Of a DNA stretch of 64,000 bases, positions 1 through 64,000 are shown in pieces. Every line of letters begins with the position of its first letter. The stretch's first letter is position 1. The DNA is taken from NCBI GenBank assembly GCA_003244205.1, contig QHBW01000060.1, positions 1 through 64,000 of the forward strand. Reading direction: 5' to 3'. The translations under genes were made by a program, and so were the position numbers. The stretch comes from Solirubrobacterales bacterium (lineage in GTDB: Bacteria > Actinomycetota > Thermoleophilia > Solirubrobacterales > Solirubrobacteraceae). The notes beneath the pieces were generated by a model, which was given only the letters and a program-made list of their open reading frames with translations, did not search any database and was not told the origin of the DNA.

Positions 1-285
1 CCGCGCTACGGCAGGGTGCAGCTCCTTGACTTGCCCGAGGAGCGGCTGGAGATCATCGAGATGGAGGTAGGGGAGGGGGCGCCCGCGGCCGGGCGGCGGG
101 TGAGCGAGGTCGACCTCCCCGATGGCAGCCTGATCATCTCGGTTCTGCGCGACAGGGGCGGCTTCGTCCCCAAGGCTGACACTGTCATCCAGCCCGGCGA
201 CGAGGTACTGCTCGTGCTCGACCCGGGCCTCGAGGCCGCGATAACGGATCAGTTTGCGGCCGATGGTGACCGCTCGCGTGGCTGA
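1..285 (+). CDS. TrkA C-terminal (RCK_C) domain protein, 5'-truncated
   Basis: The reading frame is already open at base 1 and stops with TGA at 283-285, so only the C-terminal ~94 residues are present. The fragment has the RCK_C pattern of TrkA/KtrA-type regulators: an LPEER...IIEMEV strand, a GRRVSEVDLPDGSLI loop, an R-G segment and a closing IQPGDEVLLVL strand. RCK_C domains regulate potassium uptake or efflux channels by binding a small ligand. Whether this is TrkA itself or the cytoplasmic end of a transporter cannot be told, because the Rossmann domain lies outside the window. The next gene starts 20 nt before this stop codon, in another frame. Confidence 0.75.
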   Translation, partial: PRYGRVQLLDLPEERLEIIEMEVGEGAPAAGRRVSEVDLPDGSLIISVLRDRGGFVPKADTVIQPGDEVLLVLDPGLEAAITDQFAADGDRSRG

Positions 286-1525
286 TCGGGAGGTCGACGT
301 TTTGCTCGTCGGCGCAGGGCCCGCGTCCGACGCTTGCGCTACGGAGCTGCGCGAGCGTGGCTTCGAAGGCTCGATCCTGCTCGTCGGTCGAGAGCTCGAC
401 CCTCCCTACGATCGACCGCCGTGCTCCAAGGAGCTCTTGCGCGGCGAGACCTCGCGCGAGGGGATTCGCCTTCACCCTGAGGAGCACTGGGAGCAGCGGG
501 GCATCGAGCTGCTGACGCGGACGAGCGTGACCAAGCTCGATCCGGCGGCACGCTCTGTGCAGCTCTCCTCCAAGCAGGAGGTCGTCTACGGGCAGGCGCT
601 GCTAGCGACGGGGGCGATGGTGCGCCGCCTCAACGTCGAGGGCTCCGAGCTGGAGGGGATCCACTACCTGCGCGCGCCGGCCAACGCGGAGGCAATTCAC
701 AAGGATGCCGCCGAGGCGCAGCGCGTGGTACTGGTGGGCGGGTCCTACATCGGCTGCGAGGTCGCCGCGTCGATGACGATGCTGGGCAAGCGCTGCACGA
801 TTCTTATGCAGGAGGGCCATCCACTTGAGCGCGGGTTCGGACTGCGCGTCGGCGCGTGGGCTCGCGGCGTACTCGAAGCTCACGAGGTGGAGATCGTGGC
901 CGAGGATGAGCTCGACTTCTACCGCGGCGACGAGGACGGCCACGTCGAGGCCGTGGTTTGTGGCTCTGGGCGAGCGCTCGAAGCCGACCTCGTCGTGATC
1001 GGGGCGGGGGCGGTGCCCGACGTGATGGTCGCCCGCGCTGCGGGACTGTCGCTCGGCGCAAGCGGCGGGATCGAGTGCGACAGTCGGCTGCGCACATCGG
1101 CGGACAGCGTTTGGGCCGCCGGCGACGTCTGCGAGTACGACTCGGCGGTGCACGGGCGACGCCTCCGGGTCGAGCACTGGGAGGTGGCGCTCGCGCAGGG
1201 TCGCTACGTGGCGGCCTCAATGCTTGGTAAGGCCGAGTCCTACAGCGAGATCCCCTACTTCTGGTCGGACATCGGCGACTGGACCACGCTGGAATACGTG
1301 GGGCCCGCACAGACTTGGGATCGCGTCGTGGTGCGCGGCTCGATCGAGGACGGTGAGGCCTTCTCGGTCTGGTACGTCGATCAGGATCGCCTGGTCGCAG
1401 CGCTGGCTGTCGGCCGTAGCGAGGACCTCGACCACGCGCGCCGACTGATGAGGTCGCGTGTGAGCGTGGTGGAGCACGAGACGGCGCTGTGCGACGTTGC
1501 GAGTGACCTCAGCGCTGTCGGGTGA
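263..1525 (+). CDS. FAD-dependent NAD(P)H oxidoreductase (ferredoxin reductase-like)
   Basis: A 420-residue flavoprotein of the BphA4/ferredoxin-reductase type. Visible features are the N-terminal FAD dinucleotide fold (VGAGPAS, residues ~16-22), the conserved YDRPPCSK segment, the central NAD(P)H fold (VLVGGSYIGCEVA), the second FAD motif (WAAGDVC) and a C-terminal reductase domain after RVEHWEVALAQG. Such enzymes pass electrons from NAD(P)H to a ferredoxin or Rieske oxygenase, but no partner is encoded here. ATG at 263 is preferred over TTG at 254 because the conserved sequence begins shortly afterwards. The start overlaps the TrkA-like gene, suggesting cotranscription. Confidence 0.85.
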   Translation: MVTARVADREVDVLLVGAGPASDACATELRERGFEGSILLVGRELDPPYDRPPCSKELLRGETSREGIRLHPEEHWEQRGIELLTRTSVTKLDPAARSVQLSSKQEVVYGQALLATGAMVRRLNVEGSELEGIHYLRAPANAEAIHKDAAEAQRVVLVGGSYIGCEVAASMTMLGKRCTILMQEGHPLERGFGLRVGAWARGVLEAHEVEIVAEDELDFYRGDEDGHVEAVVCGSGRALEADLVVIGAGAVPDVMVARAAGLSLGASGGIECDSRLRTSADSVWAAGDVCEYDSAVHGRRLRVEHWEVALAQGRYVAASMLGKAESYSEIPYFWSDIGDWTTLEYVGPAQTWDRVVVRGSIEDGEAFSVWYVDQDRLVAALAVGRSEDLDHARRLMRSRVSVVEHETALCDVASDLSAVG

Positions 1526-1598
1526 CGACGCTGTTTGGGATTCGCCCGGCGAGCCATTCCGTCCGGCAGGCGTGCGAACATCTGTTCGCTCAGCAGAG

Positions 1599-1669
1599 CT
1601 GCGGGGCAGGGACTCGAACCCCGATAGCCGGCTCCAGAGGCCGGAGTCTTGCCATTAGACGACCCCGCA
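1599..1669 (-). tRNA. tRNA-Gln (CTG)
   Basis: The minus strand folds into a complete 71-nt cloverleaf: a 7-bp acceptor stem (TGCGGGG/CCCCGCA), D arm GTCT/AGAC, anticodon stem CCGGC/GCCGG around loop CTCTGGA (anticodon CTG), and a T arm with TTCGAGT in the loop. The discriminator is G. CCA is not encoded, so it must be added enzymatically. The gene is divergent from the HNH pseudogene next to it. Confidence 0.95.
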
Positions 1670-1696
1670 AACGGAGGATCGAAGGATAGCGAGGGG

Positions 1697-2319
1697 ATGG
1701 CGATGGATGAAGACGCGGGAGCGCTTGGGATCAGCCGCGTGCAGACGAGGTCTCGCGTTGAGCGGCTGCTGGAGCAAGGGCTCACACAACTCGAGGTCGC
1801 ACGCCGGCTGGGAGTAACGAAGTCAACCGTCGCCTACCACGCGAGAGGCCTGGGCATCGAGCCACAGGAGAAGTTCAACCGCAGGTACGACTGGGTGAGG
1901 TGCAGCGTTACTACGACGATGGGCACAGCATCACGGACTGCCAGCATCATTTCGGGTTTGCGCGGGCGACGTTCATGGCTGCGGTCAATCGCGGCGCAGT
2001 GCGTAGCCGGCCGCAGGCGATGCCCATCGATCGTTTGCTCGGTGCCAACACGCGGCGCAATCGCCTTCACATCAAACAGCGTCTCCTGAACGCCGGGCTG
2101 CTGGAGAATTGCTGTGAGGCCTGCGGACTGACCGAGTGGCTTGGAAGGCTGATTTCTCTGGCGCTTCATCACCGCAACGGCGTCGGCGATGACAACCGAT
2201 TGGTCAACCTCGCGCTCCTGTGCCCCAACTGTCACAGCCAGACGGACAATTTCGCAGGACGAAACCGAGGCCGGTCACTACGCGGGCGCCGGGAGGAGTC
2301 GGTGCGCAGCGCCGCGTAG
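1697..2319 (+). pseudogene. HTH-HNH endonuclease, broken by a single-base frameshift
   Basis: Two overlapping frames together make one recognisable protein. The upstream frame (ATG 1697) carries a helix-turn-helix (LTQLEVARRLGVTKSTVAYHARGLG) and runs to RYDW near 1893. The downstream frame continues with EVQRYYDDGHSI, a second HTH-like segment, and an HNH zinc/nuclease core (CCEACGL...LALHHRNGVGDDNRLVNLALLCPNCH). One missing base around 1891-1898 (within gactgggtgaggtg) separates the halves. If real, the nuclease is dead or needs frameshifting; a sequencing indel is equally possible. Stand-alone HTH-HNH proteins are common in this lineage and usually uncharacterised. It sits next to a tRNA gene, a frequent site for mobile DNA. 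Confidence 0.7.
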
Positions 2320-2324
2320 GCCAC

Positions 2325-4217
2325 CTACGCCGCAGCCTGTCGCGCCCAATCGCGGTACAGCCGCCAGTAGTGTCCCTCGACGTCGAGCAGCTCGTCGTGT
2401 GAGCCCTGCTCCACGATTCGTCCGTGGTCGAGCACGACGATGCGCCCGGCCCCACGGATGGTCGACAAGCGGTGAGCGATGACGATCGCAGTGCGTCCCG
2501 CCAGCAGCCGGCGCAGACCCTGCTCGATCAAACCCTCGGTGTGGATGTCGACGTTCGATGTCGCCTCGTCGAGGACCAGGATCCGCGGATCGGCGATCAA
2601 CGCACGGGCAAAGGCGATCAGCTGGCGCTGGCCGGACGACAGCTGCGCCCCGCGCTCGCCAACCGGAGTGTCATAGCCGTCGACGAGCGCGGCGATGAAC
2701 GGCTCGGCCCCAACCGCACGGGCGGCGTTTGCGACCTCCTCCTCGGTGGCATACGGGCGACCGAACGCGATGTTCTCGCATACGGTCCCCGAGAAGAGGA
2801 AGGCCTCCTGGGGCACGATCCCGAGCTGTGAGCGCAGTGACTCGGCTGTCACCGCGCGCAGATCGTGGTCGTCGACCAGGACCGCGCCGCTCGTCGGATC
2901 ATAGAAGCGGGCAACGAGCTTGGCGAATGTCGACTTCCCGGCTCCGGTCTCGCCCACGAGTGCGACCGTCTGCCCCGGGGGGATGTCGAGCGACACATTC
3001 GTCAGTGCCCGGACGGCGCCCTCGCCAGAGCCGTAGGCGAACGAGACATCGTCGAAGGTGATGCGCCCGTCGATGCGGTCGAGCACGACCGCATCGACAC
3101 GGTCCTCGAGCTCGGGCTGCTCGTCGAGCAGCTCGAAGATCTTGTCCAGTGCCGCCATCCCGCTTTGGTACGTGGTGTAGAGGTTTGAGAGCTGCTGGAT
3201 CGGGTCGAAGAAGTTGTTCAACGCCAGCACGAAGCCGACCACGGTACCCACGAGGATGTGCCCGTTTATCGCCTGGATCCCGCCATAGACGAGAATGCCT
3301 ACGGTGACGAGTCCCGAGAGAAGCTCGATCCCAGGGAAGTACGCGGCGTTGAGGTAGACCGTCGTCATGTTGACCGTGCGGTTCTCCTCGTTGAGCTCGG
3401 CGAAGCGCCGCAGGTGGCGATGCTCCTGCCCGCTGGACTTCACCAGCCGGATCCCCGAGAGCGTCTCCTGTAGATATGCGGTGATCGCGCCGATCGTCTC
3501 GCGGGTGCGCCGGTAGGCATCGGCGGACATCAGCCGGAAGACGAAGCTGGCGCCCGCGATCAGCGGGAAGATCAGACACGTCAGCAGCGCCAGCTGGACG
3601 TCGAAGATGAAGAGGATGACGATCGTTCCGAGTAGCGTGAGCGAGGATTGGAACAGCGTCACAATGCCGTCGGAGACGAGGGTGTCGAGCGCCTCGACAT
3701 CGTTGGTCATGCGCGAGACCAGCACCCCCACTGGTCGTCGGGAGTAGAACCCGATCGAGAGTGTCTGCAAGTGCTCGAAGAGCCTGAGACGCAAATCCTG
3801 CAGGGCGCGCTGGCCGACCCAACCCGTAAGGTAAGTCTGCAGCGCCGTGGCTGCCCACTGCACTAGGGCAGCAAACAGGAAGACAACCACGATCAGATCC
3901 AACGTCGACATGCTGTTGTGACGGATCCCGTCGTTGATGGCCAGCGCGGCGAGGGGTGCAGGCGCCAGCGTGGCGCCGGTCGCCGCCACCAGCGATACGA
4001 ACATCAGGGTGACCCGCCCGCGGTAGGGCCGCAGCAGCTCGATCAGCCCGCGCAGCTTGCGTCCGCGCCCCTGGGTTGCGCGCAGCCGGCGGATCAGGTC
4101 GGCGCGGCGCTCCCCCCGGACGCCGCGCCCGCCGCCGTGCCCGTTAGAGCCGCGGCGCGCGCCAGAGTGCCCGGCTGCCGGGCCCGCCGATCGCCCACGT
4201 TCGCGCCAGCGATTCAC
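2325..4217 (-). CDS. ABC exporter half-transporter, catalytic-site subunit of a likely heterodimer
   Basis: A 630-residue MsbA/BmrA-type half-transporter. A basic, Gly-rich N-terminal tail (~60 residues) precedes a six-helix membrane domain (~65-340) and a nucleotide-binding domain (~370-630). The Walker A is GETGAGKS and Walker B ILVLDEAT has the catalytic Glu. The signature is LSSGQRQ instead of LSGGQ, and the H-loop (IAHRLST) is present. The ATG overlaps the stop of the upstream half-transporter (ATGA), so the two are translationally coupled. Together with the Asp-substituted Walker B of that partner, this matches an asymmetric heterodimeric exporter. The substrate is unknown. Confidence 0.92.
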   Translation of the reverse strand: MNRWRERGRSAGPAAGHSGARRGSNGHGGGRGVRGERRADLIRRLRATQGRGRKLRGLIELLRPYRGRVTLMFVSLVAATGATLAPAPLAALAINDGIRHNSMSTLDLIVVVFLFAALVQWAATALQTYLTGWVGQRALQDLRLRLFEHLQTLSIGFYSRRPVGVLVSRMTNDVEALDTLVSDGIVTLFQSSLTLLGTIVILFIFDVQLALLTCLIFPLIAGASFVFRLMSADAYRRTRETIGAITAYLQETLSGIRLVKSSGQEHRHLRRFAELNEENRTVNMTTVYLNAAYFPGIELLSGLVTVGILVYGGIQAINGHILVGTVVGFVLALNNFFDPIQQLSNLYTTYQSGMAALDKIFELLDEQPELEDRVDAVVLDRIDGRITFDDVSFAYGSGEGAVRALTNVSLDIPPGQTVALVGETGAGKSTFAKLVARFYDPTSGAVLVDDHDLRAVTAESLRSQLGIVPQEAFLFSGTVCENIAFGRPYATEEEVANAARAVGAEPFIAALVDGYDTPVGERGAQLSSGQRQLIAFARALIADPRILVLDEATSNVDIHTEGLIEQGLRRLLAGRTAIVIAHRLSTIRGAGRIVVLDHGRIVEQGSHDELLDVEGHYWRLYRDWARQAAA

Positions 4218-5983
4218 AGCCCCGCCACCTCTTGCTCGAGCGGCTTGCGGTTGAGGAAGACCTGATCGGGGAGTCCCTTCTCGACGATCTCGCGGTACAG
4301 CGGTGAGCTCTCGATCAGCTCGTCGTGAGGACCGCGCTCGGCGATCCGTCCGTGTTCGAGCACGACGATGTCGTCCGCCAGGGCGATCGTGGAAAGGCGG
4401 TGAGCGATCACGAACGTCGTGCGGCCCGCCATCAAGTCTTGCAGCCCGCGCTTGATCTCCTGCTCGGTTGAGGCATCGACAGACGAGGTCGCGTCGTCGA
4501 GGATGAGCACGCGCGGATCGGCGACCATCGCGCGCGCCAGCGCGAGTCGCTGGCGCTGGCCGCCCGAGAGTGTCAGCCCGCGCTCGCCCACCTCGGTCTC
4601 GTAGCCATCAGGCAGCTTGACGATGAAGTCGTGCGCCTGCGCCCGTCTGGCGGCGAGCTCGACAGCGTCGTGAGTCGCGCTCGGACGCGCGTAGGCGATG
4701 TTCTCGGCGACTGTCGAAGAGAAGAGGAAGGGGTCGTCGGCGACGATCGCGATCGCTCGACGCAGCTCGGTGGGATCGAGCTCGCGCACGTCGACTCCGT
4801 CGAGCAGCACCGCTCCCGCCTCGGGGTCATAGAGTCGCGGAACCAGAGACACGAGGCTTGTCTTGCCCGCCCCCGTGGCTCCGACCAGGGCGATCGTCGA
4901 GCCCGCCTCAACGGTGAGGTCGATCTCGTGCAGCGTGGGTGTGCGGGCACCTGGAAATGTGAACGTGACAGCTCGGAACTGCACGTGGCCGTCGCCGGCC
5001 GGCAACGGCCGCGGATGCTCGGGCGCCGCCATCTCTGGGGCGCGGTCGAGGATCTCGAACAGGCGGCGCCCGGATGCAGTTGCGCGCTGCGCCATCCCAA
5101 GCGCGACGCCGAGCGTGCGCATCGGCGAGATCAGCAGCTGCAGGTAGAAGTAGAAGGCGGTGAACTGGCCAATGCTGATGTTGTGGTGAAGGACCGCGCG
5201 GCCCCCGAAAAACAGGATTGCCCCCAGCCCGAGGTTGGGGAGAAACCCGATCAGCGGCTGGTAGAACGCCTGCAGCCGAGTGGAGTACATCGCCTGGTCG
5301 AACACACGGGTGACGCTCGAGCGGAAGCGCTCGAGCTGACGCGGCTCGGCGGCGAAGGCCTTGACCACGCGCACGCCCGAGACGTTCTCCTCGACGTCGG
5401 CCGTCAGCTCGGCGATACGCTGCTGGACCTCCTGCAGGGCGGGACGTGCACGGCGCCCGTAGCGCTGCGCCACCCAGACGACGAAGGGCACCGGCGCTAG
5501 CGCGATTGCGGCCAGCGCCGGATCGATCGCGAACATCGCAACGCCGCCGAGGGCCAGCTGCAGTGCCGATTGCGTGAGAAAGATCAGCCCGTAGCCGAGG
5601 AAGAAGCGCACGGACTGGAGATCAACGGTCGCGCGCGACATCAGCTGGCCGGTCTGCTGGCGGTCGAAGAAGCCGAGCTCCAGCGACTGCAGATGCCCAT
5701 AGAGGCCGTTGCGCAGGTCGTACTCAACGCCGAGGGAGACGCGACCGGCGATCAGGCGGCGCCCCACCGTCAGCGCGAGTCGCAGCATCGCGGCGACAGC
5801 GATGGCGATGGCGATCCCGGCAAGCGCGTGTCGATCGCCCCGCCGGATATCGTCGACGCCGCGCCCGAGCAGGTAGGGGATCAGCACCGTCGCGCACATC
5901 GCCAGCGCCGCAAGCGCGAAGGATGCGACCACGGCCCGCCGGTAGGGCACAAGGAAGCGCAGCAATCGCCAGAACGTAGGCAC
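4214..5983 (-). CDS. ABC exporter half-transporter, degenerate-site subunit
   Basis: A 589-residue half-transporter with a six-helix membrane domain (~1-310) and an ATPase domain (~340-589): Walker A GATGAGKT, signature LSGGQRQ, Walker B VLILDDAT. Asp replaces the usual catalytic Glu after Walker B, as in the degenerate subunit of heterodimeric exporters. The open frame extends far upstream in the same phase, but GTG at 5983 (VPTFWRLLRFLVPYRR) is chosen because the family's conserved N-terminus begins there and the upstream part is antisense to another gene. It is first in a two-gene operon; the second half-transporter follows with a 4-nt overlap. Confidence 0.9.
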   Translation of the reverse strand: MPTFWRLLRFLVPYRRAVVASFALAALAMCATVLIPYLLGRGVDDIRRGDRHALAGIAIAIAVAAMLRLALTVGRRLIAGRVSLGVEYDLRNGLYGHLQSLELGFFDRQQTGQLMSRATVDLQSVRFFLGYGLIFLTQSALQLALGGVAMFAIDPALAAIALAPVPFVVWVAQRYGRRARPALQEVQQRIAELTADVEENVSGVRVVKAFAAEPRQLERFRSSVTRVFDQAMYSTRLQAFYQPLIGFLPNLGLGAILFFGGRAVLHHNISIGQFTAFYFYLQLLISPMRTLGVALGMAQRATASGRRLFEILDRAPEMAAPEHPRPLPAGDGHVQFRAVTFTFPGARTPTLHEIDLTVEAGSTIALVGATGAGKTSLVSLVPRLYDPEAGAVLLDGVDVRELDPTELRRAIAIVADDPFLFSSTVAENIAYARPSATHDAVELAARRAQAHDFIVKLPDGYETEVGERGLTLSGGQRQRLALARAMVADPRVLILDDATSSVDASTEQEIKRGLQDLMAGRTTFVIAHRLSTIALADDIVVLEHGRIAERGPHDELIESSPLYREIVEKGLPDQVFLNRKPLEQEVAGL

Positions 5984-6057
5984 GCTACGAGTGTATTTGC
6001 CTGTGCAATCAAACCCATGCGAGCGGGCGCGCGGGCGTTGCGGCGATACTGCCCCCG

Positions 6058-6267
6058 GTGCCCAGCTCGCGTTTCGGACTCTGCGACTCTTGTCGCCACC
6101 AGCGCTTGATCCGCAACACGCATGGCTCGACGTTCTCGCTGTGCGAGCGCTCCCGCACCCAGCCTGCCTATCCGCGCTATCCGCGCGCGCCGGTGCTCCA
6201 ATGCGCCGGCCACGAGCGTCCGGCGAGCGACGATGATGTCGCGCGCGGACGAGCCGACGGACGCTAG
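6058..6267 (+). CDS. Small four-cysteine (zinc-ribbon-like) protein
   Basis: A 69-residue protein read from GTG at 6058. It has CDSC at residues 9-12, LC at 28-29 and CAGH at 49-52, separated by RNTHGSTFSLCERS and a YPRYPR-P-V stretch. This cysteine spacing and the G-S-x-F-x-LCxR core look like a conserved small-protein family that I recall from actinobacteria and related phyla as unannotated hypotheticals. A metal-binding fold is inferred from the four Cys, not proven. It lies alone, divergent from the ABC pair and convergent with the membrane-protein gene at 6274. No function can be assigned. Confidence 0.65.
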   Translation: MPSSRFGLCDSCRHQRLIRNTHGSTFSLCERSRTQPAYPRYPRAPVLQCAGHERPASDDDVARGRADGR

Positions 6268-6273
6268 GTCGCG

Positions 6274-7140
6274 CTACACCTTGGCTAGCTCGAGCAGAGG
6301 CTGGAGGTCCTGAGAGACCTGCCAGCCGAAGTGGTACAGGCGCTGAGTGGTGATCGCATTGACGAGCTTCATGTCTGGGAAGCTCGCGAGGTTGTTGAGC
6401 CCTGGGGCGGTGGAGGAGAGGGTGGCGTCGAGCGGACGATCCAGCAGCGTAGAGAAGTCGCTGCGCTGCAGCAGGATCGCGGCGGCCTGGCTGGAGGTCT
6501 CCTTCGGCGTCGGCGGCAGGATCACCACGACGTTGTCCGCCTTGCCGATGTAGCGGAAGGAGTAGAGGGCGATCTCGAACGCCTCGCGGCTGAGCAGCAG
6601 CCTGCGCGCCACGGAGGGTTTGCCGAAGGAGATCGAGCAGTTGACGCCTTCGCCGCACATCGTGTACAGCAGCGAGTGACCGGGCACGAGCGCGTCGCCT
6701 GTCGCAGCGCTCGTGGCCTTCACCACGATCAGGGCGTCGGTGTCCTTGAACTGCAGCGGCCCCCGCAGTGCGCCGCCGCGGACGCTGACGAGCTGCGCGC
6801 CGTCGGGAAGCCTGTAGGTCGGCCCGACGTGGTCGGCGATCTGCTGCGCTCCGCCGGGGCTCGTGTTGCTGGGGCGCCAGCTTGACCACGGAGGCCCCGG
6901 AACCGCTGCGGGGCGGGTGGCGATCAGCACGACAGCGGCGATCGCCACGATCCCGAGCGCCAGCAGGACCCCGTAGAAGAACTGGAAGCGCGGCGCGTAG
7001 CGGGTAGGCTCGAGCCGCGCCGGGCGGTCGAGCTCTGCGCGCGGCCGGAGCTCGAGATCCCGGCCGGGGAGCCGCGCCTCGAGATCGTGCCCCGGCGGCG
7101 CCTCGGGAACCGCCTCGGACTCGCGACCTGTCTGCTCCAC
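6274..7140 (-). CDS. Single-pass membrane protein, likely partner of the FtsH-like protease
   Basis: A 288-residue protein not recognised beyond its topology. An acidic, proline-rich cytoplasmic N-terminus (~1-50) is followed by one membrane helix (FFYGVLLALGIVAIAAVVLIA, ~54-74) and an extracytoplasmic domain of ~210 residues with a Cys pair (MCGEGVNC, ~160-168). It starts 12 nt downstream of the FtsH-like gene's stop on the same strand, so the two are very probably one operon. By analogy with HflK/HflC or YccA partners of FtsH it could regulate or scaffold the protease, but no sequence similarity to those was noticed; this role is inference from context only. Confidence 0.75.
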   Translation of the reverse strand: MEQTGRESEAVPEAPPGHDLEARLPGRDLELRPRAELDRPARLEPTRYAPRFQFFYGVLLALGIVAIAAVVLIATRPAAVPGPPWSSWRPSNTSPGGAQQIADHVGPTYRLPDGAQLVSVRGGALRGPLQFKDTDALIVVKATSAATGDALVPGHSLLYTMCGEGVNCSISFGKPSVARRLLLSREAFEIALYSFRYIGKADNVVVILPPTPKETSSQAAAILLQRSDFSTLLDRPLDATLSSTAPGLNNLASFPDMKLVNAITTQRLYHFGWQVSQDLQPLLELAKV

Positions 7141-7152
7141 CGCTCTGATCGC

Positions 7153-9585
7153 CTAGAGCTTCGGCCAGCAGGCCGGATCGAGCACGTCGATCGGCGGACG
7201 CTTGAGTCCGACGCGTTGTAGAAGCTCCACGACCTCGTCGCCGTGCAGCTCGCGGCGATCGATCAGCTCGTCGGCGATCCGCTCCAGCGCCGCGCGGTTG
7301 TGCAGCGCAGAGTTGTACGCCGTCACGAACGCCTGCCCGATCAGCTGAGCTGCCATCGAGCGTTTGAAGCGATCGTTGAGCACGCCGGTTATGTAGGCGC
7401 TATCGGATGCCTGGCTCTGCCCAGAGCCACCGCGCTGGATCAGCTGGTTGCCGATCCGCTCGAAGCGGGCCATGATTCGCTCGCGGGCGGCCTCCTCCTC
7501 ATCCTCTGAGCCGAATCGGCCGTCGAGGTCGACGCGAATCGGAGCCATCGCCGACAAGCCGACCATGCGGCAGGCGAGCTCGGAGACCGAACCGATGTCG
7601 CCGCCGACCCCGTTGGTGTTCTCCTCGTAGAAGACGACTTCGGTCGCCATCGCACCGAGCACCATGATCAGGCGCGCCATCTGCTCGGAACGCCATGAGG
7701 AGAAGCGCTCCTCCTTCTGCATCGCCTGGAAGTGCCCGAGGGAGTTCCCGCGCATCTTGATCGTCAGGCGGGTGGCCTCGATGTTCTCTTGGTAGAGGTA
7801 GCTCGCCGCAGCATGCCCCGCCTCGTGCAGAGCGGTGGCACGCGACTCGGCCGGGACATACTCGATGCTCCGCGCGGTCCCTGTCTCCACGGTCGTCATC
7901 GCCTCGACGATCTCTTCGCGCCCGAAGGCCTGCTTGCCCTCGGAGTGCGCGAGGGTCAGCGCCATCGAGCATGCCTGCTCGATCATCGCTGGCGAGTATC
8001 CATTGGTCATCCGGGCCAGCTCGTCGCGCCGATGATCGGTGTCGAGATCTGGCAGGTGGGACACCTTGCGCAGGTACAGCTCGAAGATGTCTTTGCGATC
8101 GTCCTTCGTCGGGGTGCGAAACCAAATGTGGCGCCCCATCCGTCCCGGTCGGATCAACGCCGGATCGAGCGAGTCGATCGGGGCGTTGGTCGCTCCGATG
8201 AAGTAGACCTGCTCTGAGCGCGGCGGTGGCGCGGGGACTCGCAGCTTGACGGGACCGACGCGCTGGGGAACGACGTACGTCGCGTCGAGGAAGGTGTTCA
8301 GCCGGCGCGTGAAGAAACGCTTGAGCATCGGCGGCTCGTCCATGCCGTCCATCTGGACGAGGAGCTGGTTGAGCGCCATCCCGCCTCCCATGCCGCCCAT
8401 CATCCCGCCGGGGAACATCACCTGGGCGATCCGCTCGCGGGTGTTCTGCAACCACGGCGGGTAGACCGCCCGCCACGGGGTGGCGCGGCTCGCGAACAAC
8501 CGCTCGCGCCACTCTCGCGTCTCGATGATCACATCGCCGCTGGCCGTCAGCGCGCCCCACTCGCCATAGAAGGGCTCAGGCGCGCCACCTCCCGCCTGGG
8601 TCAGGCTGCCCGACGCGAGCCCGCTTCCAAGCGCCGCCCGGCGCTGACCCACGGCGTCGATCTCATCGATGAAGATGATGCACTGGCCGCCCCACTTGCG
8701 CGCGAGTCGACGCGCCCGCGACATCAGATACATGACCACGAGCACGTCGACGCCGATGAACGTCTGTGCGAAGCCTGATCCGGGCATCGTCACGAAGGGG
8801 CAGTTGAAGTTCGTCGCGATCGCCTTCGAAAGCATCGTCTTGCCGGTTCCCGGCGCGCCGAGGAAGAGCAGCCCGCGCTCGGGCTTGCCGCCGGCGGCCT
8901 TGAAGTCCTCTCCGGACTGCCACAGCGAGATCACTCGCGTGACCTCCTCCTTGGGCTCGGCCTGGCCGCGGACATCAGAGAGTTTGACCCCCCAGTTGGC
9001 GTCGCCGGGCTCGTAGGCCTTGACCTGCTTGATTCCCATCAGCATCAGCGGGCCGATGAAGATCAGCGCATTGGCGAGAAACAGCAAGGGGAGCTGGAGC
9101 AGCAGGCTGAGGAAGATCGGACCGTTCTGAGCCAGCAGGGGCTGCGCCGCCGAGAAGGTCGAAAACAGGGGCGCGCTGATGCCGAAAAACAGGCGCAAGG
9201 CGAGGTTGAAGACGCCCAGCGCCGCAAACGCGATCACGGCCAGCCACGCGACGCGAATCCACTTGCTGCGCCAGTACCAGCGGCGCCGTCGCGCGACGAT
9301 GTCCTCGGCGAGCAGCTCGCCGCTGGCTCCGAACAGGCTCGGGCGTGGGATTAGCCGGTGGACAACCAGGTCGACGGTGCCGCGGAAGGCGATCACCGCG
9401 AAAAACGTCAAGACGACCGCCAGCGGCACGCTCACGCCGTCGTTGAGCAGGACGAGGAAGAACACCGGTGCCGTGAACAGAGCCACCACGGTCGCCAGGC
9501 GCGTGAACCGTCGCCACTCGAACGCAAGCGAGAGCGCTTCGGGGTTCATCTTGGGCATGCGTGGGCTCTCGTCGGCAGCCGCCAC
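7153..9585 (-). CDS. FtsH-like membrane AAA+ zinc metalloprotease with large insertion
   Basis: An 810-residue protein. The N-terminal ~190 residues hold about four hydrophobic segments (~31-48, 52-68, 112-133, 155-185). The AAA+ domain shows Walker A GAPGTGKT (243-250), Walker B IIFIDEID (303-310) and RPGRMGR (479-485). The protease domain carries the zinc motif HEAGH (587-591) and a GGDIGSVSELA segment matching FtsH's third-ligand region. Unlike ordinary FtsH (~610-650 aa, two helices), roughly 140 extra residues (317-457, with a GGMMGGMGGGM loop) interrupt the AAA+ core between Walker B and the sensor region (FIGATN). GTG 9585 is used; ATG at residue 10 is an alternative. Confidence 0.88.
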   Translation of the reverse strand: MAAADESPRMPKMNPEALSLAFEWRRFTRLATVVALFTAPVFFLVLLNDGVSVPLAVVLTFFAVIAFRGTVDLVVHRLIPRPSLFGASGELLAEDIVARRRRWYWRSKWIRVAWLAVIAFAALGVFNLALRLFFGISAPLFSTFSAAQPLLAQNGPIFLSLLLQLPLLFLANALIFIGPLMLMGIKQVKAYEPGDANWGVKLSDVRGQAEPKEEVTRVISLWQSGEDFKAAGGKPERGLLFLGAPGTGKTMLSKAIATNFNCPFVTMPGSGFAQTFIGVDVLVVMYLMSRARRLARKWGGQCIIFIDEIDAVGQRRAALGSGLASGSLTQAGGGAPEPFYGEWGALTASGDVIIETREWRERLFASRATPWRAVYPPWLQNTRERIAQVMFPGGMMGGMGGGMALNQLLVQMDGMDEPPMLKRFFTRRLNTFLDATYVVPQRVGPVKLRVPAPPPRSEQVYFIGATNAPIDSLDPALIRPGRMGRHIWFRTPTKDDRKDIFELYLRKVSHLPDLDTDHRRDELARMTNGYSPAMIEQACSMALTLAHSEGKQAFGREEIVEAMTTVETGTARSIEYVPAESRATALHEAGHAAASYLYQENIEATRLTIKMRGNSLGHFQAMQKEERFSSWRSEQMARLIMVLGAMATEVVFYEENTNGVGGDIGSVSELACRMVGLSAMAPIRVDLDGRFGSEDEEEAARERIMARFERIGNQLIQRGGSGQSQASDSAYITGVLNDRFKRSMAAQLIGQAFVTAYNSALHNRAALERIADELIDRRELHGDEVVELLQRVGLKRPPIDVLDPACWPKL

Positions 9586-9718
9586 CCTGGGCAGGGTACC
9601 GACCCCGCAACGCAGGACCGCCGCCTAGACGGCTCCCCGGACGTGCAGACTGTGCCCTCGGCGTACCATCGCTCGCGATGTCCAGTGACTGGTATCAGGA
9701 TCGACGGCTGGTAGCCCT

Positions 9719-10519
9719 CTGAGCGCCGAACCGCTCTACCACCGCAAGGGTGAGCATTATGTTCCCACTGGGCTCACCCGCGGGCCCTGGGATGAGCGCC
9801 ATCAGCACGGTGGCGCACCCGCCGCGCTGATCGCCGGCGCGCTCGAGTCCCACGAGGGCGCCGACGCGATGGCGCTGACGCGGGTCAACTTCGAGTTCCT
9901 GCGGCCGGTGCCGCTGGAGCCGCTCGCGCTCGCCGTCGCTGTCGACAGCGGGGGGCGGCGGGTGCAGCGGCTCAGGGCCTCGTTGCATATGGGAAAGACA
10001 GAGATCTGCCGGGCCACGGGACTGCGCATCCGGCGCTCTGATGCGCTCTCGGAGCAGGCCGGCGCGCCGGAGTCTGCGCCGCGGCTTCCGGCGGCAGATG
10101 AGATCGCTGACGCCGACGTGAGCTCCTTCCCCGCGGGTTTCGCGCGCGACGCGATGGAGCTGCGCTTCCTTGAGGGCCGCTTCCACGAGCCCGGGCCGGC
10201 GACCGTCTGGTTCCGACTGCGCGCCCCGGTGGTCGACGATCATCCCGCCACCTCCCTGCAGTCCGCCGTGGCGGCCGCCGACTTTGGCAACGGAGTGAGC
10301 GCGATGCTGGACTGGAAGGACTCGCTCTTCATCAATACCGACCTCACTGTGGCGCTCGAGCGCGAGCCCGAGGGAGAGTGGGTCTGTCTCGATGCGAGCA
10401 CGCATCTCGGTCCGCGCGGCGCGGCCGTCAGCGAGAGCGTGCTCCACGATCGCGCGGGACGCATCGGGCGCGCGCTCCAGTGCCTGCTGATCGACCGCCG
10501 CGACGCCGAGCGCTTCTAG
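9719..10519 (+). CDS. Acyl-CoA thioesterase-like (hot-dog fold) protein, non-canonical start
   Basis: A thioesterase-family protein of about 266 residues. The N-terminal hot-dog signature LTRGPWDERHQHGGAPAALI and the following VNFEFLRPVPL strand are typical of TesB-like/4HBT_3 proteins; the C-terminal half has LDWKDSLFINTDLTVAL and HLGPRGAAVSES. The signature lies upstream of the first ATG/GTG/TTG in frame (GTG/ATG only from ~9869), while the frame is open back to 9689. Translation must therefore begin at a rare codon (CTG 9719, giving LSAEPLYHRKG) or an indel has removed the start; ATG 9679 is in another frame. Substrate unknown, presumably an acyl-CoA. Confidence 0.7.
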   Translation: MSAEPLYHRKGEHYVPTGLTRGPWDERHQHGGAPAALIAGALESHEGADAMALTRVNFEFLRPVPLEPLALAVAVDSGGRRVQRLRASLHMGKTEICRATGLRIRRSDALSEQAGAPESAPRLPAADEIADADVSSFPAGFARDAMELRFLEGRFHEPGPATVWFRLRAPVVDDHPATSLQSAVAAADFGNGVSAMLDWKDSLFINTDLTVALEREPEGEWVCLDASTHLGPRGAAVSESVLHDRAGRIGRALQCLLIDRRDAERF

Positions 10520-10540
10520 GCCCGACACCGCCATGCGCGG

Positions 10541-11740
10541 TCAGGTGGGGAAGGTGAGGCCGACCGCGAAGGTAGCGCCTCCGACGATCACCCCCGCCAG
10601 CGTCATCTCGAACCCCGACGCCCACCACGAGCGCAGCGTGAACAGTGACTTGGCCGCTCCGACACCGAAGTGGGCGACGATCGAGACGATCGCTGCGAGG
10701 ATCACCGCGATCGCGCCTGTCGCGAAGAAGAAGGGGATTACCGGCACGATTGCGCCCAGCGCGGTGCTGATGCCGCCGGCGAGCGCCGCCTGGACGGGGT
10801 CGCCACCCGCGGCCCCGCCGCCGAACTCCTCGACGGCCAGCACCTTGAGCATCGCGTCGGGATCGCGGGAGAGCTTCTCTGCGAGCTGGTCCGCGTCGCG
10901 CTCGGAGAGCCCCTTTAGCTGGTAGAAGAGCGAAAGCTCCTCCTTCTCCTCCTCGGGATGAGTGGCAATCTCCTGGCGCTCGCGCTCGATGTTGGCGGCT
11001 GAGACCTCGGCCTGGGAGCGCTCGGCGAGGAATGCTCCGGTCGCCATTGACAGCGCCGAGGCGATCGCCCCGGCGAGTCCTGCTGTGAGCACGAAGCTCG
11101 AGCCTCCGGTCGCCCCTGAGACGCCTGAGACGATCCCAAAGACCGCGGCGAGCCCGTCGTTTGCCCCGTAGATCGCTCCGGAGAGCCAGCCGGCCCCCGA
11201 CATGTGCCAGCGCTCGCGCCCAAGGATGCGGTCGAGGCGGGCCTGGGCCGGGGAGGGGTCGGCGGAAGGGTCTTCTGGCAGCTCGCCGCCGGCGCGCATC
11301 GTCTTGACGGTGCGCGAATGCCCGGCCTCCTCGTCGCGGATCTGATGCAGCAGCCGGTCGGTGACCTCGTCACCGGTTGGTCGCTTGTAGCGATCGGCGA
11401 TCTCATCGTCTTCGGCCGCCTCCTGGGCCGCCAGCAGACGATCCAGCGGCGCCACGCGGGCCTGCCAGCGCCGCCATCGCGAAAGCCGCACGTCGGCAGG
11501 ATCGGGGATTGTCATGCCCAGCTCGCGCATGCGCTGCTCGAGACGGTGGCGATGGCTGGCCTCGGCGTCGGCCATTCGGCGCAGGATCGTCGCCCGTCGC
11601 TGATCGCGTTCGCGTTGGGCGATCAGCTCGTAGACGGCGCCTGCCTGGATCTCGCCGCGCCACGCGTCGAGCAGACGCTGGGGGCCATCGGACGTGGTGG
11701 CTGATATCGCGCTCGGCGGGGTTTGCGTCTCGCTGCTCAT
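10541..11740 (-). CDS. Membrane-bound ferritin/VIT1-CCC1 fusion (MbfA-like iron/manganese transporter)
   Basis: A 399-residue two-domain protein. The N-terminal ~150 residues form an erythrin/ferritin-like helical domain with metal-ligand patterns (E-x-x-A-G-A-V-Y-E near 30, ADAEASHRHRLE near 57-68, RDEEAGHSRT near 134-143). The C-terminal half is a VIT1/CCC1 transporter with about five membrane helices (SGAIYGANDGLAAVFGIVSGVSGA, MATGAFLAERSQ). Proteins with this arrangement, such as MbfA, export iron and protect against oxidative stress. It is a lone gene, convergent with the thioesterase. The metal cannot be predicted from sequence alone. Confidence 0.9.
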   Translation of the reverse strand: MSSETQTPPSAISATTSDGPQRLLDAWRGEIQAGAVYELIAQRERDQRRATILRRMADAEASHRHRLEQRMRELGMTIPDPADVRLSRWRRWQARVAPLDRLLAAQEAAEDDEIADRYKRPTGDEVTDRLLHQIRDEEAGHSRTVKTMRAGGELPEDPSADPSPAQARLDRILGRERWHMSGAGWLSGAIYGANDGLAAVFGIVSGVSGATGGSSFVLTAGLAGAIASALSMATGAFLAERSQAEVSAANIERERQEIATHPEEEKEELSLFYQLKGLSERDADQLAEKLSRDPDAMLKVLAVEEFGGGAAGGDPVQAALAGGISTALGAIVPVIPFFFATGAIAVILAAIVSIVAHFGVGAAKSLFTLRSWWASGFEMTLAGVIVGGATFAVGLTFPT

Positions 11741-11918
11741 CTCAAGCCTCCGGCGTCTTCCTGGAGCGCTAGAGGATGACAGGGCCCACCCGCGGTCCAG
11801 CGGAGCCGTGTCGCAGCCAATTGCCCGCGCGAGATGAGAAGATCAGGTCAGGGACATCGAGACGATTGACCAGGAATACAACCAGCTTCAAGAGGAGTTT
11901 CAGGACGTAGCGAAGACG

Positions 11919-12287
11919 GTGCAAGAGTGCGCGGAGAAGATGCAGACGGCAGCGGCCGCCGGCGATCAGAACGCAAAGGAGTGGCTGCTTGACGTCAAGC
12001 AGATCGCGCTCGACATCAAGGACGAGCAGATGCAGGTCAACTCGCTGCTGCAGGCGATCCACGGATTCGTCGCCAACGTCTCACAGGCGCCCCCACCTGC
12101 TCCGCAACAGCAGGGCTATGCTCCCCCTCCGCCTGGCGACGGCCCGCCCGTGTACGGGCAGCAGGGTGGTTACGGGCGGCAGGGTGGCGGCATGATGAGC
12201 GGCTTTCTCAACAGCGGCTTCGATTGGGCTGTCGAGATGGGCGCCGGTATCGGGCTCGGGCAGGAAATGATCAACAGCATCTGCTGA
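11919..12287 (+). CDS. Coiled-coil protein with Pro/Gly/Gln-rich tail, N-terminus uncertain
   Basis: Unrecognised protein of at least 122 residues. A charged helical region (QECAEKMQTAAAAGDQNAKEW...) is followed by a low-complexity PPPAPQQQGYAPPPP...GGYGRQGGG linker and a hydrophobic, Gly-rich C-terminus ending NSIC. GTG 11919 is the first ordinary start codon, but the frame is open back to 11838 and that stretch encodes continuing coiled coil (ETIDQEYNQLQEEFQDVAKT). The true start is therefore probably upstream: an ATC/ATT codon, or ATG 11834 with a one-base indel. It is convergent with typA. The tail could mediate self-association, but this is conjecture. Confidence 0.6.
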   Translation: MQECAEKMQTAAAAGDQNAKEWLLDVKQIALDIKDEQMQVNSLLQAIHGFVANVSQAPPPAPQQQGYAPPPPGDGPPVYGQQGGYGRQGGGMMSGFLNSGFDWAVEMGAGIGLGQEMINSIC

Positions 12288-12295
12288 ACCGCCCC

Positions 12296-14128
12296 TCAGC
12301 CCACCGCCCGCGCGCGACGCGCGACCTTCACGCGCTCGCTGCGTTCCAGCACGACCTTGCGCACGCGCACCGATCCGGGTGTGACCTCCATGCACTCGTC
12401 CTCGCGCAGAAACTCCAGAGCCTGGTCGAGCGAGAGCTGGCGGTACGGCACGAGACGAACGAGCACGTCCGAGGTCGAGGAGCGAATGTTCGTGAGGTGC
12501 TTCTCCTTGACGGGGTTGACATCGAGGTCGTCGGCGCGCGCATTCTCGCCGACCACCATCCCCTCGTAGACCGCTTCGCCGGGGCCGACGAAGAGTGTGC
12601 CCCGCTCTTGTAGGTTCATCAGCGCGAATTGCGCGGTTGTCCCGCGGCGGTCGGCCACGAGCGCACCGGTAGGGCGGGTGCGCAGGTCGCCCGCCCACGG
12701 CGCCCAGCGGTCGAAGACGTGGTGGACCAGGCCGGTGCCGCGCGTCTCTGTCAAAAACTCGGTGCGGAATCCGATCAATCCGCGCGCGGGAGCGAGGTAG
12801 TCCATGCGCACGCGCCCGGTTCCGTGGTTGATCATCTGCTCGAGCTGGCCCCGGCGCAGCGCCAGCAGCTGGGTCACGACGCCGACATAGTCCTCGGGCA
12901 CATCGATCGCGAGGCGTTCGAGCGGCTCGTGCAGCCTGCCGTCGATCTCGCGCGTGACAACCTGCGGCTGGCCGACGGTGATCTCGAAGCCCTCGCGACG
13001 CATCATCTCGATCAGAATCGCGAGCTGCAGCTCGCCGCGACCCTGCACTTCCCAGGTATCGGGGCGCTCGGTGGTGCGAACGCGCAGCGAGACGTTGCCG
13101 ACCAGCTCGGAATCGAGGCGGGCGCGGACCTGGCGGGCGGTCAGCTTGGAGCCATCCTGGCCGGCCAGGGGGGAGGTGTTGATACCGAGGGTGATCGACA
13201 GCGACGGCTCGTCGACGGTGATCACCGGCAGCGGGCGCGGGTCATCGGGATCGGCAAGGGTCTCCCCGATCGTGATCTCCGGGATCCCCGCGACGGCGAT
13301 GATCTCGCCTGGCCCGGCCTCGTCGACGGCGACACGGTCGAGCGCGTCGGTCACGTAGAGCTCACCGATCTGCGCGCGCGCCACCGTGCCGTCGGCCCGA
13401 CACCACGCGATCGCCTGGCCGCGCCGAATCGTTCCGTGGCGCACGCGGCAGAGGGCCAGGCGCCCAACGTAGGGAGAGGCGTCGAGGTTGGTGACGAGCG
13501 CCTGCAGTGGATGGTCCTGGCGGTAGACCGGCGCGGGGATGTGCTCCAGCAGGAGGTCCATCAGCGCTGCGAGGTCGTCCCCGGTCTCGCCTTCGGCGAG
13601 TGCCGCCCAGCCGGCGCGGGCGTTGCAGTAGACGATCGGGAAATCGATCTGCTGCTCGTCGGCGTCGAGGTCGAGGAAAAGCTCGTAGACCTCGTCGACG
13701 ACAGCCGCGATGCGAGCGTCCGGACGATCGACCTTGTTGACGACGAGGATCACGGGCAGCCGGGACTCGAGTGCCTTGCGCAGAACGAAGCGTGTCTGGG
13801 GCATCGGGCCCTCGCTGGCGTCCACGAGCAGCAACACGCCGTCAACCATTGTGAGTGCACGCTCGACCTCGCCGCCGAAGTCGGCGTGCCCGGGCGTGTC
13901 GACGATGTTGAGCTTGACGTCGCCGTAGTGGACCGCCGTGTTTTTGGCGAGGATCGTGATGCCTTTCTCGCGCTCGAGGTCCATCGAGTCCATGACCCGG
14001 TCCGCCACGTCCTCGTTGGCGCGAAAAGCCCCGGACTGCCAGAGCATCGCGTCTACCAGCGTCGTTTTGCCGTGGTCCACGTGCGCGACGATCGCAACGT
14101 TGCGCAGGTCTTCGCGACGAGCGCTCAC
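12296..14128 (-). CDS. typA: Ribosome-associated GTPase BipA/TypA
   Basis: A 610-residue translational GTPase. G1 is AHVDHGKT (15-22), then the switch segment EREKGITI, G3 DTPGHADF and G4 NKVD; EF-G-like domains and the BipA-specific C-terminal domain follow (…[13 protein letters not shown]…[16 protein letters not shown]). BipA acts on the ribosome during 50S assembly and stress or cold adaptation. GTG 14128 ([14 protein letters not shown]) is chosen since homologues begin there; the in-frame extension to 14344 is Pro/Ser/Arg-rich and overlaps the helicase gene. It follows the DEAD-box helicase by 7 nt, so both are probably one operon in ribosome biogenesis. Confidence 0.95.
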
Positions 14129-14135
14129 GACTGGA

Positions 14136-15353
14136 CTAGCGGTGCCCGCTCGAGCCCGCGCGGCCGCGTCTGCGCGGCCGGGGGCTGCGCGACGAGCCTT
14201 GTGAGGCGTGGCGCGGGGTGTGGCTGCGGGCGTGGGAGAGCCCGGAGCGCTCAAACTCGCGATGCAGGGAGAGCGCGTGGGCGATCCTCTGGACCTCGCC
14301 GGCCTGCTCGGCGAGGACGAAGGTGATCCCGACGCCGGTGGCACCTGCGCGACCGGTGCGTCCGACCCGGTGCACGTAGCCGTCGTGGTCCTCGGGAGCG
14401 TCGAAGTTGATCACGTGCGTGATGCCGTCGACGTCGAGGCCGCGAGCTGCGACGTCCGTGGCTACGAGCGTGTCCACGCTGCCATCCTCGAACCTGGCGA
14501 GCGCCTTCTCGCGCTGAGACTGAGACTTGTCACCATGCATCGCGGCGGCTTGGACGTTGTGCACGCGCAGGCGCTTGACAAGCCGGTCGGCTCCGCGCTT
14601 GGTGCGTACGAACACGAGCGTGCGCCTGCGCTCGTGGTCGCGGTCGCGCAGCTCTCGCACGAGCGTCGCGAGCTTGGCCTCGTGGAGTACCGACAGGAAG
14701 CGGTGCTCGACGTCGCCGCGCTGCTCTGCTGTCGCCCGGTGCTCGTGGCGTCGTGCGTCGCTCGTGTACGCGTCGGCCAGGCGGCCGACCTCGCCGTCCA
14801 GCGTCGCGGAGAAAAACAGCGTCTGTCGGCGGCCGGGGATCGCATTGACGATGCGGTCCACGGGGGGGCGGAAGCCCATGTCGAGCATACGGTCTGCCTC
14901 GTCGAGCACGAGCACGCGGACCTGGTTGATCGAGACAGCACCCCGGGCCAACAGGTCCTCGAGGCGACCGGGCGTCGCGACGAGTACGTGCGCCTTGCGC
15001 GCTGCACGGCTCTGGCGCTCGATGCTCACCCCGCCATAGACCGCGGCGATCGAGAGCGAACGGGCGTGGCAGACGGAGTAGAGCTCGTCGACGATCTGGC
15101 TGGCGAGCTCGCGCGTGGGGACAAGTATCAGCGCTGCCGGGCGAGGACCGTTCGCGTCGATGCGATCGGCTAGCGGGAGGCCGAAGGCGAGCGTCTTCCC
15201 CGAGCCGGTCGGTGACTTGGTGAGGACGTCGCGTCCCGCGAGCACATCGGGCACGACGAGCCGCTGAACGGGGAAGGGAGTGTCGATAGCGCGCGCGCGC
15301 AGTGCGTCAACGACCGCGCTGGACACGCCGAGATCGGCGAATGACAAAGACAT
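14136..15353 (-). CDS. DEAD-box ATP-dependent RNA helicase
   Basis: A 405-residue superfamily-2 helicase. Visible motifs in order are the Q-motif region (PFPVQ, 27-30), I (SPTGSGKT, 47-54), Ia (PTRELA), Ib (TPGR), II (DEAD), III (SAT), V (ARGLD) and VI ([10 protein letters not shown]). A ~45-residue Arg/Ser-rich tail ([22 protein letters not shown]) follows, as in RhlE/CsdA-like enzymes, and probably binds RNA. It resembles RhlE-type helicases of ribosome assembly; a specific name would be over-reaching. Seven nt separate it from typA downstream. Confidence 0.93.
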
Positions 15354-15449
15354 GTGAGAGCTCCTAGCTGCAATGGATCAGAGTCCACTGCGGATGATCC
15401 GGGAGATTCGACTGACCCGGATCGCTGAAGCGCTCGAGACAAGAACCTC

Positions 15450-15470
15450 GCGGGCAACGGCGTTGCTCGC
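15450..15470 (-). terminator. Probable terminator of the tatAC/ligase-cluster transcript
   Basis: A 9-bp inverted repeat (15450-15458 with 15462-15470, one G-T pair, 3-nt loop) lies 33 nt beyond the asparagine-synthase-like stop codon. On the minus strand it is followed by the T-rich stretch GAGGTTCTTGTCT. It separates this cluster from the helicase-typA unit. Confidence 0.5.
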
Positions 15471-15502
15471 CCGTCAGACGCTAGCAGCTCGGTTGACGAA
15501 CG

Positions 15503-17299
15503 CTACCCAGTGCCCGCCTTCTTGTCCAGGTGAGTGCTGAGCCACAGCTCGAGCAGTGCCACCTGCCAGAGCTTGTTGCCAGTCAGCGTCGTGAGATGCT
15601 CGTTGGGCGCCGCGAGCAGGCTCTCCACGTACTCGGGCTCGAACAGCGCGCGGTGCGCTAGCCGCTCTGGGGTCAGCACGTCGCGCACGAGTGCGAGCAC
15701 CTCACCTTCGAGGTGCGACAGCGCCGGCACCGGGAAGTATCCCTTTGGGCGGTCGATGATCGCGTCGGGGAGCAGTCCTCGGGAGATGCGCTTGAGGACT
15801 CCCTTGCCGCCCTCTGCGAGCTTGAGCTCCGGTGGACAACCCGCCGCCAGCTCGACCAGTTCATGATCGAGGAACGGAGTGCGCGCTTCAAGTCCCCACG
15901 CCATCGTCATGTTGTCCACGCGCTTGACCGGGTCTTCGACGAGCATCACTTCTTCATCGAGCCGCAGCGCTCGGTCCACCGGGGTAGTTGCGCCTGGAGC
16001 GGCGAAGTGGCGCTCCACGAGGTCGCGCGACGGATCGCAGGCGAGGCGCATGCGAGCATGCACCATCGCGCTGGACTCGGTGTGTGAGCGGTCCACGAAC
16101 TCGTCGATGTACGCGTCGACGCCACTTCCGCCAACACCGGCGAGCGGCGGATACCAGGAGTAGCCCGCGAAGACCTCGTCGGCGCCCTGGCCCGACTGCA
16201 CGACTTTGATGTGGCGGGAGACCTCTTCGCTGAGCAAGTAAAAGGCAACGCAGTCGTGAGAGACCATCGGCTCGCTCATCGCCTCGACGGCGGCGCCGAT
16301 CGCAGGCAGCAACCGCGCTTCGTCCACCTCGATGCGTTCGTGCACGGTGTCGAATTCCGCCGCCACGAGGTCCGAGTAGTGAAACTCGTTGCCGTGTCGG
16401 CCGCCCGCGTCGGCAAAGCCGATCGAGAATGTCGCCAGCCCCCGCTGACCCTCGCCGGCGAGCAGTGCGACGATCAAGCTCGAATCGAGCCCGCCGGAGA
16501 GCAGCACGCCGACGGGGACATCGGCGACCATCCGGCGTTGCACAGCAGTTCGTAATGCCGCGAGCGTCACTCTTTCCCAGTCGACGTCAGTGGTGGACGT
16601 GTCGCGCGCGAAACTCGGCGACCAGTAACGGCGCTCACTGCACGCGCCGTCGGGCTCGATCGTGAGCAGTGTTGCGGGCGCGAGCTTGCGAACGCCGCGC
16701 AGGATCGTCAGCGGTGCCGGTACGACCGAGTGGAAGCTGAGGTAATGATGAAGCGCGATGGGGTCGATCTCCGTGTCGATGCCGCCGCCCCCGGCGAGCA
16801 GCGCCGGCAGGGTGGACGCGAAGCGCAGTGCACCGCCGCCATCGACCTCGGCGAAATACAGCGGCTTGATCCCGAGCCGGTCACGGCCCAGCACGACCCG
16901 TCCCGATGCTGGCTCGACGATCGCGAAGGCGAACATGCCGATCAGATGCTCGACAAAGCGCGCCGGCCCCCAGTGGTGAAAGGCCTTGACGATTACCTCG
17001 GTATCCGATGCTGAGTAAAACGTGTAGCCGACACTGATCAGCTCGTCCCGGAGCTCGTGATGGTTGTAGATGCAGCCATTGAAGGCGATCACGAGGCCCA
17101 GCTCGGGGTCGACCAGCGGCTGGTCGCCGCGTGCCGAGAGGTCGATGATCTTCAGGCGCCGGTGTACGAGCGCAACACCGGAGTCGTGCCACTCGCCCTC
17201 ACCGTCGGGGCCGCGGGGCGCGAGCACCGCTGCGAGCCGGGCAAGCGCCTCCAAATCGGGCGCACGCGCCCACGCGACCTCACCGCCGAGCCCGCACAT
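15503..17299 (-). CDS. Class-II glutamine amidotransferase, N-acetylglutaminylglutamine amidotransferase type
   Basis: A 598-residue asparagine-synthase-family enzyme. Cys2 (MCGLGG) is the glutaminase nucleophile, the Ntn domain covers ~1-210, and the synthetase domain has the PP-loop LLSGGLDSS (~270) and GQGADEVFAGY. Segments such as FNGCIYNHHELRDEL, LHHYLSFHSVVPAP, MSEPMVSHDCVAFYLLSEEV and DPVKRVDNMTMAWGLEARTPFLD are characteristic of the branch that amidates the osmoprotectant dipeptide N-acetylglutaminylglutamine in Pseudomonas/Sinorhizobium, rather than of plain AsnB. It is last in the cluster; its ATG overlaps the preceding stop by one base (TGATG). The exact product here is unproven because the usual GNAT/ATP-grasp partner is absent. 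Confidence 0.88.
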   Translation of the reverse strand: MCGLGGEVAWARAPDLEALARLAAVLAPRGPDGEGEWHDSGVALVHRRLKIIDLSARGDQPLVDPELGLVIAFNGCIYNHHELRDELISVGYTFYSASDTEVIVKAFHHWGPARFVEHLIGMFAFAIVEPASGRVVLGRDRLGIKPLYFAEVDGGGALRFASTLPALLAGGGGIDTEIDPIALHHYLSFHSVVPAPLTILRGVRKLAPATLLTIEPDGACSERRYWSPSFARDTSTTDVDWERVTLAALRTAVQRRMVADVPVGVLLSGGLDSSLIVALLAGEGQRGLATFSIGFADAGGRHGNEFHYSDLVAAEFDTVHERIEVDEARLLPAIGAAVEAMSEPMVSHDCVAFYLLSEEVSRHIKVVQSGQGADEVFAGYSWYPPLAGVGGSGVDAYIDEFVDRSHTESSAMVHARMRLACDPSRDLVERHFAAPGATTPVDRALRLDEEVMLVEDPVKRVDNMTMAWGLEARTPFLDHELVELAAGCPPELKLAEGGKGVLKRISRGLLPDAIIDRPKGYFPVPALSHLEGEVLALVRDVLTPERLAHRALFEPEYVESLLAAPNEHLTTLTGNKLWQVALLELWLSTHLDKKAGTG

Positions 17300-18438
17300 C
17301 AGAAGGCGTCGGCGAGGACCGCGACGAGGCCATCAAGGCCCGCGCCCTGGCGGGCGCATTGGCGCTGGCGCTCGGTCCCCGGGCAGCGGCTCAGCACGCG
17401 CGCACTCTCTAGCTCCTCACGGCAGCCCAGCTTGTCGGCATGCGGTGCACAGGCGTCGAGCGTCATCGAGAGCAGATCGTGCGCTGAGACGTGGCTCTCC
17501 AGGCGGGGATCGAGGAAGTGCGCCGCCATGCCGTCGCGTGCGGCCAGGAAGCGATTCTCGGCGAGCAACTCGGGAGTGCCTTGCGGCGGGACTGCGGCTG
17601 CCTTGCCATCGATCTCCATGTGTACGAGTGACTGCACCAAGGCCACCAGCGCAGCGGAGTCCTCGACCGTGATCTGAGCGTCCATGATGCGTACCTCGAC
17701 AGTGCCCCAGCGCGGCTGTAGACGAACGTCCCACCACAAGAACGTCGGCTCGGGAAAGGCACCGCAGCGCAGCAGTACGTCGATGCTCTCGACATAGTCG
17801 CCGTAGTCGTTGAACGCCCGCGGGAGCCCCACACGCGGAAAGGCGCCGAACATCGGCGTACGCGTGGACGCGAGCCCCGTCTCGCGTCCCTGCCAGAAGG
17901 GGGAGTTCGCCGACAGTGCCAGCAGCAGGGGGAGATGGGAGCGCAGTCCGTTCATCGCGCGCATCGCGTCCTCGGGATCGAGGACAGCAACGTGGACATG
18001 CAGCGCGAACGTCGGCTCCCGGCGCGCCAGCTCGCGCAGCGATTCGTAGAGCAGCTGATAGCGCTCGCCACCCGAAATCCGTGACTCCTGCCACACGGTC
18101 GTCGGGTGCATGCCGGCGGCAGCCGCGCGCAGCCCCCGGTCATCGAGCTCGGCACGCAGCTCGCCTCGTAGCGCAGCGAGCTCTGCGATCGCGGCGGGCA
18201 CATCGGTGTGCACGCCGGTGCGCAACTCCAGCGCCGAGCCATGCGTCTCGGCGGCGACATGCTCGAGGAGGTGGGGGGCGAGCGTGGGGAGGATGCTGTC
18301 GATCCAGGGAGCGAGAGCGAACGTGCTGGCGTGCAGCAGCATCACCTCCTCTTCGATCCCGACGGTCCATGCTGGACGCTCGCTTGGAGACGGCCACCGG
18401 CCCCAGGACGGGGGAACACGCCCGGCAGGCGGGCTCAT
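17299..18438 (-). CDS. YbdK-type carboxylate-amine ligase (GCS2 family)
   Basis: A 379-residue member of the glutamate-cysteine ligase type-2 superfamily. The N-terminal GIEEEVMLL strand holds the acidic metal/ATP ligands, followed by LELRTGVHTDV, a HVHVAVLDPEDAMRAMN segment, NSPFWQGRETGLASTR and WWDVRLQPRWGTVEVRIMDAQ. Family members ligate an amino group to a γ-carboxylate with ATP. In this cluster it may supply the peptide-bond step before amidation. It begins 3 nt after the amidohydrolase stop and ends one base into the next start, so the cluster is tightly coupled. The first ~24 residues are variable; a later start is possible. Confidence 0.88.
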   Translation of the reverse strand: MSPPAGRVPPSWGRWPSPSERPAWTVGIEEEVMLLHASTFALAPWIDSILPTLAPHLLEHVAAETHGSALELRTGVHTDVPAAIAELAALRGELRAELDDRGLRAAAAGMHPTTVWQESRISGGERYQLLYESLRELARREPTFALHVHVAVLDPEDAMRAMNGLRSHLPLLLALSANSPFWQGRETGLASTRTPMFGAFPRVGLPRAFNDYGDYVESIDVLLRCGAFPEPTFLWWDVRLQPRWGTVEVRIMDAQITVEDSAALVALVQSLVHMEIDGKAAAVPPQGTPELLAENRFLAARDGMAAHFLDPRLESHVSAHDLLSMTLDACAPHADKLGCREELESARVLSRCPGTERQRQCARQGAGLDGLVAVLADAF

Positions 18439-18441
18439 GGT

Positions 18442-19275
18442 TCAGGCCGCGCGCCGCGTTGGTCCTGCGCGCGGCGCTGGGCGCTCGCGTTCGCGCTCTT
18501 CGCAGACCGTCACCAGGCGCCGGAAGAGGGCGAGCTGCGCAGGGTTGTCGACGAGCGTCTCGGCGTGCCACTGGACCCCGAGCAGCAGCGATTTTCCCCA
18601 TCCCTCGATGGCCTCGACCACGCCGTCATCCGCCCACGCGACGGCCCGCAGGCCTTTTCCGAGCAGGTCGACGCCCTGATGGTGAAATGAGTTGACCGCG
18701 AGCCGGCGCGTACCCAGCACGGCGGCGACCCTGCTGCGGGGGGCGATCCGGACCTCGTGCGTGGGCTCCGTCCCCGGCTGGCGTTGGCGGTGCGCGATCG
18801 AGCCGTCGGTGATCTCCGGCAGGTGCTGGTGGAGGGTGCCGCCGCGAGCAACGTTGAGCGCCTGCGCCCCGCGGCAGATGCCGAGAATCGGCAGACCGCG
18901 AGCGTCGGCCTCGCGTGCGAGCTGCACCTCGAAGACGTCGAGCTGCGGCTCAGTGTCGCCCAGCTCAGGGTGAGCCGCGCGCCCGTAGGCTCCGGGATCG
19001 AGGTCTGGCCCACCGGAGAGCAGGACGCCGCTGAGACGATCCAGCAGCGGCGAGATGCGGTCGAGCTCCAGCGGCGGGAGCACTACAGGCAGTCCCCCCG
19101 CGCGCTCGACTGCTTGCAGATAGGGAAGCCCGAGCGCCATCTCGACCCGCGCCGGCTCGCCGTGGCGGCGGCGGCGCACCTGCTTGGCGAGACGCAGCTC
19201 GGAGGTGGTGACGCCGATCAGTGCAGCAAGCCCACTCTGGAGCGGCAGGACACGCCTCTTGGGATCCATGGTCAT
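18442..19275 (-). CDS. γ-Glutamyl-GABA hydrolase-like peptidase C26 (PuuD family)
   Basis: A 277-residue class-I glutamine amidotransferase-like hydrolase. The nucleophile Cys134 lies in LGICRGAQALN and the His/Glu pair in GVQWHAET (His237, Glu239); LSGGPDLDP and NSFHHQ are also family-typical. Relatives cleave γ-glutamyl amide bonds (for example γ-Glu-GABA). Lying between two ligases, it could recycle or trim γ-glutamyl intermediates, or act as a salvage hydrolase; this is inferred from context. Its ATG overlaps the stop of the ATP-grasp gene (ATGA). Confidence 0.88.
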   Translation of the reverse strand: MTMDPKRRVLPLQSGLAALIGVTTSELRLAKQVRRRRHGEPARVEMALGLPYLQAVERAGGLPVVLPPLELDRISPLLDRLSGVLLSGGPDLDPGAYGRAAHPELGDTEPQLDVFEVQLAREADARGLPILGICRGAQALNVARGGTLHQHLPEITDGSIAHRQRQPGTEPTHEVRIAPRSRVAAVLGTRRLAVNSFHHQGVDLLGKGLRAVAWADDGVVEAIEGWGKSLLLGVQWHAETLVDNPAQLALFRRLVTVCEERERERPAPRAGPTRRAA

Positions 19276-20636
19276 GCGAGCACCCAGGTGTCCTTGGCAC
19301 CCCCATTCTGGGATGAGTTGACGACCAGCGAGCCGCGCTCGAGCGCGACGCGCGTGAGGCCACCGGGGAAGACTTGGATGTTTTCGCCGGTGGCAAAGGT
19401 GAACGGGCGCAGGTCGACGTGGCGCGGCTCGAGCTCATCGCCACAGACGGTGGGTTGGCGCGAGAGCCGGATCGTCTCCTGCGCGACGAAGCGTTCCGGT
19501 GTCGCTGTCAGCTGCTGTGAGACCGTCGCAAGCGCGTCCTCGTCGGCGCGCGGGCCGACCACGACGCCGACGCCGCCGTGTCCGCTGCGCGGCTTGATCA
19601 CCAGTTCGCCGAGACGCTCCAGCACCATCGCGAGCACCCCGGGCTGCGAGGGGTCGTGCGTCGGTACCGATGCAAGCAGGGGCTCTTCGCCGAGGTAGAA
19701 GCGCACCATCTCCTCGACGTAGGCGTGCACGAGCTTGTCGTCGGCGACTCCCGTCCCGAACGCGTTGACACACGCCAGCGTCTGCGCCTCGAGCGGACCG
19801 AGCAGCACGTCGGCGAGCGTAGTGCGAGCTCCGGCGGCATCGAAGAGACAGTCCTCATTTGTGCGGCGATAGACCACGTCGACGGCAAGGAGTCGACCAT
19901 CGGTGCGGGCGTAGAGCCGCTTGGCGCGGACACTGAGCTCGCCTATCGCGACCAGCGGCAGACCGAGCCGGCGAGCGATCGCGCTGTGCTCGTAGAAGGC
20001 AGAATTGGACGGCCCGTCGGTCAGCACGACGATCACAGGTTGCTCGCCGGCGTCCGGCGCCGCCGCCCCCCGTAGCGCCTCGCCGAGCAGAGCATAAGCC
20101 GGCTCCAGGGAGCGCACGCGGATCCCCTCGGGGACCGAGAGGTAGCCACTGAGGGCTTCGCGGGCGGCGACCGCATAGGCGATCCCCGACGGGGTCCGAA
20201 CGTTGTCCTCGAGCACCACGAACGGACCCTCGCCATCGCGAACGAGATCGAGACCAGCGATCGTGATCCATCGCACCGGCGCGGGGGGCAGCTCCACCAG
20301 CCGCGGCTCGTAGAACTCGGCGCTTGCGATCGTCGACCACGGCACCAGGCCCGCACTGACGATCCGGCGCTCGCCGTAGACGTCGGCGACGAAGCGATCG
20401 AGTGCTTCGGCGCGCTGCGCCAGCCCGGCGGCGAGCGCGTCCCATTCGTCGCGCCCGATGAGACGCGGAACGGGGTCGACGACGAAGCTCTCCGTCTCCC
20501 CATCGTCGGCGGTGCCGAAGGTGACCTGGCGCTCGCGCAGGTGGTCGGACAGCGCGCGTGAAAGGGCGCGCAGATCCATCTCGTCGAGCGCAGCGAGCAC
20601 GGAGCCGGTCGCCCGCGCGGATTCCGTCACGGCCAT
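19272..20636 (-). CDS. Circularly permuted type-2 ATP-grasp ligase
   Basis: About 454 residues, with features of the circularly permuted ATP-grasp family: LDPIP-like VVDPVPRLI, EDNVRTPSGIAYA, LTDGPSNSAFYEH, VYRRTNEDCLFD, NAFGTGVADDK, the lysine/glycine loop VIKPRSGHGGVGVVVG, and the C-terminus VVNSSQNGGAKDTWVLA. Such enzymes form amide bonds between a carboxylate and an amine, but their substrates are mostly unknown and they usually pair with an alpha-E protein and a transglutaminase, neither present here. ATG 20636 is preferred; ATG 20702 has a better ribosome site (GAAGG) but adds codons unlike the rest. It starts ~98 nt after tatC. Confidence 0.85.
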   Translation of the reverse strand: MAVTESARATGSVLAALDEMDLRALSRALSDHLRERQVTFGTADDGETESFVVDPVPRLIGRDEWDALAAGLAQRAEALDRFVADVYGERRIVSAGLVPWSTIASAEFYEPRLVELPPAPVRWITIAGLDLVRDGEGPFVVLEDNVRTPSGIAYAVAAREALSGYLSVPEGIRVRSLEPAYALLGEALRGAAAPDAGEQPVIVVLTDGPSNSAFYEHSAIARRLGLPLVAIGELSVRAKRLYARTDGRLLAVDVVYRRTNEDCLFDAAGARTTLADVLLGPLEAQTLACVNAFGTGVADDKLVHAYVEEMVRFYLGEEPLLASVPTHDPSQPGVLAMVLERLGELVIKPRSGHGGVGVVVGPRADEDALATVSQQLTATPERFVAQETIRLSRQPTVCGDELEPRHVDLRPFTFATGENIQVFPGGLTRVALERGSLVVNSSQNGGAKDTWVLA

Positions 20637-20734
20637 CGTCAGATTCCAGCTTCGGAAACGAGCCGGCGCATTCGCCCTAGGGCCAAAGAAAAGACCGGAC
20701 ATTGGGCCTTCGCGGCGGGGCGGCCCGGTCGATG

Positions 20735-21703
20735 TTATGACCGCTCGACGCGCGCTCGACGTTGCTCGCGTCGCTCGACCAGCGACGCGAGCAGCAGGCT
20801 CGCCTCGAAGAGCAGGTACAACGGTACCGTCTCGAGCAGAAGTGTAACCGCGTCGCCAGGGAGTATCGCCGCGAGCGCGCCGCACGCGAGCATCGCGTAG
20901 CGCCGGTTGTGTCGCAGTTGGCGGGTGGTGACAATTCCCGCCCGGGTGACGGCGAGAATGCCGATCGGTACTTGGAAGAGGAAGCCCATTGCGAGCAGCG
21001 TCATCGCCGCGAAGTGGTAGTACTGGCCGGCTTGGACGAGGACGTTGAACTGGTCGCTGTTGAAGTTCTGAAAGAAGCGCACGGCTGCCGGCAAGACGAC
21101 GAAGTAGCCGAATAGCACCCCTGCCGCGAACAGGAAGGGGATCGCAAGCGTCAGCGGCCTGACTAACCGCGCCTGCTTCGGGCTAAACGCGGGCAGCAGG
21201 AAGGCGTAGAGCTCGAACAGCACCAGCGGCAGTGCGAGGACGAGAGCGAAGAGCAGCGACACTCCCATCGTGGTGGTAAAGGGTTCGCCGATGCCGAGCG
21301 TCACCGGCTTGTCGCCCTGCGGGGGCGCGGAGAGTCGTGAGATGTCGCCCTGAAGCTGTGGAGCGACAGCCTGCAGCGAAGTGCGGGTCGCTGCGCTAGC
21401 GCCGCTGCCCGGGCGATCTAGGACGCTGATGACACGTTGGAGATCAACGGCGAGCGAGCGCGTGTTCTGCTGAACCAGATAAGTGGCGCCCAGCGGGCCG
21501 CCCCCGTGTTTTACCTGCTTTTGCGTCTGGGTTGCGAGGGGCTTGTTGACGATGCGCAGCAGCGCGTGGTTCTGCCACAGGCAAAATCCGAACGCGACAG
21601 CGATCGCCGCCACTGAGATGATGAGGCGCGTGCGCAGCTCATCCAGGTGATCGACGATGCTAAGGCGATCCTCGTGGCCAATTCGGCCAACGGCAACGGC
21701 CAT
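20735..21703 (-). CDS. tatC: Twin-arginine translocase subunit TatC with enlarged first external loop
   Basis: A 322-residue polytopic protein with six predicted helices. The cytoplasmic HLDELR motif (19-24) precedes TM1 (~27-43), and the GEPFTTTMGVSLLFAL segment (~139-154) leads into TM2. TatC recognises twin-arginine signal peptides. The first external loop (residues ~44-145) is about 60 residues longer than usual, with an insertion around 57-130 that looks helical and polar. The gene follows tatA by 26 nt. The C-terminus after the last helix is highly charged (ERREQRRARVER). Confidence 0.95.
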   Translation of the reverse strand: MAVAVGRIGHEDRLSIVDHLDELRTRLIISVAAIAVAFGFCLWQNHALLRIVNKPLATQTQKQVKHGGGPLGATYLVQQNTRSLAVDLQRVISVLDRPGSGASAATRTSLQAVAPQLQGDISRLSAPPQGDKPVTLGIGEPFTTTMGVSLLFALVLALPLVLFELYAFLLPAFSPKQARLVRPLTLAIPFLFAAGVLFGYFVVLPAAVRFFQNFNSDQFNVLVQAGQYYHFAAMTLLAMGFLFQVPIGILAVTRAGIVTTRQLRHNRRYAMLACGALAAILPGDAVTLLLETVPLYLLFEASLLLASLVERREQRRARVERS

Positions 21704-21729
21704 TTGACGATCTCCCAGGCGTTGCGCGA

Positions 21730-21981
21730 CTACGCCTGCGGGGCGCGGGCGCCGATTACGGTGGACGGAGCCGGTGCGGGCGCCGTCGCGTCCTCAGCGG
21801 TTGCGGCCAGCTGCTCGGGCTCGCCCGCGGAGGGGTGGCCCTCGCCGCTGAGCGAGTCCTTGAAGCCACGCAGTCCGCTACCGAGCGAGCGGCCCATTTC
21901 GGGCAGTCGCTTGGCACCGAAGACCACGAGCAGCAAGATCAGCAGGAACGCGATGTGAATGGGATTATCGAGACCCAGCAT
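21730..21981 (-). CDS. tatA: Sec-independent translocase pore protein TatA
   Basis: An 83-residue TatA/E protein: a short extracytoplasmic N-terminus, one membrane helix (IHIAFLLILLLVVFGAKRLPEM), the conserved FGAKRLPE hinge, the amphipathic helix GRSLGSGLRGFKDSL, and an Ala/Pro-rich tail. The frame opens at 22029, but ATG 21981 (MLGLDNPIHIAF) fits the family and has a GAGAG ribosome site upstream. No separate tatB is in the window, consistent with minimal TatAC systems of Gram-positives, though other copies may exist elsewhere. Confidence 0.93.
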   Translation of the reverse strand: MLGLDNPIHIAFLLILLLVVFGAKRLPEMGRSLGSGLRGFKDSLSGEGHPSAGEPEQLAATAEDATAPAPAPSTVIGARAPQA

Positions 21982-22093
21982 GGTGATCGTCTCTCTCTCG
22001 GAGTCCCTTTGGAGGGACGTGTTTGACAAGGCATGGGTGTCGACCCGCCCGCCTGGGCGAGGAGGGGGTGGTCCCCCGGCGGGCGAGCCGACC

Positions 22094-22121
22094 TCGCACC
22101 CTGCTGGACGGCCAGGTGCGA
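22094..22121 (-). terminator. Hairpin after the first ferritin-like gene
   Basis: A 7-bp inverted repeat (TCGCACC/GGTGCGA) with a 14-nt loop lies 13 nt beyond the stop codon at 22135. There is no clear T-run, so it may be a weak terminator or an RNA-stabilising 3' end rather than a strong stop. Confidence 0.35.
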
Positions 22122-22134
22122 ATGAGCGGCTCCG

Positions 22135-22764
22135 CTACTTGATCAGCGGGCCGGCGGCGGCGAGGACTTGCTTCTTCGTCAATGGCTTGTCGAATCCCGC
22201 CGTCGGCGTCGGGCTCTTGCCGAGCAGCAGGTTGATCGCTGCGGCGTGGCGTGCCTCGACCTGCACAATCGAGCCCGCCGCTGCAAGCACCATCTTGCTC
22301 GAGATCGACGGTGCCGCGCCGTTGTACGCACCAACGCCGGTGTTTTCGAGCACCGAGGCCAAGGCCAGGAAGCTCGACTGCGAGGTCGCGGGGAAGGAGA
22401 ACTTCGGCTTCTTCACTGGCGTCCCCCCGAGCTGCTTGATCGCCGCCTCGAGCGCACTCACGTGGGCGGCTTCCTCTTCGCCGAACTGGGTCGCGTAGGC
22501 CTTCGCTTGGCCGCTGAGCCCAACTTGCTTACCCTTGACGGTGTAGAAGTCGGCCTCTAGGTATTCGAGCGTGAGCGCGAAGTTCAGGATGTCGACATCG
22601 CCTCCGCCCGTCTGCGCGAACGCCTGGGAAACGAACGGTCCCACCGCGGCCGTGCCGTAGACCGCGCCGGCGGCGAGCGCTCCGCGCAGGATGAAGGCCC
22701 CGCGCGTCACGCCATGCACCTCGCATGCGGCGAGCTGGGGGTTGGCTAGATCATGATTGGTCAT
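22135..22764 (-). CDS. Ferritin-like exported protein 1
   Basis: 209 residues. An N-terminal export signal (TRGAFILRGALAAGAVYGTAAVG...AQ, ~20-50) precedes a ferritin-like four-helix domain of the Ferritin_2 type. Likely diiron ligands sit in LTLEYLEADFY (~65-74), EEEAAHVSAL (~95-105) and VEARHAAAI (~172-181). The signal keeps the spacing of a Tat motif, but the second arginine is Gly. It shares obvious similarity with the genes at 22801 and 23889. Ribosome site GAGAGGAA lies upstream of the ATG. Probable role: metal or peroxide handling at the cell surface, or desiccation-related; unproven. Confidence 0.85.
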   Translation of the reverse strand: MTNHDLANPQLAACEVHGVTRGAFILRGALAAGAVYGTAAVGPFVSQAFAQTGGGDVDILNFALTLEYLEADFYTVKGKQVGLSGQAKAYATQFGEEEAAHVSALEAAIKQLGGTPVKKPKFSFPATSQSSFLALASVLENTGVGAYNGAAPSISSKMVLAAAGSIVQVEARHAAAINLLLGKSPTPTAGFDKPLTKKQVLAAAGPLIK

Positions 22765-22800
22765 CTGGTGAATTCCTCTCGATTGAGGCAGCTGGCTGGC

Positions 22801-23517
22801 TCAGCCCAAGAACGGCTTGACCGCCGCCAGGACCGTCGGGATATCTGCCGGCTTGGCGAACGCGCCATCAGGAACGACAGACTTGTGGACGAGCGTGCCG
22901 AGCGTCGCTGCGTGACGCGCTTCGACGGAGTGGATCGAAAGTGCGGCGGCAAGCACCGCCTTGCTCTGAATGTTGCCGGCCTGGCCGAGATACGCGGCCG
23001 CGCCGAGGTTTTCCACGGTGTAAGCGAGCATCGCCACTTGACTGGCGCTCGAGACAGGGAACTTGCCGTTCGGCTTGGCCGCCGGCTTGCCGCCAGCGCC
23101 GGTGATCGCCGCCTTCAGCGCGGTCACGTGTGACTGCTCTTGGCTACCGAACTCCTTCAGCAGCGAACCGACCTTGCCGGAAAACAGACCAGCCTTCACC
23201 ACCTTGTTGTAGAACTCCGTCTCCAGATACTCGAGCGTCAGCGCGTAGTTCAAGATCCCCAAGTCGCCGCTCCCAAACGGGTTCGCCCCGGATGTGGACG
23301 GCGGGGCGGTGGTAGCCGGCGCGGGCGCCGTCGAGCTCGACGACGAGCTCGACGAACTACTACTGCCGCACGCAGCCAGCACGAACGCGCCGAAGCTCGC
23401 GGCCCCCGCGCTCCCAGCCATCTTCAAAAACCGCTTGCGCTCGACGTCGTCGCGCACAAGATGCTCGACGATCCCCGCCGGCTGCGGCGCGGATTCCTCT
23501 CCGGAATGAGTCGACAT
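22801..23517 (-). CDS. Ferritin-like lipoprotein 2
   Basis: 238 residues. A charged N-region (ERKRFLKMAG, ~26-35) and hydrophobic segment end in the lipobox LAAC (~47-50), followed by an 11-residue serine run and an Ala/Pro/Thr linker, then a ferritin-like domain. Likely metal ligands lie in LTLEYLETEFY, GSQEQSHVTAL and SVEARHAATL. The Arg-Lys pair resembles a variant Tat motif. The long linker suggests the domain is tethered away from the membrane. A strong GGAGG ribosome site lies 8 nt from the ATG, suggesting high expression. It is a paralogue of its two neighbours, 36 nt upstream of ferritin-like gene 1. Confidence 0.87.
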   Translation of the reverse strand: MSTHSGEESAPQPAGIVEHLVRDDVERKRFLKMAGSAGAASFGAFVLAACGSSSSSSSSSSSTAPAPATTAPPSTSGANPFGSGDLGILNYALTLEYLETEFYNKVVKAGLFSGKVGSLLKEFGSQEQSHVTALKAAITGAGGKPAAKPNGKFPVSSASQVAMLAYTVENLGAAAYLGQAGNIQSKAVLAAALSIHSVEARHAATLGTLVHKSVVPDGAFAKPADIPTVLAAVKPFLG

Positions 23518-23888
23518 CTACAACACCTCCGATTTGCGATTGAGAACCGACGCTGGTCGCAGCGTGTGCCCTCGGATCCCGCCGAGCCGTAGCGACCCGA
23601 ACGGACCTGCCTGTTCCCCTATTGCGGAGCTGATCGACTTTCGGATCACTCTCGTCCGTTTCTGTTGCCGCTGGCGCAACGCTTCGACCTTCATCCGCCG
23701 CCCGCACAGCGCCCAGACACGGTCCTTGGTCACCCCGCGGTCCCGAGCAGAAAGCTCGGGAAATTCGGCGCTTCGCGAATAGTCCGCGGTCGCGGTGCGA
23801 GCTCTCTCTGAGGCCGGTGAGCCGCACTTGAGCGCGCGAGGCCGCTCCGGGGAGTTCGGCACTCGCGCGCAGCAAGCGTGATGCCTGG
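23518..23888. other. Gene-free spacer between ferritin-like genes 2 and 3
   Basis: 371 bases with no convincing coding frame; short ORFs here lack any family resemblance. It holds a perfect 7-bp hairpin (CCCGAGC-AGAAA-GCTCGGG) at 23742-23760 without an adjacent T-run, and the ribosome site of gene 2 near 23526-23530. It presumably contains the promoter of ferritin-like genes 2 and 1, but no clear -35/-10 pair was identified. Confidence 0.5.
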
Positions 23889-24581
23889 CTAGCCGACGAT
23901 GAACTTCGTCTTCTTCACGCCGTCCAGCACCTTGTCCGCGCTGAGCGGTTTGTCAAACGGCGAGGGAGCGATCGGCAGACCGGTGATCGATGCGATCGCA
24001 CCGGTGTGACGGGCCTCGATTGTGACGATCGACAGCGCGGTCAGCAGGATGGGCTTCGACTTGATGTTGCCCGCTTGCCCGCTGTAGGCACCTACGCCGG
24101 TCTTCTCGAGCGTATAGGCGGTCTGCTGGAACGTAGCCAGGTCCGTCACAGCTGCGCCGAAGTTGAACTTCGGCTTCTTGAGGGCCTTGCTGCCCAGCGC
24201 CGTCTTCAGCGCCCTGACATGCGCATCCTCGTCCTTCCTGACGACCTTGAGGAAGGTAGTTGTCTTGCCGGTGCTGTCGCCTGCGCCGACGTTGTTGTGA
24301 TCGGCTTGGTCATAGAACGCCATCTCCAGGTACTCGAGCGTGAGCGCGAAGCGAAGGATGGCGATGTCGCCATGGCCGAACGTCTTCGCGGGCGGACGGC
24401 CTGCTGCCATGGCCGCCGGCGCGGCGAGGGCGCCCAGAACGGCGCCGCTGCCCGCGACGCCCGCTACGCCGACGCCGGCCTTCTTGAGGAAGCTGAGGCG
24501 GGTGTCCTGATAAGCCTCCTCGGCGCCCTCGCGAACGGCTCCGTCGACATCGATCTGTCCAAGGTGGAGCTCGGGATTCAT
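23889..24581 (-). CDS. Ferritin-like exported protein 3
   Basis: 230 residues from ATG 24581, which has a strong AAGGAG ribosome site 8 nt upstream; the in-frame extension to 24791 is discarded. A leader (TRLSFLKKAGVGVAGVAG...AAPAAMAAG, ~26-62) keeps the FLK part of a Tat motif but has Arg-Leu instead of Arg-Arg. The ferritin-like domain follows, with likely metal ligands in LTLEYLEMAFY, KDEDAHVRAL and TIEARHTGAI. It is the most upstream of three paralogues and may carry its own promoter, given the 371-nt spacer downstream. Confidence 0.87.
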   Translation of the reverse strand: MNPELHLGQIDVDGAVREGAEEAYQDTRLSFLKKAGVGVAGVAGSGAVLGALAAPAAMAAGRPPAKTFGHGDIAILRFALTLEYLEMAFYDQADHNNVGAGDSTGKTTTFLKVVRKDEDAHVRALKTALGSKALKKPKFNFGAAVTDLATFQQTAYTLEKTGVGAYSGQAGNIKSKPILLTALSIVTIEARHTGAIASITGLPIAPSPFDKPLSADKVLDGVKKTKFIVG

Positions 24582-25077
24582 AGGATGATCTCCTTGATTG
24601 TCGGGAGGGAGCCGGCCATCGGACGATGACCTCTCCCGGGGTCCCGTAGTGGATGAGGCAGACGTAGCGGTAAGGCTCTGGTCGGGCGAGCGTGACCTGT
24701 AGCTGCCCCTACTGCGGGCATGCCCCAGCGAAAGGGAAAGCCTGCCCACCCGCTGGTCACAGTGACCCTCACCCGGGTTCCATCCCACCACTCGCGGCGC
24801 AAGTGTTAACGCGTCGGGCCACGACTCGCTACGGATTGAGCGGCCGTTTCCGCTAGATCACCCCTTGCTCCCGGGCGAACCGCTACCGCCTGGCGTCGGC
24901 CGACGACGGCGCCTCGCGCGAGCATTCGCACGGGCACAGCGAGCAACGCCGGCCCAGCTGCAGCCAGCGTGACGACGAGAATGGTTCGTGAGGACTGACC
25001 GTAGAACATATCGCCAGCATTAGGGGCCGGCAGATGGATAAGCGCACCAGCTCCCCCGCTGGATCACCTGAGCGTCG
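24582..25077. other. Gene-poor region upstream of ferritin-like gene 3
   Basis: About 500 bases without a supported gene. A 67-codon minus-strand ORF (24806-25009) with one hydrophobic stretch is the only candidate and has no recognised relatives or clear ribosome site. The region leads into an integrase remnant and tRNA-Met and may be degraded mobile DNA. The promoter for ferritin-like gene 3 should lie near its left end. Confidence 0.45.
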
Positions 25078-25341
25078 TTGTTGGCGCGCGGCCGCTCGCT
25101 CCGCGCTGCGATCCCAGAGTCTGGATCTCTAGGAGGACCGATCGCGTTCTACGCCGGCCTACGCCGCGCCGAGATCTACCGCCTTGACTGGCAGGACGTC
25201 GACCTCGATGGCCTGTCGCTCGTTGTGCGGCGTTCTAAGAGCGACGCTGGCACCGGGCGACGCGATGAGCGCTCAAACGCGCCCGTTGCATACAGAGTGC
25301 ATACATTTGCCACGCCCATCGACGTCGATAGCCGTCCATAG
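25078..25341 (+). pseudogene. Tyrosine recombinase (phage-type integrase) remnant
   Basis: Only the central part of a tyrosine recombinase catalytic domain survives: AFYAGLRRAEIYRLDWQDVDL (residues ~23-43) includes the first catalytic arginine region, followed by the SKSDAGTGRR segment typical of actinophage-type integrases. The N-terminal core-binding domain and the downstream H-x-x-R and Tyr motifs are missing. The frame ends at 25341, 70 nt before tRNA-Met, the usual kind of target for such integrases. A short direct repeat (TGCATAC twice, around 25288-25306) lies in the decayed part. Confidence 0.7.
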
Positions 25342-25411
25342 ACATAGTTAGCGACGGCGCAGCCGATCTCGCATCACCAGTCACGGGGCGGGATTCGGCG
25401 CTCTAGAGCGA

Positions 25412-25485
25412 TGCCGGAGGAGGGACTCGAACCCCCGACACGCGGATTATGATTCCGCTGCTCTAACCGACTGAGCTACTCCGGC
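25412..25485 (-). tRNA. tRNA-Met (CAT), elongator type
   Basis: A complete 74-nt cloverleaf on the minus strand: acceptor GCCGGAG/CTCCGGC, D arm GCTC/GAGC, anticodon stem GCGGA/TCCGC around loop ATCATAA (anticodon CAT), T loop TTCGAGT. CCA is not encoded. The body (GCGGAATCATAATCCGC, variable loop GTGTC) fits actinobacterial elongator tRNA-Met better than tRNA-Ile2 or initiator tRNA. An integrase remnant lies beside its 3' end. Confidence 0.93.
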
Positions 25486-25640
25486 GGGGAGGCGGATGTT
25501 AGAGGGGCTCCTGGCGCTCCTCCAAGCAGCGGAAGCTCGGCCGATGAGCCTTCCGCGCTCCCAAGTCCGCCGTTTGGGAGGATCGCGCGCGAACACCGTG
25601 CGCCCTGCTCGCACCCCTACCTCTGGACGGCCCGCGCTCG

Positions 25641-26564
25641 ATGAGCTCTGAGGCCAATCGCGCGGCGACGGTTCTGCTGGCTGCGCCCAATTTCTCCGAG
25701 GGCCGCGACGGGAGCGTGCTCGAGGCGGTGGCCGCCGCCCTCGGCGGCGCGCGCAGCGCCGTGCGCAGCGGCGCGCGCGGTGGCGCCTTGGTGCTCGATC
25801 GCCATGCCGACCCCGACCACCACCGGGCGGTGTTCACGATCGCGGGCTGGCCCGGAGGGCTCGCGCCGGCGCTCGCCGCCGGCGCGGATGAGGCGATCGC
25901 CCACATTGACCTGCGTCGGCACGAAGGCGTTCACCCCCGCGTGGGCGCGATCGACGTGGTCCCGATCGTCCACCTCGACGATGCACGCCGGGGAGCGGCG
26001 TGCGTCGAGGCTCTGCTCGTAGGCGAGTTGCTGGGCGAGCTCGGCTTACCGGTATTGCTCTATGGGGCGCTCGCCGCCGGGCGCACGCGAGCGCAGCTGC
26101 GCGGCGGGGGCATCGCGGAGCTGTCGCGGCGGATCGAGAGCGGCGAGCTGGTCCCTGACTTCGGCCCTCGGCATCCGCACCCGAGCGCTGGTGTGACGCT
26201 TGTCGGCGCCCGCCCGCCGCTCGTCGCGTTCAACGTCGAGCTCGCCGCCCCCGCCACCGCGAAGGATGCCCGCGAAGCCGCGGCGCGTGTTCGCGAGGGA
26301 GGACGAGATGGCCTCCCCGGAGTGCGGGCGCTGGGCCTCGAGCTGAGCGCGCAGGGGATCGTGCAGGTGTCCACCAACGTCGAGGATCCGCTGGCAGTCC
26401 CGCTTGCGGCGGTGCTAGAGGCGGTTGCGCGCTCGGCGCCGGTGGCAGGTGCCGAGCTGGTAGGTCTAGCGCCCCGCGCCGCGCTGGAGGGCTTCCCGGA
26501 TACGGTCGCCCTGCGGGGCGCCGCGGTGCTCGAGGACGTACTGGCGAACGCACTAACCTCCTGA
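25641..26564 (+). CDS. Glutamate formimidoyltransferase-like protein
   Basis: 307 residues resembling the N-terminal transferase half of formimidoyltransferase-cyclodeaminase (FTCD). Characteristic segments are PNFSEGRD (~16-23), LDRHADPDHHRAVFTI, HEGVHPRVGAIDVVPIV (~94-110, with the folate-site histidine region), VLLYGALAAGR, FGPRHPHPSAGVTLVGARPPLVAFNVEL and STNVEDP. The enzyme would move a formimino group from formiminoglutamate to tetrahydrofolate in histidine breakdown. No hut genes are nearby, so the substrate could differ. It starts an ordered plus-strand run; the next gene begins 2 nt after its stop. Confidence 0.85.
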   Translation: MSSEANRAATVLLAAPNFSEGRDGSVLEAVAAALGGARSAVRSGARGGALVLDRHADPDHHRAVFTIAGWPGGLAPALAAGADEAIAHIDLRRHEGVHPRVGAIDVVPIVHLDDARRGAACVEALLVGELLGELGLPVLLYGALAAGRTRAQLRGGGIAELSRRIESGELVPDFGPRHPHPSAGVTLVGARPPLVAFNVELAAPATAKDAREAAARVREGGRDGLPGVRALGLELSAQGIVQVSTNVEDPLAVPLAAVLEAVARSAPVAGAELVGLAPRAALEGFPDTVALRGAAVLEDVLANALTS

Positions 26565-26566
26565 CC

Positions 26567-26926
26567 GTGGCCCAGACCAAGCGCAAGCGCAGGACCACGA
26601 AGCACCGGGGCACGCCGGCGGGGACGATCCAGACGCGTGGGCGCACGGGACGCAAGCTGCGACCGGCCGAGCGCAAGCTCGACAAGCAGGCTCAGGCGGC
26701 TGCGCGGCGCGAGGAGCGCCTCAACAAGCCGCCGACGTGGAAGGGCTCCTTCAACCGAGCGCTCGTCGCGACGGCGATCTTCCTGATCGCCGCGATCCTC
26801 GTACTCAAGGTCAAGCCCGTCGCGGGCCTGAGCCTGATGGTGTTCGTTTTGGTCCTCTACACCGTGCTTGGCTACACGACCGACAACTTCCTCTACCGCC
26901 GTCGGCAGCGACGCAAGACGAGCTGA
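26567..26926 (+). CDS. Small two-helix membrane protein, unknown function
   Basis: 119 residues from GTG 26567. A very basic N-terminus (KRKRRTTKHRG, ~1-60 with many Lys/Arg) precedes two adjacent hydrophobic segments (ALVATAIFLIAAILVLKV and SLMVFVLVLYTVLGYTT, ~65-105) and a basic C-terminal tail (YRRRQRRKTS). The arrangement suggests both termini are cytoplasmic, possibly near nucleic acid or acidic lipid; this is only inference. The stop overlaps the next start (TGATG), coupling it to the MBL hydrolase. No family is recognised. Confidence 0.75.
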   Translation: MAQTKRKRRTTKHRGTPAGTIQTRGRTGRKLRPAERKLDKQAQAAARREERLNKPPTWKGSFNRALVATAIFLIAAILVLKVKPVAGLSLMVFVLVLYTVLGYTTDNFLYRRRQRRKTS

Positions 26927-27570
26927 TGGACGTCCACGGCTTGACCGTCGGGCCGCTCGCGGAGAATTGCTTCGTCGTCCGCCGGGACGGGGCCGCCGAG
27001 GCGATCGTCGTCGACCCCGGCGACGAGGCCGAACGCATTCTCAGCGCGCTGCGATCGCTGCGGATCGACACCGTGGAGGCGGTCCTGCTCACCCACACCC
27101 ACTTCGACCACATCGGCGCGGTGGGCCCGGTCGCGCGCGCGACCGGCGCGCCCGTGTACTGCCCCAGAATCGAGCGCGATGTGCTCGCCCACATCATGGA
27201 CTACGTCCCGTGGCGCGGCTTTGGCCCGTTCGAGAGCTATGAGGCCGACGTGCTGGTGGATGGTGGCGAGACGCTCGAGCTCGCCGGCCTCACGCTGGAC
27301 GTGATCTTCACTCCGGGGCACAGCCCGGGCCACGTCTCCTACTCGATCAACGACGAGCTCGGCTTGCTCTCGGGGGACGTCCTCTTCCAGGGCTCGGTCG
27401 GGCGCGTCGATCTCCCTGGAGGAGACTGGGCGACGCTCGAGCGCTCGATCGCGCGCCTGCTCGGCGCGCTCCCCGACGAGACCCGCGTCTATCCCGGGCA
27501 CATGGGGGAGACGACATTGGGGCGCGAGCGAGCCACGAATCCATTCCTGCAGGCGCTGGCCGGGCGTTGA
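26926..27570 (+). CDS. MBL-fold metallo-hydrolase (glyoxalase II-like)
   Basis: 214 residues with the metallo-β-lactamase signature HTHFDH (57-62), a later HSPGH, LLSGDVLFQGSVGRVDLPGGD and YPGHMGETTLGRE with the last histidine ligand. The pattern GSVGRxDLPGGD is typical of glyoxalase II-like hydrolases adjoining hisS in many bacteria. The longer frame from 26737 overlaps the previous gene, so ATG 26926 is used. It overlaps hisS by 4 nt (TTGA). Likely substrates are S-lactoyl-thiol esters or other hydrolysable esters; not determined. Confidence 0.88.
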   Translation: MDVHGLTVGPLAENCFVVRRDGAAEAIVVDPGDEAERILSALRSLRIDTVEAVLLTHTHFDHIGAVGPVARATGAPVYCPRIERDVLAHIMDYVPWRGFGPFESYEADVLVDGGETLELAGLTLDVIFTPGHSPGHVSYSINDELGLLSGDVLFQGSVGRVDLPGGDWATLERSIARLLGALPDETRVYPGHMGETTLGRERATNPFLQALAGR

Positions 27571-28805
27571 GCGAACGGATCCAGGCGCCGCGCGGCACGC
27601 AGGACGTGCTGGGCGAGCAGGCTGTTGCCCGAGCCGAGCTCGAGCACCGCGCCCATGCGGTGCTGGACGCAGCCGGCTACGCGCGCATCGAGACGCCGGC
27701 GTTCGAGGCGACCGAGCTGTTCGCGCGCGGGGTAGGGGAGTCGACCGACGTGGTGCAGAAGCAGATGTACACCTTCAGCGACGCGGGTGGCCGCTCGCTG
27801 ACGCTGCGGCCGGAGGGCACGGCGCCGGTCTGCCGCGCCTACCTCCAGCACGGCATGGCCCGCCTTCCCCAGCCGGTCAAGCTCTGGTACCTCTCGAGCT
27901 TCTTTCGCTACGAGCGCGCACAGGCGGGCCGCTACCGCCAGTTCTGGCAGGTGGGCGCCGAGGCGATCGGCTCCGATGACCCCGCCGTCGACGCCGAGAC
28001 GATCCTGTTGCTGGCCGAGCTGCTCGAGGAGCTTGGGGTCCGCGCGCGACTGCGGCTCGGCTCGCTCGGCACGCTCGACGCACGCAACCGCTACCGCGAG
28101 CGGCTCGCCAGCCACTTGCACGCCCACGCCGCCGAGCTGTCGGCGGAGGTGCGCGAGCGCATCGACGCCAATCCACTGCGCGCGTTTGACTCCGATCACG
28201 CGGGGACGCGCGCGGTCACCGCGCGCGCGCCCAAGCTGCTCGATGCGCTCGACCCCGACGACGTAGAGCACTTCGCCGCGGTCCGCGCGCTGCTCGACGA
28301 TGCCGGGCTCCCCTACGACGTCGACGCGACGCTCGTGCGTGGTCTCGACTACTACACGCGCACGGTGTTCGAGTTCGACTCCCCGCAGCTCGGAGCGCAG
28401 AGCGGCGTCGGCGGCGGCGGGCGCTACGACGGCCTGATCGAAGCGCTCGGCGGCCTGCCCACGCCGGGATGTGGATTTGCGGCTGGCGCGGAGCGCATCC
28501 TGCTGGCCGGCGAGAACGTGCCGTTGCCGACAGCGACGGTCGACATCTACGTCGGCTACACCAACCCCGACCGGCGACGGACCGCCTTTGCGCTGGCGCT
28601 AGCGGCCCGCCGCGCGGGCTTGAATGCGCAGGTCGAGCTCGCCGGCCGCTCGCTGAAGGGGCAGCTCAAGCACGCCGACCGCATCGGCGCTCGTCTGCTC
28701 GCCCTCGTCGAGGCCGAGGCGACGGCGCTGAAGGAGATGGAGACGGGAGAGCAGGTCACGCTTGGCGATGACGCCGTCGTGGCAGAGGCTCTGCGGCGGC
28801 GATGA
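27567..28805 (+). CDS. hisS: Histidine-tRNA ligase
   Basis: 412 residues, class-II synthetase. Motif 1 region is IETPAFEATELF, motif 2 LWYLSSFFRYERAQAGRYRQFWQVGAEAIG, the histidine-specific loops LVRGLDYYTRTVFEF and GGGGRYDGL, and motif 3 GCGFAAGAERILL; a C-terminal anticodon-binding domain (VDIYVGYTN…) follows. The start is TTG, overlapping the MBL stop; the typical N-terminus IQAPRGTQDVL begins five codons on. It ends in a 4-nt overlap with aspS, the classic hisS-aspS arrangement. Confidence 0.96.
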   Translation: MSERIQAPRGTQDVLGEQAVARAELEHRAHAVLDAAGYARIETPAFEATELFARGVGESTDVVQKQMYTFSDAGGRSLTLRPEGTAPVCRAYLQHGMARLPQPVKLWYLSSFFRYERAQAGRYRQFWQVGAEAIGSDDPAVDAETILLLAELLEELGVRARLRLGSLGTLDARNRYRERLASHLHAHAAELSAEVRERIDANPLRAFDSDHAGTRAVTARAPKLLDALDPDDVEHFAAVRALLDDAGLPYDVDATLVRGLDYYTRTVFEFDSPQLGAQSGVGGGGRYDGLIEALGGLPTPGCGFAAGAERILLAGENVPLPTATVDIYVGYTNPDRRRTAFALALAARRAGLNAQVELAGRSLKGQLKHADRIGARLLALVEAEATALKEMETGEQVTLGDDAVVAEALRRR

Positions 28806-30586
28806 AGGCGATGAAGCAGCCTCCGCGTCCCAACCGCTACCGCGACACGTGGTGTGGCGCCCCCGACCTGCAGATGGCGGGAGAGCGGATCGCGGTGGCG
28901 GGGTGGGTCCATCGTCGCCGCGATCATGGCGGCCTCATCTTCATCGACCTGCGCGACCGCTCAGGGCTGCTCCAGCTCGTCTTCCGTCCCGATTTCGCCG
29001 AGGCCCACGGGGCCGCTCACCGGCTGCGCTCCGAGGACGTCGTCAGCGTCACCGGGACGCTCACCGGCCGCGAGCCCGAGAACGTCAATCGCGAGCTGTC
29101 CACCGGCGCCGTCGAGCTCGTGGTCGAAAGCTTCAAACTGCTGGCGACCTCTGCCACGCCGCCCTTTCCAATCGACTCCGACGGGCCCGTCGACGAGTCT
29201 CTGCGGCTGCGCCATCGCGCCATCGACCTCCGCCGCGCGTCCCCCCTGAGCGCGCTCGAGTTGCGCCACGACGTGATCGCCACGATTCGCGCTGAGCTCG
29301 ACGCACGCGACTTCATCGCCGTCGAGACGCCACTGCTCACGCGATCGACCCCCGAGGGGGCGCGCGACTTCCTCGTTCCGGTGCGCGCGCCGCGCGGCGC
29401 CTTCTACGCGCTGCCGCAATCACCGCAACTCTTCAAGCAGCTGCTGATGGTCGGCGGGATCGAGCGCTACTACCAGATCGCCCGCTGCTTTCGCGACGAG
29501 CCCTCCCGCGCGGACCGCCAACCGGAGTTCACCCAACTCGACCTCGAGATGAGCTTCGTCGAGGAGGACGACGTGATCGAGCTGATGGAAGCGGTGATGG
29601 CAGCCGTTTTCGCGGTCGGCGGGATGGCCGACGCGATCGGTCCGCCGCCCTGGCCGCGGTTGTCCTACGACGAAGCGCTTCTGCGCTACGGCTCCGACAG
29701 CCCGGACACGCGTTTTGACCTCGAGATCGTCGAGGTCTCGGAGGCGCTGGCGTCCACCGAGGCACGCGTGTTCGCCGCGGCGCTCGGGTCTGGAGGGGTC
29801 GTGCGCGCGATCAACGCCGGGGCGCGCGAGCTTCCCCGCTCCGAGCTCGACGCGCTCGTCGAGCTCGCCCGCGAGCTGGGGGCGAAGGGGCTCGCGTATG
29901 CATTCATTGAAGAAGGTGGTGGTTGGCGGTCCCCGATCGCCAAGTTCATCTCCGAAAGCGAACGCGAAGCCGTGACTACTGCGCTGGACGCCCGCCCTGG
30001 AGACCTGCTGTTTTTCGTGGCCGACTCGGCACAGGTGACCGCGCGCGCTCTCGGGGGGCTGCGCCTCGAGCTATCGCGGCGCTTCGGCCTGCTCTCCGGC
30101 GCCGGCCACCGGGCGCTCTGGATGACCGATTTCCCAATGTTCGAGCGCGATCCGCAGACCGGTCACTGGGATCCATTGCATCACCCCTTCACGGCACCGG
30201 TGGGGGACCTCGACGATCCGGCCAGTCTGCGCTCGCGGGCCTACGACCTCGTCGTAGACGGCAGCGAGATCGGCGGGGGGTCGATCCGCACCCATTGTCC
30301 GGAGGTTCTGCGCCGGGTGCTCGAGCTCGTCGGGATCGCTCCGGACGAGGCCCAGGAGCGCTTCGGCTTTCTGATCGACGCGCTCGCCTACGGAGCGCCG
30401 CCGCACGGTGGCATCGCGATGGGCCTCGATCGGATCGTCGCGATCCTGGCCGGTGCCCCATCGATCCGCGACGTGATCGCCTTCCCCAAGACCGTCAGCG
30501 CGATGGATCCGCTCACCGGTGCGCCCGCCCCGGTGGACACCCAGCAGCTGCGTGAGCTGGGGCTGCGCGTCGATCTCAAGGGCTGA
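28802..30586 (+). CDS. aspS: Aspartate-tRNA ligase, probably non-discriminating (Asp/Asn)
   Basis: 594 residues of the bacterial AspRS type: N-terminal OB-fold anticodon domain (~1-120, GWVHRRRDHGGLIFIDLRD), class-II core with TPEGARDFLVP, the flipping-type loop QSPQLFKQLLMVGG, YYQIARCFRDE, an inserted GAD domain (~300-430) and the C-terminal GMGLDRI-type motif 3 (IAMGLDRIV). The histidine in RRDHGG corresponds to the position where non-discriminating enzymes have His and E. coli has Leu, so it probably also charges tRNA-Asn for later GatCAB amidation. The ATG overlaps hisS by 4 nt. Confidence 0.95.
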   Translation: MKAMKQPPRPNRYRDTWCGAPDLQMAGERIAVAGWVHRRRDHGGLIFIDLRDRSGLLQLVFRPDFAEAHGAAHRLRSEDVVSVTGTLTGREPENVNRELSTGAVELVVESFKLLATSATPPFPIDSDGPVDESLRLRHRAIDLRRASPLSALELRHDVIATIRAELDARDFIAVETPLLTRSTPEGARDFLVPVRAPRGAFYALPQSPQLFKQLLMVGGIERYYQIARCFRDEPSRADRQPEFTQLDLEMSFVEEDDVIELMEAVMAAVFAVGGMADAIGPPPWPRLSYDEALLRYGSDSPDTRFDLEIVEVSEALASTEARVFAAALGSGGVVRAINAGARELPRSELDALVELARELGAKGLAYAFIEEGGGWRSPIAKFISESEREAVTTALDARPGDLLFFVADSAQVTARALGGLRLELSRRFGLLSGAGHRALWMTDFPMFERDPQTGHWDPLHHPFTAPVGDLDDPASLRSRAYDLVVDGSEIGGGSIRTHCPEVLRRVLELVGIAPDEAQERFGFLIDALAYGAPPHGGIAMGLDRIVAILAGAPSIRDVIAFPKTVSAMDPLTGAPAPVDTQQLRELGLRVDLKG

Positions 30587-30609
30587 ACCCCCCGGCTACG
30601 CTTGCGCTC

Positions 30610-32079
30610 GTGGACCTGACCGCGTTCTCTGAGCACCTGGAGCATCCGGTGGGACTCGGTCGGATGCCGGACGAGGGCTTCTCAGGCGCAGCCGGCGGCT
30701 CGGCTTGCGGGGACATTGTGCGCGTGGATGTTGCCGTCGACGGCGAACGGGTCGTCGCTGCCGGCTTCGAAGCGCACGGGTGTGGGGCGATGGTGGCCGC
30801 CGGGAGCGCCGCGGTCACGCTGGTGCAGGGTGCGTCGCTGCTCGATGCCGCTCGCGTGGGGACCAAGGAAGTGAGCGCTGAGCTGGGTGGGTTGAGCGCG
30901 GGGAAGGTGCACGCCGCGGAACTGACAGCCGACGCGCTGCACCGCGCACTGGGGGCCGCCGTGCGCCACCGAGCGGCGCTCTCAACCGCGTCGGGGCGCA
31001 CGCTGGTCGCGCTGAGCGGCGGGGTGGACTCCGCCGTCGCGGCACTGCTGGTGGATCGCGAGGGCGGCGACGTCGTCGCGGTGACACTCGAGCTGTGGGC
31101 TGACGAGGGCCACGACGGTGAACGGTCCTGCTGCTCAGCTCAGGCGGTGCGCCGGGCGCGCGCGCTCGCGCACGGCATGGGCCTGGCTCACTTCACGATC
31201 GATCTGAGAGACGAGTTTCGCGCCGGAGTGGTGGGCCCGTACCTCGCGGCCCACGCCGCGGGCCAGACGCCGAACCCGTGCGTGCGCTGCAACGGCCACG
31301 TCCGCCTCGACGCGATGATCGAGCTAGCCGGGCGCCTCGGGGCCCCGCGACTGGCCACCGGCCACTACGCGCGCGTCGTCGATGACGAAGACGGGCCGCT
31401 GCTGCGCGCCGCGGTCGACGGCGTCAAGGACCAGAGCTACATGCTTGCCGCGCTCGCCCCGGAGTCGCTGGCGCGGCTGCGGTTTCCGCTGGGCGAGCTG
31501 ACCAAGCCGGAGGTGCGCGTCCTCGCCCGGGAGGCGGAGCTGCCGGTTGCCAGTGCACCGGAGTCACAGGATCTGTGCTTCCTCGCCGGCACCCGGCGGG
31601 ACGCGTTCCTCGCGCGTCACGGCGGCTTGCGTGCCCGCGAGGGGGACATCGTCGATCGCGCCGGCAAACGCGTTGGCCGCCATCGCGGTCACCACGCCTT
31701 CACGGTGGGTCAGCGCCGCGGCCTCGGGGTCGGGGGCGGCTCGCCGCTCTACGTCCTCGCCACCGACGCCGCCACCAACCGGGTGGTCGTCGGCCCCCGC
31801 GAAGCGCTCACGACCCAGCGGGTCGCCCTTGTCGATGTGGTGTTGCGGCGCCGGGGCGAGCGAGTCAACGCGGTCAAGCTGCGCTACCGCGGGCGTCCTC
31901 TGAGCTGTCGGATCGCTGGACCGGCGCCGATCGGCGCGCACGCAAGCCTCGAGCTCGAGCTGTCCGAGCCCGCCGGCGCCGGTGCGCCCGGTCAAGTCGC
32001 CTGCCTGATGTCGGGGGACGTCGTCGTGGGATGGGCGACGATCATCGCGCATTCCTGTACCGGCGTGGCCGCCCCGTGA
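30610..32079 (+). CDS. mnmA: Fusion of IscU/NifU-like domain with tRNA 2-thiouridylase MnmA
   Basis: 489 residues. Residues ~1-120 match an IscU-type Fe-S scaffold: SACGD (Cys33, Asp35), EAHGCGAM (Cys58) and KVHAAELTADAL, where His101 is kept but the third scaffold cysteine is Ala102. Residues ~130-489 are MnmA, which thiolates U34 of Lys/Glu/Gln tRNAs: PP-loop SGGVDS (136-141), catalytic NPCVRCN, second catalytic cysteine in ESQDLCFLAG, then the β-barrel C-terminus. The start is GTG 30610, 24 nt after aspS. The stop shares one base with alaS ATG. The fusion suggests the scaffold delivers sulfur or a cluster to MnmA; not demonstrated. Confidence 0.93.
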   Translation: MDLTAFSEHLEHPVGLGRMPDEGFSGAAGGSACGDIVRVDVAVDGERVVAAGFEAHGCGAMVAAGSAAVTLVQGASLLDAARVGTKEVSAELGGLSAGKVHAAELTADALHRALGAAVRHRAALSTASGRTLVALSGGVDSAVAALLVDREGGDVVAVTLELWADEGHDGERSCCSAQAVRRARALAHGMGLAHFTIDLRDEFRAGVVGPYLAAHAAGQTPNPCVRCNGHVRLDAMIELAGRLGAPRLATGHYARVVDDEDGPLLRAAVDGVKDQSYMLAALAPESLARLRFPLGELTKPEVRVLAREAELPVASAPESQDLCFLAGTRRDAFLARHGGLRAREGDIVDRAGKRVGRHRGHHAFTVGQRRGLGVGGGSPLYVLATDAATNRVVVGPREALTTQRVALVDVVLRRRGERVNAVKLRYRGRPLSCRIAGPAPIGAHASLELELSEPAGAGAPGQVACLMSGDVVVGWATIIAHSCTGVAAP

Positions 32080-34733
32080 TGACCTCCAAGGAGATCCGCG
32101 GGCGCTTCCTGGAGTACTTCGCCGAGCGCGATCACCGCCTGCTGCGCTCGGGGTCGCTGGTCCCTGCCGAGCACGACCCTTCCGTGCTGCTGACGACCGC
32201 AGGCATGCAGCCGCTGAAGCCGTACTTCGAAGGGAGCGAGCAGCCACCGCATCCGCGGCTGGCGAGCTGCCAGAAGGTGTTTCGCGCGGTCGACATCGAT
32301 CAGGTGGGGCTGACCACCCGCCACCTCACCTTCTTCGAGATGTTGGGCAACTTCTCGGTCGGCGACTACTTCAAGCAGGGCGCGGTCGAGTATGCGTGGC
32401 AGCTCTCGTTGGAGGGGTTCGGGCTCGATCCCGAGATGATCTGGATCACGGTCTTCGAGGGCGACGACGAGCTGGGGCTCGGACCCGACGAGGAGGCGAT
32501 CGAGGCGTGGCTCTCTGTCGGCATCCCGCGCGAGCGGATCGTGGGCTGTCCGCGGTCGGAGAACTTCTGGCAGGCGGGCCCGATCGGTCCTTGCGGCCCC
32601 TGCTCGGAGCTCTACCTCGACCGCGGGCTCGCCTTTGGAGCGCCCGACGACCTGCCCGGCGCTGACAACGAGCGCTTTCTCGAGTACTGGAACCTCGTCT
32701 TCATGCAGTACCGGCAGGATCCCGCGAACACGCTCACACCGCTGCCAGGCAAGAACATCGACACGGGTCTCGGGCTCAACCGCATGGCGGCGATCCAGCA
32801 GGGCGTCGAGTCAGTCTTCGAGACCGACCAGTTCGTACCCCTGATCGAGCTCGGCGAGGAGCTCAGCGGACATCGCAGCGGCGAGTCGCCGGCGGTCGAC
32901 CGGGCGCTGCGGATCCTCGCCGACCACAGCCGGGGAATGAGCTTCCTCGTCGCCGACGGCGTCGTGCCCTCCAACGAGGACCGTGGCTATGTGCTGCGCC
33001 GCGTCATGCGACGCGCGATCCAGCAGGGCCGTGGGCTGGAGATGGCGCCCGGATTCCTCGCGCGCTTCGGCGATCGCGTCGTCGAGGTCATGGGTTCCGC
33101 CTACCCGGAGCTGCACGAGCAGCGTGCGGCGATCGAGCAGTGGCTCGCCAGCGAGGAGGAGGGCTTCGGGCGCACGCTCGAGCAGGGGACTCGCCTGCTG
33201 AGCGAGGTCATCGCCGCCGCGCGCGAGCGCGGCGAGGACGCGATTGCCGCCGCCGACGCCTTCCAGCTGCACGACACCTACGGCTTTCCGATCGACGTCA
33301 CGCTGGAGCTCGCATCCGCAGCCGGACTCGGTGTCGACGAAGCCGGCTTCTCGGCGTTGATGGACGCGCAGCGCCAGCGCGCGCGCGCGTCCGGCGGTAT
33401 CGCCGGGCGCTCGGGCGGCGGCGACGGCGAGCGCGGACAGAGGTGGGCCCAGAGCACCGGCTTCCGCACCGAATTCACCGGTTACAGCTCGATCGAGCAG
33501 TCGACCACCGTCGCGGCGCTCGAGCGCGAGGGTGGCCGCCTGCTCGCCAAGCTCGCCGAGTCCCCCTTCTATCCCGCCGGTGGCGGACAGGTCTCGGACT
33601 CGGGCGTGGTGGAGTGCGAGTCGGGTGACTGTCGCGCGCGCGTGGCCGAGGTACTGCGCCTGGGAGACGACCAGGCGCTCGTGCTCGAGCTCGAAGCGGG
33701 CGAGCTCGAACCCGGGGAACGTGTGCTCGCGCGCGTCGACGCGGCGACGCGCCACGCAACCGAGTGCAACCACACCGCGACTCATCTGCTGCACGCGGCG
33801 CTGCGCGAGCGGCTGGGCGACCATGTGCGCCAAGCGGGCTCGGCGGTCCAGCCCGGCAAGCTGCGCTTTGACTTCACCCACGGCGCCGCGCTGACCGACG
33901 CGGAGCTGCGCGATGTCGAGGACGAGGTCAACAGCCGCGTGCTCGCCAACCTGCCAGTGCGCGCGCTCACCACGACTCTCGACGAGGCCCGGCGGCTGGG
34001 CGCGATGGCCCTGTTCGGAGAGAAGTACGGCGAGGTCGTGCGGATGGTCGAGATCGGGGACGGATCGTTCTCCCGAGAGCTCTGCGGTGGCACGCATGTG
34101 CGCCGCACCGCCGAGATCAGTGTGTTCAAGATCGTCTCGGAGAGCTCCAGCGCGGCCAACGTTCGCCGCATTGAGGCGGTCACCGGGCCTGTGGCGGTGG
34201 CGCTGCTGCGTCGTCACGACGCGCTCCTCGAAGACGTCGCCGAGCGTCTGCGGACGTCGCCGGAGGGCGTCGTCGAGGCGCTCGAGACGCGCGAGCGGCA
34301 GCGGCGCGAGCTCGAGCGCGCAGCCAGCGGCGCAGACGGCGCCGCCGCCGGCGCGGCGGGAGTGGACATAGAGGAGCTGTTTGGGCGCGTGCAGCAGATC
34401 GAGGGCGCGAACGTGCTCGTCGAGCAGGTTGTCGCCGGCGATGAGCAGTCGCTGCTGGCGACCCTGGATCGCGTCAAGGGCCGTCTCGACGATGCCGCCG
34501 TCGTGCTCGGCAGCGAGGTCCAGGGGCGCGTGGCGCTGGTCGCGGCCGTCGCCCCGGCGCTCGTCGAGCGTGGGGTCAAGGCCGGCGACGTCGTCAAGGC
34601 TGGCGCCGTCGCGGCCGGCGGCGGCGGCGGCGGACGCGACACCCTGGCGCGCGCAGGTGGACGCGACGTGGCAAGGCTCGGCGACGCGCTCGCGGCGGCG
34701 CGCGCGGCGATCTGCACCGCGCTCGAGAGCTGA
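32079..34733 (+). CDS. alaS: Alanine-tRNA ligase
   Basis: 884 residues. The class-II catalytic domain is first (EIRGRFLEYFAERDH, TFFEMLGNFSVGDYFK, NTGLGLNR-like DTGLGLNRMAAI), then the editing domain with zinc-binding CNHTATHLLHAALRE and CGGTHVRRT, and the C-terminal DHHA1 oligomerisation domain ending GGGGGGRDTLARAGG. ATG 32079 overlaps the mnmA stop; GTG 32076 is an alternative. The frame stays open ~500 nt upstream as an artefact of base composition. AlaRS length in bacteria is ~870-890, in agreement. Confidence 0.97.
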   Translation: MTSKEIRGRFLEYFAERDHRLLRSGSLVPAEHDPSVLLTTAGMQPLKPYFEGSEQPPHPRLASCQKVFRAVDIDQVGLTTRHLTFFEMLGNFSVGDYFKQGAVEYAWQLSLEGFGLDPEMIWITVFEGDDELGLGPDEEAIEAWLSVGIPRERIVGCPRSENFWQAGPIGPCGPCSELYLDRGLAFGAPDDLPGADNERFLEYWNLVFMQYRQDPANTLTPLPGKNIDTGLGLNRMAAIQQGVESVFETDQFVPLIELGEELSGHRSGESPAVDRALRILADHSRGMSFLVADGVVPSNEDRGYVLRRVMRRAIQQGRGLEMAPGFLARFGDRVVEVMGSAYPELHEQRAAIEQWLASEEEGFGRTLEQGTRLLSEVIAAARERGEDAIAAADAFQLHDTYGFPIDVTLELASAAGLGVDEAGFSALMDAQRQRARASGGIAGRSGGGDGERGQRWAQSTGFRTEFTGYSSIEQSTTVAALEREGGRLLAKLAESPFYPAGGGQVSDSGVVECESGDCRARVAEVLRLGDDQALVLELEAGELEPGERVLARVDAATRHATECNHTATHLLHAALRERLGDHVRQAGSAVQPGKLRFDFTHGAALTDAELRDVEDEVNSRVLANLPVRALTTTLDEARRLGAMALFGEKYGEVVRMVEIGDGSFSRELCGGTHVRRTAEISVFKIVSESSSAANVRRIEAVTGPVAVALLRRHDALLEDVAERLRTSPEGVVEALETRERQRRELERAASGADGAAAGAAGVDIEELFGRVQQIEGANVLVEQVVAGDEQSLLATLDRVKGRLDDAAVVLGSEVQGRVALVAAVAPALVERGVKAGDVVKAGAVAAGGGGGGRDTLARAGGRDVARLGDALAAARAAICTALES

Positions 34734-34735
34734 GT

Positions 34736-35161
34736 GTGCTCGTGCGCGTCCTCGCCCTCGACCACGGCGAAGCGCACTGCGGATGTGCGATCAGCGATCC
34801 CACCGGCACACTCGCGACGCCGCTGGACCCGGTCGAGAACCCAGACACGCGGGCTGGGCTCAACGCGATCGTGGAGCTCGTACGCGACCGCGAGGTGGGC
34901 AAGGTTGTGGTCGGGCTTCCGCTGCGTCTCGACGGTGCTGACAGCGCCCAGACCGAGGCGGCGCGGGAGTTCGCCACGCGCTTGCTGGCGCGCCTCGAGC
35001 CGCTCGGGGTCGACGTGCGGCTCCATGACGAGCGGCTCACCACGCGCCAGGCGCGTGCCGGCGGTGGTCTTGCCAGCGAGCACTCGCGGGCGGCGGCCCA
35101 CCTGCTCGCATCGTGGTTGGAAGTGCAGGGTGCGGTGCGCACTTCAGACAGATCCCTCTAG
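34736..35161 (+). CDS. ruvX: YqgF/RuvX-type nuclease (16S rRNA processing / putative Holliday resolvase)
   Basis: 141 residues of RNase H fold: VLALDHGEAHCGCAISD (first acidic residue Asp9), VVVGLPLRLDG with the family glycines, VRLHDERLTT (second acidic site) and a C-terminal HSRAAAHLLASWLE (an Asp is commonly found at the third position of this region, here replaced by His/Ala context). YqgF family members trim the 5' end of 16S rRNA and can cut branched DNA. GTG 34736 lies 2 nt after the alaS stop, matching the common alaS-yqgF-mltG-aroE order. Confidence 0.88.
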   Translation: MLVRVLALDHGEAHCGCAISDPTGTLATPLDPVENPDTRAGLNAIVELVRDREVGKVVVGLPLRLDGADSAQTEAAREFATRLLARLEPLGVDVRLHDERLTTRQARAGGGLASEHSRAAAHLLASWLEVQGAVRTSDRSL

Positions 35162-35175
35162 GCTCTGACTGCTCG

Positions 35176-36801
35176 ATGCCCCGCTTCGGCCGCAGCTCAC
35201 CGTCCGCGCGCGACCGGACTCCCGAGGAGCGCGCTCGTGATCGCGCCGAGCGCGAGCAGCGCCGCGCGAGCCGTGAGGGTCGCGCCGCCGACCCGCACAT
35301 GCTCGACGCCAACGACCTCGAGGCACCCCTGTCGGATGTGCAACAGCCCGCCGCCGAGCCGGCTCTCGCCCCAGACCCGGCACGTGTCGACCCCCCCCTC
35401 GGGGCGCACCAGGCTCGCCAGGATCTCGGCTGGCCCGACGAGGAGCCCCAAGTCCCCGCGAGTCCCGACTACGCGCCCGGGTCACAGTCCGAGCCCGAGC
35501 CCGCGGCTTACCCCGAGCCCGTCCCCGAGCCCACACCTTCGGCCTATCGCGAGCCAGACCCCGAGCCGAGCGCCGAGACCGTGCCGCCGCCACTGCCGCC
35601 TTCCGACTCCGTGCCGGCGGCGATCCGCATCGAGTCGGGGGGCGGTGCCGAGCCGATCGTAGAGGCTGGTGGCACGGCTCCGCCAGCGCCCCCGCGCCGG
35701 CGCCGGCGCCGGGGATCGGGCCAGAGACCAGAGGGGTCAAGTCCCGCTGGCCGCGCGCGCATCGTCCGGCGGGTGGTCGCTGGGGTCGTTGTGGGGCTGA
35801 TCGTCGCGGTCCTCTATTTTGCTTTCGAGACCTTCCAACCGTTCCATGGCTCTGGTCACGGGCAGGTCACCGTGGTGGTTCCCAAGGGCGCCTCGGTGCA
35901 CCAGATCGGCGACGAGCTCGCCAGCCGCGGAGTGGTCGCCTCGGGGTTCTTCTTCTATCTCCACGCGCGCCTCTCCGGCGGCGGGTCGAACATCCGTCCC
36001 GGGAGCTACTCACTCCAGCAGGACATGAGCTACTCCGCGGCGCTGACGGCGCTGCACAAGGGGCCCACGGTAGCCAGGACGATCACGATCACGATCGTCC
36101 CCGGGATGGACCGCGCAGGGATCGCCAGGCTCGCACGCGCCGACGGGCTCACAGGCAGCTACCTCGTGGCCAGCGCCCATTCTGCACTGCTCAACCCGCG
36201 ACGCTACGGCGCTCCGCGCGGCGTTTCGCTGGAGGGCTTCCTCTTCCCCGACACCTTCCAGCTGCGCGTCGGGGCGACGTCGCGCCAGCTCGTCGACGAG
36301 CAGCTCGCCGATTTCAAGCGCCATTTCGCCACGATCAACCTCGGCGAGGCGCGGCGCCTGCACCTGACCGCCTACGACGTCATCACGGTGGCCTCGATGG
36401 TGGAGAAGGAGGCGTCGCTGAACCGCGAGCGCCCGCTGATCGCCGCGGTTATCTACAACCGCCTGCGCGGACACACCCCGCTGGGCATCGACGCGACCGT
36501 CCTCTACGGACTCGGCGGCGACTTCACGCGACCGCTGACCACTGCCGACCTCGCTCGCGATACGCCCTACAACACCCGCCTGCACCAGGGGCTGCCGCCA
36601 ACGCCGATCTCCAGTCCGGCGCTTGCATCGCTAGTGGCGGCGGCCCATCCCGCCCACGTGCCCTACCTCTATTACGTGGTCAAGCCGGGCACCTGTGGGG
36701 AGGACGCTTTCACCACGAGCTATCAGCAGTTCCTCCGGGACGCCCAGCGCTACCAGAGCGCCAAGGCGGCCAACGGCGGCCGCGCCCCGCAGCACTGCTG
36801 A
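35176..36801 (+). CDS. mltG: Endolytic murein transglycosylase MltG with long Pro/Glu-rich cytoplasmic region
   Basis: 541 residues. The first ~195 are hydrophilic and rich in Pro, Glu and Arg (repeats such as EPEPAAYPEPVPEP), then a basic patch, one membrane helix (VVAGVVVGLIVAVLYFAF, ~205-222), a LysM-like segment (VVVPKGASVHQIGDEL) and the YceG catalytic domain with VASMVEKEASLNRERPLIAAVIYNRL carrying the catalytic Glu, plus LPPTPISSPALAS. MltG cuts nascent glycan strands and sets their length. The cytoplasmic extension is unusually long relative to E. coli (short) and may dock to division or synthesis partners. ATG 35176 chosen, 14 nt after ruvX. Confidence 0.92.
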   Translation: MPRFGRSSPSARDRTPEERARDRAEREQRRASREGRAADPHMLDANDLEAPLSDVQQPAAEPALAPDPARVDPPLGAHQARQDLGWPDEEPQVPASPDYAPGSQSEPEPAAYPEPVPEPTPSAYREPDPEPSAETVPPPLPPSDSVPAAIRIESGGGAEPIVEAGGTAPPAPPRRRRRRGSGQRPEGSSPAGRARIVRRVVAGVVVGLIVAVLYFAFETFQPFHGSGHGQVTVVVPKGASVHQIGDELASRGVVASGFFFYLHARLSGGGSNIRPGSYSLQQDMSYSAALTALHKGPTVARTITITIVPGMDRAGIARLARADGLTGSYLVASAHSALLNPRRYGAPRGVSLEGFLFPDTFQLRVGATSRQLVDEQLADFKRHFATINLGEARRLHLTAYDVITVASMVEKEASLNRERPLIAAVIYNRLRGHTPLGIDATVLYGLGGDFTRPLTTADLARDTPYNTRLHQGLPPTPISSPALASLVAAAHPAHVPYLYYVVKPGTCGEDAFTTSYQQFLRDAQRYQSAKAANGGRAPQHC

Positions 36802-36811
36802 GCGCGCGACG

Positions 36812-37630
36812 ATGAGAGGCGCGCACAGCGCGAGTGAATCGCACCGCCTGGGGGTGCTCGGGTGGCCGATCGCGCACAGTCGCTCGCCGGCGATGTTCGC
36901 TGCTGCGTTTGCTGCCTGCGGTCTGAGGAGGTGGAGCTACCAGCGGCTGCCGGTCCCGGCCGAGCTGCTCGAGGAGACGGTCCGTGCCCTGGGTGCGGCG
37001 GGCTTTGCGGGAGCGAACGTCACGATCCCTCACAAGTCCGCCGTGGTCGTGCTCGCAGACCATGTCTCCCCCGAGGCGCGCGCCATCGGCGCGGCGAACA
37101 CGCTCAGCTTCGCCGGCGACGGGACAATCCACGCGCACAACACCGACGCCACGGGGCTGCTCGCCACGCTGCCCGAGCCGCCGGCGGGCCGCAGTGCACT
37201 CGTGCTCGGAGCCGGGGGCAGCGCCCGTGCCGCGGTCTGGGCGCTGCTCACAGCCGGCGCAAGCGAGGTGCTCGTGCACGCGCGCAACGAGGGGCGCGCC
37301 CGCGCCCTCTGTGCCGCGCTCGGCGGCCAGCCCGTGAGCGCGCCGCGCCCCGCAGCGCTGCTCGTGAACTGCACTCCGGTCGGGTTGACCGACCCCGCGG
37401 CGAGCCCGCTGACCGCTGGCACGGCCGGCGACTACGAGTGCGTGATCGATCTCGTCTACGGCGCTCAGGAGACCGCGCTCGTCGCCGCGGCGCGCCAAGC
37501 AGGCGTGGCGGTGGTCGACGGGGTCGACGTGCTGGTCACTCAGGGGGCGCTGGCCTTCGAGCACTGGCTTGGACGACCGGCTCCGCGCGCGGAGATGCGC
37601 AACGCGGCGCGCTCGGCCTCCCACGGCTGA
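36812..37630 (+). CDS. aroE: Shikimate dehydrogenase
   Basis: 272 residues. The substrate domain contains GVLGWPIAHSRSPAMFAAAF (~13-32) and NVTIPHKSAVVV with the catalytic lysine; the NADP(H) Rossmann fold has VLGAGGSARAAVWAL, and LVNCTPVGL and the C-terminal GVDVLVTQGALAFEHW are family-typical. It reduces 3-dehydroshikimate to shikimate. ATG 36812 is 10 nt after mltG. The other shikimate genes (aroC, aroKB, aroQ) resume at 41917 after an accessory block. Confidence 0.94.
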   Translation: MRGAHSASESHRLGVLGWPIAHSRSPAMFAAAFAACGLRRWSYQRLPVPAELLEETVRALGAAGFAGANVTIPHKSAVVVLADHVSPEARAIGAANTLSFAGDGTIHAHNTDATGLLATLPEPPAGRSALVLGAGGSARAAVWALLTAGASEVLVHARNEGRARALCAALGGQPVSAPRPAALLVNCTPVGLTDPAASPLTAGTAGDYECVIDLVYGAQETALVAAARQAGVAVVDGVDVLVTQGALAFEHWLGRPAPRAEMRNAARSASHG

Positions 37631-37646
37631 CGCGAGAAGCGAGCGA

Positions 37647-38213
37647 CTACGCCCGCGCGGCGACCGTCGGGATGGGGTCGAGCGCGACCAGCCGCACGCC
37701 GGTCCAATGGAAGCGCACCGGGACCAGGCCGCGTGCGGTGTTGTAGCCGATCGTGATCGTGGCGCTCTCCTGGTGAAGCACCTGAATGTTTCGGCTCGGG
37801 GCTGCGGTGTCGGTGCCGATGTAGTGCCCGGCGGCGAAGAAGAAGGCCTGCTGGACGCTACCGCGCGAGCCTACGAGCACTGTCAGCGTGTGCTCGGGCT
37901 CCCACACCGAGGGGTCTACGACCGCGAAGCCGCGGGAAGTGACGCTGGCCGTGGCGCCAGCAAGACCGCTCGAGCCGCTGACGCCAGGCGTTACGTAGGC
38001 CGGTGCCGTTGCGGTCCGCGTCGCCTGCGCGCCGTTCGGTGCAGCCGCCGCCGATGTTGGCGACGTGGCGCTGGTCGCTGTGGCGGCGGTCGGGCTCGCT
38101 GCGGGCGCGCTCGCCGTAGAGGAGCTCGAGGACCCGCCGCTGGAGCCACATGCCGCGAGCGCCGCGGCCGCTGCCAGCGCAGCAAGGCCCGCCGATGCTC
38201 TGGATCGGGGCAC
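37647..38213 (-). CDS. LppP/LprE-type lipoprotein
   Basis: 188 residues with a lipoprotein signal (LAALAAAAALAACGSS, lipobox LAAC, Cys22) and a Ser/Ala/Thr linker to ~85. The folded part (~95-188) has FAVVDPSVWEPEHTLTVLVG, GSVQQAFFFAAGHYIGTDT and a closing VALDPIP, all matching my memory of the mycobacterial LppP/LprE family. Function of that family is unknown. It is convergent with aroE. Confidence 0.78.
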   Translation of the reverse strand: MPRSRASAGLAALAAAAALAACGSSGGSSSSSTASAPAASPTAATATSATSPTSAAAAPNGAQATRTATAPAYVTPGVSGSSGLAGATASVTSRGFAVVDPSVWEPEHTLTVLVGSRGSVQQAFFFAAGHYIGTDTAAPSRNIQVLHQESATITIGYNTARGLVPVRFHWTGVRLVALDPIPTVAARA

Positions 38214-38251
38214 GAATCGACCCTAGCCGACGCGCCGGTCGGTCGACCGCG

Positions 38252-39196
38252 TTATTGCGCGGCGGACGCCGGCGAGGGGGTCGGCCGCCACTGGCGCGCG
38301 TCGGGCAGGGGGCGCAGGATGCCCTCCAGCCGTGGGCGCAGGTGTTCGTAGTCGGGTGGGAGCGAGAGCCGCTCGCCGAGGTGCTCAGCCGGCTCGTCGA
38401 CGGCGAATCCCGGACCGATCGTCGCGAGCTCGTAGAGGATCCCACCCGGTTCGCGGAAGTAGACCGAGCGGAAGTAGAAGCGATCGATCACGGAGGTCGG
38501 GCGTGCTCCCGCCGCGCGCACCTGCTCACGCCAAGGCAGCTGATCCTCGTGCGTCGTCGCCCAGGCGACGTGATGAACGGTTCCAGCCCCGGCGACGCCA
38601 TTGCTTCTCGCCGGCTCGAAGACCACGCGACCGCCGCGGTGCTCGCCCCGCGCCTCCCACTCGTGGGACACGATCTCCTGGAAGCCGAGCGCGTCGCGCA
38701 CCAGCTTCTCGCTGGGGCCGCGGTCGGCGACAAAGACATGCACGGCCTCGAACCCCTGGAGCGCATGCTCGGCGGGGACCTCGCTGGCGCGCGCGATCAG
38801 CGGGGCATCGGTGCGCTCGACCGCCACGAGCGCGTGGTCGAGACCCTCCGGGTCGGCGAAGCGCAGCGCCCTCGAGTCGCGCTCGATCGCGACGCCCTCG
38901 CGGCCAAGGCGCTGCTCCCAGAAGTCCAGCGCCGCTGCGCTGCTCACGCGGTGAACGATGCGATGGACCATGCCCGCCCCGGCCCGGCCCCGGGGTGATT
39001 CGGGATACTCGAAGAAGGTGAGGTCGGCACCGTGGGAGCCTTGCTCATCGGCGTAGAAGAGGTGATAGGCGGTGGGGTCGTCCTGGTTGACGGTCACCTT
39101 GACCAGGCGAAGCCCGAGCACGCGCGCGTAGAACTCCACATTGGCGGACCCGTCAGCGGTGATCGCCGTGATGTGGTGGATGCCGTCGAGGCGCAT
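38252..39196 (-). CDS. VOC-family ring-cleaving dioxygenase (MhqO/LinE-like)
   Basis: 314 residues built of repeated vicinal-oxygen-chelate modules. The N-terminal GIHHITAITADG holds the first metal histidine, a second module has GFEAVHVFVAD, and a third contains GAGTVHHVAWATTHEDQ and the metal-binding glutamate region FREPGGILYELATIGPGFAVDEP. Relatives MhqO/MhqA cleave hydroquinones and confer quinone resistance. ATG 39196 (MRLDGIHH) is preferred to TTG 39208. It is divergent from an ABC exporter across a short region with a perfect palindrome, suggesting shared regulation. Confidence 0.87.
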   Translation of the reverse strand: MRLDGIHHITAITADGSANVEFYARVLGLRLVKVTVNQDDPTAYHLFYADEQGSHGADLTFFEYPESPRGRAGAGMVHRIVHRVSSAAALDFWEQRLGREGVAIERDSRALRFADPEGLDHALVAVERTDAPLIARASEVPAEHALQGFEAVHVFVADRGPSEKLVRDALGFQEIVSHEWEARGEHRGGRVVFEPARSNGVAGAGTVHHVAWATTHEDQLPWREQVRAAGARPTSVIDRFYFRSVYFREPGGILYELATIGPGFAVDEPAEHLGERLSLPPDYEHLRPRLEGILRPLPDARQWRPTPSPASAAQ

Positions 39197-39237
39197 CTGC
39201 TCAGGCAATCTACCTTCTCGCTGGCGCCGGCGATAGA

Positions 39238-39253
39238 AGTTGCGTCAGCAACT
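39238..39253. promoter_or_regulatory. Palindromic operator-like site between dioxygenase and ABC exporter
   Basis: A perfect inverted repeat AGTTGC-GTCA-GCAACT sits in the 70-nt divergent gap, 13 nt before the exporter ATG at 39267 and 41 nt from the dioxygenase ATG. Size and symmetry suit a MarR-type dimer; MarR regulators control MhqO-like dioxygenases in Bacillus. No regulator gene lies in the window. Confidence 0.5.
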
Positions 39254-39266
39254 ATCATGGTTAGGA

Positions 39267-41129
39267 ATGGCCACCGAGATCCGACCCCAGCGAGCGCTGC
39301 GAGCCGCCGGCGCGGGGCCCGCGCGGGCGCCAGGGGGCAAGATCGAGGACCCGGAGCGGCGCCGGCGTACGGCGCGACGCGCCGCCCGCCTGTTCCGTCC
39401 GTATCGCGCACCGCTGGCCGGCGTCCTCGCCCTGATCGCGCTCTCGGCGCTGCTCGGTATGGCCTCGCCGTTTCTCCTGCGAGCCGTGCTCGACAGCGCG
39501 ATTCCCCATCGTGATACGACACTGCTGGTGTGGCTGGTCGCCGGGATGATCGCGATCGCGATCGTCACCGGCGCCCTTGGCGTGGTGCAGACCTACATCT
39601 CCAACAGCGTCGGCCAGCGCGTGATGCACGATCTGCGGGCAGCGGTCTATCGCCACCTGCAGCGGCTGTCGCTGGCCTTCTTCACACGGACGCGCACGGG
39701 CGAGGTCCAGTCGCGCATCGCCAACGACATCGGTGGGGTCACAAGCGTCGTCACGAACACGGCGACCTCGATCGTGCAGAACGTGACCACGGTGGCCACC
39801 ACGATCGTCGCCATGGTGCTGCTCGACTGGCGCCTGGCGGCGTTCTCGCTGGCGCTGATGCCGGTGTTCGTAGCGCTCACGCGGCGAGTAGGGGCCGAGC
39901 GCAGGCGGATCACGACCTCGCTGCAAGGCACGCTCGCGGACGTATCGACGCTCGTTGAGGAGTCGCTCTCGGTCAGCGGCATCCTCTTGGGCAAGACGAT
40001 GGGCCGTGGGCCGGCGCTCGCCGAGCGCTTCGAGCGCGAGTCCTCTGAGATTGCCAGCCTCGAGGTTCGCTCGCGCATGGCCGGACGCTGGGTGATGGCC
40101 TCGATCCAAATGACGTTCGCGATCATGCCCGCGCTCGTCTACCTGTTCGCGGGACTCTCCTTCGCCCACGGGTCGCATCTGATCTCGATCGGGACACTGG
40201 TCGCGTTCACCACGCTGCAAACGCGGATCTTCTTCCCGATCGGACAGCTTCTCTCGGTGGGGCTCGACGTCCAGAGCTCGCTCGCCCTCTTTGACCGCGT
40301 CTTCGAATACCTCGATCTGCCGGTCGACATCGAGGAGTCGCCGACGGCCCAACCGCTGGTCGCGCATGAGCTCAGCGGACGGGTGTCCTTCGAAGACGTC
40401 TGGTTTCGCTACGGCGAGAGCGACGGTGCGGGCAGCTGGACGCTGGAGGGCGTGTCCTTCGTCGTGGAGCCCGGGACACGTACGGCGATCGTAGGCGAGA
40501 CGGGGGCGGGGAAGACCACGCTGGGCTACCTCGTGGCGCGGATGTACGAGGCTGCTCGCGGCGCCGTTCGCATCGACGGCGTCGACGTTCGCGACGTCAC
40601 GCTCGCGTCCCTTCCCGACGCAGTCGGCGTGGTCAGCCAGGAGACCTACTTGTTTCACTCCTCGATCCGCGAAAACCTGCGCTTCGCGCGGCCCGATGCC
40701 AGCGACGCGGAGATCGAGGACACCGCGAGGGCGGCGCGTATCCACGACCTGATCGCGGGCCTGCCCGACGGCTACGACACGCTCGTGGGAGAGCGCGGCT
40801 ATCGCTTCTCCGGTGGCGAGAAGCAGCGCATCGCGATCGCCCGCACGATCCTGCGCAATCCGCCGATCCTCGTGCTCGACGAGGCCACCAGCTCGCTGGA
40901 TGTGGAGACTGAGCGTGCCGTCCAGGAGGCGCTGGATGAGCTCGCCCGGGGCCGCACAACGATCGCGATCGCTCACCGGCTGTCGACGGTGCGAGACGCC
41001 GAGCAGATCGTCGTGCTCGATGGCGGCCGTGTTGTCGAAGTCGGCACCCACGATGCGCTGGTCGCCCGCGAGGGCCGCTATGCCGGCTTCGTTGCCCGCG
41101 ACCTCGATCCGACCGCAGCGCCTGCATGA
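39267..41129 (+). CDS. ABC exporter half-transporter (homodimer type)
   Basis: 620 residues from ATG 39267. After a basic N-terminal stretch come six membrane helices (~45-320) and an ATPase domain: Walker A GETGAGKT, Q-loop VSQETYLF, signature FSGGEKQR, Walker B ILVLDEATSSLD with the catalytic Glu, H-loop IAHRLST. All motifs are canonical, so a functional homodimer is plausible, unlike the pair at 2325-5983. Divergent arrangement with a quinone-type dioxygenase suggests export or detoxification of related compounds, inferred only from position. Confidence 0.92.
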   Translation: MATEIRPQRALRAAGAGPARAPGGKIEDPERRRRTARRAARLFRPYRAPLAGVLALIALSALLGMASPFLLRAVLDSAIPHRDTTLLVWLVAGMIAIAIVTGALGVVQTYISNSVGQRVMHDLRAAVYRHLQRLSLAFFTRTRTGEVQSRIANDIGGVTSVVTNTATSIVQNVTTVATTIVAMVLLDWRLAAFSLALMPVFVALTRRVGAERRRITTSLQGTLADVSTLVEESLSVSGILLGKTMGRGPALAERFERESSEIASLEVRSRMAGRWVMASIQMTFAIMPALVYLFAGLSFAHGSHLISIGTLVAFTTLQTRIFFPIGQLLSVGLDVQSSLALFDRVFEYLDLPVDIEESPTAQPLVAHELSGRVSFEDVWFRYGESDGAGSWTLEGVSFVVEPGTRTAIVGETGAGKTTLGYLVARMYEAARGAVRIDGVDVRDVTLASLPDAVGVVSQETYLFHSSIRENLRFARPDASDAEIEDTARAARIHDLIAGLPDGYDTLVGERGYRFSGGEKQRIAIARTILRNPPILVLDEATSSLDVETERAVQEALDELARGRTTIAIAHRLSTVRDAEQIVVLDGGRVVEVGTHDALVAREGRYAGFVARDLDPTAAPA

Positions 41130-41213
41130 AGGACTACTAAGGCCCCGGGCCAGCCGCCCGCCCGCGCGCCCGGCGGCGTGCAGCGCTCTGAGCCGCTAGC
41201 CTCGCCGGCCCCC

Positions 41214-41438
41214 ATGGCCGACGATCCAGCCCAGGATGGGGGCTCGGCCCCTTCCGGGCCGGGCCTCGAGAACGCCACTAAGGCGGCCGACAGCGGCGCC
41301 TGTCGCCCTTGCCGCGGGACGGGCAGCGTGGTATCGGGTCTGGGCGGAAGCCCGCACGAGGTCTCATGTCCGTGGTGCGACGGCAGCGGACGATTCATCC
41401 CCGAGCACGATGCGCAGGCGGCGCGCCGCGGTGACTAG
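41214..41438 (+). CDS. Small DnaJ-type zinc-finger protein
   Basis: 74 residues. After an acidic, disordered N-terminus, two CxxCxGxG repeats follow: CRPCRGTG (~30-37) and CPWCDGSG (~52-59), the pair that binds one zinc in DnaJ's cysteine-rich domain. No J domain or other DnaJ part is present. Stand-alone proteins of this kind are common in actinobacteria, with unknown roles possibly in protein folding or redox sensing. It sits 84 nt after the ABC exporter and convergent with the secreted protein. Confidence 0.7.
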   Translation: MADDPAQDGGSAPSGPGLENATKAADSGACRPCRGTGSVVSGLGGSPHEVSCPWCDGSGRFIPEHDAQAARRGD

Positions 41439-41464
41439 CACCCGGCCGCGCGGCCGCGCCGGCG

Positions 41465-41857
41465 TCAGGGCGCAGGCCGATGCACGACCAGCACGCCCAG
41501 CACCCGCCCATTTGAGACCAGACGCACGGGGAAGCGCCCGCTGCGTGCGGGCACAAGCGAGAACTTCGCGGGCGTGGATGGATCGGCAGCGTGGTAGAGG
41601 TCAAGTCCGGCGATCGTCACGGAGTCGGGCTGCGGCGCAGACACCGTCAGCACGACGAGCTGCCCGACGTGCGCGGACACCGTCGTGGGAGCCGCCTGGT
41701 CTCCGGGGAGACTCCCCTGGACGGAGGGCACGCTGGGTGCGGACGGAGCGGGCGGTGAAGCCGGGCCTGGGGAGGGTTGCGGGGAAGTCTGTGTGAACGC
41801 GATGACGCCGAGTGCGAAAGCGAGCGCCAGCAGCAGTAGACGACGTGATCCGGCCAT
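41465..41857 (-). CDS. Secreted or membrane-anchored protein, cupredoxin-like fold suspected
   Basis: 130 residues. An N-terminal hydrophobic segment (RRLLLLALAFALGVIAFTQ) is followed by a Pro/Ser/Ala linker (~25-55) and a small β-rich domain: HVGQLVVLTVSAPQPDSVTIAGLDLYHAADPSTPAKFSLVPARSGRF. The strand pattern recalls cupredoxin-like domains that lack a full copper site (no C-x-H-x-M set is visible). Function unknown. It is divergent from aroC, 59 nt apart. Confidence 0.65.
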   Translation of the reverse strand: MAGSRRLLLLALAFALGVIAFTQTSPQPSPGPASPPAPSAPSVPSVQGSLPGDQAAPTTVSAHVGQLVVLTVSAPQPDSVTIAGLDLYHAADPSTPAKFSLVPARSGRFPVRLVSNGRVLGVLVVHRPAP

Positions 41858-41916
41858 CCAGCCGCAGGCTAGCGGCCCCTCCGTGTGTCAATCCGGCAGC
41901 GCATAAGCTGGGCCGC

Positions 41917-43083
41917 ATGGCGCTTCGCCTGATCACCGCCGGCGAATCACACGGGCCGGGGCTCACCTGCATTGTGGAAGGGCTACCGGCTGGTCTGCGA
42001 CTGCGCCCAGAGGAGCTGGACAGCGACCTCGCGCGCCGCCAGCTCGGCCACGGCCGGGGCGGGCGCATGAAGATCGAGAACGACCGCGCCGAGGTGACGG
42101 GCGGCATCCGACACGGCGTCACCCTGGGCGGGCCGATCGCGCTACAAGTCGCCAATCGCGACTACGAGAACTGGCGCGAGCGCATGAGTCCATGGCCGGT
42201 GGACGCCGACATCGAAGAGGTTCACCTGCCCCGTCCGGGGCACGCCGATCTCGTCGGCACCCAGAAGTACAAGCTCACCGACGTTCGCGACGTGCTCGAG
42301 CGCGCGAGCGCCCGCGAGACGGCGGCGCGTGTGGCGGGCGGCTCACTGGCGCGGGCCTTCCTGCGGGAGATGGGGGTGCACGTGGTGTCCCACGTGACCC
42401 AGATCGGCGCGATCCACACCCACGTTGAGGAACCGCTCGAGCTCCACGACTTCCTCGAGGTCGACCACTCGCCGGTGCGCTGCCTGGATCCGGCGATCAG
42501 CCGCGCGATGGTCGAGGAGATCGATGCCCTGCGCAGGCGCAACGAGTCGCTGGGCGGCACGTTCGAGGTGCGGGCATTCGGGCTCGTTCCCGGTCTTGGC
42601 ACGCACGTCTCCTGGGAGCAGCGGCTCGACGGCCGCCTGGCGCTCGCGGTCGCCTCGATCCAGGCGATCAAGGGTGTGGCGCTGGGCGAAGGCTTCGCCC
42701 TGGCCGGCAAGCCCGGCTCAGAAGCGCACGACGAGATCTTCCACTCAAGCGAGCGTGGCTTCTACCGCGAGACCAACCGGGCTGGAGGGTTGGAGGGGGG
42801 GATGACGACGGGCGAGCCGCTGATCGTCCGCGCGGCGATGAAGCCGCTGCCAACACTGACCAAGCCGCTGCGTTCCGTAGACATCGCGACGCACGCACCG
42901 GCGCAGGCCTTGCGTGAGCGGACGGACTCCTGCACGGTGCCGGCCGCGGGCGTCGTCGGGGAGGCGATGGTCGCGTTCGTGCTCGCCAACGCCTACCGTC
43001 AAAAGTTCGGCGGCGACCACATCGACGACGTGTGCGACGCGGTCACCGCCTACCGCGAGCGGATCGACTGGCGGACGCGGTAG
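41917..43083 (+). CDS. aroC: Chorismate synthase
   Basis: 388 residues. Family signatures GESHGPGLTCIVEGLPAGL (~9-27), RRQLGHGRGGRMKIENDRAEVTGGIRHGVTLGGPIAL, and the RPGHADLVGTQKY block and GGMTTGEPLIVRAAMKPLPTL are all present. It converts 5-enolpyruvylshikimate-3-phosphate to chorismate using reduced FMN. The frame is open upstream to 41812, but ATG 41917 is the conserved start. It is followed after 5 nt by the aroK-aroB fusion. Confidence 0.97.
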   Translation: MALRLITAGESHGPGLTCIVEGLPAGLRLRPEELDSDLARRQLGHGRGGRMKIENDRAEVTGGIRHGVTLGGPIALQVANRDYENWRERMSPWPVDADIEEVHLPRPGHADLVGTQKYKLTDVRDVLERASARETAARVAGGSLARAFLREMGVHVVSHVTQIGAIHTHVEEPLELHDFLEVDHSPVRCLDPAISRAMVEEIDALRRRNESLGGTFEVRAFGLVPGLGTHVSWEQRLDGRLALAVASIQAIKGVALGEGFALAGKPGSEAHDEIFHSSERGFYRETNRAGGLEGGMTTGEPLIVRAAMKPLPTLTKPLRSVDIATHAPAQALRERTDSCTVPAAGVVGEAMVAFVLANAYRQKFGGDHIDDVCDAVTAYRERIDWRTR

Positions 43084-43088
43084 CAGGC

Positions 43089-44624
43089 ATGGGCGCGGGC
43101 GCGCTCGTCTTCATCGGCTTCATGGGCGCGGGCAAGTCGACCGCCGCCTCCACGGCCGCGCAGCGACTGGGGGGCGAGGCGATCGACACCGACGCGCTGC
43201 TCGAAGCCGAGCTCCGCACCGAGATCGGTGCGTATTTCGATCGACACGGCGAAACCGCATTTCGCGAGCACGAGGAGCGCGTCGCGCTCGAGACGCTCGC
43301 GCGCGCCGGCGAGCGCGACGCCGTGGCGCTCGGCGGGGGAGCGCTCAGCTCGGCGCGCGTCCGCGCGGCGCTCGCGAGCCACGTCACCGTCTTCGTCGAG
43401 GTCGCCGCAGAGGTGGCGTGGCAACGGGTCTCGCTCACCGGCGCCGATCGCCCGCTCGCGCGAGATCGTGAAGCGTTCATCGCGCTCCACGGTGCTCGCC
43501 AGGAGGTCTACGAGCGAGCCGCGAAGGCCTTCCTGATGCAGGGCGCCAATCTGATTTGGGCGCTCGAGCACCTGCTCGCGCTGCGCGATGGCCGCTGGGC
43601 GGCCTCGGCGCGCCTGGTGCTGGCGGCCTCAGCGTCGGGTAGCTATCCAGTCTGGTTCGGCAGCGGGTTGCTCGCCGGCGGACTGCGACACGCGGAGCCA
43701 GACCGCGAGCGCTTTCTCGTCTCCGACGAGACCGTTGGCCGCCTCTATGGCGACCGGATCTCCCCGGTCGCCGCCAAGCTGCTGATCACGCCTGGCGAGC
43801 AGCACAAGACACTCGCCCAGGCGGAGGCGGTATGGCGCTGGCTGGTCGCCGCCGGCGCCACGCGCGCCTCGACCGTCGTTGCGCTCGGCGGGGGAGTGGT
43901 GGGGGATCTGGCGGGGTTTTGCGCGGCTACCTATCAACGTGGCATCCCCGTCTGGCAGGTACCGACGACGCTGGTGGCCCAGGTGGACTCGGCGCTCGGC
44001 GGCAAGACCGGCGTCGACCTGCCCGAGGCTAAGAACTACGTAGGTGCCTATCACCAACCCGCGCTCGTGCTCGTGGACCCGGCCGTGCTGGAGACGCTAC
44101 CCCCGGTCGAGGTCGCCGCAGGGTTTGCCGAGGTCCTCAAGACGGCGCTGATCGCCGGCGGTGAGTTGTGGTCCCACGTACGCCACGATCGACCTCTCGA
44201 CGAGCTCGTGCTGTTGCGCTGCATCCGCACGAAGCTTGGCGTGGTCGCGGCAGACGAGCGCGACAGCGGCGTTCGCCAGGTGCTCAATCTCGGTCACACC
44301 GTCGGCCACGCGATCGAGGCTGCGACTGGCTACGCGCGCTATCGCCACGGCGAGGCTGTCGGCCTCGGGCTGCTGGCCGCACTGCGGCTGTCGGGCGCCG
44401 ACGCGCTGCGCTCCGAGGTGCTCTCGCTGCTCGGCGCCCATCAGCTGCCGACGGTGCTGGAAGGGGTCGAGACAGACATCGTGGTCGCCGCCACGAGACA
44501 CGACAAGAAACGCACCGCCGACCGCGTCCCCTTCGTCCTACTGGCAGACCCCGGCCACCCCGAGCCAGGTCGAGAGGTCACCGACGACGACTTGCGAGCA
44601 GCCGTGGCAGAGTTGGGCGCGTGA
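43089..44624 (+). CDS. aroKB: Bifunctional shikimate kinase / 3-dehydroquinate synthase
   Basis: 511 residues combining two shikimate-pathway enzymes. Residues ~1-170 are shikimate kinase: Walker A GFMGAGKST (10-18), AIDTDALLE, FREHE and ALGGGAL. Residues ~175-511 are dehydroquinate synthase: TPGEQHKTLAQAE, ALGGGVVGDLAGFCAATYQRG, QVDSALGGKTGVDLPEAKNYVGAYHQP, LNLGHTVGHAIEA and HGEAVGLG with the zinc ligands. The two catalyse non-consecutive steps (5 and 2). ATG 43089 is used; the stop overlaps aroQ by 4 nt (GTGA). Confidence 0.96.
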   Translation: MGAGALVFIGFMGAGKSTAASTAAQRLGGEAIDTDALLEAELRTEIGAYFDRHGETAFREHEERVALETLARAGERDAVALGGGALSSARVRAALASHVTVFVEVAAEVAWQRVSLTGADRPLARDREAFIALHGARQEVYERAAKAFLMQGANLIWALEHLLALRDGRWAASARLVLAASASGSYPVWFGSGLLAGGLRHAEPDRERFLVSDETVGRLYGDRISPVAAKLLITPGEQHKTLAQAEAVWRWLVAAGATRASTVVALGGGVVGDLAGFCAATYQRGIPVWQVPTTLVAQVDSALGGKTGVDLPEAKNYVGAYHQPALVLVDPAVLETLPPVEVAAGFAEVLKTALIAGGELWSHVRHDRPLDELVLLRCIRTKLGVVAADERDSGVRQVLNLGHTVGHAIEAATGYARYRHGEAVGLGLLAALRLSGADALRSEVLSLLGAHQLPTVLEGVETDIVVAATRHDKKRTADRVPFVLLADPGHPEPGREVTDDDLRAAVAELGA

Positions 44625-45079
44625 GCATCCGCTACCGCGTCGAGGTTCTCCACGGGGTCAACCTCGACCAACTCGGCAAACGCGATCCCGCACACTACGG
44701 AGGTCTCGATCTGCCCGGGCTCGAGCGCCTGATCGAGGGATACGGCGACGAGCTCAACCTCGCCATCTCCTTCTTCCAGTCCAATCACGAGGGGGCGTAC
44801 GTCGAGCGCCTGCACCGACTCGGCGGCGCCTTCGACGGTGCCTTGCTCAACCCGGGAGCCTGGACGCACTACGCGTGGTCGCTGCACGACGCGCTCGAGG
44901 TCGCCGGCGTGCCCGCCGTCGAGGTTCACCTCTCGGATTTGGCCGCCCGCGAGCCCTGGCGGCGGCAGTCGGTGATCGCGCCGCTGTGCATCGAGACGAT
45001 CAGCGGCCGCGGTGTCGAGGGCTACCGCGACGGGCTGGCAGCGCTCAGGCAGGCGCTCGAGACCCAAGCAGGTGGCTAG
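44621..45079 (+). CDS. aroQ: Type II 3-dehydroquinate dehydratase
   Basis: 152 residues from GTG 44621. Motifs: VLHGVNLDQLGKRDPAHYG (N-terminal catalytic-loop region; the usual Tyr/Arg loop is shifted or shortened here), FFQSNHEGAYVERLH with the catalytic glutamine/glutamate region, and LLNPGAWTHYAWSLHDAL. The family's canonical N-term is NGPNLNLLGxREPxxYG; here HGVNLDQLGKRDPAHYG departs (His-Gly-Val for Asn-Gly-Pro, Asp for Asn, Lys for the arginine-bearing position). It dehydrates 3-dehydroquinate in the pathway with aroKB and aroC. Confidence 0.9.
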   Translation: MSIRYRVEVLHGVNLDQLGKRDPAHYGGLDLPGLERLIEGYGDELNLAISFFQSNHEGAYVERLHRLGGAFDGALLNPGAWTHYAWSLHDALEVAGVPAVEVHLSDLAAREPWRRQSVIAPLCIETISGRGVEGYRDGLAALRQALETQAGG

Positions 45080-45089
45080 GCTCGAGGCG

Positions 45090-46175
45090 ATGGCCGCCAC
45101 CGCCACCCGCGTGGACTCCGTCGCCGAGCTTCTCGGCGAGCGCTCGCTCGATCTGCTGCTGATCGCCGACGCGGTCAACCTCCGCTATGTGACCGGGTTC
45201 ACGGGGAGCAACGGGCTCGCGCTGATCGGCGCCGAAACACGCACCTTCATCACCGACTTCCGCTACAGCAAGCAGGCCGCCGACGAGGTCGCGGGCTTCG
45301 AGCACGCGCCGGCCAGCACGGAGCTCTTCGACGGGATCGAGGCCGCGCTGCCGGCGCAGCGGCCGCTGCGTCTCGGCTACGACGACGCCCACGTCACGGT
45401 CAAGGCCCATCGCATCCTGGGCGAGAAGCTCCCCGACGACGTGGCGCTGATCGCCAGCGGGGGACTCGTCGAGCGCCTGCGCGCGATCAAGTCGCCGCAG
45501 GAGCGCGAGCTGGTCGCCAGCGCGGCGCGGCTGGCCGACGAGGCCCTCGAGACCATTCTCGGTCGCGGGCTGGTTGGACGGACCGAGCGCGCGGTTGCGA
45601 TCGACCTCGAGCAGGAGATGCGCCTGCGTGGCGCCAGCGGCCCGGCGTTCGCCTCGATCGTTGCAGCGGGGGCTCATGGCGCGCTACCGCACGCCTCTCC
45701 GCGCGACGTAGAGATTCCCGCGGACGCGCTCGTGATTGTCGATTGGGGCGCAGAGTTGGATGGCTACTGCTCGGACTGCACGCGCACGTTCACCACCGGA
45801 TCGGGGATAGGGGCCACGGAGCGCGCTGTCTACGAGCTCGTGCGCGAAGCCCAGCAAGCTGCGCTCGGCGCCGTTAGCGCCGAGGCTGCCGGCCGCGGCG
45901 TCGACGCCGTCGCTCGCGACCTGATCGCCGCCGCCGGCTACGGCGAGCAGTTCGGCCACGGCCTCGGTCACGGGGTGGGCATCGAGGTCCACGAGCGGCC
46001 GCGCCTGTCACGGCTCTCCGACGACAAGCTGGTGGCGGGCAACGTCGTCAGCGTCGAGCCGGGTGTCTACATCCCGGGTCGTTTCGGCGTGCGCATCGAG
46101 GACCTCGTCGTGGTCGGTGAGGACGGCTGCGAGGTGCTCACCCACCTGCCCAAGGAGCTGACGGTCGTCGATTGA
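45090..46175 (+). CDS. pepP: Xaa-Pro aminopeptidase (M24 family)
   Basis: 361 residues. A creatinase-like N-terminal domain (~1-125) precedes the pita-bread metallopeptidase domain, with VIVDWGAELDGYCSDCTRTF (two metal Asp), EQFGHGLGHGVGIEVHERPRL (metal His) and VVSVEPGVYIPGRFGVRIEDLVVV (metal Glu pair). It removes N-terminal residues preceding proline. ATG 45090 has a GAGG site upstream; GTG 45072 overlaps aroQ. It ends 38 nt before efp, the frequent pepP-efp-nusB order. Confidence 0.93.
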   Translation: MAATATRVDSVAELLGERSLDLLLIADAVNLRYVTGFTGSNGLALIGAETRTFITDFRYSKQAADEVAGFEHAPASTELFDGIEAALPAQRPLRLGYDDAHVTVKAHRILGEKLPDDVALIASGGLVERLRAIKSPQERELVASAARLADEALETILGRGLVGRTERAVAIDLEQEMRLRGASGPAFASIVAAGAHGALPHASPRDVEIPADALVIVDWGAELDGYCSDCTRTFTTGSGIGATERAVYELVREAQQAALGAVSAEAAGRGVDAVARDLIAAAGYGEQFGHGLGHGVGIEVHERPRLSRLSDDKLVAGNVVSVEPGVYIPGRFGVRIEDLVVVGEDGCEVLTHLPKELTVVD

Positions 46176-46213
46176 GGGACAGCGGGTCCCGGCTCGCCGA
46201 TACCCTCACCCGG

Positions 46214-46780
46214 ATGGCGGTCATCTCCACCAACCAGTTCAAGAGCGGCAATCACATCGACGTCGAGGGCACCGTCTTCAAAGTGTTGGAGTTCCAGCAC
46301 GTCAAGCCGGGCAAGGGCGGCGCGTTCGTGCGCACCAAGCTGCGGCGCGCAGGCGACGGTGCGGTCATCGACCGCACCTTCCGGGCGGGCGAGAAGTTCC
46401 GCCAGATCCAGAGCGAGAATCGGCGCATGCAGTTCCTCTATGCCGATGGGTCGAGCGCGCACTTCATGGACTCGGAGAGCTTCGATCAGCTCGAGCTGCC
46501 CGAGGATGGCGTCGCCGCAGAGCTCCGCTGGCTGCGGCCAAACGACGAGGTCGACCTGCTGCTGCTCGACGGCGCGCCGGCAGGGGTGCAGATTCCCACG
46601 GCAGTCGAGCTCTCCGTCAGCGAGACCGATCCCGGGTTGCGCGGCGACACGGCCTCTGGCGGCGGGACCAAGCCCGCCACGCTCGAGACGGGCGCCACGG
46701 TCCACGTCCCGCTCTTCGTCAACGTCGGCGACGTCGTGCGGGTCGACACCCGCTCTGGCGAGTACGTCTCGCGCGCCTAG
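46214..46780 (+). CDS. efp: Translation elongation factor P
   Basis: 188 residues in three OB-like domains: KOW-like domain 1 with tip KPGKGGAF (Lys34 at the position that stimulates peptide-bond formation at polyproline stretches), central FRAGEKFRQIQSENRRMQFLYADG, and C-terminal VPLFVNVGDVVRVDTRSGEYVSRA. The lysine is present, but no EpmA-type modification gene is in the window. ATG 46214 is chosen over the upstream frame because MAVISTNQFK is the usual start. It is 14 nt from nusB. Confidence 0.96.
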   Translation: MAVISTNQFKSGNHIDVEGTVFKVLEFQHVKPGKGGAFVRTKLRRAGDGAVIDRTFRAGEKFRQIQSENRRMQFLYADGSSAHFMDSESFDQLELPEDGVAAELRWLRPNDEVDLLLLDGAPAGVQIPTAVELSVSETDPGLRGDTASGGGTKPATLETGATVHVPLFVNVGDVVRVDTRSGEYVSRA

Positions 46781-46794
46781 GAGCAGGTGGCCGG

Positions 46795-47199
46795 ATGGCG
46801 CGCAGGAGCCAGCAGCGACGGGCGGCTGTGATCGCGCTCTACCAGCACGATCTCACCGGGGTGGCGATCGGGGAGGCATTCGAGCGCGACGCACACCCGT
46901 TCACGCGCGCCCTCGCCTACGCCACCGACGACAACCGCGAGGAGCTCGATGCGCTGATCAGCACTCACGCCGAGGGTTGGAGCCTCGAGCGCATTGCGCC
47001 GCTGGAGCGCAACATCCTACGAGTGGGCCTGCTGGAGATGCTTCACCCCGACCTGATGGAAGGAGAGACGCCGATCCCTCCCGAGGGCGCGATCAACGAG
47101 GCCGTCGAGCTCGCCAAGACCTTCTGCGGAGCCGACACCCCGCGCTTCGTCAACGGAATACTTGCCGCGGTCCTGCGCGACCGCCCGGCGGCGGTGTGA
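46795..47199 (+). CDS. nusB: Transcription antitermination factor NusB
   Basis: 134 residues of the all-helical NusB fold: ARRSQQRRAAVIALYQHDLTG at the N-terminus, LERIAPLERNILRVGLLEMLH in the middle and PEGAINEAVELAKTFCGADTPRFVNGILAAVLR at the end. NusB acts with NusE on boxA RNA to prevent premature termination of rRNA transcripts. It overlaps xseB by 4 nt (GTGTGA at 47194-47199). Confidence 0.95.
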   Translation: MARRSQQRRAAVIALYQHDLTGVAIGEAFERDAHPFTRALAYATDDNREELDALISTHAEGWSLERIAPLERNILRVGLLEMLHPDLMEGETPIPPEGAINEAVELAKTFCGADTPRFVNGILAAVLRDRPAAV

Positions 47200-47408
47200 A
47201 TACCCCCGACCCACGGCGCCTCGACGAGCTCACCGAGCGTCTGGAGGCAGCGGCGCAGCGGCTCCGCACCGGCGAGCTGGGCGTCGAGGAGGCTGGCGCG
47301 CTGGTGGAGGAGTGCGCCCAGCTGGCCTCGGCCGCGGCCGCCGAGCTCGACCGCTTGGCAAGGGCACCGCTCGACGGCGTAGCGCCCGGCCAGGGCGAGC
47401 TGCTTTAG
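47196..47408 (+). CDS. xseB: Exodeoxyribonuclease VII small subunit (probable)
   Basis: 70 residues, GTG 47196. The helical hairpin RLDELTERLEAAAQRLRTGELGVEEAGALVEECAQLASAAAAELDRL has the small-subunit pattern (L-E-x-x-V-x-x-L-E-x-G-E-L-x-L-E-E-A). In homologues this follows xseA; no large subunit is in this window, so the assignment rests on the hairpin and on the neighbours nusB and a prenyl synthase, an order seen in many bacteria. Confidence 0.7.
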   Translation: MNTPDPRRLDELTERLEAAAQRLRTGELGVEEAGALVEECAQLASAAAAELDRLARAPLDGVAPGQGELL

Positions 47409-47427
47409 GCCTGGCAGACTCTCTGAC

Positions 47428-48336
47428 GTGCCGTCGTCCGCACCCTCGGGAGCCGACCTGCAGGCGGGATATCCCACCCAACTGCGCGACCTCGTCGAGG
47501 GGTACCTGGCGACGCTGCGCTTCGACGAGGAGCCCCGCACCGCCGGCCTCGGAGAGGCCATGCGCTACTCGCTGCTGGCGGGCGGCAAGCGCATCCGGCC
47601 CGTGCTCGCGCTCGCCACTGCGACGGCGCGGGGACGGGCCCCGGAGGAGGTGCTGGCGCTCGCGGCGGCGCTCGAGCTGGTTCACACCTACTCCTTGATC
47701 CACGACGATCTCCCCGCGATGGACGACGACGATCTGCGCCGCGGGCGCCCGACGTGTCACCGCGCGTTTGGCGAGAACGTCGCGATTCTGGCTGGCGACG
47801 GCCTCTACGCGGAGGCCTTCCGCCATCTGCTGCACCGGCAGGCCGGCGAGCCAGCGCACCTGCTCGCCGCGGCGCGCGAGCTGGCGACGGCGACCAGCGT
47901 CAGCGGGATGGTCGGCGGGCAGTACCTCGACGTAGCCGACGCCGCCGACACCGGCGCGAGCGGACTGCGTCACCTGCACGAGCTCAAGACCGGACGATTG
48001 ATCGGTGCATCGGTCGCCTGTGTCCTGCTCCTGGAAGGGGCAGGGGAAGCTGCCACAATGGCCTTTCGCCGCTACGCGGGAGAGCTGGGCGTCCTCTTCC
48101 AGATCGTCGATGACATCCTCGACGTGACCGGCTCGGACGACGCCCTCGGCAAGCCGCGCGGAAGCGACGAACGTCACGGCAAGCGCACGTACGTCTCCGA
48201 GTATGGTCTCGACGGGGCACGTGAGCTGGCCGGCGATAGCCACCGCAAGGCCTCGGCGGCGCTGGTGCAAGCAGCTCCCGCCGGAGCAGTGGAACTCGAG
48301 CAGATCACCAACTTCATCTACACCAGAAGCTCATGA
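47428..48336 (+). CDS. Polyprenyl (farnesyl/geranylgeranyl) diphosphate synthase
   Basis: 302 residues from GTG 47428. First aspartate-rich motif DDLPAMDDDD (93-102) and second FQIVDDILD, with GGKRIRPVL and HELKTGRLIGAS in between. The residues just before the first motif (LELVHTYSLIH) suggest a short-chain product (C15 or C20), but chain length cannot be fixed. It shares a 4-nt overlap with dxs, which makes the isoprenoid precursor. Confidence 0.93.
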   Translation: MPSSAPSGADLQAGYPTQLRDLVEGYLATLRFDEEPRTAGLGEAMRYSLLAGGKRIRPVLALATATARGRAPEEVLALAAALELVHTYSLIHDDLPAMDDDDLRRGRPTCHRAFGENVAILAGDGLYAEAFRHLLHRQAGEPAHLLAAARELATATSVSGMVGGQYLDVADAADTGASGLRHLHELKTGRLIGASVACVLLLEGAGEAATMAFRRYAGELGVLFQIVDDILDVTGSDDALGKPRGSDERHGKRTYVSEYGLDGARELAGDSHRKASAALVQAAPAGAVELEQITNFIYTRSS

Positions 48337-50288
48337 CCCGCCACCCATCGCTCGATGCAATCCGTACCGCGGCCGATCTGCAGTCGCTTTCCGACGACCA
48401 GCTCCAGGCACTCGCCCAGGAGGTCCGCGAGCACATCATCGACACGGTGGGAGAGATCGGCGGCCACTTCGGCGCCAATCTCGGCACCTGCGAGCTCGCG
48501 GTCGCGCTGCACTCGCTGCTCGACTCGCCACGCGACAAGGTCCTCTGGGACGTCGGCCACCAGGCCTACCCGCACAAGATCCTGACGGGCCGCGCCGATC
48601 GTCTCCACACGATTCGCCAGTACGGGGGGCTGGCGCCGTTCTGCTCGATCGCCGAATCCGAGCACGACATCATGGGCGCCGGCCATGCGTCGACCTCCGT
48701 GGGCTACGGCGTGGGCATCAAGGAGGCGATGCGCCGCGGTCGCGGCCTCGACGGGCGCGTTGTCGCGGTGATCGGGGACGGGGCGATGACCGGTGGCGTG
48801 GCCTTCGAGGCCGTGCATCAGGCGGGGGGGCTGGGGACGCCGATGGTGGTCGTGCTCAACGACAACGGCATGTCGATCGCCCCCAATGTCGGCGCGCTGT
48901 CGCGCTACTTCAATCGCGTTCGCCTGCACCCCAAGCTGCGTCACGCGCGGGAAGACTTCGAGGAGGGTCTGACGAAGCTCCCCGGCGCGCTGGGCTCCGC
49001 CTTCGAGCGCCTTGGTCCCCAGCTGAAGGAGTCGATCAAGGCCTTCTGGGCGCCAGGGCTCTGGTGGGAGGAGCTCGACTGGGCCTACATGGGGGTGATC
49101 GACGGTCACGACGTCCGCGCCCTGCGGGTCGCGCTGCGCGAGGCCCTCGCCGCTGACCGACCGGTCGTCGTCCACATCTCCACCGTCAAGGGCAAGGGCT
49201 TCGCGCCCGCCGAGGACGGCGGGCTCGAGGGCATGGAGAAGTGGCACGCCGCCAAGCCGAAGTCGATCGCCAACGGGGCACCAGTGGCCGCCAAGCCGCC
49301 ACCCGCCGGCAAGGCCGCGCAGCCACAAACCCCGCCGCAGTACACGCAGGTCTTTGGCGACGCGCTCGTGGCCGAGTGCCGCCGCGACGAACGCGTGCTC
49401 GGGATCACCGCAGCGATGAACTCCGGGACCGGCCTCAACATCCTCCAGAAGGCGCTGCCGGACCGCTACTTCGACGTTGGCATCGCCGAGCAGCAGGCGG
49501 TGCTGTTCGCCGCGGGGCTCGCGCTGCAAGGCGCCAAGCCCCTGTGTGCGATCTACTCGACCTTCTTGCAGCGCGCCTACGACCAGATCGTCCACGACGT
49601 CTGCCTGCAGCGCCTCAATGTCGTCTTCGCGATGGACCGAGCCGGGCTGGTGGGCGACGACGGGCCGACCCATCATGGCGCCTTCGACATCGCCTATCTG
49701 CGCTGCCTCCCCAACATTGTGCTGATGGCCCCGCGCGACGAGGCCCAGCTGGTGCACATGCTGCGCACCGCATTGCTCTACGACGATGGCCCGATCGCGC
49801 TGCGTTACCCGCGTGGTGCCGGGGTCGGCGTCGAGCTCCCCACCGCACCCGAGCCAATCGAGATCGGCACCGGGGAGATCCTGCGACAGGGCAAGGGCGT
49901 GGCGCTGCTCGGCTATGGTGCAGGCGTCGGCAAGGCGCTCGAGGCCGCAGACGAGCTCAGCGCGCACGGACTCGAGCCCACGGTCGCCGACGCCCGCTTC
50001 GCCAAGCCGCTCGACGCCGCCCTGCTCGCACAGCTCGCGGCGGAGCACGACACGCTCGTGACCGTCGAGGAGGGTGTGCTCGGCGGCGGTTTTGGCTCAG
50101 CGGTGTGGGAATCGCTCAACGATTCCGGACTCGCGCACCCGCGGATACTGCGCGTCGGCCTGCCCGATCGCTACGTCACCCACGGGGCTCCGAAGCTCCT
50201 CCACGAGGAGATCGGTTTCACGGGCGCACGCATCGCCGAGCGTATCCGTGCGGCCGTCGGGGAGCGCTCGGCCGTGACGTCGGCCTGA
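48333..50288 (+). CDS. dxs: 1-Deoxy-D-xylulose-5-phosphate synthase
   Basis: 651 residues. Thiamine-diphosphate-binding domains are visible: GHQAYPHKILTGR, CSIAESEHDIMGAGHASTSVGYGVGIKEA, VAVIGDGAMTGGVAFEAVHQAG, FDVGIAEQQAVLFAAGLAL, RAGLVGDDGPTHHGAFDIAYLR and RYPRG. It condenses pyruvate and glyceraldehyde-3-phosphate in the MEP pathway. About 15-20 extra residues rich in Pro/Ala/Lys lie at the inter-domain linker (~310-335). ATG 48333 overlaps the prenyl synthase stop (ATGA). Confidence 0.97.
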   Translation: MTRHPSLDAIRTAADLQSLSDDQLQALAQEVREHIIDTVGEIGGHFGANLGTCELAVALHSLLDSPRDKVLWDVGHQAYPHKILTGRADRLHTIRQYGGLAPFCSIAESEHDIMGAGHASTSVGYGVGIKEAMRRGRGLDGRVVAVIGDGAMTGGVAFEAVHQAGGLGTPMVVVLNDNGMSIAPNVGALSRYFNRVRLHPKLRHAREDFEEGLTKLPGALGSAFERLGPQLKESIKAFWAPGLWWEELDWAYMGVIDGHDVRALRVALREALAADRPVVVHISTVKGKGFAPAEDGGLEGMEKWHAAKPKSIANGAPVAAKPPPAGKAAQPQTPPQYTQVFGDALVAECRRDERVLGITAAMNSGTGLNILQKALPDRYFDVGIAEQQAVLFAAGLALQGAKPLCAIYSTFLQRAYDQIVHDVCLQRLNVVFAMDRAGLVGDDGPTHHGAFDIAYLRCLPNIVLMAPRDEAQLVHMLRTALLYDDGPIALRYPRGAGVGVELPTAPEPIEIGTGEILRQGKGVALLGYGAGVGKALEAADELSAHGLEPTVADARFAKPLDAALLAQLAAEHDTLVTVEEGVLGGGFGSAVWESLNDSGLAHPRILRVGLPDRYVTHGAPKLLHEEIGFTGARIAERIRAAVGERSAVTSA

Positions 50289-50327
50289 GCGGCTGGCCGC
50301 CTGACGGCGACCGCGCCCCAGGGTCGG

Positions 50328-51128
50328 CTACGCGGTCACGTCGCGGTGCTTGAACGTCCACCACGACGCGGCGAGGAAGGGCAGTATCCAAAGCGCGCAG
50401 ACCCAGGCCGCGTGGCCGATCGGCGCCCAGTCGATGGGATTGCGCAGCAGCCCCATCCAGGCGTCGAACTGGGTGGTGATGAGGTAGGGGTGCACACCGT
50501 GGAGCCCGGGAAGGATCTCGATCAGGCGCAGCAGGAAGGTGAGCATGAGCGCACCGACCACCGCGGCGGCGCTCGTGCGGGTGGCCGTGGAGAGGTAGAT
50601 GCCGAACGCCGCGATCGCCAGCAGCGGGATGAGGTAGACCGTCGTCGCACCGAAGACGAGCAACAGCCCGCGACCGACGCCCACGGGCTTGCCGGAGAGA
50701 TCGGTGATCGGGGAGAGTCCGGAGACGATGCTGCCCACGATGACTGCCGCGATCGTCATCACGATCATCGCCAGCACCGTGTAGGTCAGCGTGGCAAGGA
50801 CCTTCGACCAGAACACGCGGCTCCGCCCAACCGAGCGCGTGAGGATCGTCTTGAGCGTCCCGCGCTGATACTCGCTGGCGACGATGTCGCCGGCGACCAG
50901 CGACGTGACCAGCGGGAACAGCCAGAACGCCCCAAAGAAGAGCAAGACCAGCGGGAAGGCGAGACCGGTCTGGCGCAGCGCTGGGCCAAAGGCGATGTCG
51001 TTGGGCGTCCCGGAGCGCGCGGCCAGGTCGATGCCGAAGATCACCGAGGGGGCGATCACACCGAAGAGCCCGAGCATCGTGCGCTTCTGGTGGCGAAGCT
51101 TGCGCAGTTCCCAGAGATAGGTGGTCAT
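50328..51128 (-). CDS. ABC-2 type transporter permease
   Basis: 266 residues with about six membrane helices (TMLGLFGVIAPSVIFGI, LAFPLVLLFFGAFWLFPLVTSLVAG, YTVLAMIVMTIAAVIVGSIV, TVYLIPLLAIAAFGIYLS, AAVVGALMLTFLLRLIEI, HAAWVCALWILPFLAASWW). The ASEYQRGTLKTILTRSVGR segment is the usual coupling region of ABC-2 permeases. It is overlapped by the preceding ATPase gene (ATGA), forming a two-component exporter; substrate unknown. Confidence 0.87.
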   Translation of the reverse strand: MTTYLWELRKLRHQKRTMLGLFGVIAPSVIFGIDLAARSGTPNDIAFGPALRQTGLAFPLVLLFFGAFWLFPLVTSLVAGDIVASEYQRGTLKTILTRSVGRSRVFWSKVLATLTYTVLAMIVMTIAAVIVGSIVSGLSPITDLSGKPVGVGRGLLLVFGATTVYLIPLLAIAAFGIYLSTATRTSAAAVVGALMLTFLLRLIEILPGLHGVHPYLITTQFDAWMGLLRNPIDWAPIGHAAWVCALWILPFLAASWWTFKHRDVTA

Positions 51129-52144
51129 GGGCGTGCGCCCTCGTGCTCGTCGGCATCGTTGGCCTTAGCGCTCCGCTCTGGCGTGGCGGCCGAGGCGGCC
51201 GTGGCGGCCGAGTCCAGCGATGCGCCGTCGTCGAGCAGCCGGAAGAACGCCCGCTCGAGCGACATCCGCTCGGGCACGAAGGCCCGGATCGGGATTCCCT
51301 CTCGTCCGAGGGCGACGGTCAGGCGATCGAGCGCCAACTGCTCGCCGGAGAGCAGCAGCTCGCCAGGGCCGTCGCCGGACTTGGCCTCGAGTCCGTCAAT
51401 GTCACCCGCCACGACTGTTGCCCGATGCGGTTCGCCGGTGGACAGCAGAACGGTAGGGCGAGCGCCGCGCTCGGTTAGCTCGGCGAGGCCGCCGTCGAAG
51501 ACGATCGCGCCGTTGCGGATGATCGCGACGCGCGAGCAGATCTCTTCGACCTCGTTCATCTGGTGGCTGGAGAGCAGCACCGTGCGGCCCGTGTCCGCCA
51601 GCCGGCGCACGAGCGCGCGCATGTCGCGCATCGCCGGTGGATCAAGCCCAGTGGTCGGCTCGTCGAGGATCACCAGATCGGGATCTCGCAGCAGCGTGGC
51701 GGCGACGCCGAGGCGCTGCTTCATGCCGTGCGAGTAGCCGCGGACGCGGTCGCCCTCGCGGCCAATCAGGCCGACCGTGTCAAGCACGCCATCGATCCGC
51801 GTTCGTCCCTCGCCGCCGTCGAGCCCCGCCAGCAACTCGAGGTTCATGCGTCCGGTGAGGTAGTCGTAGAAGGTCGGAGCCTCGACGAAGCCGGCCACGG
51901 AGCGCAGCGCCTCCACGGGATCGCGCCAGGGATCCTGACCAAAGACCCGCGCGGTCCCGGCATCGGCGCGGATCAGGCCGAGCAGCATCCGGATGGTCGT
52001 TGTCTTGCCCGCGCCGTTGGGACCGAGGAAGCCGATCACGTCGCCGCGATTGACGACGAGATCGATCGCGTCGACGGCGACGAGCTGGCCGAAGCGCTTG
52101 GTCAGTCCCCGGACCTCGATGGCCGGCGTGCCGGACGCGGACAT
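51125..52144 (-). CDS. ABC transporter ATP-binding protein (ABC-2 exporter)
   Basis: 339 residues. Walker A GPNGAGKTTT (~43-52), Q-loop EAPTFYDYLTGR, signature YSHGMKQRL, Walker B LVILDEPTTGLD and H-loop LLSSHQMNEVEE; a ~110-residue C-terminal extension ends in a charged tail. The YSHGMKQR signature and extension are typical of drug- or antibiotic-export ATPases. ATG 52144 (MSASGTPAIEVRGL) is used; the longer frame to 52288 overlaps the upstream gene. Confidence 0.92.
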   Translation of the reverse strand: MSASGTPAIEVRGLTKRFGQLVAVDAIDLVVNRGDVIGFLGPNGAGKTTTIRMLLGLIRADAGTARVFGQDPWRDPVEALRSVAGFVEAPTFYDYLTGRMNLELLAGLDGGEGRTRIDGVLDTVGLIGREGDRVRGYSHGMKQRLGVAATLLRDPDLVILDEPTTGLDPPAMRDMRALVRRLADTGRTVLLSSHQMNEVEEICSRVAIIRNGAIVFDGGLAELTERGARPTVLLSTGEPHRATVVAGDIDGLEAKSGDGPGELLLSGEQLALDRLTVALGREGIPIRAFVPERMSLERAFFRLLDDGASLDSAATAASAATPERSAKANDADEHEGARP

Positions 52145-52151
52145 CGGTGAG

Positions 52152-53444
52152 CTAGCTGGCGGCGAGCGCCTGGGCCACGCCGAGCACTTCGGCGGCGGGG
52201 CGGCTTCCGGCGACCAGGAAAGAGACGCCGCCGTGTCGCCAGGAGAGCACCGTTCCCAGGGGGGTGGAGAGCTCCTGCGCGGCGACACCGCCCGGGAGCG
52301 TCACCGTGGGCAGCGCAGCCCGGCCGGAGTCCTTCGAGGATGCCTTGTGGCCGGGAACCGATGCTGTGCCAACGGGCTTTGGCTGCGCGGCCGCGCGCTC
52401 GAGCACGACGATCGTGCCTGGACCGTCGCCGTAGCGCAGCAGAGCGGTGTGAGCGCCGGCCTGAATCCCGGAGAGGCTGCGCGTGCCGGCGGCCTGGGGA
52501 GCGACGAGCGCGAACTTGGCGACCCGGCGCGCGCTCGCGAGCGTCGCGGCTGGTTGGGCGTGGCGGCTGCCGTGCCTGCTGGTGGCGCGGGCGGTCTTGG
52601 CGGTCGCACCGTTGACGCCAGGCAGCAGGTTCTGCAGCGTCGTGCTGTCCACCTTTGTGCCCGAGGGCGGGGCGAAGGCGAAGACGCTGGGGTCGGCGCT
52701 GGTGGTGTTGAGATCGGTGATCGCGAGAGAGATCACGGGATCCTTGACGCCGACCGCGTGGAGCTCGAAGCGCAGCGGGATCCCAGTGGCCGAGTCGACG
52801 GCGCCTACGACGGAGGCGAGCAGGCTGCCGGCGTCGTGAGGAGCGAGCGCCAGGGCATAGGCGCGGCGGTTGCCCTGGACCGTGGGCGTCGGGCCGCTCA
52901 CGTTCCAATGCTGCTGCAGGCGGGCGATGGAGTCGGCAATCTGCTGCGATGTAGGCGGCTGATGGGGCGGCTCGGACGTCGTCTTCGTTTTGGTCTGGGC
53001 GGCTGGCAGCGCGATCCGATTTGCGGTGCGCGTTGCAGGATCGTAGAACCACAGCAGGCGCCCGTCGCGGACGATCTGGATGTCCCCGCCGGAACCCTGG
53101 AGCTCGACGCGCAGACGGTCGGGTGCCTGATACCAGAAGCGGCCGCTGCCGCCGGATTGCAACGGCGAGGAGGGCTGATCTCCGCCGGCGTCGTGCTGGC
53201 CGGAGGGCAGCAGATGGTTGACCAGGTCGAAGCGCCCACTGAGCACCTGCGGAGCCTGAGCGCGCACGAGCTGCTCGGCGAGTCCCTGGAGCGTGATCGG
53301 CTTGGGCGCGGTAGCGCCCGAGGACAGCACGCTCGCGACCGCGGTGGTGGCCGCGACGAGCGCGGCAAGCGCGAGCACGCAGACCAGGAGGGGGGTGATC
53401 GCCGACTGGCGCAGGCGTGCCCGCGTCTGGGGCGAGAGCGACAT
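52152..53444 (-). CDS. LolA-like secreted/membrane-anchored protein
   Basis: 430 residues. One N-terminal membrane segment (ITPLLVCVLALAALVAATTAVASVL, ~16-40) is followed by a β-rich domain of the LolA/LppX-like kind (FDLVNHLL, GSGRFWYQAPDRLRVEL, IQIVRDGRLLWFYDPATRTANRIALP, VVGAVDSATGIPLRFELHAVG), then an Ala/Ser-rich region and a second domain (PTVTLPGGVAAQELSTPLGTVLSWRHGGVSFLVAGS). Such proteins often bind lipid or sense envelope state. It is upstream of the ABC-2 pair by 7 nt, so it may work with that exporter. ATG 53444 is preferred to TTG 53450. Confidence 0.78.
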   Translation of the reverse strand: MSLSPQTRARLRQSAITPLLVCVLALAALVAATTAVASVLSSGATAPKPITLQGLAEQLVRAQAPQVLSGRFDLVNHLLPSGQHDAGGDQPSSPLQSGGSGRFWYQAPDRLRVELQGSGGDIQIVRDGRLLWFYDPATRTANRIALPAAQTKTKTTSEPPHQPPTSQQIADSIARLQQHWNVSGPTPTVQGNRRAYALALAPHDAGSLLASVVGAVDSATGIPLRFELHAVGVKDPVISLAITDLNTTSADPSVFAFAPPSGTKVDSTTLQNLLPGVNGATAKTARATSRHGSRHAQPAATLASARRVAKFALVAPQAAGTRSLSGIQAGAHTALLRYGDGPGTIVVLERAAAQPKPVGTASVPGHKASSKDSGRAALPTVTLPGGVAAQELSTPLGTVLSWRHGGVSFLVAGSRPAAEVLGVAQALAAS

Positions 53445-53533
53445 GCTCAAACAGTTTTACCAGGCGCAATTGCTCGGCAATGCGGCTTCGACGGGATCTC
53501 GCGGCCCTCTTCATGAGATTTCGTTCACCAAGA

Positions 53534-53565
53534 GAAACGGCCCGACGCAAGCGCCGGGCCGTTTC
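53534..53565 (-). terminator. Strong intrinsic terminator
   Basis: A perfect 11-bp GC-rich inverted repeat (53534-53544 with 53555-53565, arm AAACGGCCCG plus outer G-C) closes a 10-nt loop. On the minus strand it is followed by TCTCTT, fitting a terminator 70 nt downstream of the small membrane protein gene and before the LolA-like gene. Confidence 0.7.
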
Positions 53566-53634
53566 CGAGGGAGGAGAGATGCTCTTTTCGAGCTATGTGA
53601 TCTCTGAGAGGAAGTCTTGGAGTTCGCGCGGCGC

Positions 53635-53988
53635 TCAGGCCCTGAAGCTGTAGCGCGTCGAGAGGGTGAGAACGAGCTCGGCGAGCGCCGCGAGCGTCAG
53701 CCACAACGCGGCACGCGGGTCCGCCGTCAGACCGAGGGCGATCGCCGACCCGAGCAGAGCGAGCACGAGCAGCCGGTCGAAGCTCGCGTGAGCAGCGATC
53801 GGTAGACCATCGCGACCGTTGCTCACGGTCGTCAGCGCCAGGCCGATCATCAGAGCGCCCAGCGCGACGGCGATCACCACGCCAGCGGAGGCGAAGCCGA
53901 ACAGGAAGGGCACGGTCATCAACGCGAACCCAGCGGCCAGCTCGAGGACGCCGTGCAAAGAAAAAGGAATCAGGCGGAAAATGGTCAT
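53635..53988 (-). CDS. Small four-helix membrane protein, unknown
   Basis: 117 residues with four hydrophobic segments (~8-30 LHGVLELAAGFALMTVPFLFGF, AGVVIAVALGALMIGLALTTV, RLLVLALLGSAIALGL, ALWLTLAALAELVLTL). The pattern resembles SPW-repeat or similar integral membrane proteins, without a clear family. ATG 53988 begins the hydrophobic part; the open frame extends to 54084. A strong terminator follows. Confidence 0.65.
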   Translation of the reverse strand: MTIFRLIPFSLHGVLELAAGFALMTVPFLFGFASAGVVIAVALGALMIGLALTTVSNGRDGLPIAAHASFDRLLVLALLGSAIALGLTADPRAALWLTLAALAELVLTLSTRYSFRA

Positions 53989-54158
53989 AGCGTGGTCCGC
54001 GGAGGCCCAGGCCAGGTGGCCTTGGATAACGCGGTCTCGATCATCCTGGCTGCCCAGCCAGGACTGCTCTGTGATGTGCATCACAGACGCTCGCGCGTCT
54101 GGTCGCGCGATTTGATGGCGCGAGGGCGCAGGCGCTCGCTACCTTTGCGCCAACTGCG

Positions 54159-54962
54159 ATGCCAGCGCGCGTGCGGCTCGACACCCTCCTGGCCGACCGC
54201 GGCCTGTTCGCCTCGCGCACGCGCGCGGCGGCGTCTGTGATGGCCGGGGAAGTGCGCGTGGGTCACGAGCGCCGGCGAGCGGCCAAGCCCGGAGAGCTAG
54301 TGTCCAGCGACGTCGCAGTCGAGCTCGCGCAGCGCCCCCGGTTTGTCTCCCGGGGGGGCGAGAAACTCGCCAACGGACTGCTCGCCACCGCGCCGCGCCG
54401 ACTCGACGTGGTCGGGCGCAAGGCGCTCGATGTCGGCGCGAGCACCGGCGGATTCACCGACTGCCTGCTGCAGCTGGGCGTCGAGCACGTGACGTGTGTG
54501 GACGTCGGTTACGGAATCCTCGACGCGCGCCTGCGCCAGGACGCGCGCGTCACCGTGATCGATCGCTGCAACGCGCGATACCTGGTCGCCGACGAGCTGC
54601 CCTACCGTCCTGACCTGATCGTGGTGGACGTAGCCTTCATCAGCCTCACCAGGGTGCTACCCGCTGTGCTCGCCAGCGCGGCGCCGCGCTACGACGCCCT
54701 GGCTCTCGTCAAGCCCCAATTCGAGGTTGGTCGTGAGCGCGTGGGCCGGGGGGGAGTGGTGCGCGACGCCGGCGCCCGACGCGAGGCGCTCGTAACGATC
54801 GCCGAGACGGCGCAAAGGCTCGGCGCGGCGGTGCTCGGCTTCGCGAGCTCGGGACTTCCCGGTCCCAAGGGCAATCGCGAGACGTTCATCTGGCTCGCGG
54901 AGCCAACAAGGCCCGACGCCGTCGCCGACCTGGCGAAGGCCGCGCGAGGGGTCGAGCCGTGA
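54159..54962 (+). CDS. tlyA: TlyA-family rRNA 2'-O-methyltransferase / hemolysin-like protein
   Basis: 267 residues. An N-terminal S4 RNA-binding domain (RLDTLLADRGLFASRTRAAASVMAGEVRVG) is followed by an FtsJ-like methyltransferase fold: SRGGEKLANGL, ALDVGASTGGFTDCLLQLG, VTCVDVGYGILDARLR, DLIVVDVAFISLTRVLPAV, ALVKPQFEVGRERVG and GPKGNRETFIWL. In mycobacteria TlyA methylates 16S and 23S rRNA and controls capreomycin susceptibility. It overlaps nadK by 4 nt (GTGA); the tlyA-nadK-recN order is conserved in many bacteria. Confidence 0.93.
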   Translation: MPARVRLDTLLADRGLFASRTRAAASVMAGEVRVGHERRRAAKPGELVSSDVAVELAQRPRFVSRGGEKLANGLLATAPRRLDVVGRKALDVGASTGGFTDCLLQLGVEHVTCVDVGYGILDARLRQDARVTVIDRCNARYLVADELPYRPDLIVVDVAFISLTRVLPAVLASAAPRYDALALVKPQFEVGRERVGRGGVVRDAGARREALVTIAETAQRLGAAVLGFASSGLPGPKGNRETFIWLAEPTRPDAVADLAKAARGVEP

Positions 54963-55840
54963 CGGCCCGGCCAGCTGTAACCCCTACCCCCCTGCGTCGG
55001 GCCACAGTGCTCACACATCGGGGGACCGCGCAGACCACGGGGGCCCTGAGCGCACTGCGCGACGCTGCCGAGCGCCACGGGGTGTCGCTCTGCTTCGACC
55101 CCGAAGAGACGCGTAAGCACGGCCTCGAGCCCGGCCCTGGCCTGATAGTCGACTGCCCCCTCTCGCGAGAGGCGAACCTCTGCGTCACGCTCGGCGGCGA
55201 TGGGACGATCCTGCGGGCCTTGCGGGCATATGCCGGGACGGGGGTACCAGTGTTCGCCGTCAACTTCGGCGAGCTCGGCTTCCTCGCAACGATCGAGCCA
55301 GAGGACATCGCGGCCGGATTCGAGCGCGCCTTCCGTGGCGACTTCGAGGTTCTGGCGCTCCCCGCGATCGCGCTCTCGGGCCCCTGCGGCGACCTCGTGG
55401 CGATCAACGACGTCTCGCTGCACCGCCGCCAGGGTGGGAGGGTGGCGCACCTCGCCTATGCGGTCGGTGACCAGGAGGTGGGACGCGTTCGCTGCGATGG
55501 TCTGGTGATCGCCACGCCGGCCGGCTCGACGGGCTACAACCTCGCCAACGGCGGTCCCGTGCTCGCGTGGGGTGTCGAGGGCTTCGTCGTCTCTTTCATC
55601 GCGCCCCACTCGCTGACCGCGCGGGCGCTGGTGGTCGCGCCCGGAGACCCCCTGTCGGTGACCAACCGCTCGCGCCACGAGCCCGCCGATCTGAGCGTCG
55701 ACGGCATGGTCAGCGGCGAGCTTGGGCCTGGAGAGCGCATCGAGGCGAGTTTCGTCGATGGACAGGGATCGTTGGCGCAGATCCCCGGCACGAGCTTCTA
55801 CGTGCGCCTGCGCCAGAAGTTCGGCAGATTGTCGTCGTAG
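54959..55840 (+). CDS. nadK: NAD kinase
   Basis: 293 residues, GTG start. The GGDGT motif (79-83), NFGELGFLATIEPED, DGLVIATPAGSTGYNLANGGPVL and a β-rich C-terminal domain identify an NAD kinase that makes NADP from NAD and ATP or polyphosphate. It ends 69 nt before recN. Confidence 0.95.
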   Translation: MTARPAVTPTPLRRATVLTHRGTAQTTGALSALRDAAERHGVSLCFDPEETRKHGLEPGPGLIVDCPLSREANLCVTLGGDGTILRALRAYAGTGVPVFAVNFGELGFLATIEPEDIAAGFERAFRGDFEVLALPAIALSGPCGDLVAINDVSLHRRQGGRVAHLAYAVGDQEVGRVRCDGLVIATPAGSTGYNLANGGPVLAWGVEGFVVSFIAPHSLTARALVVAPGDPLSVTNRSRHEPADLSVDGMVSGELGPGERIEASFVDGQGSLAQIPGTSFYVRLRQKFGRLSS

Positions 55841-55909
55841 CTACGCACGACTGCGCCACCGCGACGGCGCGCGAGCGATCTGTCGGCGACGGCTGGTAGA
55901 CCCCGACGC

Positions 55910-57568
55910 ATGCTGCTTGAGCTGCGGGTCGAGAACCTGCTGCTGATCGAGACCGCCGAGCTGCGCCTGGACCCCGGGCTCAACGTGATCACCGGGGAAA
56001 CCGGCGCAGGCAAGACGGTGCTCGCGAACGCGCTCGACCTCCTGCTCGGCGGCCGTGCGCGCAGCGGGATCGTACGCCCTGGGGCGCGCGAGGCCTACGT
56101 CGAGGGGGTCTTCGAGCGCACCGGCGATCTTCCGGAGGAGATCGCCGAGCGACTGCCTGCGGCTGCCGAGGAGCTCGTGCTCGCCCGCAGGCTCGGTGCC
56201 GAGGGTCGCACGCGCGCATACATCGGTGGGCGGGGCGCGGCGGTCGGAGAGCTGCAGGCGATAGGGCCACGCATGATCAGCTTCTACGGCCAGCACGAGC
56301 ACCGCCGGCTGACCGTGTCCGCCGCCCAGCTGGAGGTCCTCGATCGCTTCTGTGACGAGGCGCAGGGGAAGCGCCGCGTCGAGGTGGCGAGCGCGCATGT
56401 CGCGGTTCGCCGGCTGGAGGAGCGCGTCGAGGAGCTGCGCCAACGCGCTGGAGCGCGCGAGCGCGAGCTCGACCTCTTGCGCTTTGAGCTTGCCGAGATC
56501 GAGGATGCCGCTCCGAGCGAAGCCGAGATGATGGACCTCTCCACCGAGCGCGCGCGCTTGCGCAACCTCGAAGCGCTGGGCGACGCCTCCTACGGGGCGA
56601 TCGAGCGGCTCGCGCCCGATAGCGGCGGCGGGGCGGCAGACCTGGGGGCGGCGGCCGCAGGTGCGCTGCAAGCCGCCGCTGAGCTCGACGGCACGCTGCT
56701 CGTGCTCGCCGAGCGTGCGCGGGCGCTCGGCCATGAGGCTGCCGACATCGCTGGGGAGCTGCGGACCTACGCCTGCGCACTCGATGCGCCCTCCGGCCGC
56801 CTCGAGCAGGTCGAGGAGCGCCTGGGCGTGCTCGATCGCCTGGAGCGCAAGCATGGCGGCAGCATTGCCGCGGTGCTCGAGCACGGCGAGCACTGCCGTG
56901 CGCGCATCGCTGAGCTGAACGGGTCCCTGGAGGCGCTCGCAGACGCCAACGCCCAGCTGGCACGCGCGCAGGCGGCGCTGAGCTCGGGGGCATGGGCGCT
57001 GCGTGAAGGGCGCACGCGGGCGGCGGCGCGCCTGGCGCCGGCGGTGCGCGCGGAGCTCTCGGCGCTGGCGATGGAGGGTGCCGGCTTTGAGGTCAGGCTG
57101 ACGCCGCTCGACGAGCCCGGCCCCACCGGCGCCGACGCCGTCGAGTTCATGCTCGCGGCGAATCCAGGCGTGCCGGCCGCGCCGTTGCGCGAGGTCGCAT
57201 CGGGAGGCGAGCTCTCGCGCGCGATGCTGGCGCTGCTCGGCGTCGCCGGGGATGGCGGATCCCAGACGCTGGTCTTCGACGAGATCGACGCGGGGATCGG
57301 CGGCCAGACGGCGCGGGTGGTGGGCGAACGGCTGCGCGCCGTTGCGACGAATCGTCAGCTGCTGTGCATCACCCATCTTCCGCAGGTCGCCTCCCTTGCC
57401 GCGCGCCACTTCCGCATCGCTAAGGACTCGTCGGTGTCCCCCGCCCGCGCCGCTGTGACCGAGCTCGCGGGCGACGAGGTCGTCGTTGAGCTGGCGCGAA
57501 TGCTCGGCGCCGGCGAGGATGACGGCACCGCCCGCCGACACGCCGAGCGGCTCCGGAGGGCGGCGTGA
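55910..57568 (+). CDS. recN: DNA repair ATPase RecN
   Basis: 552 residues of the SMC-like RecN family: Walker A GETGAGKT (29-36), a long helical coiled-coil middle (~150-380, many Arg/Glu/Ala), ABC signature VASGGELSRAMLAL, Walker B LVFDEIDAGIGG, and switch CITHLPQVASLAARHF. RecN tethers DNA ends during double-strand break repair. Confidence 0.96.
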   Translation: MLLELRVENLLLIETAELRLDPGLNVITGETGAGKTVLANALDLLLGGRARSGIVRPGAREAYVEGVFERTGDLPEEIAERLPAAAEELVLARRLGAEGRTRAYIGGRGAAVGELQAIGPRMISFYGQHEHRRLTVSAAQLEVLDRFCDEAQGKRRVEVASAHVAVRRLEERVEELRQRAGARERELDLLRFELAEIEDAAPSEAEMMDLSTERARLRNLEALGDASYGAIERLAPDSGGGAADLGAAAAGALQAAAELDGTLLVLAERARALGHEAADIAGELRTYACALDAPSGRLEQVEERLGVLDRLERKHGGSIAAVLEHGEHCRARIAELNGSLEALADANAQLARAQAALSSGAWALREGRTRAAARLAPAVRAELSALAMEGAGFEVRLTPLDEPGPTGADAVEFMLAANPGVPAAPLREVASGGELSRAMLALLGVAGDGGSQTLVFDEIDAGIGGQTARVVGERLRAVATNRQLLCITHLPQVASLAARHFRIAKDSSVSPARAAVTELAGDEVVVELARMLGAGEDDGTARRHAERLRRAA

Positions 57569-57603
57569 GACGCGGACGGGCGTTCCGCTGGTAGGCGCTC
57601 TAG

Positions 57604-60434
<2,831 letters not shown>

Positions 60435-60536
60435 GCGCTCCGGCGACTGCGCGCCGTCGCGAGCTGCGGGCAGCGCGCTCCCCGCAGGACTGCTCCCAGC
60501 GCGAGGAACCCGCCGGCGGCTACCGAAACCCGCCGC

Positions 60537-61544
60537 ATGTCAACGCTAGCGCCCGCGCGGTCTGTTGCCGGCCGTCCCGACGAGGCCGGTCCGGACGAAC
60601 CGTTCATGGAGCTGGTGCTCGACTTCCTCGCCCAGCTCGAGTACGAGCGCCACCTCTCGCGCAACACGCTCGCGGCGTACCGAACTGATCTGATGCAGCT
60701 GGGTGTCCACCTGCGGATGTCGGGGCGCTCGGCGACCGATGCCGGGCCCGGCGATCTCGAGCTCTTCATCAGCGGCTTGGCTGCGGGCACGAGCGCGGAT
60801 CAACCGCCAGCCGCCCCGGCCACCGTCCAGCGCAAGATCGCGTGCTTGCGCTCGTTCTATCGCCACCTGCGCCGCGAGGGCCTGATGCAAGTCGACCCAA
60901 CCTCCGAGCTGCGGGCACCGCGCCACCGCCAGGCGCTGCCGCGCGTGCTAACTCACGAGGAGACACGCCGCCTGCTCGCCCAGCCCCGCGGCGAGACCCC
61001 GGCAGCCCTGCGCGACCGCGCGCTGCTCGAGCTGATGTATGCAAGCGGGCTGCGCGCTTCGGAGGCAGTAGGTCTGGCGGTGGGGGACGTCGATCTCGAG
61101 GCCGGCGCGCTGATCGCCCGCGGGAAGGGGTCAAAGGAGCGCCTCGTGCCCGTCGGGTCGGTTGCGGTGCGCGCCGTACGCGAGTACCTGCGCCGCGCAC
61201 GCCCCGTGCTGGCGGGCATGCAGGACGGCGAGACCGCGCTGTTCCTCAACCGCCGCGGCGAGGGGCTCACGCGTCAAGGGCTCTACAAGATCGTCGCCCG
61301 TCACGCCCGTAGCGCGGGCTTTGACGGGCGCATGAGCCCGCACACCCTGCGCCACACCTTCGCGACCCACCTGCTCGCCGGCGGCTGTGACCTGCGTGCC
61401 CTGCAAGAGATGCTTGGCCACGCCGATATTGCTACCACCCAGCTCTATACCCATCTCTCTGCCCAGCGCCTCAAGGACGTCTACTTTCAGGCGCATCCAC
61501 GGGCGGAGGCGTCCGCCCCGGCGACGCTGGCGCCCGACCGCTGA
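60537..61544 (+). CDS. xerD: Tyrosine recombinase XerD-like
   Basis: 335 residues. The SAM-like N-terminal core-binding domain (~23-115, YERHLSRNTLAAYRTDL) and catalytic domain with Arg173, Lys200, His269, Arg272, His295 and Tyr304 are complete (GLRASE, GKGSKER, HTLRHTFATHLL, LGHADIATTQLYTHL). It acts at dif to resolve chromosome dimers, consistent with its housekeeping neighbours rather than a mobile element. The insertion SADQPPAAP (~86-94) lengthens the N-terminal domain slightly. Confidence 0.92.
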   Translation: MSTLAPARSVAGRPDEAGPDEPFMELVLDFLAQLEYERHLSRNTLAAYRTDLMQLGVHLRMSGRSATDAGPGDLELFISGLAAGTSADQPPAAPATVQRKIACLRSFYRHLRREGLMQVDPTSELRAPRHRQALPRVLTHEETRRLLAQPRGETPAALRDRALLELMYASGLRASEAVGLAVGDVDLEAGALIARGKGSKERLVPVGSVAVRAVREYLRRARPVLAGMQDGETALFLNRRGEGLTRQGLYKIVARHARSAGFDGRMSPHTLRHTFATHLLAGGCDLRALQEMLGHADIATTQLYTHLSAQRLKDVYFQAHPRAEASAPATLAPDR

Positions 61545-61625
61545 GCAGCCCCGCAGGCGCGTCATCCGGCGTCCGGGGCTTGGACGTCAGCTGCGACACC
61601 GCGCTCGCTTGTCAGAATCGCGCGC

Positions 61626-62219
61626 GTGTCCAGCCGCCTGCTAGCCGCCGCTGGCATCGTCGCCGCGGCAGCCCCCGCCCTGCTTGCAGCGGGCTGCGGC
61701 GACTCGCGCGCGCGCGTCCCGAATGTCACCGCACCGCTGGCGCCCAAGGGCATCCAGGCGGCGTTCTTCCCGTCCGCCGGTGTGTTCTTTGCGGTCCCGG
61801 GCAATTGGACGCTGATCCGTGGGCGGCCCCCGCAGCTCGGGACGGTGACCTCTCGGCGTGCTGAGATCACCGTCTGGCGCTATCCGCGCTCCGAGCCCCT
61901 GCCCGTGACCGCCGCCGAGCTCGAAGCCGCGCGGCTGGCTCTGGTCAGCGCCGCGCGCGCTCGCGACTCGACACTGCGCGTTGCTTCCAGCAAGGTCGTG
62001 CGCGTGGCGGGAGCGCCCGCGCTCGAGCTTCTCGGCAGCGAGACCGTCGGCTCCGAAGCGCGCCGCGTGCGCTCAACGCACGTCTTTGCCTTTGGTGCCG
62101 AGGTCGTCATCGACGCACTGGCGCCGGCGGCCAGCTTCGCTCGGGTGGATGCGACCGTCTTCCGGCCGGTGCTTGGCACCCTGCGGCTGATCGCTGCGCG
62201 CGCGCACGCGCGCCGCTGA
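61626..62219 (+). CDS. Predicted lipoprotein, unknown function
   Basis: 197 residues from GTG 61626. Signal peptide with lipobox LLAAGC (Cys24), then a β-rich domain (FFPSAGVFFAVPGNWTLIRG, EITVWRYPRSEPLPV, VVRVAGAPALELLGSETV, RRVRSTHVFAFGAEVVIDALAPAASFARVDATVFRPVLGTLRL). The pattern of a fold that ends in a regularly spaced F-x-x-V-L-x-T-L resembles small lipid-anchored PsbP/Lpp-like domains, but no family is certain. It lies 8 nt upstream of mutM. Confidence 0.72.
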   Translation: MSSRLLAAAGIVAAAAPALLAAGCGDSRARVPNVTAPLAPKGIQAAFFPSAGVFFAVPGNWTLIRGRPPQLGTVTSRRAEITVWRYPRSEPLPVTAAELEAARLALVSAARARDSTLRVASSKVVRVAGAPALELLGSETVGSEARRVRSTHVFAFGAEVVIDALAPAASFARVDATVFRPVLGTLRLIAARAHARR

Positions 62220-62227
62220 GGGCGACG

Positions 62228-63070
62228 ATGCCAGAGCTCCCCGAGGTCGAGACGATTCGCCGCCAGCTGGCGCCGCGTCTGCAAGGCAGCCGCGTCGTCG
62301 CGGTCGAGGTGCTGGACGCCCGCTGGTGCGCGCCGCTGCGGCCGGGGGCGTTCGCCCGCGCTGTCCGCGGGCGGGTCGTGGAGCGGCTCACGCGACGGGG
62401 CAAGTACCTCATCTGGGAGCTCGAGGGGGGCGTCGCGATGCTGATGCACCTGCGTATGACCGGCACACTCCTCTACGACGCCTCCAGCGAGCCGCCGCAC
62501 ACCCGTGTACGCGTGGAGCTCGACCACGGCCATCGCCTGCTGTTCGTCGACCCGCGCCGGTTCGGCACCGGTCAGCTGGCGATCGACGGCCGCGCGCTCG
62601 CCGAATTCCTCGCTGCACGGCTGGGGGTGGAACCCTTCTCCCAGGACTTCACCGCGGCGCGCCTGCGCACGCAGGCGCGCGGCTCACGGGCGCCGATCAA
62701 GGCCTTCCTGCTCAACCAGCGCCAGATCGCCGGCGTCGGCAACATCTACGCCGACGAAGCGCTACATCGCGCTCGCATCCACCCGCTGCGCCCGGCCGGT
62801 CGGCTCACGCTCGCGCAGTGGAACGCGCTGGCCGTGGCCATCCGCGTCGTGCTGCGTGCCGGAATCGACGCCGGCGGCGCCACGATCGACGACTTCCGTG
62901 ACCTCGATGGTGCACGAGGTGCCTTCCAGGAGCGCTTCCTCGTGCACCGCCGCGCGGGCGAGCCGTGCCCGCTGTGTGGCACCCCGATCCGCAAGCTCGT
63001 CGCCGCCGGACGGGGAACCTATGTGTGCGAGCGCTGCCAGCCGCGCCCGCGGCGCTCGCGGCCGCGCTGA
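62228..63070 (+). CDS. mutM: Formamidopyrimidine-DNA glycosylase
   Basis: 280 residues beginning MPELPEVETI (catalytic Pro1 after Met removal, Glu2), with the conserved RRGKYL lysine (Lys59), LLFVDPRRFGTGQL, GVGNIYADEALHRARIHPLRPA and a zinc finger (PCPLCG…YVCERCQP). It removes 8-oxoguanine and nicks the strand. A basic tail (RPRRSRPR) follows the finger. Confidence 0.95.
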   Translation: MPELPEVETIRRQLAPRLQGSRVVAVEVLDARWCAPLRPGAFARAVRGRVVERLTRRGKYLIWELEGGVAMLMHLRMTGTLLYDASSEPPHTRVRVELDHGHRLLFVDPRRFGTGQLAIDGRALAEFLAARLGVEPFSQDFTAARLRTQARGSRAPIKAFLLNQRQIAGVGNIYADEALHRARIHPLRPAGRLTLAQWNALAVAIRVVLRAGIDAGGATIDDFRDLDGARGAFQERFLVHRRAGEPCPLCGTPIRKLVAAGRGTYVCERCQPRPRRSRPR

Positions 63071-63073
63071 CGC

Positions 63074-63325
63074 TCAGGCCGCGAGGTCGGACAGGTCGCC
63101 ATCGCGATCGGCCGCCAGCAGCTCGCGGAAGCCTCCAAAGAGCACCCCGTCGATGACGACCTGCGGGAACGTCATCATCCCGGTACGGCGAGCCAGCTCC
63201 ATCCGTCCCTCGGCGTCGAGCGCGAGGTCGATCTCCTCGTAGGGGATGCCACGGGCGTCGAGCAACGCCTTGGCGTTACGGCAGAAGGCGCAGGGCTCGG
63301 TGGAGTACAGGGTGACTTTCTTCAT
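63074..63325 (-). CDS. Class I glutaredoxin
   Basis: 83 residues. The active site is PCAFC (Cys12, Cys15), with KKVTLYSTE at the start, a TFPQVVIDG cis-proline loop and GGFRELLA glutathione-binding region. The frame runs back to 63721, but the family starts at ATG 63325. It is convergent with mutM (3 nt between stops) and divergent from recO. Confidence 0.9.
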   Translation of the reverse strand: MKKVTLYSTEPCAFCRNAKALLDARGIPYEEIDLALDAEGRMELARRTGMMTFPQVVIDGVLFGGFRELLAADRDGDLSDLAA

Positions 63326-63373
63326 TGACAGCAAAACCGTAGCGAGCGCACGGACGCGGCCACGCTGCACGCG

Positions 63374-64000
63374 ATGCCCGCAACGTTGAAGACCGACGCG
63401 ATCGTGCTGCGCTCGATTCGCTACGGCGAGGCCGATCGCGTGCTGCACCTCTACACCCCCGCGCACGGGCGCCTCTCCGCCATCGCCAAGGGCAGCCGTC
63501 GCGCTCACAGCCGCTTTGGCGGCCGACTGGAGCCGTTCTTCCGCCTCACGACGATCCTCCACGAGGGGCGCTCGGAGCTGCGGACGGTCACCAGCGCAGC
63601 AACGCTGGCCGGCCACCCGCGGTTGCGCGAGCACGCCGGCAGCCTCGACGCCGCCGCTCGCGCCTGCGACGCGGTCGGTCGGCTGTTTGAGACCGAGGAT
63701 CCCCATCCCGGCGTCTACCACCTGCTGGCAAACGAGCTCGCGCTACTGGACGACGATCCCGCCGGCGCCACGCTCTCAAACCAGCTCGCATTCCGCCTCA
63801 AGCTGCTGCTCGCGGCTGGTCTTGCTCCCGCGCTCGACGCCTGCGCGTCATGCGGTGAGCAAGCGGACCTGGTCGCGTTTTCGCCCGCCGCCGGCGGCAT
63901 CGTGTGTGGGGCCTGCGAGGCCGCTTCGTTCGCGCTCGATCCCGCGGCCTACAGCTTCATGGTGGGCGCGCTCGGCGCTTCGCTGGCCGCCGCCCCAGCG
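63374..64000 (+). CDS. recO: DNA repair protein RecO, 3'-truncated by the window end
   Basis: 209 residues are visible and the frame continues past base 64000. ATG 63374 opens MPATLKTDAIVLRSIRYGEADRVL, the OB-fold start typical of RecO, followed by HLYTPAHGRLSAIAKGSRRAHSRFGGRLEPFF, helical segments and the zinc-finger region CASCGEQADL (first pair) and CGACEA (second pair). RecO loads RecA with RecR. No stop codon is seen, so it is partial. Confidence 0.92.
   Translation, partial: MPATLKTDAIVLRSIRYGEADRVLHLYTPAHGRLSAIAKGSRRAHSRFGGRLEPFFRLTTILHEGRSELRTVTSAATLAGHPRLREHAGSLDAAARACDAVGRLFETEDPHPGVYHLLANELALLDDDPAGATLSNQLAFRLKLLLAAGLAPALDACASCGEQADLVAFSPAAGGIVCGACEAASFALDPAAYSFMVGALGASLAAAPA

What the first reader, a model, noticed from the sequence alone, without database searches (positions are those of the whole stretch)
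22135..24581. Three ferritin-like exported paralogues next to tatAC, all with Tat-like motifs lacking the second Arg
The leaders read TRGAFIL, ERKRFLK and TRLSFLK: each keeps the S/T/E-R-x-x-F-L layout of a twin-arginine motif but the second Arg is Gly, Lys or Leu. Three tandem copies beside tatAC, with strong ribosome sites (GAGAGG, GGAGG, AAGGAG), suggest abundant surface proteins and possibly a local Tat system with relaxed signal recognition, or a former Tat substrate family that moved to Sec.
Basis: partly seen in the sequence, partly recalled or inferred. Interest (0 to 1): 0.65.

Follow-up and report, generated by a model that had tools for sequence, protein, structure and literature searches.

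The report
Ferritin-linked Tat exporter, one-arginine signals
A bacterium keeps a second protein exporter of the twin-arginine kind beside three ferritin-like proteins whose export tags keep only the first of the two usual arginines, and that exporter has also lost the residue that grips the missing arginine, which suggests a natural one-arginine export system that can be tested.

Summary
In detail: three tandem Ferritin_2 (PF13668) genes lie beside tatA-tatC, with leaders TRGAFIL, ERKRFLK and TRLSFLK. Comparison with relatives gives the main result. The adjacent TatC is a second copy with Gln where E. coli TatC has Glu103; in a 2026 cryo-EM structure Glu103 salt-bridges the second signal arginine. 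The residues for the first arginine and the Phe (H12, L13, E15, F94) are intact. The genome's other TatC keeps Glu.

Of 125 TatC aligned, 26 lack Glu103. A ferritin lies within 4 kb of 14 of those 26, against 2 of the 99 that keep it. The tree shows about six independent losses, three or four of them ferritin-linked. Of 71 F1/F3-type leaders read in the family, 68 lack the second Arg but keep R-x-x-F/L; outside the class 31 of 34 are RR.

Best reading: a Tat translocon dedicated to one-arginine ferritin-like substrates. Against a strict lock-and-key: one-arginine ferritins also occur where only one, Glu103-bearing TatC was found; two ferritins beside Glu103-less TatCs are RR. No export was measured. 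The shift-to-Sec reading is disfavoured.

The parts
22135..22764 (-). F1: Ferritin_2 protein, 209 aa; leader ...HGVTRGAFILRG... with Ala-rich cleavage region
   Evidence: Pfam 149.4 bits; orthologue leaders
22687..22707 (-). F1 Tat-like motif TRGAFIL (second Arg = Gly)
   Evidence: coordinates counted from the ATG
22801..23517 (-). F2: Ferritin_2 lipoprotein, 238 aa; leader DVERKRFLKMAG...LAAC
   Evidence: Pfam 133.8 bits
23422..23442 (-). F2 Tat-like motif ERKRFLK (second Arg = Lys)
23889..24581 (-). F3: Ferritin_2 protein, 230 aa from ATG 24581; leader DTRLSFLKKAG
   Evidence: Pfam 128 bits; AAGGAG before the ATG
24483..24503 (-). F3 Tat-like motif TRLSFLK (second Arg = Leu)
21730..21981 (-). 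tatA (TatA2), 83 aa from ATG 21981
   Evidence: Pfam TatA_B_E 51.6 bits
20735..21703 (-). tatC (TatC2), 322 aa, second tatC of the genome (the other is on contig C80)
   Evidence: Pfam TatC 174.8 bits; two tatC in the genome
21173..21175 (-). TatC2 codon CAG, Gln177, at the place of E. coli TatC Glu103
   Evidence: ungapped alignment with PDB TatC sequences 9dzz and 4b4a; MAFFT
21638..21640 (-). TatC2 Glu22 = E. coli Glu15 (partner of the first Arg), kept

Best explanation
The locus encodes a second, minimal Tat translocon (TatA2-TatC2) dedicated to three exported ferritin-like proteins whose signals are still Tat signals but use only the first Arg, the Phe and the Leu. Shown by sequence: TatC2 keeps the pocket for the first Arg and the Phe (H12, L13, E15, F94) and has lost Glu103, which salt-bridges the second Arg in E. 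coli; the substrates kept R1 and F and lost R2; tatC is physically linked to such ferritins in several separate lineages. Inferred: the ferritin signals lost R2 first, across the family; a tatAC copy was then captured by the ferritin cluster; with no R2 to bind, Glu103 came under relaxed selection; TatAC2 recognises R1 plus Phe, probably helped by the conserved stretch ahead of the motif, and exports the folded, metal-loaded proteins, F2 being anchored as a lipoprotein. The cargo is probably a set of two-metal (E, ExxH, E, ExxH) envelope proteins of the group that includes the desiccation-linked metabolite phosphatases RvFeMP-1 and DRB0118.
For: (1) Two tatC in the genome; the C80 copy keeps Glu103, the window copy has Gln. 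(2) TatC2 clade, support 1.0, 20 members: H12, L13, E15, R17, F94, P97, Y126 in 20 of 20, Glu103 in 1 of 20; in the 80 others Glu103 in 79. (3) Cryo-EM paper passages: first Arg to E15/F94, second Arg to E103, Phe in the F94/L9/H12/L13 pocket. (4) Strong ferritin within 4 kb of 14 of 26 Glu103-less and 2 of 99 Glu103-bearing TatC (Fisher 7.6e-10, not corrected for descent); about six independent losses, three or four ferritin-linked (chance 8e-5 to 0.045 by tree length, depending on counting). (5) An R-x-x-[F/L] motif before the hydrophobic core was found in all 71 F1/F3-type leaders read (the motif search itself requires an Arg), with Phe in 57 of 71 and the second place Arg in only 3; outside the class the second place is Arg in 31 of 34. 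(6) One-Arg leaders are not more hydrophobic (mean GRAVY 0.91 and 0.76 against 1.04 for RR relatives), so neither a Sec-like core nor the hydrophobic bypass of PMC5539426 is indicated. (7) TatC2 is under purifying selection: dN/dS 0.09-0.32 in 10 pairs.
Against: One-Arg F1 and F3 ferritins occur in genomes where a single, Glu103-bearing TatC was found, some with Glu at the R2 place (TREAFLM), so TatC2 is not required for such leaders to exist. G155 has the whole triplet with no tatC beside it. Two RR ferritins lie beside TatCs without Glu103 (L347, where it is Asp; L361, Gln). Two ferritin-linked TatCs keep Glu103 (L118, L364). L077, the nearest relative of the window TatC2, has Glu. In TatC2 of genus g14, and in several of g15, an acid sits at position 100 or 102 and could stand in. 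Twelve of 26 Glu103-less TatCs have no strong ferritin within 4 kb, though five of these were seen with under 2 kb on one side. Nothing was measured on export.
Confidence: 0.55

Rival explanations
1. The ferritins are ordinary Tat substrates of the main TatAC1, whose recognition in this class tolerates a missing second Arg; TatC2 is a partly redundant copy in which Glu103 drifts, and the gene linkage reflects co-regulation only.
For: One-Arg ferritins in genomes where one Glu103-bearing TatC was found; G155 triplet without adjacent tatC.
Against: Seven other signal-pocket and core residues of TatC2 are 20 of 20 and dN/dS is as low as in TatC1, so it is not decaying; TatC copies in multi-copy genomes of other families mostly keep Glu103 (21 of 26 places where the site is visible), so duplication alone does not cause the loss.
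Confidence: 0.22
2. TatC2 works in mixed complexes with TatC1, which supplies Glu103 for recognition, while TatC2 tunes activity or assembly.
For: In most genomes with a Glu103-less TatC another, Glu103-bearing TatC was found.
Against: Linkage to ferritins and a tatA of its own close upstream in 16 of 20 TatC2 loci point to a self-contained unit. G224 and G228 show only the Glu103-less copy, but these genomes are 66% and 63% complete.
Confidence: 0.1
3. The proteins have moved to Sec (F2 as a Sec lipoprotein); the motif is a relic.
For: Canonical second Arg absent; F2 has a lipobox; a hydrophobic core is present.
Against: R-x-x-F/L kept in the leaders of proteins that are mostly about 45-80% identical to the window's; long n-regions with acidic residues; low hydrophobicity; repeated joining to tatC. 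No signal predictor could be run.
Confidence: 0.1

Closest known systems
E. coli TatBC and its RR signals (cryo-EM, PMC13323110, passages read)
   Same: TatC fold; H12, E15, F94 kept; Thr/Ser-Arg-x-x-Phe-Leu layout of the signals
   Different: Glu103 and the second Arg are both missing; only a tatA-type gene is seen beside tatC2
TtrB of Enterobacteriaceae, KR motif (PMC6708511 passage; described there as the only known native cargo with KR)
   Same: natural Tat signal lacking one Arg
   Different: TtrB has Lys for the first Arg and belongs to organisms with ordinary Tat systems; here the second Arg is lost, to varied residues, in whole protein types
E. coli TatC E103K and F94D rescued by hydrophobic signals (PMC5539426 passages)
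   Same: shows that transport can proceed without the Glu103 contact or the RR pair
   Different: laboratory mutants that need a more hydrophobic signal; here a natural copy with signals of low hydrophobicity
Bacilli TatCd/TatCy, specialised second Tat systems (PMC3827258 passages; the TatAdCd-PhoD pairing is recalled, from no call)
   Same: second TatAC beside its own substrate gene
   Different: those substrates carry RR (recalled)
RvFeMP-1 and DRB0118 Ferritin_2 metabolite phosphatases (PMC11616004; abstract and sections 6 and 9 read)
   Same: same Pfam family; RvY_06210 is the best PDB sequence match of F1 and F2
   Different: F2 has Glu where RvFeMP-1 has Asp162 and Gly at its Asp135 ligand (read from the alignment)

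Membership tests
Ferritin_2 (PF13668) | match above the curated cut-off | tested here: met
   128-149 bits against 24.7
TatC (PF00902 / TIGR00945) | match above the curated cut-off | tested here: met
   174.8 against 25.1 bits; 157.3 against 132.7
canonical TatC receptor | Glu15 and Phe94 of the signal pocket | tested here: met
   20 of 20 TatC2
canonical TatC receptor | Glu103, partner of the second Arg | tested here: not met
   Gln in the window; Glu in 1 of 20 TatC2
canonical twin-arginine signal | consecutive RR in S/T-R-R-x-F-L-K | tested here: not met
   RG, RK and RL
canonical twin-arginine signal | rest of the motif (S/T, R1, F, L, K) and a moderately hydrophobic core | tested here: met
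   column counts and GRAVY; exceptions: F2 has Glu before R1, F1 has Ile and Leu in place of Leu and Lys
Tat substrate | export that depends on tatC | not testable with these tools
   needs a reporter assay
Sec signal / lipoprotein | SignalP-type call | not testable with these tools
   no predictor available; a lipobox LAAC is present in F2 only

The most novel reading that the evidence does not exclude
A one-arginine Tat pathway: in Solirubrobacterales, ferritin-like cargo dropped the second Arg, and TatC copies captured by the cargo genes lost the matching Glu103 several times independently, giving translocons that read R-x-x-F instead of R-R-x-F and so separate a dedicated export line from the general one.
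Probability: 0.4. Interest if true: 0.85.

Novelty: new variant of a known kind. Interest (0 to 1): 0.7.

Why it matters
The RR pair and TatC Glu103 are described as almost invariant (PMC5539426 passages), and a Glu103 mutant is used as the inactive control (PMC13323110 passages). A natural TatC lineage without Glu103, next to cargo without the second Arg, would be a natural counterpart of the newly solved contact. It would show that Tat specificity can be re-set, offer an orthogonal Tat channel, and mean that RR-based predictors miss a class of Tat cargo. My searches (open-licence PMC papers only) showed no listing that describes it; most listed papers were not read.

Tried and rejected
Strict co-evolution (second Arg lost only where Glu103 is lost) was tested and rejected: one-Arg F1/F3 ferritins occur widely where one Glu103-bearing TatC was found. 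The hydrophobic-bypass idea was tested and not supported. TatC2 decay was tested by dN/dS and by pocket conservation and not supported. The idea that duplication alone releases Glu103 was tested on 13 multi-copy genomes of other families: Glu in 21 of 26 places where the site is visible. The weak 'TatB_1' hit on the F3 leader (22 bits against a cut-off of 100) was set aside. The first motif picker took wrong frames of the motif; its counts are not used and were redone. One search kept 141 leaders and dropped 8: four cut ORFs of the family and four outside, two of which read RR by eye. One region fetched by mistake (L164, no tatC) was left out. In one search, L129, L137, L366, L367, L112 and L363 had only weak ferritin-like neighbours (below 60 bits) and count as 'no ferritin'. 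No structure was predicted and no signal predictor was run.

Full report
What is there. The window is a 64-kb stretch of a 2.66-Mb genome in 100 contigs, 92.9% complete, 5.0% contamination. Records that match loci of the same family are labelled Solirubrobacteraceae or Solirubrobacterales MAGs, so that family is the likely source (inference). On the minus strand lie F3 (23889-24581), F2 (22801-23517), F1 (22135-22764), tatA (21730-21981) and tatC (20735-21703). The leaders are DTRLSFLKKAG, VERKRFLKMAG...LAAC and VTRGAFILRG.

A second TatC. The genome has two tatC genes. The copy on contig C80 reads AFSPSERRV; the window copy reads AFSPKQARL. Against E. coli and Aquifex TatC from the PDB the alignment is ungapped and puts Gln at Glu103. 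The two Ferritin_2 genes elsewhere in the genome (C73) have RR leaders, SRRRFLR and SRREL.

What Glu103 does. The 2026 cryo-EM paper of E. coli TatBC with MdoD (PMC13323110, passages) says that the first Arg is bonded through a water to E15 and stacks under F94, the second Arg forms a salt bridge to E103 and packs on Y100, and the Phe sits in a pocket of F94, L9, H12 and L13. PMC5539426 (passages) calls F94 and E103 almost completely invariant, and reports E103K as inactivating but rescued by more hydrophobic signals.

How TatC varies. I fetched 100 stretches around TatC matches of the family by place and aligned 100 TatC, the window's included; one stretch held no tatC. One clade of 20, support 1.0, holds the window. 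In it H12, L13, E15, R17, F94, P97 and Y126 are 20 of 20, but Glu103 is 1 of 20 (Q 12, A 2, and R, D, L, I, M, E one each). In the 80 others Glu103 is 79 of 80. Of the sites at least 85% conserved in those 80, only 54, 77 and 103 are essentially lost in TatC2; 54 lies beside a variable loop insertion, and 54 and 77 are replaced mostly by one residue, whereas 103 varies. In the window no acid lies between positions 94 and 108; in most g14-type copies an acid sits at 100, and in several g15 copies at 102, so a displaced acid may serve there. dN/dS is 0.09-0.32 in ten TatC2 pairs and 0.08-0.70 in seven others.

The cargo side. Homologues of F1, F2 and F3 were sought in 146 genomes of the family and leaders were read from the loci returned, which favours close relatives. 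Of 42 F1-type leaders 39 lack the second Arg; the three with RR are L235 and two remote ones (24-27% identity). Of 29 F3-type leaders 29 lack it. Of 32 F2-type, 23 are RK, 7 RR and 2 RA. R1 is present in all of these, which the motif search requires; Phe follows in 35 of 42, 22 of 29 and 32 of 32. In a phylum-wide sample 31 of 36 leaders outside the family are RR, two RK; two of the other three come from the same class, so outside the class it is 31 of 34. The loss of the second Arg in F1 and F3 is therefore derived and old within the class, older than the window's TatC2 (inference from its spread). This contradicts the simplest lock-and-key story, in which TatC2 made the loss possible.

Linkage. 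I looked at further genomes with more than one tatC and fetched stretches around them. In all, 125 TatC were aligned. Glu103 is missing in 26. A Ferritin_2 gene of at least 60 bits lies within 4 kb of 14 of these and of 2 of the 99 others (Fisher 7.6e-10, which ignores descent). The sample is enriched for relatives of the window TatC2 and for multi-copy genomes, but was not chosen on position 103 or, but for L347, on ferritins. The tree gives six losses and one regain: the family's TatC2 clade; L347 (Glu to Asp); L359/L360 of family f2; L361/L362 of f3; L363 of f4; L133. Ferritins are linked in the first, in L347, in L359/L360 and in L361. If losses fell at random by branch length, at least four of six in ferritin-linked lineages has a probability of 8e-5 to 0.005; if the f3 loss is put on the stem shared with the unlinked L362, at least three of six has 0.002 to 0.045. 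Of the 28 ferritins beside Glu103-less TatCs, 27 have a readable leader: 18 have neither Arg nor Lys at the second place, 7 Lys, 2 Arg. The three beside Glu103-bearing TatCs (L118, L364) also lack RR.

Is it Tat at all? No export was measured. The argument for Tat is that the motif other than R2 is kept, that the cores are of low hydrophobicity, and that tatC is joined to such ferritins in about six lineages, with the order ferritin-tatA-tatC again in L361 of another family. The argument against is the missing RR itself and the lack of a signal predictor here.

Function of the cargo. F1 and F2 match the tardigrade Ferritin_2 protein RvY_06210 best in the PDB. RvFeMP-1, a tardigrade Ferritin_2 protein, and D. 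radiodurans DRB0118 are reported as metabolite phosphatases linked to desiccation tolerance (PMC11616004, abstract and sections 6 and 9). F2 keeps E, ExxH, E, ExxH and lacks RvFeMP-1's Asp135 (read from the alignment). A role in the dry-stress envelope is inferred.

Verdict. Evidence that genomes with one TatC carry the same leaders means that Glu103 loss is best seen as a consequence of dedication to such cargo, not as its cause.

Noticed in passing
window 15503-20885 (-): Directly downstream of tatC2: circularly permuted ATP-grasp, peptidase C26, GCS2 and AsnB genes in a row; not found beside the other TatC loci of the family that were scanned. Looks like a peptide- or glutamyl-tailoring set.
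   Followed up: partly
window 25078-25485: A fragment of a tyrosine recombinase (Phage_integrase 20 bits, below the cut-off of 27.1) next to a tRNA-Met gene, just beyond F3; GC is slightly lower over 21-25 kb. The cassette may have come with an integrative element here; no tRNA was found in 14 related loci.
   Followed up: partly
leaders of F1, F2, F3 and relatives: Each type has its own conserved stretch ahead of the motif: F3 D-x-D-G-A-x-x-E, F1 I-x-V-x-G-M-T-R, F2 L-V-R-D-D. Unusual for an n-region; it could bind a chaperone or the translocon.
   Followed up: no
TatC2 of genus g14 (L085, L090, L099, L102, L108, L113, L114, L115; Asp in L086, L112): An acid at position 100 where the acid at 103 is gone: possible relocation of the Arg partner.
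   Followed up: no
L347 (G231), L163 (G170), L349 (G022): A third TatC lineage shared between two families of the order; the G231 copy has Asp103 and two ferritins beside it.
   Followed up: partly
F1-type leaders of genus g2 (L201, L203, L204, L206): Glu at the place of the second Arg (TREAFLM, TREAFLI, TRESFLL) in genomes where one Glu103-bearing or unread TatC was found: unexplained charge at that site.
   Followed up: no
tatC of family f1: A long insertion (tens of residues) in the first periplasmic loop, relative to E. coli and to most TatC of the other families of the order.
   Followed up: no

What the first reader, a model, noticed from the sequence alone, without database searches (positions are those of the whole stretch)
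30610..32079. IscU/NifU-like scaffold domain fused to MnmA
One continuous frame carries an IscU-like domain (Cys33, Asp35, Cys58, His101 kept; third scaffold Cys replaced by Ala102) followed by a full MnmA with its PP-loop and both catalytic cysteines. Sulfur transfer to MnmA normally comes from a desulfurase through relay proteins, and Fe-S-dependent thiouridylases have been reported. A built-in scaffold could be a direct sulfur or Fe-S supply. Two Cys instead of three suggests altered cluster binding.
Basis: partly seen in the sequence, partly recalled or inferred. Interest (0 to 1): 0.75.

Follow-up and report, generated by a model that had tools for sequence, protein, structure and literature searches.

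The report
Trimmed NifU domain fused to MnmA
In this bacterium and most of its relatives, the enzyme that puts sulfur on the wobble base of tRNA carries at its front a remodelled iron-sulfur scaffold domain that has lost one of its five key residues, so it is probably a built-in docking and sulfur-relay part rather than a cluster builder; I found no description of it.

Summary
The fusion is real: one 489-residue frame (30610-32079, +) encodes a NifU_N domain (Pfam 1e-19; predicted fold like IscU, Z 20.6) followed by a complete MnmA. It is not an artefact: most families of the class that I read in detail have it, with losses in some, and a few other lineages of the phylum have it too; a MnmA tree rejects a single fused clade.

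The likely source is the operon iscS-nifU-mnmA(-alaS), which survives unfused in one family of the class. Free NifU neighbours keep all five scaffold residues (15 of 16). None of 116 fused domains does: 99 keep Cys-Asp-Cys plus exactly one of the following His or Cys. In the window's order (61 genes) Cys33, Asp35, Cys58 and His101 are invariant and the third Cys never occurs. These four are the published iron ligands of free ISCU; the lost one is ISCU's persulfide acceptor.

The window's genome has one clear desulfurase, SufS; the order lacks SufE and mostly TusA. I infer a built-in SufU-like docking and sulfur-relay domain feeding MnmA; function is untested. A new variant of a known kind; a proposed SufE-like domain on Plasmodium MnmA is the closest parallel.

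The parts
30610..32079 (+). nifU-mnmA fusion gene (489 aa, GTG start; stop overlaps the alaS ATG by one base)
30631..30954 (+). NifU_N domain, residues 8-115
   Evidence: PF01592 1e-19, 5.4e-21 alone; model aligns to IscU 4eb5_C with Z 20.6 over 133 residues
30706..30708 (+). Cys33: first scaffold Cys; equivalent of the SufU persulfide acceptor (Cys40 in M. tuberculosis SufU) and of ISCU2 Cys69
   Evidence: invariant in 61/61 of the order and 20/20 of f5
30712..30714 (+). Asp35: metal-site Asp (ISCU2 Asp71)
   Evidence: invariant in 61/61
30781..30783 (+). Cys58: second scaffold Cys (ISCU2 Cys95)
   Evidence: invariant in 61/61
30910..30912 (+). His101 (ISCU2 His137)
   Evidence: invariant in 61/61
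30913..30915 (+). Ala102: position of the lost third Cys (ISCU2 Cys138, persulfide acceptor)
   Evidence: 58 Ala, 2 Gly, 1 Val, never Cys, in 61 genes
30898..30969 (+). continuous helix 97-120 that ends the NifU domain and leads to MnmA
   Evidence: AlphaFold2 model, pLDDT 93.9, pTM 0.91
31000..32043 (+). MnmA moiety, residues 131-478
   Evidence: NF001138 5.9e-97; Z 35.8 to 2hma, 34.3 to E. coli MnmA-tRNA 2deu
31015..31032 (+). PP-loop SGGVDS (136-141)
31129..31134 (+). CC pair (Cys174-Cys175) of the CC-CxxC-C type MnmA
   Evidence: type described in PMC11784392
31279..31290 (+). Cys224-x-x-Cys227
   Evidence: invariant in 59 fused proteins
31576..31578 (+). Cys323, equivalent of E. coli Cys199 (inferred from the motif)
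27567..28805 (+). hisS, upstream neighbour
   Evidence: named from its sequence; same gene near the fusion in relatives
28802..30586 (+). aspS, directly upstream
32079..34733 (+). alaS, directly downstream, overlapping by one base

Best explanation
The gene encodes a MnmA (tRNA uridine-34 2-thiolase) with a NifU-derived N-terminal domain that works like SufU rather than like a cluster scaffold. The domain binds one metal ion (Zn or Fe) through Cys33, Asp35, Cys58 and His101, docks on the cysteine desulfurase (SufS here; a NifS-type enzyme encoded next door in some relatives), takes persulfide sulfur on Cys33 and hands it to MnmA's active-site cysteines (Cys323 with Cys224/Cys227), which thiolate U34. 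Shown: the fusion, its conservation, its predicted fold, the invariant four-residue site, the loss of the fifth residue, and SufS as the one clear desulfurase of the genome. Inferred: metal binding, docking, Cys33 as acceptor, transfer to MnmA.
For: Invariance: in 61 genes of the order, whose domains share a median of 51% identity, only 8 of 114 columns are strictly invariant, and they include all four ligand positions (about 1e-5 by chance, ignoring relatedness). Four-of-five rule: free NifU 15/16 have C,D,C,H,C; fused 0/116; 99 fused have CDC plus exactly one of H or C3, none has CDC with neither. The two sets match published four-residue sites: C-D-C-H in free ISCU and C-D-C plus third Cys with the His replaced, as in SufU. 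Cys33 is the last residue to go: of 16 well-aligned domains with a broken core, 13 keep it, against 1 for Asp35 and 7 for Cys58. Operon logic: NifS-type desulfurase directly upstream of the fusion in f23, f10, f11, and unfused iscS-nifU-mnmA in f6. Sulfur supply: own genome has one clear desulfurase, SufS (TIGR01979, 544 bits), with the HPHD motif that contains the SufU ligand-swap His; in the order no SufE in 9/9 and no TusA in 7/9 genomes. Fold: N-domain Z 20.6 to IscU from an IscS-IscU complex and 14.3 to SufU.
Against: No metal, docking or sulfur transfer has been measured. ISCU accepts persulfide on the very Cys that is lost here, so the relay must go by the SufU route, and the SufU-specific insert is absent. 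Family f7 (MnmA with only an 80-residue, Cys-free remnant) and some f8 members (no domain) do without the site, and the checked f7 genome (G009) shows SufS but no NifS-type enzyme among the proteins tested. B. subtilis MnmA takes sulfur directly from YrvO (PMC5372745), so a relay is not needed in principle. A separate SufU is present and could serve MnmA.
Confidence: 0.45

Rival explanations
1. Docking or structural domain only. The NifU-derived domain recruits the desulfurase, or stabilises MnmA, and its metal site is structural; sulfur passes straight from the desulfurase persulfide to MnmA.
For: f7 keeps a conserved, confidently folded mini-domain (three strands and a helix, pLDDT above 90) with no site residues left. 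NifU domains bind desulfurases in solved complexes (4eb5, 3lvl). MnmA can be served directly by a desulfurase (PMC5372745).
Against: It does not explain why Cys33 outlasts Asp35 and Cys58 in decayed domains, nor why exactly one of H/C3 is kept whenever CDC is intact.
Confidence: 0.27
2. Iron or Fe-S supply. The domain holds iron, or a labile cluster, and loads the [4Fe-4S] cluster proposed for CxxC-C type MnmA.
For: The MnmA moiety is of the CC-CxxC-C type, and T. thermophilus MnmA of the CxxC-C type carries a [4Fe-4S] cluster (PMC8584467). Free ISCU binds iron with C, D, C, H.
Against: The persulfide-accepting Cys is missing in most fused domains. Unfused MnmA of f6, f8 and others have the same MnmA cysteines, so the cluster, if any, does not depend on fusion. 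SufBCD in the same genome can make clusters.
Confidence: 0.18
3. Fossil of the operon: the fusion arose by loss of the stop codon between nifU and mnmA and the domain is decaying without function.
For: Fused domains sit on long branches compared with free NifU; several lineages have lost the site or the domain.
Against: In the window's order and in f5 the four site residues are invariant in 81 of 81 genes although the domain diverges to 31% identity within the order; that is purifying selection, not decay.
Confidence: 0.07
4. True Fe-S scaffold: the domain builds clusters as IscU does.
For: NifU_N homology and IscU fold.
Against: No fused domain has the full five-residue assembly site; free, intact NifU or SufU copies occur elsewhere in the genomes.
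Confidence: 0.03

Closest known systems
Clostridial-type NifU / IscU scaffold (PF01592; TIGR03419)
   Same: Fold (Z 20.6 to A. fulgidus IscU), the C-G-D, G-C and H positions, and a gene order iscS-nifU-mnmA seen unfused in family f6
   Different: Third Cys (persulfide acceptor of ISCU2) lost; context changed from LPPQKMHC in free NifU to LSAGKVHA; fused to MnmA; below the equivalog cut-off (71.1 of 187.9 bits)
SufU (zinc sulfur-transfer protein)
   Same: Same fold (Z 14.3), a four-residue site, SufS as the likely partner; some fused lineages keep C-D-C plus the third Cys, as SufU does
   Different: No SufU insert between second and third Cys, TIGR01994 27.6 bits of 92.5; the window protein has the His and lacks the third Cys; covalently attached to the sulfur acceptor
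Plasmodium falciparum apicoplast MnmA with an N-terminal SufE-like domain (PMC10219651)
   Same: A domain proposed to take sulfur from SufS, placed N-terminal to MnmA
   Different: SufE-like rather than NifU-derived, detected by structure modelling only, eukaryotic organelle; function there also untested
B. subtilis YrvO-MnmA
   Same: Desulfurase gene next to mnmA in some relatives; no Tus relay
   Different: MnmA there has no extra domain; sulfur passes directly from a dedicated desulfurase (PMC5372745)

Membership tests
MnmA (tRNA 2-thiouridine(34) synthase) | Equivalog score above curated cut-off | tested here: met
   NF001138 324.7 of 284; TIGR00420 273.2 of 236.95
MnmA (tRNA 2-thiouridine(34) synthase) | PP-loop SGGxDS and catalytic Cys pair | tested here: met
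   SGGVDS 136-141, Cys224/Cys227 and Cys323
MnmA (tRNA 2-thiouridine(34) synthase) | Forms s2U34 in tRNA | not testable with these tools
   needs an assay
NifU_N superfamily (PF01592) | Pfam gathering score | tested here: met
   71.4 of 22 bits
IscU/NifU scaffold (TIGR03419, TIGR01999) | Equivalog score above cut-off | tested here: not met
   71.1 of 187.9; 55.9 of 192.4
IscU/NifU scaffold (TIGR03419, TIGR01999) | Three scaffold cysteines plus Asp and His | tested here: not met
   Third Cys is Ala102; never Cys in 61 relatives
IscU/NifU scaffold (TIGR03419, TIGR01999) | Assembles a [2Fe-2S] cluster | not testable with these tools
   needs spectroscopy
SufU | TIGR01994 score above cut-off | tested here: not met
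   27.6 of 92.5
SufU | 21-23 residue insert between second and third Cys; third Cys; Lys in place of His | tested here: not met
   His101 and Ala102; spacing as in IscU, no insert
SufU | Zinc-dependent sulfur acceptor from SufS via the first Cys | not testable with these tools
   Cys33 present and invariant in the order; activity untested

The most novel reading that the evidence does not exclude
When NifU is fused to MnmA, evolution repeatedly removes one of the five cluster-assembly residues (the third Cys or the His before it) and so turns a cluster scaffold into a four-ligand, SufU-like metal-bound sulfur relay in cis with its acceptor: a direct desulfurase-to-tRNA route without Tus proteins.
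Probability: 0.4. Interest if true: 0.7.

Novelty: new variant of a known kind. Interest (0 to 1): 0.55.

Why it matters
How sulfur reaches MnmA outside E. coli and Bacillus, and whether an Fe-S cluster takes part, is disputed (PMC11784392). A natural fusion of a trimmed scaffold to MnmA, with relatives that keep the three genes apart, keep only a Cys-free remnant, or have no domain, gives a ready series for testing which step needs which residue. It also shows how a scaffold fold may turn into a sulfur-transfer domain.

Tried and rejected
Sequencing artefact or chance frame: rejected by conservation in 61 genes of the order. Internal start that would also make MnmA alone: an in-frame GTG with GGGGG upstream sits at residue 118, but only 4 of 60 genes of the order have a start plus SD-like site in the linker. 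Third Cys simply tracking a neighbouring desulfurase gene: f10 and f11 have both, but f23 has the desulfurase next door and no third Cys. Single origin of all fusions: rejected by the AU test, though separate fusions and later losses cannot be told apart on this tree. A named-genome scan with the single protein gave only two loci, one a Conexibacter. Ten paper searches: none of the papers listed was found to describe a NifU- or IscU-MnmA fusion (a paper on class markers was read by keyword); only open-licence PMC papers are held. Distances in the model could not be measured because no coordinates are given. Phyla other than the window's own were not searched for the fusion, apart from the one scan with the single protein.

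Full report
Observation. The frame at 30610-32079 (+) is open for 489 codons and encodes NifU_N (residues 8-115) followed by a complete MnmA (131-478), both far above curated cut-offs. The best solved relatives of the N-terminal part are IscU/NifU proteins, and the alignment puts Cys33, Asp35, Cys58 and His101 on the scaffold residues with Ala102 in place of the third Cys. The MnmA part is of the CC-CxxC-C type (type names from PMC11784392). The gene lies between hisS-aspS and alaS and overlaps alaS by one base.

Fold. AlphaFold2 on an alignment of 59 fused proteins from fetched loci gives pLDDT 93.9 and pTM 0.91. The N-domain aligns to A. fulgidus IscU of an IscS-IscU complex (Z 20.6, 2.2 A, 133 residues) and to SufU (Z 14.3); residues 127-484 align to TrmU/MnmA (Z 35.8, 2.1 A). 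A continuous helix (97-120) leads from the first domain towards the second. Distances were not available.

Distribution. A search with the whole protein matched 290 of 299 genomes of the class; many of these matches cover the N-terminal domain too. Loci read in detail show the fusion in families f1-f5 and f8-f12 (f-codes are the tool's family codes); f6 has separate iscS, nifU and mnmA genes; four f8 members have no domain; f7 has an 80-residue remnant that still matches the domain profile (whole-sequence E 8e-7 to 6e-5 in a set of 14) and is predicted to fold (three strands, one main helix) without any site residue. Elsewhere in the phylum the fusion occurs in f23 (NifS-type desulfurase gene directly upstream, alaS downstream) and in f16, f55, f72 and f73. 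Unfused nifU-mnmA neighbours occur in f29, f51, f67 and f68. A MnmA tree puts f16/f55/f72/f73 apart from the main group, and the AU test rejects all fused rows as one clade. So the fusion arose, or was undone, more than once, from an operon in which the genes are neighbours.

The site. In 61 genes of the window's order the N-domain has a median pairwise identity of 51% (minimum 31%). Only 8 of 114 columns are strictly invariant: G29, C33, D35, C58, A63, G94, H101, A109. All four candidate ligands are among them (about 1e-5 by chance if columns were exchangeable); position 102 is Ala 58, Gly 2, Val 1, Cys 0. In f5 all four are invariant in 20 of 20, with no third Cys. Over all lineages read, 15 of 16 free NifU have C,D,C,H,C, whereas 0 of 116 fused domains do. 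99 fused domains have C-D-C with exactly one of H and C3 (89 H, 10 C3), none has C-D-C with neither; the other 17 were scored as a broken core, one of which (L063) is a misaligned row that in fact has C-D-C-H. Of the 16 truly broken ones 13 keep Cys33, 7 Cys58, 1 Asp35. Sequences are related, so these counts are not independent events; on the tree the C3-type state needs five changes among fused rows.

What the residues mean. In free ISCU2, iron is held by Cys69, Asp71, Cys95 and His137, and Cys138 receives the persulfide from the desulfurase (PMC11021402). These correspond to Cys33, Asp35, Cys58, His101 and the lost residue. In M. tuberculosis SufU the first scaffold Cys (Cys40) receives the persulfide, zinc swaps ligands to SufS His354, and a Lys stands where IscU has His (PMC10216065). 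Both kinds of four-residue set are found among fused domains. The window's genome has one clear desulfurase, SufS (TIGR01979 543.8 of 475.1 bits), with the HPHD motif around that His, and a separate SUF operon with SufU; the assembly is 93% complete. Complete genomes of the order also hold a SufS-like best match; the further strong matches that were typed (in G081 and G139) fit SufS-type or desulfurase-like models rather than NifS/IscS. In nine genomes of the order there is no SufE, and TusA is found in two; the control genomes show that these searches can find the families.

Mechanism. I judge a built-in SufU-like docking and relay domain most likely (0.45): metal bound by C33, D35, C58, H101; persulfide taken on C33; sulfur passed to C323 of MnmA. 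Steps after the anatomy are inferred. The main rival is docking without relay, supported by f7, whose remnant lacks all site residues. Iron or cluster supply to MnmA is possible, but unfused MnmA have the same MnmA cysteines. A functioning cluster scaffold is unlikely.

Known or new. Each half is a known family; the parallel closest in idea is the SufE-like N-terminal domain proposed for Plasmodium MnmA (PMC10219651). I found no paper describing a NifU/IscU-MnmA fusion among open-licence PMC papers (ten searches), but subscription literature and database architecture listings were not searchable, so automatic annotation may already record the architecture. I therefore call it a new variant of a known kind.

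Noticed in passing
L043-L046, L114, L115, L118, L120 (family f7): MnmA with an 80-residue N-terminal remnant of the NifU domain, without any residue of the metal site, conserved among eight genomes and confidently folded in a model; its role is unknown.
   Followed up: partly
L121, L122, L125, L127, L132 (family f6, same class): Unfused operon of NifS-type desulfurase, intact NifU (CGD, GC, HC) and MnmA; a living picture of the arrangement before fusion.
   Followed up: partly
L148 (family f34), first 176 residues of the frame: N-terminal extension before the PP-loop that matches the NifU profile only weakly (two pieces, E about 0.002-0.004); possibly another decayed fusion.
   Followed up: no
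window 22135-24791 (-): Three neighbouring genes for similar proteins of 209, 238 and 300 residues that look like ferritin-like proteins with Tat-like or lipoprotein leaders; judged by eye only.
   Followed up: no
window 43032-44624 (+): One 530-residue frame that looks like shikimate kinase followed by 3-dehydroquinate synthase (aroK-aroB); judged by eye only.
   Followed up: no
L005, L007, L014, L015, L021, L027 (f1): The C-G-D motif is C-C-D here: a second cysteine directly after the equivalent of Cys33 in six genes.
   Followed up: no
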